In this document: piece by piece, positions 1 through 34,533 of the stretch
Numbering within the stretch: the first letter of the stretch is position 1
How the letters are laid out: each line of letters opens with the position of its first letter
Source of the DNA: an uncultured Coriobacteriia bacterium
Lineage (GTDB): Bacteria > Actinomycetota > Coriobacteriia > Coriobacteriales > QAMH01
Direction of reading: 5' to 3'
Assembly (NCBI GenBank): GCA_949879855.1
Contig: CATLBX010000006.1
Coordinates: 1 to 34,533 of the forward strand
Length of the DNA stretch: 34,533 nt
Translations under genes and position numbers: made by a program
Notes under the pieces: generated by a model
Told to the model about the DNA's origin: nothing
What the model saw: the letters and a program-made list of their open reading frames with translations, nothing else
Database searches by the model: none

Positions 1-939
<939 letters not shown>

Positions 940-1144
940 TTACGCTCCGTATTATGAAATCTAAGTGCCTTATTGTCAAGTTTTATAAGCTGTTTCTGGT
1001 ACCTGTTACCAATATGTCATACTTAGATATTCTGAGTTAAGAAGATGGGCGCCCAGCGCGAAATAAGGCGAAAAAGCCTATTGCCATATGGGGGTGTTAC
1101 CGTTATTTTGCATACGTGATATTACCGAGACGAAAGGCCTGCAC

Positions 1145-1330
1145 ATGCCCCAGCCAACGATAGACATCGACGAATGCTCCGGATGCGGTATCTGCGTTGA
1201 CACCTGCCCCAATGGCGTGCTCGACATTGTCGGAAGCGTTGCCTCGGTCGTGAACGAGGACAGCTGCAACGGATGCGGCGAGTGCATGGAAGAGTGCCCG
1301 CTCGGCGCCATCGAGGTTGACGAGGACTAG
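1145..1330 (+). CDS. Small 2x[4Fe-4S] ferredoxin (61 aa)
   Basis: MPQPTIDIDECSGCGICVDTCPNGVLDIVGSVASVVNEDSCNGCGECMEECPLGAIEVDED; two CxxCxxCxxxCP motifs; purine-rich RBS (acgaaagg) upstream of the internal ATG at 1145. Confidence 0.93.
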   Translation: MPQPTIDIDECSGCGICVDTCPNGVLDIVGSVASVVNEDSCNGCGECMEECPLGAIEVDED

Positions 1331-1848
1331 GAAACGTCCTCGAGCGTGTACTCCATCAGGTAGTCGTTCATCTCAAAACCGCCGCCAACGTCATTGTTGA
1401 CGCAGGCAATTCTCTTGAACCCCATATGATCGTAGCGGTCGAGGCTCGCGATGTTGTCGCGTGCGCACGTGAGCCTGATGCGTCCCAGGCCATGGTCCTG
1501 CGCGCGTTGCTTCACGAACTCGAACTCGGCCCGTCCAAAGCCCCTGCCGCGTGCCTCCTTGACGAGGTAGAGCTTGCTTAGGTAGAGGAAGCCGTCATCG
1601 GGCCTAAAACCGACGAAGCCTATGTGCTCGCCGGAGTTGGGATCGTCGACGAAGTAGTATTCGTAGCCCTCGTCCGCGATGGCGCTGGTAAGCGTCTCGA
1701 GTGACAGCGTGTGATTGACCAGGTAATCGACCTTCTGCGGCTCGTGCAGCGTTGAGAAGTATTCCCTGAAGATGCCCTCCGCGAATATCGCGAGCTCGGC
1801 AATGCGCTCCGGATCCTTGTCGACCCGGACGAAATCCAATTGAGACAC
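1327..1848 (-). CDS. GNAT family N-acetyltransferase
   Basis: 173-aa ORF with GNAT-like core LYLVKEARGRGFGRAEFEFVKQRAQDHGLGRIRLTCARDNIASLDRYDHMGFKRI; 3' end overlaps the ferredoxin stop by 4 nt. Confidence 0.88.
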   Translation of the reverse strand: MSQLDFVRVDKDPERIAELAIFAEGIFREYFSTLHEPQKVDYLVNHTLSLETLTSAIADEGYEYYFVDDPNSGEHIGFVGFRPDDGFLYLSKLYLVKEARGRGFGRAEFEFVKQRAQDHGLGRIRLTCARDNIASLDRYDHMGFKRIACVNNDVGGGFEMNDYLMEYTLEDVS

Positions 1849-1967
1849 GGGTCCCGCCCTCTCCTATCAGGCACGCCCAGGCGCGCCCCATTCACGGGAA
1901 AACGATACCGTAAGAATGGGACGAGAATGGGCGATTCACAAAAACTCGAAGAAAAAGCAAGGGGAGC

Positions 1968-3089
1968 TTAGCGTTCTTTCTTATCGAGCAGGTATTCCCT
2001 GAATCCTGGCAACGCAAACGTGAAGACTCCAGGCTCCTGCTCCTCTATGACACCTGCTTCAAGAAGACGCTTCTTATAGGTGGAGATGTAGCTCGTCGTT
2101 TTCCCGAGCCTTTGCATGAGGTTATCACGCGTCGTGTACCCGTCATCATCGAGCATCGCGACGAGAAACGCCCTATCCCCTTTTGAAAGCTCGGCATAGG
2201 TTGAATCGAAGATGCGGCGCGACAGCTCTTCACGGGCAAGTCTGGCGCCTGTCGTCACGTCATCTTTCGTGATGGCACCCCCGCGCGCGATGTTCCACGC
2301 GCGATACCCCACGAGCTGGAACATGAAGGGGAAGCCACCAATCTCGCGCACGGCAACATCGAGTGCGTCCTGCTCGACGATGCGACCTCCCTCTTCGGCT
2401 GTCAGGCGAAACGCCTCCTCGACCTCATCGTCGAAAAGGCCCCCGAGGTCATACTGGGACGCACGACGAAGAAATGACGTCACCTTACCCGATAGCAACG
2501 CCGATACGTTGTGGGGAAGGCCCGCCATGAGCAAGGCGACTTTCCTGTCTTCCCGAATAAAGTGCTGGTATGTCGTCACGAGCTGAATCATCTCGTCCAG
2601 GCTTGGGTCCACTTCGTCGACGGTGATGAGCAAGCCCGTTCCCTCTTCGCCCAGCTCGTTGAGTATCGCGTTCATGCGAGATCGCCAATTGGGTGCTTCG
2701 CCGGACTCGTTCTCCCACGAAACGGCACCAATCCCCGCCACCTCGACGCCTGTCAGCTTCCGCTTCCCTTCTGGAGCAAGCAAATGCGCTGCCGCCTCTT
2801 TGCTGCGCTGCACGATGTCCTCGAGCATGCCTGGCGTTGCCGTAACATTCGCGGCAACCCAGCCCAAGCGTGAGGCCTCGTCGCTTAGGTACGAGAGCAT
2901 CGCCGTCTTTCCCGTGCCGCGAGCACCCACGAAGATGGTGCACAGGTTGGGATTGCCGCTCCCCTCATCGAACGCACGCGCCATCTCGCTGATGACGTCT
3001 TGCCTGCCTGCCATATACGCAGGCACTCGTCCAAATTCTGGCGTGAAGGGATTCTTAGTTATACGAGATGCAAGTTGTTTGTCGGGCAT
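1968..3089 (-). CDS. AAA (AAA_16/Orc1-Cdc6-like) ATP-binding protein with C-terminal winged-helix-like region, paralog 1
   Basis: NPFTPEFGRVPAYMAGR N-terminus, Walker A GARGTGKT, Walker B LLITVDEVDP, C-terminal TTRDNLMQRLGKTTSYISTYKKRLLEAGVIEEQ (wHTH-like). Clearly paralogous to 17893-18984. Confidence 0.85.
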   Translation of the reverse strand: MPDKQLASRITKNPFTPEFGRVPAYMAGRQDVISEMARAFDEGSGNPNLCTIFVGARGTGKTAMLSYLSDEASRLGWVAANVTATPGMLEDIVQRSKEAAAHLLAPEGKRKLTGVEVAGIGAVSWENESGEAPNWRSRMNAILNELGEEGTGLLITVDEVDPSLDEMIQLVTTYQHFIREDRKVALLMAGLPHNVSALLSGKVTSFLRRASQYDLGGLFDDEVEEAFRLTAEEGGRIVEQDALDVAVREIGGFPFMFQLVGYRAWNIARGGAITKDDVTTGARLAREELSRRIFDSTYAELSKGDRAFLVAMLDDDGYTTRDNLMQRLGKTTSYISTYKKRLLEAGVIEEQEPGVFTFALPGFREYLLDKKER

Positions 3090-3131
3090 GGTTACTCCCT
3101 ACCTAGCTTGTCGTCCTCATTATAGTTTTAA

Positions 3132-3200
3132 TTTCTTTGATTCTCCTTGATTTCTTTGATTCTCCTTGATTTCTTTGATTCTCCTTGATTTCTTTGATTT
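3132..3200. repeat. Tandem 19-bp repeat (tttctttgattctccttga, about 3.6 copies), equivalent to seven TTGATT words spaced 10/9/10/9/10/9 bp
   Basis: TTGATT starts at 3137, 3147, 3156, 3166, 3175, 3185, 3194. Array begins 43 bp upstream of the ATPase 1 start codon. Confidence 0.97.
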
Positions 3201-3237
3201 ACAAGGTCAGGGGGTTATGACCGGAGAGGACAACGAA

Positions 3238-3266
3238 AAAGCAGGCAGTTGAAACTACCTGCTTGG
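3238..3266 (-). terminator. Probable rho-independent terminator (minus strand)
   Basis: Minus strand AGCAGGTAGTTTCAACTGCCTGCTTTTT: hairpin with one G.U pair followed by a T-run; lies downstream of the 3385-3750 gene. Confidence 0.65.
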
Positions 3267-3384
3267 TTAGCGAGATTTCTCAATTTCGATGCTTTGAGTC
3301 TCAAGGTGAAATACTGACGGAGATTATCTAGATGCCAAATAGTTGACCAAATGCCTCACGCTGTCTAACCATGCCTGCGCAATC

Positions 3385-3750
3385 TCAGTCCTTCGTATAT
3401 TCGGACTCATCCGCAGGACTCTTCGATGAGTGGCACCAGACAATAGTCGGCGTATCCTCGTCTGGCAGTTCATCATTATCTTCGTCGCCCAAAGCCATTG
3501 TTGCCGTTTCTTTGCACATCAGCTGAGCTTTTGCCTCTTCTGCCTCAGCAGCCTTCTTTGATTGATACCTATCCCAGAGATAATTGACGAGCCAAAGGAA
3601 CCCACAACTAGCCCCTGTTGCAACAGCACCACCTATTGCCCCAGTTTTTATTCCATCGACCCTAGCGGCATCCTCTATTTTTTTCACGTACGCTTCGGGA
3701 CCTCCGGCTTCTTTAGCATTATGAGAAAGTTCTGCGTAAGGCCAGTCCAT
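3385..3750 (-). CDS. Small hypothetical membrane protein
   Basis: MDWPYAELSHNAKEAGGPEAYVKKIEDAARVDGIKTGAIGGAVATGASCGFLWLVNYLWDRYQSKK...; AGGGA RBS before the internal ATG (3748-3750); one predicted TM segment and an acidic C-tail. Confidence 0.7.
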   Translation of the reverse strand: MDWPYAELSHNAKEAGGPEAYVKKIEDAARVDGIKTGAIGGAVATGASCGFLWLVNYLWDRYQSKKAAEAEEAKAQLMCKETATMALGDEDNDELPDEDTPTIVWCHSSKSPADESEYTKD

Positions 3751-3861
3751 TGTTTTTCCCTTCATTACGCGAGGCATCGGTTTAAGTCCTTGCTCAAGCC
3801 ATTCCTAACTTGCAAACACTTGGGATTGCCTGCTTATAACCTGATAAATCGCAAGTGTTTG

Positions 3862-4833
3862 TTATCCAGTAAATCTGTTTGAGCAGGCCGTGCCACGCAT
3901 GCGAACAGTCGCATCTGGTTTTGCCATAGAATCTGGAAGCCATCCGGCAACCAATTTTGCTTTAGATTTAGGATCGATAGAGTCAGTAGAGTAGTTTCTT
4001 GTAACTGCAATCAAGTTATCGTCTGCATCATACATTCCAACAAGGAATATCACGTATTCCGCCTTTTTGTCATATGGGTTCTCTACAATTGCTTCAGGCG
4101 CGAATCTTCCTGATCCAGAACGCGTCACTTCGCCCACATCGAGAGCATCTTTATCGCCCACCACGGCTCTCGTGTAATCGACGTTTACTCTGATTTCCGC
4201 AACTTCATCCTCCCGAGTTACCGGAGTGACAAACCCAGAATACGTATCAAGCCCGTAGTTGATTTTCGATTCCGCAAGAAATTTTGGTGCATACACAACC
4301 GTGTCTGTGCCAGCAACTCTAATACCATTCCCATCGAAATACTGAAATTCAATTTCATTAATATTAATTGGGACATTTGATCTATTTTCAATACTGCAAT
4401 AGCCCAGGAGCTCAAAATTTTCTGCAAAGCTATTTTTGTAGACGTAGAACCCCTTCTGTATTTCTAGGGGGTTTAAAAAAAGCGTAAATGCAATCTTTGC
4501 TTCATTATTCGCTTTGTCCTTTACCGTAAGCTCAACATCGTAGTTTCCGAATTCACCGGTATTGACAGAACCCGTCTCAGAATCATAAATATATTCGTCA
4601 CAGCTAACAGCATACTCAAGCTCATTGAGCTGATATTCGGCTACGCCATCATCTGTTTCATCCGTTATCACAACGTTATCAGCTATGTAGTTATCTAGAT
4701 TGAAGTCCGTGCCACACATAACTTCAACATGCTTCTTATCAAGCCCCTCAACTGTTGGGGGCTTAGTATCACACCCCATTAGCACAAAACACGCTATAAC
4801 TGAGGCAAAACAAAGCACAAGCGTCTTTTTCAT
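3862..4833 (-). CDS. Putative lipoprotein with Ig-like/DUF5011-like N-terminal region
   Basis: MKKTLVLCFASVIACFVLMGCDTKPP signal peptide with lipobox LMGC; GGAGG RBS upstream; GEFGNYDVELTVKDKANNEAKIAFTL resembles bacterial Ig-like/cadherin-type repeats. Confidence 0.8.
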   Translation of the reverse strand: MKKTLVLCFASVIACFVLMGCDTKPPTVEGLDKKHVEVMCGTDFNLDNYIADNVVITDETDDGVAEYQLNELEYAVSCDEYIYDSETGSVNTGEFGNYDVELTVKDKANNEAKIAFTLFLNPLEIQKGFYVYKNSFAENFELLGYCSIENRSNVPININEIEFQYFDGNGIRVAGTDTVVYAPKFLAESKINYGLDTYSGFVTPVTREDEVAEIRVNVDYTRAVVGDKDALDVGEVTRSGSGRFAPEAIVENPYDKKAEYVIFLVGMYDADDNLIAVTRNYSTDSIDPKSKAKLVAGWLPDSMAKPDATVRMRGTACSNRFTG

Positions 4834-4927
4834 TTGCTGCCTCCATCTCGTCACCCGATAACATGCTTTATTCGCACGGCTTCATATATGAAGCCATTTA
4901 GGGCAGTCTAGCACATAGGCTTAGGCA

Positions 4928-5143
4928 ATGAATGCCACGGAAAAACGACTGGCCCTTGGGTCCGCTATTAAAGCCCGGCGAGAGGAGCAGGGGCTCTCGC
5001 AAGCGCGCCTCGCCCTCATGATTGGCAGCAGCAAATCCCACATCTGGCGTATCGAAACCGGCAGGGTGAGCGTGGGACTTGACGACCTTGGTCGCATTGC
5101 CGATGCGCTAGGCATCAGCGTGAAGTCACTCGTCGAATTCTAG
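4928..5143 (+). CDS. XRE-family helix-turn-helix protein (71 aa)
   Basis: KARREEQGLSQARLALMIGSSKSHIWRIETGRVSVGLDDLGRIADALGISVKSLVEF: canonical HTH_3 pattern. Confidence 0.92.
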   Translation: MNATEKRLALGSAIKARREEQGLSQARLALMIGSSKSHIWRIETGRVSVGLDDLGRIADALGISVKSLVEF

Positions 5144-6574
5144 TGAGTACGATACCGTTACCCTCTCTATCCCCGTGTATGCTTCGGCTTCGGCTTCGGC
5201 TTCCGCTTCCGCATCCATCTGCTGCACATATTCGCGCGTCATCTTCTCCACGAGACACTGCTCTTCCTCGCTCGCCCACCGGGCCTCGGGTGGATTGGCA
5301 AAAGCGCATGCGTAGTGATCCTCAATCCAAGAACAGAAGGAACGTGCATATTTTTCATCACTCGTTCTCTCATGCCAATCTTTTATTCCAGAACCCTGTT
5401 CTTCAAACAGTATCCATTCGAAACGTAAGTTGAGCGCTTCGGCCCATTCCCCAATGCGCCTTTCAATCTGTTCACGTCCGCTCTCGATAAGCCAGCGATT
5501 CAAACTTCCTCCGACGTGGGCCTCAACTAACTGCTTTGCCGTCTCTAGAGCTGGGCCATCTATGGCATAGAGTTCATCGAGGCATAGATAGCGACCGAGA
5601 TTCTCATCCAGAGCAACATCTTCCAGAAGGTCGAATACCTCATCGCTTATTTTGACGAATTCCTTTGCTTGCTCTTCAGAAAGTTCAACATCTGCGAGAT
5701 GGGAATGACATCCAGATTCGGCAATGAGGGCACGGAGCACCTTCGCCGCTTTCTGCACACATTCCAATGAAAGGTCATCGTCGGCGAACCAGTAGAAGTC
5801 CGCGAGAATGTCCTCGAGGCACCTGAGCGTACCTGACGCCCAGGCAAGGAGAAACGCTGTTGCCATTTTCTCGCTTAGCTCGATGTTAAAGGGCTTGCTG
5901 GCGTTCTCCTCGTCGAGGGCAAGGTCCTGGAACACCTCGGAGAATACGAGCATCTGGCCCACCGTGGGCCATCCAAATGGTTTGCTCCACGCATCGCAAA
6001 AACGAGCAATCTGGAGCTTTATCGTTTTCCAGTCCGCATCCTGCGGCAACTGCGCGAAACCGAGAAACGCCCCTTCCAACTCGCGGCTGAGCTGTTCAAC
6101 ATCCTGTTCGGTATGACTGCGTGCCCACCGAAGCACCTGCATGAGGCTCTCGTTTTTCTCATAGGCAGACACCAGCGCGTCCACATTCGTGATGCCATCG
6201 AATTCGTCCATGAGCGCGGCGGGCTCGATTACCTCGAGCGCTTTCGACAGCTCTATCTGCCTCTGTATGAGAGCATAGTCCTCCTTGAGCTCGTTCGTGC
6301 GCGCCGCGACAAGCACGGATCGCTCCGATTCGGGAGCAGCTAGGATTTCCTTGATCTGGTCTATGCCAAATCCGAGCCTGCGATACAACAGGATCTCATG
6401 TATGAGCTGAACGTCGTCGTCAGAGTACAGCTTACGGTTGTTCGCGACGTCATGCCCCGTCCGCTTCGCAACGAGGAGTCCCTCCCTGTCCCAGTTTTTG
6501 AGCTTCGCGGGCGTGGCGCCGGTAAGCTTGCACACCTGCGACACCGTAAGCAGCTTGTCGTTTTCTTCGGCCAT
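5126..6574 (-). CDS. MerR-family regulator with large uncharacterised C-terminal region (482 aa)
   Basis: LLTVSQVCKLTGATPAKLKNWDREGLLVAKRTGHDVANNRKLYSDDDVQLIHEILLYRRLGFGIDQIKEIL is a MerR-type wHTH; C-terminus contains an (AE)n tract. Confidence 0.85.
   Translation of the reverse strand: MAEENDKLLTVSQVCKLTGATPAKLKNWDREGLLVAKRTGHDVANNRKLYSDDDVQLIHEILLYRRLGFGIDQIKEILAAPESERSVLVAARTNELKEDYALIQRQIELSKALEVIEPAALMDEFDGITNVDALVSAYEKNESLMQVLRWARSHTEQDVEQLSRELEGAFLGFAQLPQDADWKTIKLQIARFCDAWSKPFGWPTVGQMLVFSEVFQDLALDEENASKPFNIELSEKMATAFLLAWASGTLRCLEDILADFYWFADDDLSLECVQKAAKVLRALIAESGCHSHLADVELSEEQAKEFVKISDEVFDLLEDVALDENLGRYLCLDELYAIDGPALETAKQLVEAHVGGSLNRWLIESGREQIERRIGEWAEALNLRFEWILFEEQGSGIKDWHERTSDEKYARSFCSWIEDHYACAFANPPEARWASEEEQCLVEKMTREYVQQMDAEAEAEAEAEAYTGIERVTVSYSLEFDE
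5181..5216. repeat. Hexanucleotide microsatellite (gcttcg/gcttcc, about 6 units) coding for the (Ala-Glu)n tract of the MerR protein
   Basis: gcttcg gcttcg gcttcg gcttcc gcttcc gcatcc read directly. Confidence 0.9.
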
Positions 6575-6636
6575 GTCTCACCTCCTCGCATGAGCACTCT
6601 AAACCCGGACACTATGTCCAGGTCAAGGAAAAGGAC

Positions 6637-6681
6637 GAGATTTCTCGACTCCGGCGCTTCGCGCCTTCGGTCGAAATGACA
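6637..6681. repeat. Dispersed intergenic repeat GAGATTTCTC...CGAAATGACA, copy 1
   Basis: gagatttctcgactccggcgcttcgcgccttcggtcgaaatgaca; strong similarity to 6719-6765. Confidence 0.8.
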
Positions 6682-6708
6682 GAAGGGGAGGCATGTGCCT
6701 CCCCTTCT
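6681..6708. terminator. Perfect-stem intrinsic terminator-like hairpin between rplT and the MerR gene
   Basis: agaaggggaggca-tg-tgcctccccttct: 13-bp perfect inverted repeat. Confidence 0.7.
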
Positions 6709-6718
6709 CTTTAATGGT

Positions 6719-6765
6719 GAGATTTCTCCACTTCGCGGCCTTCGGCCGCTCCGGTCGAAATGACA
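6719..6765. repeat. Dispersed intergenic repeat GAGATTTCTC...CGAAATGACA, copy 2
   Basis: gagatttctccacttcgcggccttcggccgctccggtcgaaatgaca immediately 3' of rplT. Confidence 0.8.
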
Positions 6766-6772
6766 ATTGTTA

Positions 6773-7129
6773 CTACGCAGCGGCCTTCTGGGCAATCTTG
6801 CACAGCTCGGCAAAACCCTGCGGGTCGTTGACGGCCATATCGGCGAGCACCTTGCGGTCGAGCTCGATGCCGGCAACCTTGAGGCCATGCATGAAGACCG
6901 AATAGGACAGGCCGTTGATGCGGGCGGCCGCGTTGATACGGGTGATCCACAGACGGCGAATCTCGCGCTTCTTGTTGCGACGGTCGCGATAGGCGTACTG
7001 CAGCGAGTGCTGGACCTGCTCTTTGGCGGCGCGATACTGACGGGACTTAGCACCGTAATAACCCTTTGCGCGTTTGAATACGGTACGACGCTTCTTCTTG
7101 GCGTTAACTGCGCGCTTGACACGTGCCAT
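6773..7129 (-). CDS. rplT: 50S ribosomal protein L20
   Basis: [70 protein letters not shown]. Confidence 0.98.
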
Positions 7130-7177
7130 TTATATCAACTCCTACTAACTACCGATACGGATACGGGCTTGCGCGCT

Positions 7178-7375
7178 CTACGCCTTGCCCAGATTCTTCT
7201 TGATGACCTTCACGTCGGCCTCGGCGACAACCGTCTCGTGACGGAAGTTGCGCTTACGCTTCTGGGACTTCTTGGTCATGATGTGGCTCTTGAAGGCCTT
7301 GCCACGCATGATCTTGCCCGACCCGGTGGTGCGGAAGCGCTTGGCGGTGCCCTTGTGGGTCTTCATCTTAGGCAT
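7178..7375 (-). CDS. rpmI: 50S ribosomal protein L35
   Basis: [50 protein letters not shown]. Confidence 0.98.
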
Positions 7376-7380
7376 GGTGC

Positions 7381-7944
7381 TTACTCCTTGTCTTCGCTTT
7401 CCTTGCTGGTGCTCTTGCGTGCGTCCTTGGGAAGCGGCGCCACCATCATGTGCATGTTGCGCCCTTCCATCTTTGGCTGCTGTTCTACGACGGCGAGGTC
7501 TTTGAGGTCGTCGGCGAGCCTCTCGAGAATGGTCAGGCCCTGCTCGGGGTGAGCCATCTCGCGACCGCGGAACATGATGGTGATCTTGACCTTGTTGCCC
7601 TTACCGAGAAAACGAAGCACGTGACCCTTCTTGGTCTCGTAATCGCCCGTATCGATCTTGGGGCGGAACTTCATCTCCTTGACCTCGATCTTGGTCTGGT
7701 TCTTGCGCGCCTTCTTGGCCTTGACCGCCTGCTCGTACTTGTACTTGCCGTAATCCATGACGCGGCAGACGGGCGGCTCGGCGTTGGGAGCGACCTCAAC
7801 CAGATCGAGACCCTGGTCCTCGGCAAAGCGCTGTGCCGCATCGTTGGCCATCTCGTACTTGGTGCCATCGACACCGATGACGAGAAGCTGCGGCGCATGA
7901 ATCTCACCGTTGATCCGTGTGTCTTGAGCTGCTATGACAAACAC
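7381..7944 (-). CDS. infC: Translation initiation factor IF-3 (true start probably the ATA codon at 7933-7935, see findings)
   Basis: [62 protein letters not shown]...[14 protein letters not shown]; followed by rpmI-rplT. Confidence 0.96.
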
Positions 7945-7952
7945 CTCCTAAT

Positions 7953-8012
7953 AAAAAACCTGTCGAGCTGCATTCAGCCGACAGGCACACACAAGGACCC
8001 CCGAAGGGTCGG
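7953..8012 (-). promoter_or_regulatory. infC-rpmI-rplT leader with terminator hairpin (attenuator), ribosomal-protein-leader type
   Basis: Minus strand: GACCCTTCGGGGGTCC hairpin, then CCTGTCGGCTGAATGCAGCTCGACAGGTTTTTT (stem plus T6), immediately followed by ATTAGGAGG, the infC Shine-Dalgarno. Confidence 0.8.
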
Positions 8013-8135
8013 ATTGTAAGTGACCAGACAACTGAGCGCGTGCTCGTCGTAAGGTGGAAGGAGCTTGCGCACCTTCACTTCGTAGATACGGACGAATAGT
8101 TTACACGTGCCCACGGATGCATGCAAGAAGTAATT

Positions 8136-8210
8136 GCCGATGAGACAAATGCACAGGGTACTTGTCTCATTTGAAATGAGACAAGTACCCTGTGCAGTTG
8201 TCTCATCGGC
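8136..8210. repeat. Long near-perfect inverted repeat made of two 29-bp TGAGACAA-N13-TTGTCTCA units
   Basis: gccgatgagacaaatgcacagggtacttgtctcattt / gaaatgagacaagtaccctgtgcagttgtctcatcggc; arms about 37 bp with one mismatch; units at 8141-8169 and 8177-8205. Confidence 0.95.
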
Positions 8211-9337
8211 TAGCGCAGGTCGACGCTGAGGGTGCGGATGACGCTGTTGTCACCCAGGGTGACGCCCGTCGTGTGGTCGTAGGTCTCGGTCACCTTCCAC
8301 GTGGAGGGGATGCCCTCGATGTTGGTGGGGCCGGCAAATTCGGCGACCTCCTGCGCGGACGTGTCGCGCGAAAGCACCGCCTGGGGATTCTCGATGATGC
8401 TGAGCTGAGCGGATTCGACGGCAGCGGCATCGAGCCCGATACCCGCGAGAATCGACGAGGCGACCACCTTCGAGGCGGCGAGCTCGTCGAACTTGGCATC
8501 GGCGACGCCAAAGGCGTCGAGGTCGAAGGCCGTGAAGATGTAATCGATATTGCCCTCGGCATTGAGACCAAAGGTGATGCTCGCGAGCGTCTCGCCATTG
8601 GGGCCGACGAGCCAGCCGTTGCGCGTCCTCACGACGGTGGGAAGCGTCGCGTCCGAGGCGGCCACGGCCTCGGCATCGAGCGTGATCGTGTTGCCGCTCG
8701 CCTCGACGGCGGCCTCGGGGGTCATGCCGAAGTACGTGATGAGGTCGGGAATGCGTTCGGCCTCGATTGCCTGGAACTGCGTGGCGTTCGTGCCGGCCGA
8801 GGACGTCTGCAGGACGTCGGAATCCGGCTGCTTGACGTCGGGCGGCGTCGAGTTGCGCCAGATGAACAGGCCAATGATGGCAACGAGGATCAGCAGGATG
8901 ATGATAAAGAAAACGAGCAGGTTGCGCAGGCGGCGCCTGCTGCGCATCGCGCGCTCAGTGGAGAACTCGTCATCTTCGTCATCGACGTACTCGACGGTCT
9001 CTTGCTCGGTGATGTTGATGGATTCGGACAGCTCGTCGAGGTCGGCGCTCTCGGTGAGACGGTCACCCTCGTTGCGCACCACGACATCGTCCACGTTGAC
9101 GACCTCGTCTGCGGAAACCTCGCCCGGCTCGAAGTCGGCCGCAGCGGCAGCCGCACGCATCCTGTAGGAGCTATCGGATTTGATGATGTCGTCGAGCATG
9201 GACTCGGCCGCCTCGCCAAAGTCAACCGTGATCTCCTCCTTGGGAGCATCCTGGGCGGATTGGCCGTCGTTGAAGTCCTCTTCGGCGAAGAGATGGACCT
9301 CGACCTCGTTTTGCTCGTCGTTCTCGCGCTTATCCAT
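8210..9337 (-). CDS. Hypothetical single-pass membrane protein with acidic N-terminal cytoplasmic region
   Basis: Acidic N-terminus, SRRRLRNLLVFFIIILLILVAIIGLFIW TM helix, then an extracytoplasmic-type domain. Confidence 0.8.
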   Translation of the reverse strand: MDKRENDEQNEVEVHLFAEEDFNDGQSAQDAPKEEITVDFGEAAESMLDDIIKSDSSYRMRAAAAAADFEPGEVSADEVVNVDDVVVRNEGDRLTESADLDELSESINITEQETVEYVDDEDDEFSTERAMRSRRRLRNLLVFFIIILLILVAIIGLFIWRNSTPPDVKQPDSDVLQTSSAGTNATQFQAIEAERIPDLITYFGMTPEAAVEASGNTITLDAEAVAASDATLPTVVRTRNGWLVGPNGETLASITFGLNAEGNIDYIFTAFDLDAFGVADAKFDELAASKVVASSILAGIGLDAAAVESAQLSIIENPQAVLSRDTSAQEVAEFAGPTNIEGIPSTWKVTETYDHTTGVTLGDNSVIRTLSVDLR

Positions 9338-9345
9338 ATGTGCCC

Positions 9346-9642
9346 CTATATGAAGTGAATCCAGCTGTTGACAATATACAGTATTGCGACAATGACGACG
9401 ACGACCGCGATGGCAATCAGCGCCTTGTGGCCAGCGCCCATGGGCTGGGTCGTGTCGAGACCGTGAAACTCCTCTTCCTGCTCGGCGGTCATGTCACCCT
9501 GATCGGATGCGGGCGCGGGCTGAACCGTCGCAGGTGCCTGGCCTTCGGGGGAGACGGATTCTCGTTCGGCATCTTGCGCGGCGCGCTCCTGTTCCTGCTG
9601 TGCGCGGCGTTCCACGTCTTCGATGGAGCTGAGCTTGCTCAT
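9346..9642 (-). CDS. Small hypothetical C-tail membrane protein (98 aa)
   Basis: Charged N-terminus and C-terminal TM HKALIAIAVVVVIVAILYIVNSWIHFI; adjacent to and co-oriented with 8210-9337. Confidence 0.75.
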   Translation of the reverse strand: MSKLSSIEDVERRAQQEQERAAQDAERESVSPEGQAPATVQPAPASDQGDMTAEQEEEFHGLDTTQPMGAGHKALIAIAVVVVIVAILYIVNSWIHFI

Positions 9643-9670
9643 ATCGCCTCCTCGTTTTGCAAAGGCCCGA

Positions 9671-11146
9671 TCATCCCTTGCTCACGACGTCGGCGACCGA
9701 TCGCACGACGTTGTGCGTAATCGGCTTCCACTCGACCTTCTTGAACACGGCGATGAGCGCGATGGGGACATAGGTGAGCATGAAAATGGGGAAGGTGAAG
9801 AGGTACTTGATCTTGTCGGAGTTCTTCGCGTGGATGTGGTTCCATTCGGTGATGGTCGTGAGCGTACCGAACACGAGCATGACGACCGCGAAGCTCAAGA
9901 AGCAGCCGGCCAGCGAGAGCACCGAGGTAACGATGGTCGCACGCGCCTCGGCATAGGCGAGCACGGTCGAGACCTGGCTCAAGTTGAAGGAGCTCAACGG
10001 GTCGCCCTCGAACACGGAGCCGCTCATCATGCCGGTTGCCATCGAGAACCAGTTAGGGTCGCTTGCCGCGAGCCCAGCGGCTCCCGAGGTGCTGGCGGCG
10101 ACCGTCTGCACCGAGGCGGCGATGCCGGCCATCTGCACGATTCCCGTGAGGCAGAAGACGAGGTTGACGGCGACACCGGCCAACGTGAGCAGCATGGCCG
10201 GCGCGATGGTCATGAACATGTCGTAGCAGGCGAAGCGTCCCTGCTTGCCACGGAAGATGCCGTTGAAGAGGAACGAGCCGTACTTGAGGAGCACCTGGTA
10301 GAAGCCCTTGGCCCAGCGCATGCGCTGACGCCAGGAGTCCTTCATGGTGGTGGGTTGCTCGTCGTAGACGTAGGCATCGGCGCAGTAGCCGATGCGGATG
10401 CCGTGCGCGATGCAATCGGTCGAGAACTCGATGTCCTCGGTGAGCAGATGGTGAATCCATCCGCCGTTGGACTCGAGGATGTCGGCGCTGATCATGAAGC
10501 CCGTGCCGCTGATGGCGCACGAGCTGCCCATCATGTAGCGGGCGTTGGAGAGGAACTTGGCCTCGCGCAGAAACCACAGGGCGCTGCCGGCCGAAATCCA
10601 GTTGGAGTCGTAGTTCTTGGAATTGCGGTAGCAGGTGAGCACCTGGTAGCCGCGGTTCACGCCGCGGTTCATGGCCGCGACGAAGCCGGGGTCGAGCACG
10701 TTGTCGGCGTCGAAGACGAAGTAGGCGTCGTAGTCGGTGCGACCGGAGCAATCTCCGTACAGGACGCGGATGCGATTGAGCGCGAAGTCGAGCGCATGGC
10801 TCTTGCCGACGACCAGGCGGTCGTTGCGCACGAGCACCTCGGCGCCGGCCTCCTCGGCGACCTGCGCCGTGTTGTCGGTGCAGTTGTCGGCGATGACGAA
10901 GATGTCGATGAGCTCTTCGGGGTAGTCCTGGTTCTTGATGCTGCGCACGAGCTCGCCGATGACGGCCTCCTCGTTGCGCCCGGCAATCATCACGGCGAAC
11001 TTGTGCAGCGGCTCGTCCTGCACATGCGTGACCTTGCGTCGATGGTCCTTCACCAAGACGATGACGGCATAGACGGCCTGATACATGTAGCAGAGGCTGA
11101 ATACGAAGAACAGAAACAGGTTAAAGGTGTTGACGAATGTCGCCAT
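9671..11146 (-). CDS. Family 2 glycosyltransferase, membrane-bound processive type
   Basis: FAVMIAGRNEEAVIGELVRSIKNQDYPEELIDIFVIADNCTDNTAQVAEEAGAEVL; FDADNVLDPGF; QRMRWAKGFYQVL (Q/RxxRW); multiple TM segments. Confidence 0.93.
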   Translation of the reverse strand: MATFVNTFNLFLFFVFSLCYMYQAVYAVIVLVKDHRRKVTHVQDEPLHKFAVMIAGRNEEAVIGELVRSIKNQDYPEELIDIFVIADNCTDNTAQVAEEAGAEVLVRNDRLVVGKSHALDFALNRIRVLYGDCSGRTDYDAYFVFDADNVLDPGFVAAMNRGVNRGYQVLTCYRNSKNYDSNWISAGSALWFLREAKFLSNARYMMGSSCAISGTGFMISADILESNGGWIHHLLTEDIEFSTDCIAHGIRIGYCADAYVYDEQPTTMKDSWRQRMRWAKGFYQVLLKYGSFLFNGIFRGKQGRFACYDMFMTIAPAMLLTLAGVAVNLVFCLTGIVQMAGIAASVQTVAASTSGAAGLAASDPNWFSMATGMMSGSVFEGDPLSSFNLSQVSTVLAYAEARATIVTSVLSLAGCFLSFAVVMLVFGTLTTITEWNHIHAKNSDKIKYLFTFPIFMLTYVPIALIAVFKKVEWKPITHNVVRSVADVVSKG

Positions 11147-11251
11147 ATTCCCGCTGCGTTACCCCTCCAGGTATTGTCTGCAGATTCGTTGTTGCATTGT
11201 AATGCAAGCTGATAGCAAGCGCCAATCGCTTCACAACATGTGCACGCGAAG

Positions 11252-12142
11252 TTAAGAAAGACGCAAGAACGCCTCGGCCATTTGAAGGTAGGTTTCGGGT
11301 TCGAGGGTTTCGCCGCGTGTTGTGGGGGCGATATCGCAGGCCGCAAGCAGAGAATCGACAACGTCCTTGGGATACTTGCTGCTCATGGAATTGCGAATGG
11401 TCTTGCGTCGCTGGGCAAAGGCCGCGTCGGCCAGCTTGCAGGCAGTCTCGACGAGCTCGGGGTCGAGCGCGTCGGCATTGCGCTCGATGCGGATGACGGC
11501 GCTCTCGACATGCGGTGCGGGCATGAAACAGCCCGGCGGCACCTGGAAGCGATCGACCACATGGGCGTACAGACGCAGCTTGACCGTGTATGCACCGTAG
11601 TTCTTCGTGCCCACCTGGGCGTCCATGCGATCGGCGACCTCGCTTTGCACCATGACCGTCATGGCATCGAGAAACTCGAAGCGCGTCAGCCAGTCGAGCA
11701 CGACCGTCGCGGCGATGCCGTAGGGCAGGTTCGAGACGAGCTGACGGGGCAGCGGCGCGTCGAGCGCGGCAACAGCCTGCTCGACCTCGTCGCGCGTCAG
11801 CTTGAGAGCGTCCTTCTGGATGAGGGCGAAACGATGGGAAAGGTCCATGGTCGTCTGCGCGAGCACGTCGACGAGGTCGGCATCGCGCTCGATGGCGATG
11901 ACCTTGGCGCGTTCGAGCAACGCAATGGTGAGCGTACCGATGCCCGGCCCGATCTCGAGAAGGCAGGGCAGCACCCCATCCGGTTGCGGGCCGTCCAGCT
12001 GCGCGAGGCGCAGGATGTTGCCGATGACGTTGTCGTCCACGAGAAAGTTCTGGCCCAGGGCGTGCTTGGCGTTCAGGCCGAACTCCTGCAGGACGCCCTT
12101 GGTTGCACGGGGATTTGCCAGCGCAGAGTACGCCATCGTCAT
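11252..12142 (-). CDS. rsmA: 16S rRNA (adenine(1518)-N6/adenine(1519)-N6)-dimethyltransferase RsmA/KsgA
   Basis: KHALGQNFLVDDNVIGNIL; LLEIGPGIGTLTIALLERAKVIAIERDADL; VSNLPYGIAATVVLDWL; VQSEVADRM. Confidence 0.96.
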   Translation of the reverse strand: MTMAYSALANPRATKGVLQEFGLNAKHALGQNFLVDDNVIGNILRLAQLDGPQPDGVLPCLLEIGPGIGTLTIALLERAKVIAIERDADLVDVLAQTTMDLSHRFALIQKDALKLTRDEVEQAVAALDAPLPRQLVSNLPYGIAATVVLDWLTRFEFLDAMTVMVQSEVADRMDAQVGTKNYGAYTVKLRLYAHVVDRFQVPPGCFMPAPHVESAVIRIERNADALDPELVETACKLADAAFAQRRKTIRNSMSSKYPKDVVDSLLAACDIAPTTRGETLEPETYLQMAEAFLRLS

Positions 12143-13170
12143 GCCCGCCCGATGCTTGCCATGACCTGGCCGGCCAGGATGATGGCACGGCTCAGGTCGA
12201 ACTGGTCGCCAATCATGCGCGTGATGCGACTGGATTCAATGCGCAGGTTCGCGCAGTTGAGCGCAGAGGTGCAGATAGTCTCGAGCGGCTCCGTGCCAAA
12301 CGGGTCTCCCCCATCGCCGATGACGACGAGATGCGCCGGACGTTTGCGGGGAACCCACTCCCCGAGCACGTACTTGCGCGCCCAATACATCTGGCAGCGG
12401 TCGAGCGCGGCCTTGAGCCAGCCAGAAGGGCCGGCGAAGTAGACGGGCGCGATCACGACGAGCGCCGCGCAGGATTCCATGTGGCGGGAAAGCACGTTCC
12501 AGGCATCGCCCTTGATGCAGCACGTGCCCGTCACCCGGCAGGCATCACAGCCCGTGCAGGCCGCAACCGGATACTTGGCAATCTCGAAGAGCGTGACGGC
12601 CGCACCCGACAGGCGCAGGTACTCGGAGAGTTTGCGTCCGAAGAGGGCCGACTTGCCGTCCGTGTGCGGAGAGCCGACGAGAATGAGGACCTCGGGTGGT
12701 TTGGGAGGCTCATCGGAAGCGGGCTCTTCTTCGGGAAGCTCCTCTTCCTCCTCGACGGTCACGGCATCGCCCTGGTCGACATGGAAGTCCTCGGTGGAAC
12801 TGGGAATGGGTTCGTTCCTGGGCTCGAACACGGGTTCGGCGAGCGTGTCCCCAAGGGGCCTCGCGCTCACCTGCCGCAGGAAATCCTGGGGGCTCTCCCC
12901 GAAAAGCTCCTCGAAGCTATCCTCGTCCAAGACGATATCGTCGGAACCCGCGTCCGAATCGTCGGCGTTTCCGACACCCGTGACGTCGCCTGCCAGCGAG
13001 ACCGATATGCCGCCGTCGATGCTGTAGGTGGGCTGGGACCGGTCCTCTTGCACCGCATCGGGAGCCTGCTCTTCCTGCGCGGGGGCCTCCGGCTCCTCTT
13101 GCTTGGGGTTATTCAGCTTCTCGAAGTCCTTCTCGGAGGGAAGCTTCTGCCTCCTCGATTTCTTCGCCAT
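12139..13170 (-). CDS. Flavodoxin/NADPH-dependent FMN reductase-like protein with long acidic N-terminal extension
   Basis: PEVLILVGSPHTDGKSALFGRKLSEYLRLSG...YPVAACTGCDACRVTGTCCIKGD...VIAPVYFAGPSGWLKAALDRC; N-terminal about 150 aa low-complexity and acidic; 4-nt overlap with rsmA. Confidence 0.88.
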   Translation of the reverse strand: MAKKSRRQKLPSEKDFEKLNNPKQEEPEAPAQEEQAPDAVQEDRSQPTYSIDGGISVSLAGDVTGVGNADDSDAGSDDIVLDEDSFEELFGESPQDFLRQVSARPLGDTLAEPVFEPRNEPIPSSTEDFHVDQGDAVTVEEEEELPEEEPASDEPPKPPEVLILVGSPHTDGKSALFGRKLSEYLRLSGAAVTLFEIAKYPVAACTGCDACRVTGTCCIKGDAWNVLSRHMESCAALVVIAPVYFAGPSGWLKAALDRCQMYWARKYVLGEWVPRKRPAHLVVIGDGGDPFGTEPLETICTSALNCANLRIESSRITRMIGDQFDLSRAIILAGQVMASIGRA

Positions 13171-13182
13171 GCAAAGCTCCTC

Positions 13183-14250
13183 TCAGGCGCGACGCGCGTC
13201 GAGCAAATCGAGGGCGTTCTGGAAGACGCGCTCGGCGAACTGGCCCTCATCCAATCCCCGTTGCAGGGCCGAATAGTCGGGCATCGTCGTGACCGGCTCC
13301 GCGGCGCCGTTCTCGATGGCGCGTTGCCGTGGGGAGATGAGCTCGATGGCGCGCTCCTCGCCCGCATAGCCGAAGCAATCGAGCAGCGTGCGCAGGGTGA
13401 AGACGGTCTGGCTGGGAGCGCAGACCGTGCCGCGCAGGGGCTCGGGGGCCATGTAGGGCCCATCGGTTTCCGTGAGCAGGCGATCAACGGGCACGTCGAG
13501 TGCCGCCAGACGCGTATCCCAGCTCTTCTTGAAGGTGAGGGGGCCGCCGAAGGCGATGTGGCAGCCGAGCTCGAGGAAGGGCGCAAGTGTGGCGGCATCG
13601 AGGTTGAAGCAGTGCAAGATGCAGCCGGCGTCGGGCACGCCCACCTCGCGCAGGATGCCGAGCGCTTCGTCGTGGGCCTCGCGCAAGTGCAAGCTCACGG
13701 GAAGGTCGTGTTCGGCCGCCATGGACAGCTGGGTGGCGAAGACCTCGCGCTGCACCTCGCGCGGGCTGAAGTCATAGTGGTAGTCGAGGCCGATCTCGCC
13801 CAGGCAGCAGGTCTCGGGACGCTCGATGAGCGCGACGAGCTCGTCTCTTGCCTGCTCGAAATGCTTGGCGTTATGGGGATGCACGCCGCAGGCAAAGCGC
13901 ACGCGCGGCATGATAGCCTGGGCCATGCCCCAGCGCTCGAGTTCCATGGCGGCATCATCGAACCAGCCGTCAAGGCCGTCGTAGGTCTGTCGTGCCGAGC
14001 GCCGCGTCACGTCCCCGTCATCGCCGTCGAGCTCGGGTTTCGTCGGGTCGGTCATGCAGCAGATGAAGTCGACGCCGTGCGCCGCCGCCTGCGCGAGCAC
14101 GAGGCCCGGATCCGGAAACATGCCCAGATGGCAATGGGTATCCGCGACGAGCGTGCCCCGCGGCAGCTCGGGAGCAGGCTTCAGCTTGCCCTTCGAGTTG
14201 CGGAAGAGGGCGTCACGCTTGTCGAAGTGTTTGAAGTCGGCGTAGCCCAT
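13183..14250 (-). CDS. TatD family hydrolase
   Basis: VADTHCHLGMFPDPG; ACGVHPHNAKHF; CLGEIGLDYHYDFSPREVQREVFATQLSMAAEHDLPVSLHLREAHDEAL; LLTETDGPYMAPEPLRG. Start taken at cat 14248-14250. Confidence 0.95.
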   Translation of the reverse strand: MGYADFKHFDKRDALFRNSKGKLKPAPELPRGTLVADTHCHLGMFPDPGLVLAQAAAHGVDFICCMTDPTKPELDGDDGDVTRRSARQTYDGLDGWFDDAAMELERWGMAQAIMPRVRFACGVHPHNAKHFEQARDELVALIERPETCCLGEIGLDYHYDFSPREVQREVFATQLSMAAEHDLPVSLHLREAHDEALGILREVGVPDAGCILHCFNLDAATLAPFLELGCHIAFGGPLTFKKSWDTRLAALDVPVDRLLTETDGPYMAPEPLRGTVCAPSQTVFTLRTLLDCFGYAGEERAIELISPRQRAIENGAAEPVTTMPDYSALQRGLDEGQFAERVFQNALDLLDARRA

Positions 14251-15794
14251 TACTTCTCGAGGCGCGGGAAGAGCGCATCGCCCTTGGTGACGACGTTGCC
14301 CGCGGGTAGACCGCCCCACAAGGCAAGCTCTGCGGCGTTATCGACCGCGCACGGGTCGCCAAGGTCGAGGCGCCTCCAGAGTTCGGTCGAGGTCGCGGGC
14401 ATGAAAGGTGCCAGAAGCAAGGCGGCGATGCGGCAGATCTCGAGCGCGTTGTAGAGCACGAAGGCGAGCTGGCCCTGGGTCTCCTCGCTCTTGGCGAGGT
14501 TCCACGGTGCGCTGTCCTCGACGTAGAGGTTGGCGCGGTGCAAAAGCTCCATGACATGGGCGGCGGCACCGCCAAAGTCGATGTCGTTCATGCAGGCGGC
14601 ATAGCGCTCGTAGAGGCCCTCGGCAAGCTCGGAGAGCGGATTGTCCTCGAGCCCGAACTCGGCGGGCACCTCGGGCACCTGCCCGTCGAAGTACTTGATC
14701 ACCATGTTGCTCACACGGCTGAACAGGTTGCCGTAGGTATTGGCCAGGTCGGCGTTGTAGACCTGCGTGATGCGGTCATAGCCGATGTTGGCGTCGGAAC
14801 CGAAGGTCACGTCGGCGAGGAAGTAATAGCGGTAGGCATCCACGCCATAACGCTCGATGAGGTCGCGCGGGTACAGCGCGTTGCCCTTGGACTTGCTCAT
14901 CTTGGAGCCGTCGGCGGCCATGAGGAAGCCGTGCGCGAAGACGTGGCGCGGGCACTCCATGCCGGCGGCCATGAGCATGGCCGGCCAGATCACGCAGTGG
15001 AAGCGGATGATGTCCTTGCCCACGAAGTGGAAGTTCGCCGGCCAGAACTTGTCGAGCAGCGTGGTGTCGTCGCTGCCGTAACCGAGCGCGGTGAGGTAGT
15101 TGATGAGCGCGTCGACCCACACGTAGGTGACGTGCTCGGGGTCGAAGGGCAGGGGGATGCCCCAGTCAAAGGCGGTACGGCTCACGGAGAGGTCGTGCAT
15201 GCCACCCTCGATGAAGGAGCGCACCTCGTTCTCGCGAATCTGCGGGCGGATGAAGTTGGGATGCTCGTCGTAGTACGCGAGCAGCTTGTCGCCGAATTCG
15301 GAGAGCTTGAAGAACCAGTTCTCCTCGTGCACGACGTTCACCTCGCGGCCGCAGTCCGGGCATTTGCCGTCAACGAGGTCGCCCTCGGTGAACTGCGTCT
15401 CGCACGGCGTGCAGTAGTAGCCGTCGTAAGTGCCCTTGTAGAGATAGCCGTTGTCGTGGAGCTTCTGCATGAAATCCTGGACGCCCTTCACGTGGCGCGG
15501 TTGCGTCGTGCGGATGAAGTCGTCGTTGGTGATGTCGAGGTCGCGCCACAGATCGGTGAACTGCGTGACCTGGCTGTCGCACCACTCCTGGGGCGTCATG
15601 CCATGGGCGGCGGCCGCCTCGGCGACCTTCTCGCCGTGCTCGTCCATGCCGGTGAGGAAGAAGACGTCACGGCCGTCCATGCGACCGAAGCGCGCGGTGG
15701 CGTCGACCGCGATGGTGGTGTATGCGGTGCCGATGTGCGGCTCGCCGTTGACGTAGTAGATGGGCGTGGTGACGTAGAAGCTGTCTTTGGTCAT
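14250..15794 (-). CDS. metG: Methionyl-tRNA synthetase
   Basis: MTKDSFYVTTPIYYVNGEPHIGTAYTTIAVDATARFGRMDGRDVFFLTGMDEHGEK...KMSKSKGNALYP; real start inside the longer ORF-track entry; TAATG overlap with tatD. Confidence 0.97.
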   Translation of the reverse strand: MTKDSFYVTTPIYYVNGEPHIGTAYTTIAVDATARFGRMDGRDVFFLTGMDEHGEKVAEAAAAHGMTPQEWCDSQVTQFTDLWRDLDITNDDFIRTTQPRHVKGVQDFMQKLHDNGYLYKGTYDGYYCTPCETQFTEGDLVDGKCPDCGREVNVVHEENWFFKLSEFGDKLLAYYDEHPNFIRPQIRENEVRSFIEGGMHDLSVSRTAFDWGIPLPFDPEHVTYVWVDALINYLTALGYGSDDTTLLDKFWPANFHFVGKDIIRFHCVIWPAMLMAAGMECPRHVFAHGFLMAADGSKMSKSKGNALYPRDLIERYGVDAYRYYFLADVTFGSDANIGYDRITQVYNADLANTYGNLFSRVSNMVIKYFDGQVPEVPAEFGLEDNPLSELAEGLYERYAACMNDIDFGGAAAHVMELLHRANLYVEDSAPWNLAKSEETQGQLAFVLYNALEICRIAALLLAPFMPATSTELWRRLDLGDPCAVDNAAELALWGGLPAGNVVTKGDALFPRLEK

Positions 15795-15843
15795 GGGTGT
15801 TGGGTCCTTGCTCGTGGGTGTGTGATGGGAGAGATTATAGCGG

Positions 15844-16686
15844 CTACATGCTGAGGATGAGGTCATAGAGTTTGTTCTTCGGGAGACCGAGCTCGCGAGA
15901 GAGCTCCTTGGCGAGCGCCGACTTCGAGGCACCGGCGGCAAGCTCGGCTTGGATGCGCTCGTGCAGGGCCGGGTCATCGAGGCTCGCAGCCTGCTGTGCT
16001 CGCATATCCGGCGGCGCGATGACAAGCACGATCTCGCCCTTGATCGCATCGCGCGCGGTGAGGTCTTTCGCGAGCTCGCTGGCGGGCAGACGCAGCACCT
16101 CTTCGTGTAGCTTCGTAAGCTCGCGGCACAGCGCGACTGGTCGTTCGCCATAGGCCTGCGCGATGCTCTGAACCGCAGCGACGACGCGATGCGGTGACTC
16201 GTAGAAGACAAGCGCGGCATCGAGCGTTGCCAGCGATTCCAGGAGCCTGAGGCGCTCGGTCTCCTTGCGCGGCAGAAAGCCACCGAAGTAGAAAGCGCTA
16301 TGCCTAAAGCCGGAAGTAACGAGCGCGGTGGTCACGGCACAGGGGCCGGGCAGCACGTCCACGGTCACGCCGGCATCGCGGGCAGCATCGACAAGCACGA
16401 TGCCGGGATCGCTGATGCCGGGCATGCCGGCGTCGGAGCAAAAGGCAATGGACTCGCCATCGCGCATGCGGGCGACAAGAGCGGCGCTTTTGGAAGCGAT
16501 GACGTTCTCGTCGCAGCGCTCGAGACGAGCCTGGATGCCGAAGTGCGCGAGCAGCTTGCCGGTGACGCGCGTGTCCTCGGCGCAAACGACGTCGGCCTGC
16601 TCGAGCGCTTCGAGCGCACGGGCGGTCATGTCACCGAGATTGCCCAAGGGCGTCGGCACTATGGTGAGCTTGCCGGTCATTGTCAC
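15844..16686 (-). CDS. rsmI: 16S rRNA (cytidine(1402)-2'-O)-methyltransferase
   Basis: GKLTIVPTPLGNLGDMTARALEALEQADVVCAEDTRVTGKLLAHFGI; CSDAGMPGISDPGIVLVDAARDAGVTVDVLPGPCAVTTALVTSGF. Confidence 0.97.
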   Translation of the reverse strand: MTMTGKLTIVPTPLGNLGDMTARALEALEQADVVCAEDTRVTGKLLAHFGIQARLERCDENVIASKSAALVARMRDGESIAFCSDAGMPGISDPGIVLVDAARDAGVTVDVLPGPCAVTTALVTSGFRHSAFYFGGFLPRKETERLRLLESLATLDAALVFYESPHRVVAAVQSIAQAYGERPVALCRELTKLHEEVLRLPASELAKDLTARDAIKGEIVLVIAPPDMRAQQAASLDDPALHERIQAELAAGASKSALAKELSRELGLPKNKLYDLILSM

Positions 16687-16698
16687 TCCGCTCGAAAC

Positions 16699-16727
16699 AA
16701 GAAGGGGAGCATAACGCTCCCCTTCTT
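16699..16727. terminator. Intrinsic terminator-like hairpin downstream of gapA
   Basis: aagaaggggagc-ataac-gctccccttctt, perfect 12-bp stem. Confidence 0.75.
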
Positions 16728-16747
16728 CCGTTCTCGTAATGGGGCAG

Positions 16748-17752
16748 TTATGCCACGAGGAACTTGGCCAGGTCGATGCAGCGAGCGGAATAGCCCATCT
16801 CGTTGTCGTACCAGGAGATGCACTTCACGAAATTGCCCTCGCCGTCGAGCACCTTGGTGAGCTTGCTATCGAAAATCGAGGAGTGCGTGTCGCCAATGAC
16901 GTCGCAGCTGACGATGGGATCGACGCAATACTCGAGGATGCCCTTCATCGGGCCCTCGGCGGCAGCCTTCATGGCAGCGTTGATCTCGTCGGCGGTGACG
17001 TTCTTCTCGAGCTCGGCCGTGAGGTCGACCATCGAGCCCGTCGGCGTGGGAACGCGGGTCGCGAAACCGTCGAGCTTGCCGTTGAGCTCGGGGAGCACGA
17101 GACCGACGGCCTTGGCCGCGCCCGTGGAGGTGGGAATCATGGAAAGGGCCGCAGCGCGCGAGCGACGGAAGTCCTTATGGTGCACGTCGAGGATCTTCTG
17201 GTCGTTGGTGTAGGCGTGAATGGTGTTCATGAGGCCGCGCTTGATGCCGAAGTTGTCGTTGAGGACCTTGGCGAACGGCGCGAGGCAGTTGGTCGTGCAC
17301 GAGGCGTTGGAGACGATGTTCATCGTGGCCGGGTCGTAGATGTCCTGGTTGACGCCCATGACGATGGTGGCATCCACGTCGGTGCCCGGAGCGGAGATGA
17401 CGACCTTCTTGGCGCCATTGTCGAGATGCACCTGGCAGGCCTCGCCGGTCTTGAGGCGACCCGTGGACTCGATGACGACCTCCGCGCCAACGGAAGCCCA
17501 GTCGAGCTCCTTGGGCTCGCGCGTCTGGAACGCCTTGACCTCGTGGCCCTCGACGACGAGCGCGCCTTCCTTGGCGTAGCAATCCTCGAAGACACGGCCC
17601 TGGCTGGAATCGTACTTGGTAAGGTACGCCGCGCACTCGAGATCACTCGGGTTGTTGATGGCGACGACCTCTACATCGGGATCGAGCTCTGCGAGACGAA
17701 AGACCAGACGGCCGATGCGACCAAAACCATTGATGCCGATTTTGAGAGACAT
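16748..17752 (-). CDS. gapA: Glyceraldehyde-3-phosphate dehydrogenase, type I
   Basis: MSLKIGINGFGRIGRLVFRLAELDPDVEVVAINNPSD; NIVSNASCTTNCLAPFAKVLND; KAVGLVLPELNGKLDGFATRVPTPTGS. Confidence 0.97.
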   Translation of the reverse strand: MSLKIGINGFGRIGRLVFRLAELDPDVEVVAINNPSDLECAAYLTKYDSSQGRVFEDCYAKEGALVVEGHEVKAFQTREPKELDWASVGAEVVIESTGRLKTGEACQVHLDNGAKKVVISAPGTDVDATIVMGVNQDIYDPATMNIVSNASCTTNCLAPFAKVLNDNFGIKRGLMNTIHAYTNDQKILDVHHKDFRRSRAAALSMIPTSTGAAKAVGLVLPELNGKLDGFATRVPTPTGSMVDLTAELEKNVTADEINAAMKAAAEGPMKGILEYCVDPIVSCDVIGDTHSSIFDSKLTKVLDGEGNFVKCISWYDNEMGYSARCIDLAKFLVA

Positions 17753-17844
17753 TCCAGATTCACCTTCCCCTAAAAGGAACATTGACGGCACAAGTATACC
17801 GGAGGGGCGCCCCATCGAGCGCAAGTGTTCGACGGACGGGATAA

Positions 17845-17876
17845 TGAGACGAGCGGTGCCTGGGGTGCTTGTCTCG
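17845..17876. repeat. TGAGAC(A/G)A...TTGTCTC(A/G) element, divergent single copy
   Basis: tgagacgagcggtgcctggggtgcttgtctcg, just past the 3' end of ATPase 2. Confidence 0.75.
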
Positions 17877-17892
17877 TTGCGGCATCGCACGC

Positions 17893-18984
17893 TTACTCGT
17901 TATGCTCCAGATACTCTTTGAAGAAAGGCAGTTCGAATGCGACTTGCCCACGGGCAGGCCTACCCACAATGCCCGCGTTCATCAAGCGCGATACGTATTG
18001 CCCGACTTGAGCTGGTGACCATTTCAACCGCTCTGCAAGATCAGAAACACGACTAGGTTCATGGTCTTCAAGCATTGCGCGGGCAAGCGCAATGTCATTA
18101 TTTGATAGCTCCCGATATGTAGCCCCGAGAACGCGCTCATTCATTTCCATCATGGCCAAATCAATTCCAAGTTGGATGTCATTGGCTGATATGCGTTCTT
18201 CTGCGGGATTCGCATCCCATGCCTGGAAACCAATCAGTTGCATTAAAAAAGGAAAGCCTCCAATAGCAGTGATTGCGTCGTGGAGGTCGCGACGTTCAAC
18301 GCTTCTTCCAGAGGTTTCAATCATTCTTAGCATCGCCGATTCAACTTCGTAATCCGGAATTGGCCCCAAACTAACTTGTCGTGCTCGACGAAGAAAAGAT
18401 ACTGTCTTGTCATTGAGAAGGCTAGATACACGGTATGGGAGGCCCGCGAGCATAAGCGCAACCTTTCGGCCTTCCCCCACAAAATGCTGATAAACCGCAA
18501 CAAGCTCTCGGAGCTCATCGAGATTCGGATCGAGTTCGTCCACAGTTATGAGAAGGCCCGTGCCTTTCTCCTGTAGCTGGGACAATAGGGTGTCCATACG
18601 CCAGCGCCAATTACTGGCCGGGGCGTTTTCCCTCCCAATCTGAACCTCCAGTATCTGAGGAATGCCAATGCCGGAAACATGGCCTCCCAACTCCTTGCCA
18701 ACGAGGTGCTCAGATTTGCGATTAGCTCCGATTTCCAAATCTGAAAGCATTCCCGGAAGCGCTGTTGTGCCAACCGTTATCCATCCGTTTTGCTCAGCCA
18801 AATTCGCCGCTTCGAGAAGCATTGTTGTCTTGCCTGTGCCTCGTGCTCCAGAAATAAGAAGTGTCAATTCCGGACGGCGTGTTTCGCTTTGAAAGGCACG
18901 CCGGAGACTCTCGAGCAGTTGGGACCTTCCGGCAAGAATAGTGGGGGTTTCGCCAAATCCAGGAGTGAAGGGGTTGGTAGTCAT
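17893..18984 (-). CDS. AAA (AAA_16/Orc1-Cdc6-like) ATP-binding protein with C-terminal winged-helix-like region, paralog 2
   Basis: MTTNPFTPGFGETPTILAGRSQLLESLRRAF; Walker A GARGTGKT; Walker B LLITVDELDP; wHTH-like SRVSDLAERLKWSPAQVGQYVSRLMNAGIVGRP. Confidence 0.85.
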   Translation of the reverse strand: MTTNPFTPGFGETPTILAGRSQLLESLRRAFQSETRRPELTLLISGARGTGKTTMLLEAANLAEQNGWITVGTTALPGMLSDLEIGANRKSEHLVGKELGGHVSGIGIPQILEVQIGRENAPASNWRWRMDTLLSQLQEKGTGLLITVDELDPNLDELRELVAVYQHFVGEGRKVALMLAGLPYRVSSLLNDKTVSFLRRARQVSLGPIPDYEVESAMLRMIETSGRSVERRDLHDAITAIGGFPFLMQLIGFQAWDANPAEERISANDIQLGIDLAMMEMNERVLGATYRELSNNDIALARAMLEDHEPSRVSDLAERLKWSPAQVGQYVSRLMNAGIVGRPARGQVAFELPFFKEYLEHNE

Positions 18985-19004
18985 CGCTTGTTCCCGTTCT
19001 GTGC

Positions 19005-19064
19005 CTATTAGAAACTATTAAAAGTTATTAAAATCTATTAAAAGTATTATGTCTATTAATAAAG
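19005..19064. repeat. Phased array of TATTA words (10-bp units ctattaaaag/ttattaaaat) upstream of ATPase 2
   Basis: TATTA starts at 19006, 19016, 19026, 19036, 19045, 19054 (spacing 10/10/10/9/9); begins 22 bp from the start codon. Confidence 0.93.
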
Positions 19065-19145
19065 TTTTTTAATGCTCGGTTTAATAATTTTGATTATTGC
19101 AGCGCACGGGCATGTTGAAATATCAGTAAAACAAACCGGGATGAT

Positions 19146-19156
19146 CCCCCCCCCCC
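19146..19156. repeat. Poly-C homopolymer (C11)
   Basis: Direct read: gat-ccccccccccc-ggcc. Confidence 0.9.
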
Positions 19157-19266
19157 GGCCCTTCGCTGTTGATAGTTCGCGAACGCGGCTACTTCATAGT
19201 AGCTACATACCAGCCATGTCCCCGCCCCACCATCTGACTGAGACGAGACTATTATGCTCAGTGAGT

Positions 19267-20301
19267 CTATTTTAGACTGCGGGCTTGAGAAAGCAGTCGT
19301 GCATTTATGCCGACAAGAGCGCCCTCATATATATGAAAGGGCAAGGGCAAATCATGGCGATCCTTGTAGAACTTCATCTGCGAAAGCAAAGTTGTCGCTA
19401 GCGCGGTCTGCTGCAAACAGATTGAAGAAACTTCTTGAGAATATGCCATTCGATTCACAGTGTCGAAGCACTTGTCTATATTCCTGCTAATTAAATCAGT
19501 GTCGCTCCGTACTTCCACCAGCGCATCATAGAGAAGGTGCTGGTTATTTTGAATCGCATGCAGGGCCTGCAAAGCTTGTTCTGAATTATCAATCAAGCGG
19601 TCCAATCGGACTTCAAGCTCATATTGATTGTAGGCTTCGCCAAGCTCGGAAAATCTACCCGAGTCAAAATACTCATATAGCTGACAAACAGCTGGAAGCG
19701 ATTGATATTTTCTGTATATTGGACCATCGGAATAGTACTCATAAAGCATTCGCTCGCACACTGCCTTGAGCTCGCTGATTGGCAACGAACCAGATTGGAA
19801 ATCTGCAGTTGTTTCTGCATCAATTTTTTTCTCTTGGGCAATGTCAGATTCCCATTTCTCCTTTGCCGATTTATTTTCCCTTTTTTTCGCTTCACTTTTT
19901 CTCATGCTATTCGATGCACCTATTTCCCATGAAATCAATGCTCCTATGCCCGCGCCAATGGCTGCACATATGACAGCCGCAATGGCAAAAACAAAAAAGT
20001 TTCCAAGCCATACGATTGAGTTATCGCTCGTTTCAACGATCTGCCATTCGCTAATAAACTCAAAAGCGAACCCTATAATTCCGCCAATCACAGCACCAAT
20101 ATTTCTTGCGCTTAAATCGGCTTTGGCTTTTTCTCGCTCAATATTCGCATTGGGTGGTTTGAAATCGGGATACTCCTTGTTTTCCATTTGGAGAATCCTG
20201 CAATTAACGTGCTTTTCCAGCTCGTCCAATTTCATGAGCATGACTTCGAGGTCACGCGCGGTCTTTAGATATTCGAGTATCTCATCTTTGTCGTTTTTCA
20301 A
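19267..20301 (-). CDS. Hypothetical membrane protein with glycine-zipper-like TM helices and coiled-coil regions (344 aa)
   Basis: IGAVIGGIIGFAFEFI and FFVFAIAAVICAAIGAGIGALISWEIGA TM segments; soluble helical C-terminal region. Confidence 0.75.
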   Translation of the reverse strand: MKNDKDEILEYLKTARDLEVMLMKLDELEKHVNCRILQMENKEYPDFKPPNANIEREKAKADLSARNIGAVIGGIIGFAFEFISEWQIVETSDNSIVWLGNFFVFAIAAVICAAIGAGIGALISWEIGASNSMRKSEAKKRENKSAKEKWESDIAQEKKIDAETTADFQSGSLPISELKAVCERMLYEYYSDGPIYRKYQSLPAVCQLYEYFDSGRFSELGEAYNQYELEVRLDRLIDNSEQALQALHAIQNNQHLLYDALVEVRSDTDLISRNIDKCFDTVNRMAYSQEVSSICLQQTALATTLLSQMKFYKDRHDLPLPFHIYEGALVGINARLLSQARSLK

Positions 20302-20407
20302 ATGAGGTCTCCGATAATGCCTATAACCATATGAAACTCGATACAGTCAGTAATGTGAGAGTAAAACTCACGCGAATGATATGGATTTATTCAATGGGAG
20401 CGAATAT

Positions 20408-20521
20408 TTACTTCGCTTTGCCTGATCCCCCACAATTAGGACAAGTAGTGAACTTCTCACCATCAGCTGTTTTTACCCTTACGAGGCCTTTCCCGTTACA
20501 GCGGGGACAATTATTGGCCAT
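20408..20521 (-). CDS. 37-aa mini-protein with two CxxCxGxG (DnaJ-type zinc-ribbon) motifs
   Basis: Minus translation MANNCPRCNGKGLVRVKTADGEKFTTCPNCGGSGKAK*; GGAGAGGAATGAACA-ATG RBS. Below the ORF-track size cutoff. Confidence 0.72.
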   Translation of the reverse strand: MANNCPRCNGKGLVRVKTADGEKFTTCPNCGGSGKAK

Positions 20522-20623
20522 TGTTCATTCCTCTCCTGAAAGCCGTCATGAATTAGGCGGTACTTGTGCTACCTTGATTAGGAACCCGGGCAAAGAAGCT
20601 TAAGCTTCGCTGGTTCAACTAAT

Positions 20624-20809
20624 TTATTTTCCAGCGCAATACATCATGCACTTGCAGCCACAGGGAGTACCAGGCTGCGCACTGTAAGGCTGACAGATAG
20701 TGCCGCAGGGCGCCATGCCAGCATTATGTGACATCTGTACGGCGGCCATAGATATAAAGCCAGATGATCTACCGGCACCTATGTCCAAACCTTCTCGAAT
20801 AACTGTCAT
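20624..20809 (-). CDS. Cys-rich RiPP precursor-like peptide (61 aa)
   Basis: MTVIREGLDIGAGRSSGFISMAAVQMSHNAGMAPCGTICQPYSAQPGTPCGCKCMMYCAGK; all six Cys in the C-terminal 29 residues; AAAGGA RBS; directly upstream of (co-directional with) the rSAM gene. Confidence 0.8.
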   Translation of the reverse strand: MTVIREGLDIGAGRSSGFISMAAVQMSHNAGMAPCGTICQPYSAQPGTPCGCKCMMYCAGK

Positions 20810-20827
20810 TGCCAATCCTTTCTCTCG

Positions 20828-22120
20828 TTAGAATGATCTATCAATATGGGATTTACACCCCAAGAGATAGCCTGCTGCGTCAACAATTGCATCCGTGATG
20901 AATGCAATATGCGGACAACGCTTTAATCCGAAGTTCAGTGTCTCGGCGGCATAGCACCCAGCTTGGCAGCTCGGCAAAAACACGCACTTTCGACATTTTG
21001 CGGGAATATTCGGGGATGCCCATTCAACCATAGCCTCGTTAAACAAAACGCCTTCAAATACGTTCCCGATCCGCTGTCTGCCCTCAGTTAGCAGATGCTC
21101 GCACTTAAATACGTCTCCTGAAGGGTCAATTACAAAGTTGTTAATCATCTGAGCCGAGCATGTAGCGTTGTTGAAATTCAGTGGAAGCCCATCGACTGTC
21201 TGAATAAAGCCCGCATCAATCATTGCGTAAAATACGCTCTTGTATATTTCGCTCAGGTCATCTTCCGTGAAAAAGTCTTCTTGATTGCCGCTTCCGTACA
21301 GCGGAGCAGCATAAAGCATCACCGTGTCCAGCCCCTTGTATCTCTCTCCAAGAAGAGGAATTAGATTCAGGCAGTCTCGATAATTCCTTCTATCAATATT
21401 CAGGCGTATTAGAAGTTTGGCACCTTGCTCGACGAATGCATCCATAGCCAAAAGCACGCTATCAAAAGTCACGTCTTTCGAAATATACGCCTTCCTCCGC
21501 AAGTGCTCTTCAGCCAACCCATCCAAAGTGACTTGAGCCTGAGAAACTCTGCAATCGTGAACAAGCAGACGAACGACATCGGCTGTTGCCAAAGTTGCAT
21601 TTGTAATAATGTCAGACGTATATCCAATGCCGTGTTTCTCCGACATGTCTATAATCTGATTCGAAAGTTCGTAAATCCGATCAATCTCGAGCATAGGTTC
21701 GCCACCGAACCATGTTACGTGTACGTTGTCAACCATGCCCATGTAGCTCTCGATGAAAGACGGAATCGCCTTTGCGACCGCATCCTTCATGCAAACGGCT
21801 TTGTAAGACTGTTCATAACAGTAAAAGCAGCGTGCATTACAGGCTGTTGTTGGCAATATCTGGAAACCGGCAAATCGTGTCGAGTAATTGTTCATGCGCT
21901 GAATAGCTAAGACTTTCTCAATCTCGTCTTCTTCTGCAGGTACGACAAACCCATTCTCCATAGCCATGCGCAGCAGATCAGGATCTACGAACTCGCAGCT
22001 CTTAATCTGCTTGTATTCTGATCTTTCAATTACGGCGACAGCTGAAGTAACCAGGTTATATAAAAACACCTGGTCAACAATCATGCCGGAATGGTTATAT
22101 CTTGACGCCTTGTAATTCAT
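20828..22120 (-). CDS. Radical SAM/SPASM domain peptide maturase
   Basis: LPTTACNARCFYCYEQ (CxxxCxxC), TWFGGEPML, C-terminal Cys set CSAQMINNFVIDPSGDVFKCEHL...CRKCVFLPSCQAGCYA...CPH. Confidence 0.93.
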   Translation of the reverse strand: MNYKASRYNHSGMIVDQVFLYNLVTSAVAVIERSEYKQIKSCEFVDPDLLRMAMENGFVVPAEEDEIEKVLAIQRMNNYSTRFAGFQILPTTACNARCFYCYEQSYKAVCMKDAVAKAIPSFIESYMGMVDNVHVTWFGGEPMLEIDRIYELSNQIIDMSEKHGIGYTSDIITNATLATADVVRLLVHDCRVSQAQVTLDGLAEEHLRRKAYISKDVTFDSVLLAMDAFVEQGAKLLIRLNIDRRNYRDCLNLIPLLGERYKGLDTVMLYAAPLYGSGNQEDFFTEDDLSEIYKSVFYAMIDAGFIQTVDGLPLNFNNATCSAQMINNFVIDPSGDVFKCEHLLTEGRQRIGNVFEGVLFNEAMVEWASPNIPAKCRKCVFLPSCQAGCYAAETLNFGLKRCPHIAFITDAIVDAAGYLLGCKSHIDRSF

Positions 22121-22231
22121 TCGTTTGGGCTTTCGTTTTTGTTTCCGACGATAGTCCTACAGCTTCCCTCTTCTCACCTAAATGCTGCATTTCATGTTTT
22201 CGTACCGGCCGTTTAGCACAGTTAAAGCCAA

Positions 22232-22717
22232 TTACTCTGCCCAACTCTCGATTACCTGTTGAATCGTTTGAAGCAGGGCGCCGTAGTACATGCCTTCTTC
22301 CTCGACAGCATTCTGATCTGTCACCGCTTTCTGCAAGGCGCCTGTAATCGAGAACATACCCTTGCTTTCAGCAGAGTTCATGCGTTGCATTGCAGAGGAA
22401 GGGGTGCCTTGCTGCACGACATCTATTGCCAGAATTCCTGCGTTTTTATTTATTCCCACCAGATAACGCGCCCAGTCAGCATGATCAGGAAAAGAAAATT
22501 CGACGCCCGGGAAAACTTTACTGTTCAGGAGCCCGCCAATGGTGATATCAGTTTTGGAGGCGTCTACGGTGATGCCATACTGGTTCCCCATGGATTCCTT
22601 AACATCATTGGCTAAGCTCTCCGCAAGAGCATCTTGATTAATATCAGCGGCACCGCCGAAATTTGTACCCCATTGATGGAACGGATTCTGCGAGAGTGGT
22701 TTCTTGAATTTCGGCAT
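22232..22717 (-). CDS. Hypothetical protein (161 aa), first gene of the rSAM cassette
   Basis: MPKFKKPLSQNPFHQWGTNFGGAADINQDALAESLANDVKESMGNQYGITVDASK...; AAAGGA RBS; same strand as rSAM and precursor. Confidence 0.75.
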   Translation of the reverse strand: MPKFKKPLSQNPFHQWGTNFGGAADINQDALAESLANDVKESMGNQYGITVDASKTDITIGGLLNSKVFPGVEFSFPDHADWARYLVGINKNAGILAIDVVQQGTPSSAMQRMNSAESKGMFSITGALQKAVTDQNAVEEEGMYYGALLQTIQQVIESWAE

Positions 22718-22771
22718 TTCTAATCCTTTCAGGTCATGCAGTAAACCCGATACTCTGGGTCAAAAAGGCAA

Positions 22772-22806
22772 GCTATATATTTATAGAAACGCTATAAATA
22801 TATAGC
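22772..22806. promoter_or_regulatory. Perfect palindromic candidate operator (15-5-15)
   Basis: gctatatatttatag-aaacg-ctataaatatatagc; abuts a minus-strand TATAAT (22808-22813) with TTGCAA (22829-22834) upstream. Confidence 0.8.
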
Positions 22807-22978
22807 AATTATAAATCATCATCAAGGTTTGCAAATAAAAAGGGATATATTTAAGTGCGATTATTAGCTGGTTTTCTTATCAAATAATAACCAATTTTTT
22901 ATGACGCTATTTATATTATGTGGATTAGTAATTGCTATTCAGATTACATCGACATTCCTACCTTCCAAGGAGCTGTCG

Positions 22979-23443
22979 ATGGATATCCGGAAGACGTTTG
23001 CAAACAATATAAGGGAATACCGCAAAGCCACGGGGTTAACCCAAGAGGGGCTTGCAGAATTGAGCGGCCTACATAGAACTTATATTGGAGGTATTGAGCA
23101 GGGCCGTATAAATGTTAGCTTAAACAACGTATCGAAAATTGCCGAGGCCCTCAACATTAGCCCATCTTTGCTGTTTATGAATCCCGCTGGTTCTGCAGCT
23201 GAAGTAGTTAAGAACATAAACGGCGAAGATAATTGTGCCCTGACTTACTACGCTCTTTGCAAATTCAGAGAAAACGAAGCCACTGTTCAACCACTAAACA
23301 TGGTTGATGTAGATATTGATACGCAAATTCTCTACTCTCTCATTCGCGATGGTGTAGACGACACCGAGGAGCTTGCTCAAAAGATGAAAACCACTCGGCT
23401 GCGCATACTCGATTATTTAAGTAATCACTGCCGTACAAGCTAA
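22979..23443 (+). CDS. XRE-family transcriptional regulator with C-terminal extension, divergent from the rSAM cassette
   Basis: MDIRKTFANNIREYRKATGLTQEGLAELSGLHRTYIGGIEQGRINVSLNNVSKIAEALNISPSLLF; AAGGAG RBS before the ATG at 22979. Confidence 0.9.
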   Translation: MDIRKTFANNIREYRKATGLTQEGLAELSGLHRTYIGGIEQGRINVSLNNVSKIAEALNISPSLLFMNPAGSAAEVVKNINGEDNCALTYYALCKFRENEATVQPLNMVDVDIDTQILYSLIRDGVDDTEELAQKMKTTRLRILDYLSNHCRTS

Positions 23444-23520
23444 GCAGAGGCCCTTCCGTTATGCGATCCTGCAGTCGTCTCAACCAAAATGATACAGGGC
23501 CTTGACACGCGACCTGTCGT

Positions 23521-23564
23521 GAGGTTCCTCAGCTCCGCTTCGGCGCGCTCGGGGTAACAAGACA
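23521..23564. repeat. Divergent copy of the GAGRTTYCTC...GACA dispersed repeat, 3' of proB
   Basis: gaggttcctcagctccgcttcggcgcgctcggggtaacaagaca. Confidence 0.55.
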
Positions 23565-23567
23565 GAG

Positions 23568-24638
23568 CTAGAAGATGACGAGCTCGTCGCGGTTGATGAA
23601 CTCGCGCTCGCCGTGTTTGCCGAGCAACCCGGAGAGCTCATCAGCAGCGTATCCGGCAAGTCCACGGCCGATGATGCGACCCTGCAAGTCGACGACATCG
23701 ACCGGGTCGCCCGCCACAAACGCACCCTCGACCGACGAGATGCCCACGGGCAGCAGCGAGCCGCCGTGATTGAGCAGCGCGTTGCAGGCTCCATCATCGC
23801 AGGCCACGCGACCCTTGACCTTGCCGCCGAGCGCAATCCACGACTTGCGTGCCGCCAGGCCGTTCGAGCTCTCGTCGAAGAAGGTCGTGCCGACCTGACG
23901 CCCGTGTACCGCATCGGTGATGGCTCCGCGGCGATGGCCCTCGCAGATGACCATCGGAATGCCGGCCGCCATGAGCACGCGCGCGGCCGCAATCTTGGTG
24001 AGCATGCCGCCCGAACCGCTGCGGCTGCCGACACCCCCGGCGCCATTCTCGATTTCCTCGCTCATCTTGCTCACCGTGTTGAGCAACTCGGCGTCCTCGT
24101 TCTTGCGCGGGTCGGCCGTATACAGACCGTCGATATCGCTCAGCAGAACCACGAGGTCGGCGTTCACGGAGGTCGCGACCATGGCCGCGAGCGTATCGTT
24201 GTCGCCGAAGCGAATCTCCTCGACGGCAACGGTATCGTTCTCGTTGATGATGGGCACCACGCCGAGCTCGAGCAGGCGCTCAATCGTGTCGCGCGCATGC
24301 AGGTAGGATTCGCGCTGACCCGTGGTCGCGCGCGTCATGAGGATCTGGCCCACCGTCACGCCAAAGCAGGCGAAGGTGTCGGTGTACTGGCGGATGAGGC
24401 CGACCTGGCCAATCGAGGCTGCGGCCTGCAGCGTGGGCATGTCGTCGGGACGATCACCGTGGATGCCGAGCACCTCGAGGCCGAGCGCGATGGAACCCGA
24501 GGACACGATGATGGGCTGAATGCCCTCGTCGTGCATGAGGTTGGCGCATTCCGAGGCAAGGTGCCCCACGAAGACAGCGTCGACCTTCCCGTCCTTCACG
24601 AGGGTGGACGAGCCAATCTTGATTACCACGCGTTTCAT
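23568..24638 (-). CDS. proB: Glutamate 5-kinase (with PUA domain)
   Basis: MKRVVIKIGSSTLVKDGKVD; IIVSSGSIALGLE; PIINENDTVAVEEIRFGDNDTLAAMVA; LLSDIDGLYTADPR; GSGGMLTKIAAARVLMAAGIPMVI. Confidence 0.97.
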   Translation of the reverse strand: MKRVVIKIGSSTLVKDGKVDAVFVGHLASECANLMHDEGIQPIIVSSGSIALGLEVLGIHGDRPDDMPTLQAAASIGQVGLIRQYTDTFACFGVTVGQILMTRATTGQRESYLHARDTIERLLELGVVPIINENDTVAVEEIRFGDNDTLAAMVATSVNADLVVLLSDIDGLYTADPRKNEDAELLNTVSKMSEEIENGAGGVGSRSGSGGMLTKIAAARVLMAAGIPMVICEGHRRGAITDAVHGRQVGTTFFDESSNGLAARKSWIALGGKVKGRVACDDGACNALLNHGGSLLPVGISSVEGAFVAGDPVDVVDLQGRIIGRGLAGYAADELSGLLGKHGEREFINRDELVIF

Positions 24639-24641
24639 CGT

Positions 24642-26051
24642 CTAGCCCTCTCGGTCAATGATGTTATCGAATTCCTCGTCGCCCCAGCCCGCAGGCTCGA
24701 ACTCGAAGGCGATGTCCATGATGCGCACCTCGTCGCCGGCATGCGCGCCCGCCGCGGTAAGCGCACGCTCGACACCGGCACGCTCCATGCGGCGCTGGAG
24801 AAAGGCGACGGCCTCGTCGTTATCCCATTCGGTCTGAACGACCATGCGCTCGACGCCGCGTCCATGCACGCGCCAGGCATGCGGCTCCTCTTCCTCGACC
24901 TCGATGGCGCGGTCACGCTCGAGGCGCTTGTGCTCCCAAATCTGGTCGTACTCGGGCATCGGGTCTTCGGCCGCCTGCTCGCGCAGACGATGGACCTCGG
25001 TTGCCGTTGCCGCGATGAGCGAGTCAATGCCCGTCTGCGTCACGGCGCTCACCGCGAAAAACGGGATGGGATTAGCGATGTCGATGCCATCGTCGAGCAG
25101 GCGCTCGGAAAGTTCCTCGCTTTCGGCCTTCACATGTGCGCGCAGACGCTCGAGGTTTTCCTCGGTGCCGGGCACGTCGACCTTGTTGCCCACAACGATG
25201 ACGGGACGATCCGCAAGCTCGGGTGCATAGAGGCGCAGCTCGCGTTTGATGATTTCGTAATCCTCGACCGGGTCGCGCCCCTCGAGGCCACCCGTCAGGT
25301 CGACAACGTGCAAGATGAGCGCCGTGCGCTCGACATGGCGCAGGAACTCGTGACCGAGGCCCTTGCCCTCGGCAGCGCCCTCGATAAGACCGGGAACGTC
25401 GGCCACCGTGAAGCTCAGGTCGCCGTAGCGCACCATGCCGAGATTGGGCGTGAGCGTCGTGAACGGATAATCAGCAATCTTGGGACGCGCGGCCGACATG
25501 CAGGCGATGAGCGAGCTCTTGCCCACCGACGGCATGCCCACGAGCGCGGCATCGGCCATGAGCTTCATCTCGAGCTCGATCCAGAACGGCTCGGTCGGCT
25601 CGCCCAGCTCGGAGAACGAAGGGGCACGCCTCGTCGGCGTGACGAAGTGCGTATTGCCGCGACCGCCGCGACCGCCCTTGGCGACGATTACGCGCTCGCC
25701 GTTGTGCGTGAGGTCCGCGATTTCCTCGCTCGGCTCGAGGTCTTCGTCGAGCAGGCGCACGACCGTGCCCACGGGCACCTTGAGGATGAGGTCCTCGCCA
25801 TTCGCGCCGTGCATGCGCTTGCCCTGGCCATGCGTGCCCTTCTGCGCCTTGAAGTGGTGCTTGTAGCGATAGTCGATGAGCGTGGAGACCGTAGCATCCG
25901 CGACGATGACAATATCGCCTCCGCGTCCACCATCGCCGCCATCCGGGCCGCCCTTGGGGACATGGGCCTCGCGGCGAAACGAGGTGCAGCCGGCACCGCC
26001 GTTGCCAGACTTGACCTGGATGCGTACCTGGTCGGTGAAAGTCCCCGCCAT
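24642..26051 (-). CDS. obgE: GTPase Obg
   Basis: MAGTFTDQVRIQVKSGNGGAGCTSFRREAHVPKGGPDGGDGGRGGDIVIVAD; ADAALVGMPSVGKSSLI; FTVADVPGLIEGAAEGKGLGHEFLRHVERT; C-terminal Obg domain. Confidence 0.98.
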   Translation of the reverse strand: MAGTFTDQVRIQVKSGNGGAGCTSFRREAHVPKGGPDGGDGGRGGDIVIVADATVSTLIDYRYKHHFKAQKGTHGQGKRMHGANGEDLILKVPVGTVVRLLDEDLEPSEEIADLTHNGERVIVAKGGRGGRGNTHFVTPTRRAPSFSELGEPTEPFWIELEMKLMADAALVGMPSVGKSSLIACMSAARPKIADYPFTTLTPNLGMVRYGDLSFTVADVPGLIEGAAEGKGLGHEFLRHVERTALILHVVDLTGGLEGRDPVEDYEIIKRELRLYAPELADRPVIVVGNKVDVPGTEENLERLRAHVKAESEELSERLLDDGIDIANPIPFFAVSAVTQTGIDSLIAATATEVHRLREQAAEDPMPEYDQIWEHKRLERDRAIEVEEEEPHAWRVHGRGVERMVVQTEWDNDEAVAFLQRRMERAGVERALTAAGAHAGDEVRIMDIAFEFEPAGWGDEEFDNIIDREG

Positions 26052-26052
26052 G

Positions 26053-27288
26053 TTAGATCCCCTTGAAGTCCATGAGAGGCTCGAGGTATTCCGCCTCGAC
26101 GCCCAGGCCATCTGGCGCAATCTGGAAGAGCAGGCCAATCCAGTTCTCGAGCGTGCGGCCGTAAATCACGGCATCGAGCTCGTCGGCAATTACGGCGTCG
26201 ATGGCGTCCTCGACACTCTGCTCGGTGTAGGGCCATGCGCCATCCTCGCCCACGCCGAGCGCATGCTCGATGATGTCGAGGTTGGTCTCGCCATAGAAGA
26301 TGCCCTTGATAAGCGCGGCATAGCCGAGCGCGACATCGAAGGGCACCGAATCGCCCTGGCGAATCTCGACGTAGCGCTTGAGGCGCACGTCGGGCCACAC
26401 CATACTCATGAGGTGCTCGATGTCGTCCTTGGTCATGGGCGCGTCGGCATACGCCTCGGCGGCGGTCATCGTTCCCGTGGAATGCACGTCGGGACGCGTG
26501 ATGAAGATGGGCGGAACGGAGAGCAGCCAATCCGCGTAGGCGGCAAAGCCGAAGCCCTCGTCGAAGAGGCCGGGGATGGCGCCGCAACGCACCGGGTCGA
26601 CCTCGCGCCACACCTTCATGCGACGCAGCGGCGTGGAATTGGGCTCGCCCTCGAAGACCGGCACGTTATCGAGCAGGTACGAGAAGATGGGGCCGAGCAG
26701 CGTGGCGATGCGCAGCTTGCGCACGGCATCGGCCTCGTTCGCGAAGTCGATGGAGACCTGCATGGAGGTGGTCGCACGCATCATGCGCTCGGCGTGCATG
26801 CCGGGCAACTTCGAGAAGTACTCGTCCATGAAGTGATAGCGCGGCTTGGGGATGATGGGCAGATCGGCCGCGTGATTCTTGGGGTCGTAGCCAAGCGGCA
26901 CGAGCGAATAGTCGAAGGGCTTGAGGATCTGCTTCATGCGCAGCGCGAAGTTGTCGTACTCGTTCTCGACACCGGCAAGCGTGAGCATGGGCGAGATGGA
27001 GAGCTCGAGCTGCGCGGCAGGCTCGATGGTCACGTTGGAGTCGAGGCGGAACAGCGAGAGGATGTCACCCTCCTCGTTGCGCACGACCTCGGAGTAGTAC
27101 GGGCTCAGCTGCTCGAGAATGTCGCGCACGCCGAGGCGGCCGTGCTTCTCGATGTAGGGCACGCGATCGCCGTCCTCGTCGAGCACGAACTGCTCAATCT
27201 CGACGCCGATGTAGCCCATGTCGCCGCCCTTGCACCCCGATTCGAGGTACTCGACGATTATCTCGCGGTTATCGAATTGCTCGGTCAT
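26053..27288 (-). CDS. Glutamate-cysteine ligase family (GCS2-type) protein
   Basis: IGVEIEQFVLDEDGDRVPYIEKHGRLGVRDIL; LDSNVTIEPAAQLELSISP; MMRATTSMQVSIDFANEADAVRKLRIATLLGPIFS. Confidence 0.87.
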   Translation of the reverse strand: MTEQFDNREIIVEYLESGCKGGDMGYIGVEIEQFVLDEDGDRVPYIEKHGRLGVRDILEQLSPYYSEVVRNEEGDILSLFRLDSNVTIEPAAQLELSISPMLTLAGVENEYDNFALRMKQILKPFDYSLVPLGYDPKNHAADLPIIPKPRYHFMDEYFSKLPGMHAERMMRATTSMQVSIDFANEADAVRKLRIATLLGPIFSYLLDNVPVFEGEPNSTPLRRMKVWREVDPVRCGAIPGLFDEGFGFAAYADWLLSVPPIFITRPDVHSTGTMTAAEAYADAPMTKDDIEHLMSMVWPDVRLKRYVEIRQGDSVPFDVALGYAALIKGIFYGETNLDIIEHALGVGEDGAWPYTEQSVEDAIDAVIADELDAVIYGRTLENWIGLLFQIAPDGLGVEAEYLEPLMDFKGI

Positions 27289-27346
27289 GACAGCCTCATT
27301 CGCCGGTGTTCCTAGTTAACCCGATATGGTACCGCAACCTGCGAAA

Positions 27347-27438
27347 TGAGACAGCGTCTCAGGCATCTTGCCTCAAACGATGGCCAAAACTGACGAAATG
27401 CCGATGTTTTGAGACAACGTCTCCGGGATGCTGTCTCA
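27347..27438. repeat. Two direct copies of the 29-bp TGAGACA...TGTCTCA repeat, 3' of the LysR gene
   Basis: 27347-27375 tgagacagcgtctcaggcatcttgcctca; 27410-27438 tgagacaacgtctccgggatgctgtctca. Confidence 0.85.
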
Positions 27439-28362
27439 TTCCCCTAGATACCGTGCGACGAGCGGGTTGCTTTTGATAACGGCGCGCAGGTTGTCGATGT
27501 AGGCCGCGAGCAAGCCATCGAGCACGCGTTCCTTGTGGATGAGATAGCCCACGGTCATCGTGATGTCGGTGTCGAGCGGGATGGTGACGATGCCATCTTG
27601 CATCTCGGGCGTGAGGATGCCCGTCGAAAGGGTGTAGCCGTCGAAATCGGTGAGCAGGCTCGTGAGCGTGGCGCGATCCGAGATGCGAATCTTGCGCTTG
27701 TGCGGTACCTCGGAAAGCGGCTCTTCCGAAAAGAAGAACGAGTTTGCGGTGCCTTGCTCGAACGAGTAGCGCGGATAATCCTCGAGCTCGTCGAGCGTGA
27801 GCCTTTCGCTCCCGGCTAATGGATGCTGCTCGCCCACGAAGACGTTGACGGGCGCCTCGAACAGCGGCGTGAACGTGAGCTGCGCATCTTCGAAGGCGTT
27901 TCTGAGCACACGGGCGTTGTTCCGGTCGATATAGAGAATGCCAATGTCCGAGCGGTGCGTGCGGACATCCTCGATAATCTCGCCCGTGGCTGCCTCTCGC
28001 ATGATGAAGTCATACTCTTCGTCATCGCAACTATCCACGGTATCGATGAACGCACGCACGCAAAACGCATAGTGCTGGGTCGAGACCGAAAAGCGCGCCT
28101 CGTGGCTCTTGCTCGCGTAATGCGTTTCGAGCATGTCGGCCTGCTCGACGACCTGGCGTGCGTAGGCGAGGAGCTCGGTTCCCTCGTTCGTCAACGCGAC
28201 GCCACGGTTGGTACGCGAGAAGATCTCGATGCCAAATTCCCGCTCGAGCTCCCTCACCGCGATGGAAAGGTTGGACTGGGAGGCATACATCCTCCGAGCC
28301 GCCGCACTCATGGAGCCGGTTTCGGCGATGGCGATGAGATAGCGAAGTTGCTGCAAGGTCAT
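27436..28362 (-). CDS. LysR family transcriptional regulator
   Basis: MTLQQLRYLIAIAETGSMSAAARRMYASQSNLSIAVRELEREFGIEIFSRTNRGVALTNEG; divergent from the PaaK-like gene. Confidence 0.96.
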   Translation of the reverse strand: MTLQQLRYLIAIAETGSMSAAARRMYASQSNLSIAVRELEREFGIEIFSRTNRGVALTNEGTELLAYARQVVEQADMLETHYASKSHEARFSVSTQHYAFCVRAFIDTVDSCDDEEYDFIMREAATGEIIEDVRTHRSDIGILYIDRNNARVLRNAFEDAQLTFTPLFEAPVNVFVGEQHPLAGSERLTLDELEDYPRYSFEQGTANSFFFSEEPLSEVPHKRKIRISDRATLTSLLTDFDGYTLSTGILTPEMQDGIVTIPLDTDITMTVGYLIHKERVLDGLLAAYIDNLRAVIKSNPLVARYLGE

Positions 28363-28568
28363 GGCAATTCCATAGCTCGTCTGGATGTTCGTTGCATCAT
28401 TGTATTCGGAACCGTTCGATTGTCTATATGGCTAAGCAATCTATTTTATCAATAGCAAGCTGTGAAAACTCCGCATGGACAAAGGTCTAGGCAACGCAGC
28501 AAAAGTCTGGTGAAATAGCGGACGTTCATTTGAAAGCAGGCTGATTGACACGCGAAAGGAGCTTCAGC

Positions 28569-29912
28569 ATGGCAAAGAAGAACGTTCCCTATGATCAAGA
28601 GTATTACGATAAGGAAATCGAGACCATGCCGCGTGAGCAGCTCGAGGAACTGCAGCTCGGATATCTCAAAGACGAGCTGCAGTTCGCCTACGACAACTGT
28701 CCGTATTACAAGCGCGCCTGGGACGAGGCCGGCATCTCCCCCGAGATTGAGAGCCTTGCCGACTTGCAGAAGTTCCCCTTCATCAACAAGCAGACCGAGC
28801 GAGATACGCAGGGTGTCGGCAGCTTCTTCGGCGAGCTCTGCGGCGTGCCCGAAGATGACGTCGTCTACATGGCCACCTCGTCGGGCTCGACCGGCGTTCC
28901 GACGATGAGTCCGTTCACCCAGGGTGACTTCGAGGACTTCATGAAGGCCGAGAGCCGCCTGTTCTGGCAGGCGGGCATGCGTCCCAACGACCGCTACCTG
29001 CACGGCATGAACTTCGCGCTCTACGTCGGCGGCCCCTGCGTCATCGGCGCCCAGGAACTCGGCGCGCTCGGCATCTGGGTCGGTGCGGTCCCGAGCGATC
29101 GCTTGCTGTGGGCGATGAAGCAGTACCAGCCCACCTTCTTCTGGTCGTCGCCCTCGTATGCATGGCAGCTCGGCCAGAAGGCCATCGAGAAAGGCTATGA
29201 TCCCAAGACGGACTTCGCATCGCTCAAGCACATCATCATCTCGGGTGAGCCCGGCGGCTCCATCGAGTCGACGCGCAAGGCCATCGAGGAGATTTGGGAC
29301 GCGAGCGTCTACGACTTCTTCGGCCTGTCCGATATCTACGGCGCCTGCGCGGCCATGTGCGATGCCAAGGACGGCCTGCACATCATCGAGGACCAGATTC
29401 TCGTCGAGGTCGTCGACCCTGCCACGGGCGAGGTCCTGCCCGATGGCGAGCGCGGCGAGATCGTCTACACGACGCTCAAGAAGCGCGCGCGCCCGATGAT
29501 TCGCTTCCGCAGCGGCGACATCGGCCACGTCAACCGCGAGACCTGCGAGTGCGGTCGCACCATGACCCGCATCTACATCCAGGGCCGCAAGGACGAGATG
29601 TTCATCGTGAGCGCGGTCAACGTGTTCCCGAGCGACATCGAGTACATCGTGCGCAACGACAAGGGCCTGTCCGGCGAATATCTCATCCGCGTCTACGACG
29701 AGAACTTCACGACGCGCTACGAGGTTTCCGTCGAGCGTGCGTTTGGCTCCGATGAGGCGTACGATGAAATCGCCAAGCGCGTCGAGAACGAGCTCAAGAC
29801 GCACACCGGCGTACGTCCGGCCAAGGTGCTCGTATTCGACACCGACAAGCTGGGCACTTCGAGCGAGCACAAGGCAAAGCGCTTCATCGACGAGCGCGAC
29901 CAGGACGCGTAG
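28569..29912 (+). CDS. Phenylacetate-CoA ligase family (PaaK-like, AMP-forming) protein
   Basis: MAKKNVPYDQEYYDKEIETM...LQFAYDNCPYYKRAWDEAGI; YMATSSGSTGVPT; FGLSDIYGACAAMCDAKDGLHIIEDQILVEVVDP; GRKDEMFIVSAVNVFPSDIE. Confidence 0.93.
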   Translation: MAKKNVPYDQEYYDKEIETMPREQLEELQLGYLKDELQFAYDNCPYYKRAWDEAGISPEIESLADLQKFPFINKQTERDTQGVGSFFGELCGVPEDDVVYMATSSGSTGVPTMSPFTQGDFEDFMKAESRLFWQAGMRPNDRYLHGMNFALYVGGPCVIGAQELGALGIWVGAVPSDRLLWAMKQYQPTFFWSSPSYAWQLGQKAIEKGYDPKTDFASLKHIIISGEPGGSIESTRKAIEEIWDASVYDFFGLSDIYGACAAMCDAKDGLHIIEDQILVEVVDPATGEVLPDGERGEIVYTTLKKRARPMIRFRSGDIGHVNRETCECGRTMTRIYIQGRKDEMFIVSAVNVFPSDIEYIVRNDKGLSGEYLIRVYDENFTTRYEVSVERAFGSDEAYDEIAKRVENELKTHTGVRPAKVLVFDTDKLGTSSEHKAKRFIDERDQDA

Positions 29913-29929
29913 GAAGGCAAGGGATTACC

Positions 29930-30583
29930 ATGACCAAGAAATTCGCCATCTCCGGACAGCACTACCTGTTCGATGTTCAGTCCTTCGCGGCCCTCGTCCT
30001 CGCTCTCGGCGGCGATGATTACGAGTACGCACTGCGTGACCGCACGACCAAGCGCGTCATCGAAGACGTCGCAAGCGGCGAAAGCGAAATCGGCGTGCTT
30101 GTCGAGACCACGCGCTCGGCGTCGGGTCTTGAAGAGGCCTTCGCGCAAGCAGGCGTGGAGTTCGTCGAGCTCATCGAGTCAACGCCGCGCGTCGCGTTAC
30201 CGAAGAGCCATCCGTTCGTGAACGCCGAATCGCTCACGCTCGACCAGCTCGAGGACTTCCCGTACATCTACTTCGAGCAGGAAGAGGATGCCCCGGTCTG
30301 CTTTGCCGAAGAGGCGCTTGCAGACGAAGCGCGCCGCAAGAGCATTGCCTGCACGGACCGCGCATCGCTTTCCGAGCTCATCGTCGCGCTCAACGGCTAC
30401 ACGGTGACGAGCGGCATTCTCGTTGGCATCTCCGATGGGTCATCCTTGGCCACGGTGCGTCTCGACACGGATGTGACACTGCACCTGGGCTACATCGTCA
30501 AGAAGGGCGCGAAGCTTTCCGATACGGCCAAGAAGTTCGTCGAAAAACTCGAGGGCAACCTCAAGAAGTACGCGAAGTTCTAA
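29930..30583 (+). CDS. Stand-alone LysR effector (substrate)-binding domain protein lacking HTH
   Basis: Aligns by eye with the C-terminal two-thirds of the LysR at 27436-28362: KKFAISGQHYLFDVQSFAALV vs ARFSVSTQHYAFCVRAFIDTV; LTLDQLEDFPYIYFEQ vs LTLDELEDYPRYSFEQ; DRASLSELIVALNGYTVTSGIL vs DRATLTSLLTDFDGYTLSTGIL. Confidence 0.85.
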   Translation: MTKKFAISGQHYLFDVQSFAALVLALGGDDYEYALRDRTTKRVIEDVASGESEIGVLVETTRSASGLEEAFAQAGVEFVELIESTPRVALPKSHPFVNAESLTLDQLEDFPYIYFEQEEDAPVCFAEEALADEARRKSIACTDRASLSELIVALNGYTVTSGILVGISDGSSLATVRLDTDVTLHLGYIVKKGAKLSDTAKKFVEKLEGNLKKYAKF

Positions 30584-30616
30584 AGACGCGGCTCATTGAC
30601 TCGGCAGTTGCGTATA

Positions 30617-30644
30617 GGGCGGTCCACATGGGCCGCCCCCTTTT
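30617..30644 (+). terminator. Rho-independent terminator
   Basis: gggcggtcc-acat-gggccgccc followed by cctttt; 3' of the ligase/LysR-domain gene pair. Confidence 0.8.
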
Positions 30645-30734
30645 GTTGAAAGAGACAAGACTCATAATCGAGCATCGATAAAATGGCCCTGTTCTTGCTG
30701 ATAACGGCAAAAACACTCGCCGGCAAGCAAGACA

Positions 30735-32981
30735 TTACTTCCGTGCGTTGAGGGCGACGGCATCGAAGCGGACGGTCTCGGTGCTCGGGACGGTCTCGAC
30801 GACGGTGCTCGACGTGAATCCGCGGTCGGCCTCGACCTCGTAGGACTCCACGAGCTCGATGTCGGTAAAGCCCGCCGCCTCCATCTGGCTGCGTAGCAGG
30901 TCTTCGGGGCGTGCGGCTTGGATGCTGTTGCCGATGCTACGCGCCTTCTCTACCACCGCCTCGTCGCGCGGCACGTCCGAGACGATCGTCTCGCAGATGA
31001 GCAGGCCGCCCGGCTTGAGCACGCGATAGAACTCCTCGAGTGCCTTGCCCTGGTCGTAGAGCAGGGTCATCACGTTGTTGATGTAGACGACATCGACCGT
31101 CCCCTCGCCGATGCCGGCCTCCATGAGGTCTTCGGGATAGGCGACCTTGAAGTCCATGTTGTTGGCCTTGAGGTTGTTCTTGCGCCAGGCGCGCTCGGAA
31201 TCCTCAATGGCCTCGGCGATGTAGCTCGGCGACCAATCCACGCCGATGACGCGACCCGTGCCGCCCACCTTCGCGCTGAACTTGAAACAACCCTTGCCGC
31301 GCCTGCATGCCACGTCGAGGACGGTCTTGCCCTTGAGAGCGGCCGCATCGGGCAGCGTCATCTTGCTCATGGACGCAAAGCCATATTCGAACTGCTTGCC
31401 GCCGTAGTACTCCCCGATCGTCTGACCGCCATCGGCCACCGTCTCGCCAGGCCGCACCGCCTCCTCGGCATTGATGTCGAGGGTGCGCACGCGCTCGGAC
31501 AGACTGCGGCGATGCTCGTCGACCTGCAGCTCGTCGTTGTGCGCGTAGTAAGCCTCGTTACCGTAATGGGCGATGAACTGCGTGGTCGTCTGGCGCGTCG
31601 TGAGCTCGGCCACCATGACGAGCATCTCGCGCCCATTGCCCCAGGCCTCCTCGAGGAACTTGAAGGCGTTGGTCATCTGGCCGTCGGCCGTCTTGACGAG
31701 CGGGTCGATCGCGTTGACCTCCTCACGGTACGCGTCGCTGATGGTCGCGAAGGCCTCCTCGCCTATCACCGTGCCGGCGAGCCTGCATTGCTCCATGAGA
31801 CGCTTGAGCTTGGCGATGACGAGACCTTCCTTGCGCTCGTAGCTGGGCTTGGCCGTGCCGGACGCGATCTTGCGGGCCAGCGCCTGTTCGCGTGAGCCCG
31901 TGACGATGCCGACGGTCTCGTCGATAGACGCGCCGTCGAGCAGCGCGGGCTTCGCGTCGCGCAGGATGTCGCGCAGCGAGATGACGACCTCCTCCTGTTC
32001 GAGGGCGTGGGCGCAGGCATTGGCGACCGCGTCGAGCATGAGGCCGAGCAGGGCCACGCGCTCGTCGAACTCGGCGCCACGGGCGCGGTTGATGATGTCG
32101 AGTCCCGCCTCGCCGGAGAGGATGCTCATGATCTGGTAGTCGGAGCGGTACTTGTCGAAGAGGTTGTAGTACACCGAAAAGCTGTCGGCGATGTCGTCGT
32201 CGCGCAGGAACTGTCCGATGAGGTCGCGGCTAATGGGCTTACCCATCTCCTCGTAGAGCGCGATGGCCTCGGCCAGGTCCTCCCAACCGCGGGCGGTGAC
32301 GAAGCTCTTGCCACCACCGGGCTTGGACTGCACGAGGTAGAAGCAATCGGGCTTGGCCTCGAGGAAGGTCGTGACCGCCGGATGGATGCCCTTTTGCGTG
32401 GCATAGCGCTTCCACGCGGCATATTCGGGTTCCACCTCGATCTCGCGCAGGCGGTCGAGCGTGACGATGTCGAACTCGTGCACCGACTTGTTGTACTCGG
32501 GCGGGTTGCCCGCGCACACGATGATCCAGTCATGGGGAATGCGATGGCGGCCGAAGGTCTTGAACTGCAGGAACTGGAGCATGGACGGGTAGAGCGTCTC
32601 GGAAACGCAGTTGATTTCGTCGAGGAAGAGGATGCCGGCACGCAGCCCCGTCTCACCCATGTAGTCGTAGATGGACGAGACGATCTCGCTCATCGTGTAC
32701 TCGGAGGAGTCGTACTCGAAACCCTCGAACTCGTTGTGCACGATGCGCGGCAGGCCAAGAGCGCTCTGACGCGTGTGATGCGTCATCGAGTACGAGACGA
32801 TGCCAATCTGCAGCTCCTGGGCAATCTGCTCCATGATGGCGGTCTTGCCGATGCCCGGCGCGCCGATGAGGAAGATCGGGCGCTGGCGTGCGGGGTTGAT
32901 CTTGTACATCCCCGCATCGTCCTTGAGGAGGTAGGCCTCGACGGAGTCCTTGATCTGTTCCTTTGCGTCGGCAATGTTCAT
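30735..32981 (-). CDS. MoxR-type AAA ATPase fused to C-terminal SAM-dependent methyltransferase
   Basis: N-terminal RPIFLIGAPGIGKTAIMEQIAQEL, GILFLDEINCVSETLYPSMLQFLQ, WIIVCAGNPPEYNKSVHEFDIVTLDRLREIEVEP; C-terminal LKGKTVLDVACRRGKGCFKFSAKVGGTGRVIGVDWSPSYIAEA...VDVVYINNVMTLLYDQGKALEEFYRVLKPGGLLICETIVSD. Confidence 0.88.
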   Translation of the reverse strand: MNIADAKEQIKDSVEAYLLKDDAGMYKINPARQRPIFLIGAPGIGKTAIMEQIAQELQIGIVSYSMTHHTRQSALGLPRIVHNEFEGFEYDSSEYTMSEIVSSIYDYMGETGLRAGILFLDEINCVSETLYPSMLQFLQFKTFGRHRIPHDWIIVCAGNPPEYNKSVHEFDIVTLDRLREIEVEPEYAAWKRYATQKGIHPAVTTFLEAKPDCFYLVQSKPGGGKSFVTARGWEDLAEAIALYEEMGKPISRDLIGQFLRDDDIADSFSVYYNLFDKYRSDYQIMSILSGEAGLDIINRARGAEFDERVALLGLMLDAVANACAHALEQEEVVISLRDILRDAKPALLDGASIDETVGIVTGSREQALARKIASGTAKPSYERKEGLVIAKLKRLMEQCRLAGTVIGEEAFATISDAYREEVNAIDPLVKTADGQMTNAFKFLEEAWGNGREMLVMVAELTTRQTTTQFIAHYGNEAYYAHNDELQVDEHRRSLSERVRTLDINAEEAVRPGETVADGGQTIGEYYGGKQFEYGFASMSKMTLPDAAALKGKTVLDVACRRGKGCFKFSAKVGGTGRVIGVDWSPSYIAEAIEDSERAWRKNNLKANNMDFKVAYPEDLMEAGIGEGTVDVVYINNVMTLLYDQGKALEEFYRVLKPGGLLICETIVSDVPRDEAVVEKARSIGNSIQAARPEDLLRSQMEAAGFTDIELVESYEVEADRGFTSSTVVETVPSTETVRFDAVALNARK

Positions 32982-33008
32982 GGCCCTGATCCTTTCTTCG
33001 AGACCGTC

Positions 33009-34533
33009 TTATCGCGTATGGGCGCGCTCGGCGCTCTTGAACCGGTTGATGCCATCCTCGTCGATGACCACGCGCATGGCCCACGGCGGCACGTTGGGAA
33101 GATGCGTCTCGCCGTTGTCGATGAAGACGAACGCCACATCGTAGGGCGGCATCTTGTCCGGGTAATAGCCCAGGCCGTCCGTGAAGTACAGCAATCCCTG
33201 CAGGTTCTCGAGCTCGCCGCGGTCCTGCAGGTCGGACACGTAATCGAACACGGGCCTGAAGTCGGTGCCGCCAAACCCGCGCACGTAGAAGCTGGCGAGG
33301 TAATCCTTGAGCTGGCCAGGGCTCGTGATTTTGGTATCGGACTGCACCTTCGCATCGCATTGGATGATGTGGATGTTCACCTTGCTGCCGAATTCCTCGG
33401 ACTGCATGAGGATGTCGAAGGTATGCTCGATGAAGCGCTTGCACAGCTGCCCGCTCACGGATTCGGACGTGTCGATGGCGATGACGAAGTCGCGCACCGT
33501 CTTGGTCTCCTTGTACTCGAGCGGCTCGACGAGCGGCATGTTGCCGTAGAGCTCGAGACCATAGGTGTAGAAGATGTAGTCGAACTCGTCATCGTTGATG
33601 CGCATGTCCTCGGACACCGTGGCAAAGCGCCGCAGAAAGTCGCTGTAATCGTAGGTCTTGCGGTTGGCGATGGCGAGGCTCGAGATCAGGTCGCGCGCCT
33701 CGTCGCCCCATTCCTTGGAGAAGGTCTCGAGGTTCATCTCGATCTGGCGACTGATCTCCTCCCACTCCTTCTCCTCGCGAGCGGTTTCGTCGTTGACCTG
33801 CTCTTCGACGTCATTTTCGCTGCTCGTACCTTCGAGCTCGTCGTTGGCCGTGTCGAGCCCCGCGCCATCGACGTTGCTGCTCGCATCCTCGCCCTCGTCG
33901 TCTTCGGATGCCTGCTCGTCATCACCGTCGTCCGATCCCTCCTCCATCTTCTGGTCGGAGGAATCGCTTTGGCTCACGTCCATCTCGCTTGTCGATTGCA
34001 GGTCCTGGGCGCTCGTGTCCGCCGATTCCCCGGCGCTCTCGTCCTCCTCGCCGATCTCCTCGATGTCGCCGGGCTTCTCCTCACCCTCCTGGTCGTTGAA
34101 GGCCGGCCAGGATTCGTGGTTGTCGCGCTCGAACAGCGCCTGCATTTCGACGATGTTGCTCTTCGAGTAGTTGAAGTAGGTGGCCCCCTCGGGGTTCTTC
34201 ATGATGCGGTCGAAGAGGTGGTAGAGCTTGGCCGGCATGAACGCTCCGACCGTCTGCTTGATCTGCGAGAGATAGTGCTCGCGGTCGGCATCTGCTTCGC
34301 TCGTGAAACGCGTCGCGCACATCTCCATGGCGACGCTCTCGACAATGACGTCGCATGCTAGCGACCATGCCTCGCGATTGGCAAGGTGGTCGCGGTCGTA
34401 GGGATGACGGAAGATGCAGTGCAGGACGAGGTGCAGGTAGTCGCGCACCGTCTCGTCGAAGGACTCCTCGAAGCGCGCGAGCACACTATAGGGCTCGAAG
34501 TAGATGTTCTTTCCGTCCGTCGAAAGCGGATAG
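33009..34533 (-). CDS. VWA-like/DUF2201-type metallopeptidase-like protein (partial, N-terminus beyond right edge)
   Basis: DFVIAIDTSESVSGQLCKRFIEHTFDIL; GFGGTDFRPVFDYV; LLYFTDGLGYYPDKMPPYDVAFVF; frame stays open to the edge (...YPLSTDGKNIYFEPYSVLARFEESF), so the 34484 start in the ORF track is probably internal. Confidence 0.85.
   Translation of the reverse strand, partial: YPLSTDGKNIYFEPYSVLARFEESFDETVRDYLHLVLHCIFRHPYDRDHLANREAWSLACDVIVESVAMEMCATRFTSEADADREHYLSQIKQTVGAFMPAKLYHLFDRIMKNPEGATYFNYSKSNIVEMQALFERDNHESWPAFNDQEGEEKPGDIEEIGEEDESAGESADTSAQDLQSTSEMDVSQSDSSDQKMEEGSDDGDDEQASEDDEGEDASSNVDGAGLDTANDELEGTSSENDVEEQVNDETAREEKEWEEISRQIEMNLETFSKEWGDEARDLISSLAIANRKTYDYSDFLRRFATVSEDMRINDDEFDYIFYTYGLELYGNMPLVEPLEYKETKTVRDFVIAIDTSESVSGQLCKRFIEHTFDILMQSEEFGSKVNIHIIQCDAKVQSDTKITSPGQLKDYLASFYVRGFGGTDFRPVFDYVSDLQDRGELENLQGLLYFTDGLGYYPDKMPPYDVAFVFIDNGETHLPNVPPWAMRVVIDEDGINRFKSAERAHTR

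Follow-up and report, generated by a model that had tools for sequence, protein, structure and literature searches.

Genes of a family of AAA+ ATPases with a C-terminal wHTH domain, members of which occur in 200 of 401 Coriobacteriia genomes, are frequently preceded by an array of one short word, repeated in a single orientation every 9 or 10 bp, and this word covaries with the predicted recognition helix of the protein encoded behind it. In the genomes tested the arrays are nearly restricted to genes of this family, and their copy number changes in units of 19 bp. We consider it probable that each of these ATPases is a self-addressed autoregulator that would act through its own array. The starting point was a stretch of 34,533 nucleotides from an uncultured Coriobacteriia bacterium (hereafter the window), which carries two members of the family.

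Two ATPase genes and their arrays

The relevant features of the window are as follows.

1968..3089, minus strand: ATPase 1 (P0001, 373 aa), AAA+ domain and C-terminal wHTH
3095..3100, minus strand: putative Shine-Dalgarno-like AGGGAG, read directly from the sequence
3119..3124, minus strand: candidate -10 element TATAAT, by consensus match only, 3 bp past the last (degenerate) word
3127..3200, minus strand: phased array of seven exact AATCAA words and one degenerate word, alternating 9/10 steps, 19-bp unit (from the sequence, TRF and the chain score)
1969..6635: accessory block with ATPase 1 at its left edge, absent from the sister genome G006
17893..18984, minus strand: ATPase 2 (P0002, 363 aa), a paralog 43% identical to P0001
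19005..19065, minus strand: array of ATPase 2, TTTAATA-type words, mostly with a 10-bp period
17848..23564: second accessory block, its left edge occupied by ATPase 2; missing at the corresponding position of G006

On the plus strand, exact TTGATT words start at 3137, 3147, 3156, 3166, 3175, 3185 and 3194 (spacing 10/9/10/9/10/9), precisely where an earlier sequence-only reading of this DNA had placed seven of them ahead of ATPase 1; read on the minus strand, which encodes the ATPase, the word is AATCAA. A degenerate eighth copy, TTAATT (3128-3133; AATTAA on the minus strand), stays in phase on the gene-ward side and extends the chain to eight. TRF describes it as a perfect repeat with a 19-bp period (100% matches over 3.6 copies) and gives it a score of 138, the best of any tandem array within the window; the basic unit is therefore a pair of words, with spacings of 9 and 10 bp. 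Its chain score was attained by none of 40 dinucleotide shuffles. In the bacterium's own genome of 1.87 Mb, a pattern of three AATCAA words has a single site, namely this array, and the reversed control pattern gave 0 matches. The start codon of ATPase 1, read from the sequence, is the ATG at 3087-3089 on the minus strand. No good -35 element precedes the candidate -10, and the array occupies that place.

The second array that had been reported, at ATPase 2, is equally real, with TTTAATA words in a 10-bp period at about 19006-19060, and it is the sole site of its kind in the genome. A run of about 10 C residues, possibly a slippage-prone tract, lies upstream of it (19147-19157). A third, more distant paralog is encoded on another contig of the same genome, where no clear upstream array was found; at this locus (L003, 300-1316) it adjoins a gene rich in repeats that resemble the leucine-rich surface-protein repeats of the BspA type (Phe-Asp-Thr-Ser..Val-Thr-Asn-Met).

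In both accessory blocks of the window the ATPase is the first gene from the left. The sister genome G006 is about 97% identical to the window beside both loci and has neither ATPase; its junctions connect 1968 to 6636 with about 20 bp between them, and 17847 to 23565 with 14 bp between them. Neither a recombinase nor replicon parts were recognised in either block.

Enrichment and geometry of the arrays across the family

The enrichment of arrays was assessed in 139 distinct members from Coriobacteriia, using the 160 bp that precede the conserved NPFTP motif and scoring the longest chain of one 6-mer with one mismatch allowed and steps of 9-11 bp (cut-off for an array: at least 3.6). The cut-off is reached by 57.6% of the members, compared with 0.24% among 1250 control windows placed in the same loci, so the enrichment that the sequence-only reading had proposed to look for is present; 97 of the 139 members outscore all of their 40 dinucleotide shuffles. 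About 40% of the members have no array under the chain score. Some of these alternate two different words (e.g. L139), and the figure of 58% is thus a lower bound. A further control comprised the upstream regions of 331 other genes, located in the window or in 20-kb stretches sampled from the same genomes. Four of them score at least 3, and three of these are ATPase arrays seen from the side of a divergent neighbour, as their words (TTCGCC, TTTTGC and TTTGCC) are those of ATPase arrays in reverse complement; once they are set aside, one promoter in 331 remains.

The geometry of the arrays is strict. Steps measure 9 or 10 bp in 417 of 419 cases (10 bp in 233, 9 bp in 184, 11 bp in 2), and the arrays with at least four words divide into an alternating 9/10 class (42), strict 10 (23), strict 9 (10) and others (11). 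Chains built with steps of 3-8, 12-17 or 21-23 bp gave no signal, and steps of 18-20 bp showed the double period. The words differ widely among members (AATCAA, TTTAATA, TGCAAAA, GGCGAA, CTTAGA, GTGAAA, TTGAAT and others), which bears out the earlier proposal that the conserved feature is the geometry. Orthologues that are 90-93% identical keep the word GGCGAA in 2, 4 or 6 copies (L137, L116 and L122/L130, respectively), as would be expected if units of 19 bp are gained and lost. Slippage in 19-bp units seems to alter the copy number. Neutral low-complexity or slippage repeats as the origin of the arrays were rejected: the steps are just 9 or 10 bp, the other step sets are empty, and other promoters are poor in arrays.

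Outside Coriobacteriia, inspection by eye revealed arrays in front of some plasmid-borne members (TGCRAA in L231, TTTAGA in L234 and TATAAAC in L236). Some members of the NPYAPGAG subfamily from Actinomycetes (L218, L222 and L226) have no tandem array upstream; instead, CTTAT..ATAAG words in inverted arrangement lie close to a start that is likely leaderless.

Genome-wide searches with the words themselves returned few sites. In 401 genomes the three-word TGCAAA pattern turned up at 16 separate sites; at 11 of them a family gene follows directly, and in each of these cases array and gene have the same orientation. Behind another (L181, about 1500-1640) only a C-terminal remnant of a family protein was found, by a weak profile match, and this is an array that outlived the internal deletion of its gene. 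The site in L182 resembles it by eye, and two more of the 16 are located elsewhere. In L178 (about 1500-1625; genome G264) the phased TGCAAA array stands before an AbrB-like gene with no ATPase detectable nearby; it is possible that it was co-opted or orphaned. Across 251 genomes of the order, AATCAA arrays were found in the window and at four more sites, none of which has a family gene and three of which belong to a single genome, so that AATCAA alone is less diagnostic than TGCAAA. One locus with three AATCAA words at about 10-bp spacing (L276, about 1500) has them shortly 5' of a gene that reads as argG (argininosuccinate synthase), and no family gene was found within that locus.

Words and recognition helices

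The relationship between word and protein was examined in 74 non-redundant members that have arrays. Similarity of the words correlates with identity of the recognition helices when identity of the AAA domains is taken into account (partial rank correlation 0.29, permutation p = 0.0005); conversely, words correlate with AAA-domain identity at 0.15 after removal of the helix. At 35-60% identity of the AAA domains, the mean word similarity rises with helix identity from 0.35 to 0.75. An unselected scan of 297 alignment columns ranked residues 333 and 334 of P0001 as the best two, and these lie at the start of the recognition helix, which is predicted to span residues 332-345 of the C-terminal wHTH. 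Members with NY at these two positions mostly have TGCAAAA or TGCGAA, and those with RY have GGCGAA or GGCAAA; SY (of the STYKKRL type) goes with AATCAA or AAGTCAA, GH with (G)CTAA(A), NN with GTGAAA or GGGAAA, TN with ATGAAT or GTGAAT, SQ with CTTAGA or TTTAGA, and AQ with TTTAATA or CTTAGA. Exceptions exist; nonetheless, NY or RY is paired with GCAA or GCGA in 28 of 35 members, as opposed to 2 of 50 others. Covariation of the word with the recognition helix, as anticipated from the window alone, is thus seen in the partial correlation and in columns 333/334, but independent changes on the tree are few: on a tree of the AAA domain only, helix and word changed together about 1.6 times and discordantly 0 times, too few to be significant, and shared ancestry may therefore contribute to the link.

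The word was also said to be private to each paralog. Within a genome this is the case, as paralogs have different words in 30 of 30 pairs, but the excess over what protein divergence predicts is not significant (p = 0.10), so active avoidance of shared words does not emerge from these pairs. Orthologues in different genomes have words in common.

The ATPase family

P0001 contains a Walker A motif GARGTGKT (residues 55-62), a Walker B motif LLITVDEVD and a GxP-like motif GGFPF. Residues G55, R57, G58, G60, K61, T62, D158, E159, G252 and F253 (numbering of ATPase 1) are invariant in the family; P254 is not, though Walker A, Walker B and the GxP motif are all present. The Pfam profile AAA_16 matches P0002 with 41.6 bits (gathering threshold 32.6) and P0001 with 29.3 bits, below that threshold, as is the match of nSTAND_NTPase5 (27.5 bits, threshold 34). 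No solved homologue of P0001 was found by sequence, and the profile gave chance-level matches only. An AF2 model of P0001, built from nine sequences and of moderate confidence (pLDDT 73), was compared with known structures by Foldseek. By TM-score the archaeal ATPases SSO1545 (2fna) and PABY2304 (2qen) come out on top (0.57 query, 0.60 target), and by E-value Cdc6/Orc1 proteins rank first (1fnn, 2qby and 2v1u), with moderate TM-scores of 0.42-0.48. The fold predicted for P0001 is AAA+ plus a C-terminal wHTH, which matches DNA-binding AAA+/wHTH proteins.

Up to ten family matches occur in one genome, fragments and genes with stop codons among them, and both annotated and ORF-scanned loci suggest that the family gene is usually solitary. 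More distant members are found in other Actinomycetota, and also on plasmids of Rhodococcus, Arthrobacter, Bifidobacterium breve and others. A known anti-phage defence system was considered and rejected, as the PADLOC-DB models match neither P0001 nor P0002. A phage origin was likewise rejected: there was just one weak phage record, a PHROG of unknown function.

Proposed mode of action and alternative explanations

The position of the arrays relative to their genes falls into two types. Among 51 members with longer leaders, 18 have an array that ends 1-21 bp upstream of a strong -10 element; over all 87 arrays, 18 end before a strong -10 and 5.7 are expected, and some of these are TGGGTATACT extended -10 elements. 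On the other hand, no more than 25 bp separate the array from the start codon in 35 of 86 cases, and several arrays reach into the Shine-Dalgarno sequence. In either position an oligomer bound to the array would cover the core promoter or the leader, which points to autoregulation.

In the mechanism that we propose, the C-terminal winged helix would read the word of 6-7 bp, and protomers would line up in a head-to-tail row along the array that immediately precedes the gene encoding them, each occupying a single 9- or 10-bp word, so that in the alternating class a 19-bp unit would hold two; clamping and release of the protomers may depend on the nucleotide state of the AAA+ domain. By covering the -35/-10 region or the ribosome-binding region, the oligomer would set the expression of the ATPase itself. 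Repression of the own promoter seems the likelier sign of this control; it is possible that the protein acts as an activator replacing the -35 element where an extended -10 follows. The words would drift along with the recognition helix, giving each paralog a separate address. A family of self-addressed ATPases had already been suggested by the sequence-only reading, and enrichment and covariation now support it; binding of the array by the protein stays a prediction.

It is conceivable, yet rather unlikely, that the ATPase controls a regulon as conventional transcription factors do; its own array would then be the strongest among many sites, and the rest would be single or double words. Autoregulating wHTH regulators often have regulons. 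BldC has many targets (PMC5859096), and rare arrays do occur at non-ATPase genes, as in L178 and L276. However, the genome of the window has no second three-word array for either of its two words, and the 331 other promoters are nearly empty of arrays, though single words are too short to judge.

We regard it as distinctly improbable that the ATPase is a Cdc6/Orc1-like initiator or a segregation factor, with the array as the origin or centromere of a formerly independent replicon. The E-value ranking of the fold search, the occurrence of the family on actinobacterial plasmids and the location of both window copies in accessory blocks would agree with such a role. In haloarchaea and Sulfolobus the boxes have diversified and each origin specifically depends on the Orc1/Cdc6 initiator whose gene adjoins it (PMC3936714, PMC3528665), and the family resembles these proteins in combining AAA+ with a C-terminal wHTH, in having several paralogs per genome and in pairing each gene with a private site. 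However, the layout of the site differs: the family has tandem arrays with 9-10 bp steps in a single orientation, at promoter or start-codon distance, rather than inverted boxes flanking an AT-rich unwinding region. Besides, as many as ten matches, some of them broken, share a chromosome, the blocks of the window lack replicon parts, and P0001 is far from the curated cut-off of the Orc1/Cdc6 profile TIGR02928 (19.3 versus 181.3 bits).

An element of the leader RNA, acting in the mRNA (e.g. on translation) where the array abuts the Shine-Dalgarno sequence, would be consistent with the fixed orientation and with the 35 arrays close to the start codon; we consider it very improbable, since the 18 arrays upstream of a good -10, that of ATPase 1 among them, are outside the transcript. 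Finally, phased A-tracts bend DNA, and intrinsic curvature or an UP-like promoter element without a specific protein reader would suit a period near the helical turn, but this is scarcely credible: A4/T4 is present in at least 75% of the repeats for 29 of 87 arrays and in at most 25% for 37, both window arrays included, counts on which A-tract curvature as the sole cause was rejected, and, moreover, the words covary with the recognition helix and other promoters are nearly devoid of arrays.

Relation to known systems

The closest parallel to the arrays themselves is BldC, whose subunits sit head to tail on direct repeats of 9 bp (PMC5859096). Like BldC sites, the family arrays are made of direct repeats that share one orientation, measure about 9-10 bp and vary in copy number; unlike the ATPases, BldC is a pleiotropic protein of 68 residues that has a MerR-like wHTH and lacks an ATPase domain, and it is not known to be related to them in sequence. 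We know of no BldC paralog family with private words. SSO1545 and PABY2304 share the overall AAA+/winged-helix build, but are only 12% identical in sequence to P0001, and no association with arrays is known to us for their group. MraZ boxes, ParR/parC and Rep iterons are tandem direct repeats upstream of the respective gene and serve in autoregulation; the folds of these proteins are unrelated to that of the ATPases, and paralog-private words are, to our knowledge, not on record for them. Open-licence PMC papers yielded nothing on the family or on arrays in Coriobacteriia, and as far as we found in that literature the link between the ATPases and private upstream arrays is undescribed. The earlier remark that no named system matches agrees with this result, but it has to be qualified by the close analogues, i.e. 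Cdc6 with its origin boxes and BldC.

The arrays tie a large family of solitary ATPases without an assigned function, from sequence alone, to the probable DNA target of each member. With a predicted target for every member, the function of the ATPases becomes testable, and the natural library of protein/word pairs could be used to derive and test a recognition code for the wHTH and to ask how paralogs stay insulated from each other. More tentatively, the family might represent a so far undescribed class of self-addressed AAA+ proteins, built of solitary, fast-turning-over units of one ATPase and its private array, where a short motif of the recognition helix would set the word as a readable address code, the array length would be tuned in 19-bp steps, and an ATP-gated helical filament on the array would be the working state, be it for control, maintenance or defence.

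Two minor observations concern the remaining content of the accessory blocks. The right part of each contains a gene for an XRE-type HTH protein on the plus strand (4928-5143 and 22901-23443). In the second block, the segment 20331-22120 has a radical SAM protein (20828-22120) next to small cysteine-rich reading frames, which together look like a RiPP maturation locus.

Follow-up and report, generated by a model that had tools for sequence, protein, structure and literature searches.

A putative radical SAM/SPASM peptide cassette with an invariant cysteine-rich core on a genomic island in Coriobacteriales

Within a window of 34,533 nucleotides (the whole stretch of DNA analysed, from an uncultured Coriobacteriia bacterium), the gap between gapA and proB harbors a gene cluster that probably represents a RiPP cassette, acquired by horizontal transfer, belonging to a new subfamily and controlled by an XRE-type regulator; its product would carry a cross-linked, invariant core and serve a conserved role outside an arms race. 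The RiPP reading of the locus is well supported by comparative sequence analysis, and a RiPP-type subfamily of this kind apparently has not been described so far. The preliminary description of this DNA had proposed a RiPP locus of unclear class, a view that is supported here: the maturase stays under all family cut-offs, and the peptide is co-conserved. Linkage of a precursor gene to a modifying enzyme across genomes, a general criterion for RiPP systems, is observed in four genomes.

Genomic island and gene content

The gap between gapA and proB consists of an island of 5,717 bp (Table 1), as delimited by blastn against genomes of the same genus. In the same-genus genome G002, whose GapA and ProB are 97% identical, both genes are separated by 14 bp; in the congener G001 the distance is about 43 bp. 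The GC content of the island is 42–47%, versus 60–65% in its surroundings. The AT-rich, acquired island suggested in the preliminary description is thus borne out, with the gapA-proB site empty in both congeners. No tRNA was seen at the island, and an unsystematic look noticed neither an integrase-like gene nor a terminal repeat.

All genes of the cluster are located inside the island. The minus strand encodes, in order of transcription, p161, the maturase, the precursor, a 37-aa mini-protein and p344, with the XRE gene in divergent orientation. Every gene listed previously (a 161-aa protein, a radical SAM/SPASM maturase, a six-cysteine peptide, a 37-aa double-CxxC protein and a divergent XRE regulator) was found again, and the cluster runs past the left edge formerly assigned to it (20408) to reach p344. 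Neither p344, nor the XRE-type operator candidate, nor the spread of p161, p344 and the mini-protein over other radical SAM peptide loci had been described. The earlier remark that no transporter or protease is obvious extends to the examined cassettes, which likewise contain no transporter or peptidase; nor is there an immunity gene in the cassette.

Table 1. Features of the island, with positions in the window
Feature	Position	Strand	Basis
Whole island	17848..23564		blastn: window 16761-17847 and 23565-25977 contiguous in G002
AAA_16 ATPase with C-terminal HTH	17893..18984	-	AAA_16 E=2.3e-10; inside island
p344, 344 aa, membrane-anchored helical protein, last operon gene	19267..20301	-	TM about residues 105-123 (hydropathy)
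Mini-protein, 37 aa, two CxxCxGxG-type motifs	20408..20521	-	weak DnaJ_CXXCXGXG and Zn_ribbon_TFIIB matches
Precursor, 61 aa, MTVIREGLDIGAGRSSGFISMAAVQMSHNAGMAPCGTICQPYSAQPGTPCGCKCMMYCAGK	20624..20809	-	orthologues 62-77% identical beside all three maturase orthologues
C-terminal core of precursor, residues 33-61, six Cys	20627..20713	-	codon comparison with Rubneribacter
Radical SAM/SPASM peptide maturase, 430 aa	20828..22120	-	PF04055 35.6 bits (cut-off 29.5); SPASM TIGR04085 47.6 (27)
p161, 161 aa, first operon gene	22232..22717	-	no family match
Perfect 15-nt inverted repeat, 5-nt spacer	22772..22806		arms 22772-22786/22792-22806
Promoter-like site of p161-to-p344 operon	22808..22835	-	TTTGCA-16-TATAAT, 10/12 consensus bases; weak alone, the number of such sites in the region not being above shuffles
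XRE/HTH_3 regulator, 154 aa	22979..23443	+	HTH_3 E=2e-16; AAGGAG upstream of ATG 22979

The AAA_16 ATPase was considered as a further member of the system and set aside, with no significant tblastn match in the cassettes L028–L030. A second AAA ATPase with an alike N-terminus (NPFTPxFG...AGR) is encoded at 1968–3089(-), and each of the two stands beside an AT-rich tract; possibly, both represent a common accessory gene of mobile elements. The second tract (3100–5000, about 44% GC) holds a 330-aa putative lipoprotein (...MGCDTKPPTVEGLDKKH...). An interpretation as phage or plasmid cargo was likewise rejected: p344 has no match in phage and plasmid collections, p161 none in the plasmid collection, to which its search was confined, and maturase profile, core pattern and p344 all lack matches in IMG/VR.

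Maturase

The maturase contains the CX3CX2C motif at residues 94/98/101 and seven SPASM cysteines (321, 340, 376, 379, 385, 389 and 402) that match the SPASM pattern (C321-X13-G335-X4-C340; C376X2C379X5C385X3C389; C402). All radical SAM and SPASM cysteines are invariant in the maturase alignment A2. The best NCBIfam scores are 198.7 bits for TIGR04463 (cut-off 525), 157.3 for CefB (NF038107, cut-off 600) and 142.8 for Clo7bot (TIGR04334, cut-off 600), followed by the geopeptide family (130, cut-off 400) and PapB (100, cut-off 340); the maturase is therefore not an equivalog of TIGR04463, Clo7bot or CefB. It is similar to these three over its length, and their relatives adjoin annotated Cys-rich precursors. 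Judged from these scores, the enzyme is a relative of the maturases of Cys-rich peptides and of the thioether type, and a member of none of these families. As the nearest families are all under cut-off, the bond type is not assignable from family scores.

Three specific assignments were rejected. For an anaerobic sulfatase maturase the score is low (TIGR03942, 60.3 bits, cut-off 349) and the operon contains no sulfatase; the match to prokaryotic viperin (41 bits) is confined to the radical SAM core, the maturase having a full SPASM domain instead; and a SCIFF maturase is disfavored by TIGR03974 (58.9 bits, cut-off 425), with a precursor that fits no NCBIfam peptide model. The closest solved structure is CteB (5wgg, E=9e-17). 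RRE domains in a RiPP maturase or its partner are common, though not universal; residues 1–90 gave no Pfam match to RRE/PqqD. An AF2 model of low confidence (pLDDT 54, too poor for a fold search) places a strand-helix-helix-strand arrangement at the N-terminus. In a tree in which several of the other rows are incomplete, the maturase and its three orthologues form one clade (support 99/100), separate from those of Clo7bot and CefB and from other maturases of Coriobacteriales.

Precursor peptide and related cassettes

The gene for the six-cysteine peptide is confirmed, with a revised start: instead of TTG 20815, the most likely start is ATG 20809, which has a good Shine-Dalgarno sequence and yields 61 aa, the length of all orthologues. 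The last 29 residues are identical between the window and Rubneribacter, the last 21 in all four loci. The dense cysteine pattern CxCxCxxxC (CGCKCMMYC) is invariant. Within the 29 codons of the core, 16 synonymous and no nonsynonymous differences separate the window from Rubneribacter, versus 7 synonymous and 14 nonsynonymous differences in the 32 codons of the leader. To judge from this comparison the core is under strict purifying selection, and the two ratios argue strongly for production of the peptide and for its C-terminal part as the target of selection.

Orthologues of the maturase occur in G305 (79% identity), G306 (79%) and G043 (58%). A profile scan of the species genomes of GTDB yielded these three loci and no others, and identified them as Candidatus Rubneribacter avistercoris, Rubneribacter badeniensis ResAG-85 and Atopobium sp. 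UBA2090; the scan rests on short patterns and may let more distant members escape; a single-protein scan of genome contigs for the maturase found nothing. Among the 399 genomes of the order, the peptide profile matches four loci at E<1e-30, the only clear matches, with the next best at E=2e-4 and the rest near noise. The maturase, precursor, p161 and CxxCxGxG mini-protein are co-conserved in four genomes of three families, with identities across the four cassettes of 40–79% overall and 54–81% for the mini-protein. Each orthologous locus contains the precursor, p161 (40–70% identity) and one or more CxxCxGxG mini-proteins, while gene order and extra genes vary. Compared across these loci, the recurrence of peptide, p161 and mini-protein by orthologous maturases is well beyond chance. 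Two possible refutations named in the preliminary description, a maturase falling into a characterised family and a peptide not kept beside maturase orthologues, both failed: no curated cut-off is reached, and the peptide is found next to every close orthologue.

A clear p344 occurs in three of these four cassettes (66% identical in both Rubneribacter loci), and UBA2090 perhaps harbors a broken p344-like gene. A Sel1-type protein, absent from the window, is found in Rubneribacter (710 aa) and, as assigned by eye only, in UBA2090 (352 aa). A literature search on TIGR04463, Rubneribacter radical SAM proteins or Sel1 in RiPP loci returned nothing relevant.

Comparison with known RiPP systems

TIGR04463/CefB resembles the window's maturase over nearly its full length, including the N-terminal domain (residues 16–389 versus 10–394 of 438). 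As here, one maturase is located beside a Cys-rich peptide, and the Methylomagnum relative adjoins CefA. CefA, however, has repeats with a cysteine at every fifth position, whereas the window's precursor is short, with six irregularly spaced cysteines and no such repeats, and the accessory genes are unlike. Clo7bot systems likewise combine a SPASM maturase with short Cys-rich peptides, but with many tandem precursors and an ABC transporter, where the window has one precursor and no transporter. Moreover, in Paraclostridium the Clo7bot leader is fixed (MKFIKKPxRKFEEG) and the core varies, the reverse of the variable leader and invariant core observed here. The SCIFF/ranthipeptide system (CteA-CteB, TIGR03973/TIGR03974) shares the six-cysteine, unusually conserved peptide and the SPASM maturase; it differs in family scores, as given above. 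CcpM (TIGR04068) and the CXXX-repeat family (TIGR04115) are best matches of the maturases linked to p161 and p344 in G140, and not of the window's maturase.

Regulation

The XRE reading frame opens at 22901; Shine-Dalgarno sequence and start codon favor ATG 22979, most likely the start. Between this gene and p161, a perfect inverted repeat adjoins the -10 box of the promoter-like site of the operon. A comparable repeat was found in none of 2000 shuffles and none of 2000 first-order Markov sequences of the intergenic region. On this sequence evidence the repeat is a likely XRE operator, and the divergent XRE gene beside it makes it natural to infer that XRE acts as the repressor. In the other loci, no comparable inverted repeat precedes p161, and a close relative of the window's XRE gene is likewise missing.

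Accessory proteins

p161 has no match in Pfam, NCBIfam, PHROGs or PADLOC. In the order, 7 of 399 genomes have a strong homologue and 2 a weak one; a sample of 367 genomes from the phylum contained none beyond the order itself. Foldseek with the AF2 model (pLDDT 68, pTM 0.67) gave weak, mixed matches (SciW/DcrB/PsbP-like with TM about 0.38; PR-10/START-like), which were set aside. Relatives of the mini-protein adjoin p161 in L028 (two copies), L030, L044 and L045; a role as second precursor is unlikely, as G269 retains the mini-protein next to p161 but has no maturase there. p344, with a single clear hydrophobic segment and no family match in NCBIfam and Pfam, is one of a broader group of helical membrane proteins that has no name so far; it is 49–53% identical to its orthologues in the G140 and G214 loci. 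The motif GPIYxxYQxLPAxCQLYEYF also occurs outside RiPP loci, in a p344-like protein of G067 (L074, 8901–9905) and, in diverged form, in G076 (L076, 4461–5690).

Six of the seven strong p161 loci hold radical SAM genes together with a Cys-rich peptide, namely the four orthologous cassettes and the loci of G214 and G140. By our own arithmetic, from about 20 radical SAM matches in a 1.87-Mb genome, a random gene has a chance of about 12% of lying within 6 kb of a radical SAM gene. The G214 locus combines p161 with a peptide whose three repeats bear Cys, a radical SAM protein of 385 aa, a 60-aa protein, a Sel1-type protein, p344 and an additional SPASM protein. The repeats of its peptide are imperfect and of the MHAVSVYDR/MHDVNAYSIRR type, and the peptide lies beside the 385-aa protein, itself unassigned (L043, 3862–5498 for the pair); together they are a candidate for a different RiPP, accompanied by p161 and p344. 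The G140 locus groups a Sel1-type protein and two copies of p161 with a Cys-rich peptide of 58 aa, two radical SAM proteins whose nearest families are TIGR04115/PapB and CcpM, a CxxCxGxG mini-protein and p344. One of its p161 copies is fused to a TPR-like domain, and its two different maturases surround the single peptide (L044, 8605–13361). The Sel1-type proteins of Rubneribacter (L028, 3465–5597), G214 (L043, 2886–3686) and G140 (L044, 7670–8404) have a C-terminal FKKKMFGG in common, with otherwise low similarity.

p161, p344, the Sel1-type proteins and the mini-proteins thus look like a common accessory module of three dissimilar types of radical SAM/Cys-peptide cassettes. The three types of cassette seen in the four full lineages of p161 are suggestive of an accessory link, on few cases. 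We note that G269 harbors p161 and the mini-protein alone, without maturase, and that G025 harbors p161-like and p344-like proteins without radical SAM genes; hence p161, p344 and the mini-protein are not strictly tied to RiPPs. That they form an undescribed, membrane-linked module of Coriobacteriales, which combines with interchangeable cassettes and delivers or reads the modified peptide inside the producer, is a tentative proposal.

Proposed function and alternatives

In the proposed mechanism, XRE would bind the inverted repeat and keep the operon repressed until a signal lifts repression, upon which p161, maturase, precursor, mini-protein and p344 would be produced together. The maturase would use a 5'-deoxyadenosyl radical to cross-link the precursor (61 aa) in its C-terminal core CGTICQPYSAQPGTPCGCKCMMYC, with Cys-based thioethers as the most likely cross-links. 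Plausible tasks of p161 and the zinc mini-protein are to handle the thiol-rich peptide, to present it or to hold its thiols free, and p344 may place or sense the peptide at the membrane. Given a core that stays frozen against a drifting leader, and a cassette devoid of transporter, protease and immunity genes, our analysis suggests that a conserved cell-internal or signalling role of the product is more likely than an antibiotic one.

The opposite reading, a secreted sactibiotic-like antimicrobial that leaves the cell through a general transporter encoded elsewhere and to which p344 confers immunity at the membrane, is unlikely. Radical SAM Cys-rich peptides do include antibiotics (PMC8326336), p344 has a membrane segment, and the cassette is mobile and patchy. 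But the core is undiversified across three families, the cassettes lack transporter and peptidase, and p344 also turns up next to unrelated peptides or with no peptide at all; in the case of the SCIFF peptides, their wide conservation has been argued to speak against an antimicrobial function (PMC8326336). We judge it quite improbable that the peptide mainly binds a metal or cofactor in the manner of a metallothionein, with only a minor change made by the radical SAM enzyme. The invariant, cysteine-dense core and the adjoining zinc mini-protein fit this idea, yet the relatives of the maturase work beside precursors that undergo, or are predicted to undergo, cross-linking, and metal-related genes are absent nearby.

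Alternatively, p161, p344, Sel1-type proteins and zinc mini-proteins may constitute an independent membrane-adaptor or stress/defence system with radical SAM-peptide pairs as exchangeable effectors, a possibility that we take seriously while considering it doubtful. The occurrence of the module with maturases of three dissimilar types, and partly without any, points in this direction, as do the island setting, the XRE regulator and the AAA ATPase; the consistent presence of radical SAM and Cys-rich peptide genes at all but one of the strong p161 loci argues against it, and matches to defence families are limited to generic HTH and viperin-like radical SAM similarity. That the island is decaying or non-functional is very improbable: the missing Sel1 gene, present in Rubneribacter and UBA2090, and the absence of the cassette from congeners are outweighed by five of five core ORFs being intact and by differences in the core that are mostly synonymous.

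The RiPP cassette adds an uncharacterised radical SAM peptide subfamily to gut Actinomycetota, with a core frozen across families, and provides a test case for why bacteria retain conserved, apparently non-antibiotic RiPPs such as the SCIFF peptides. The set of p161, p344, Sel1-type and zinc mini-proteins supplies named candidates whose accessory functions can be tested; a genome search built on family models would miss p161 and p344, because neither has a model. With Rubneribacter badeniensis ResAG-85 as a named strain that harbors an intact cassette, the system is open to study in an isolate.
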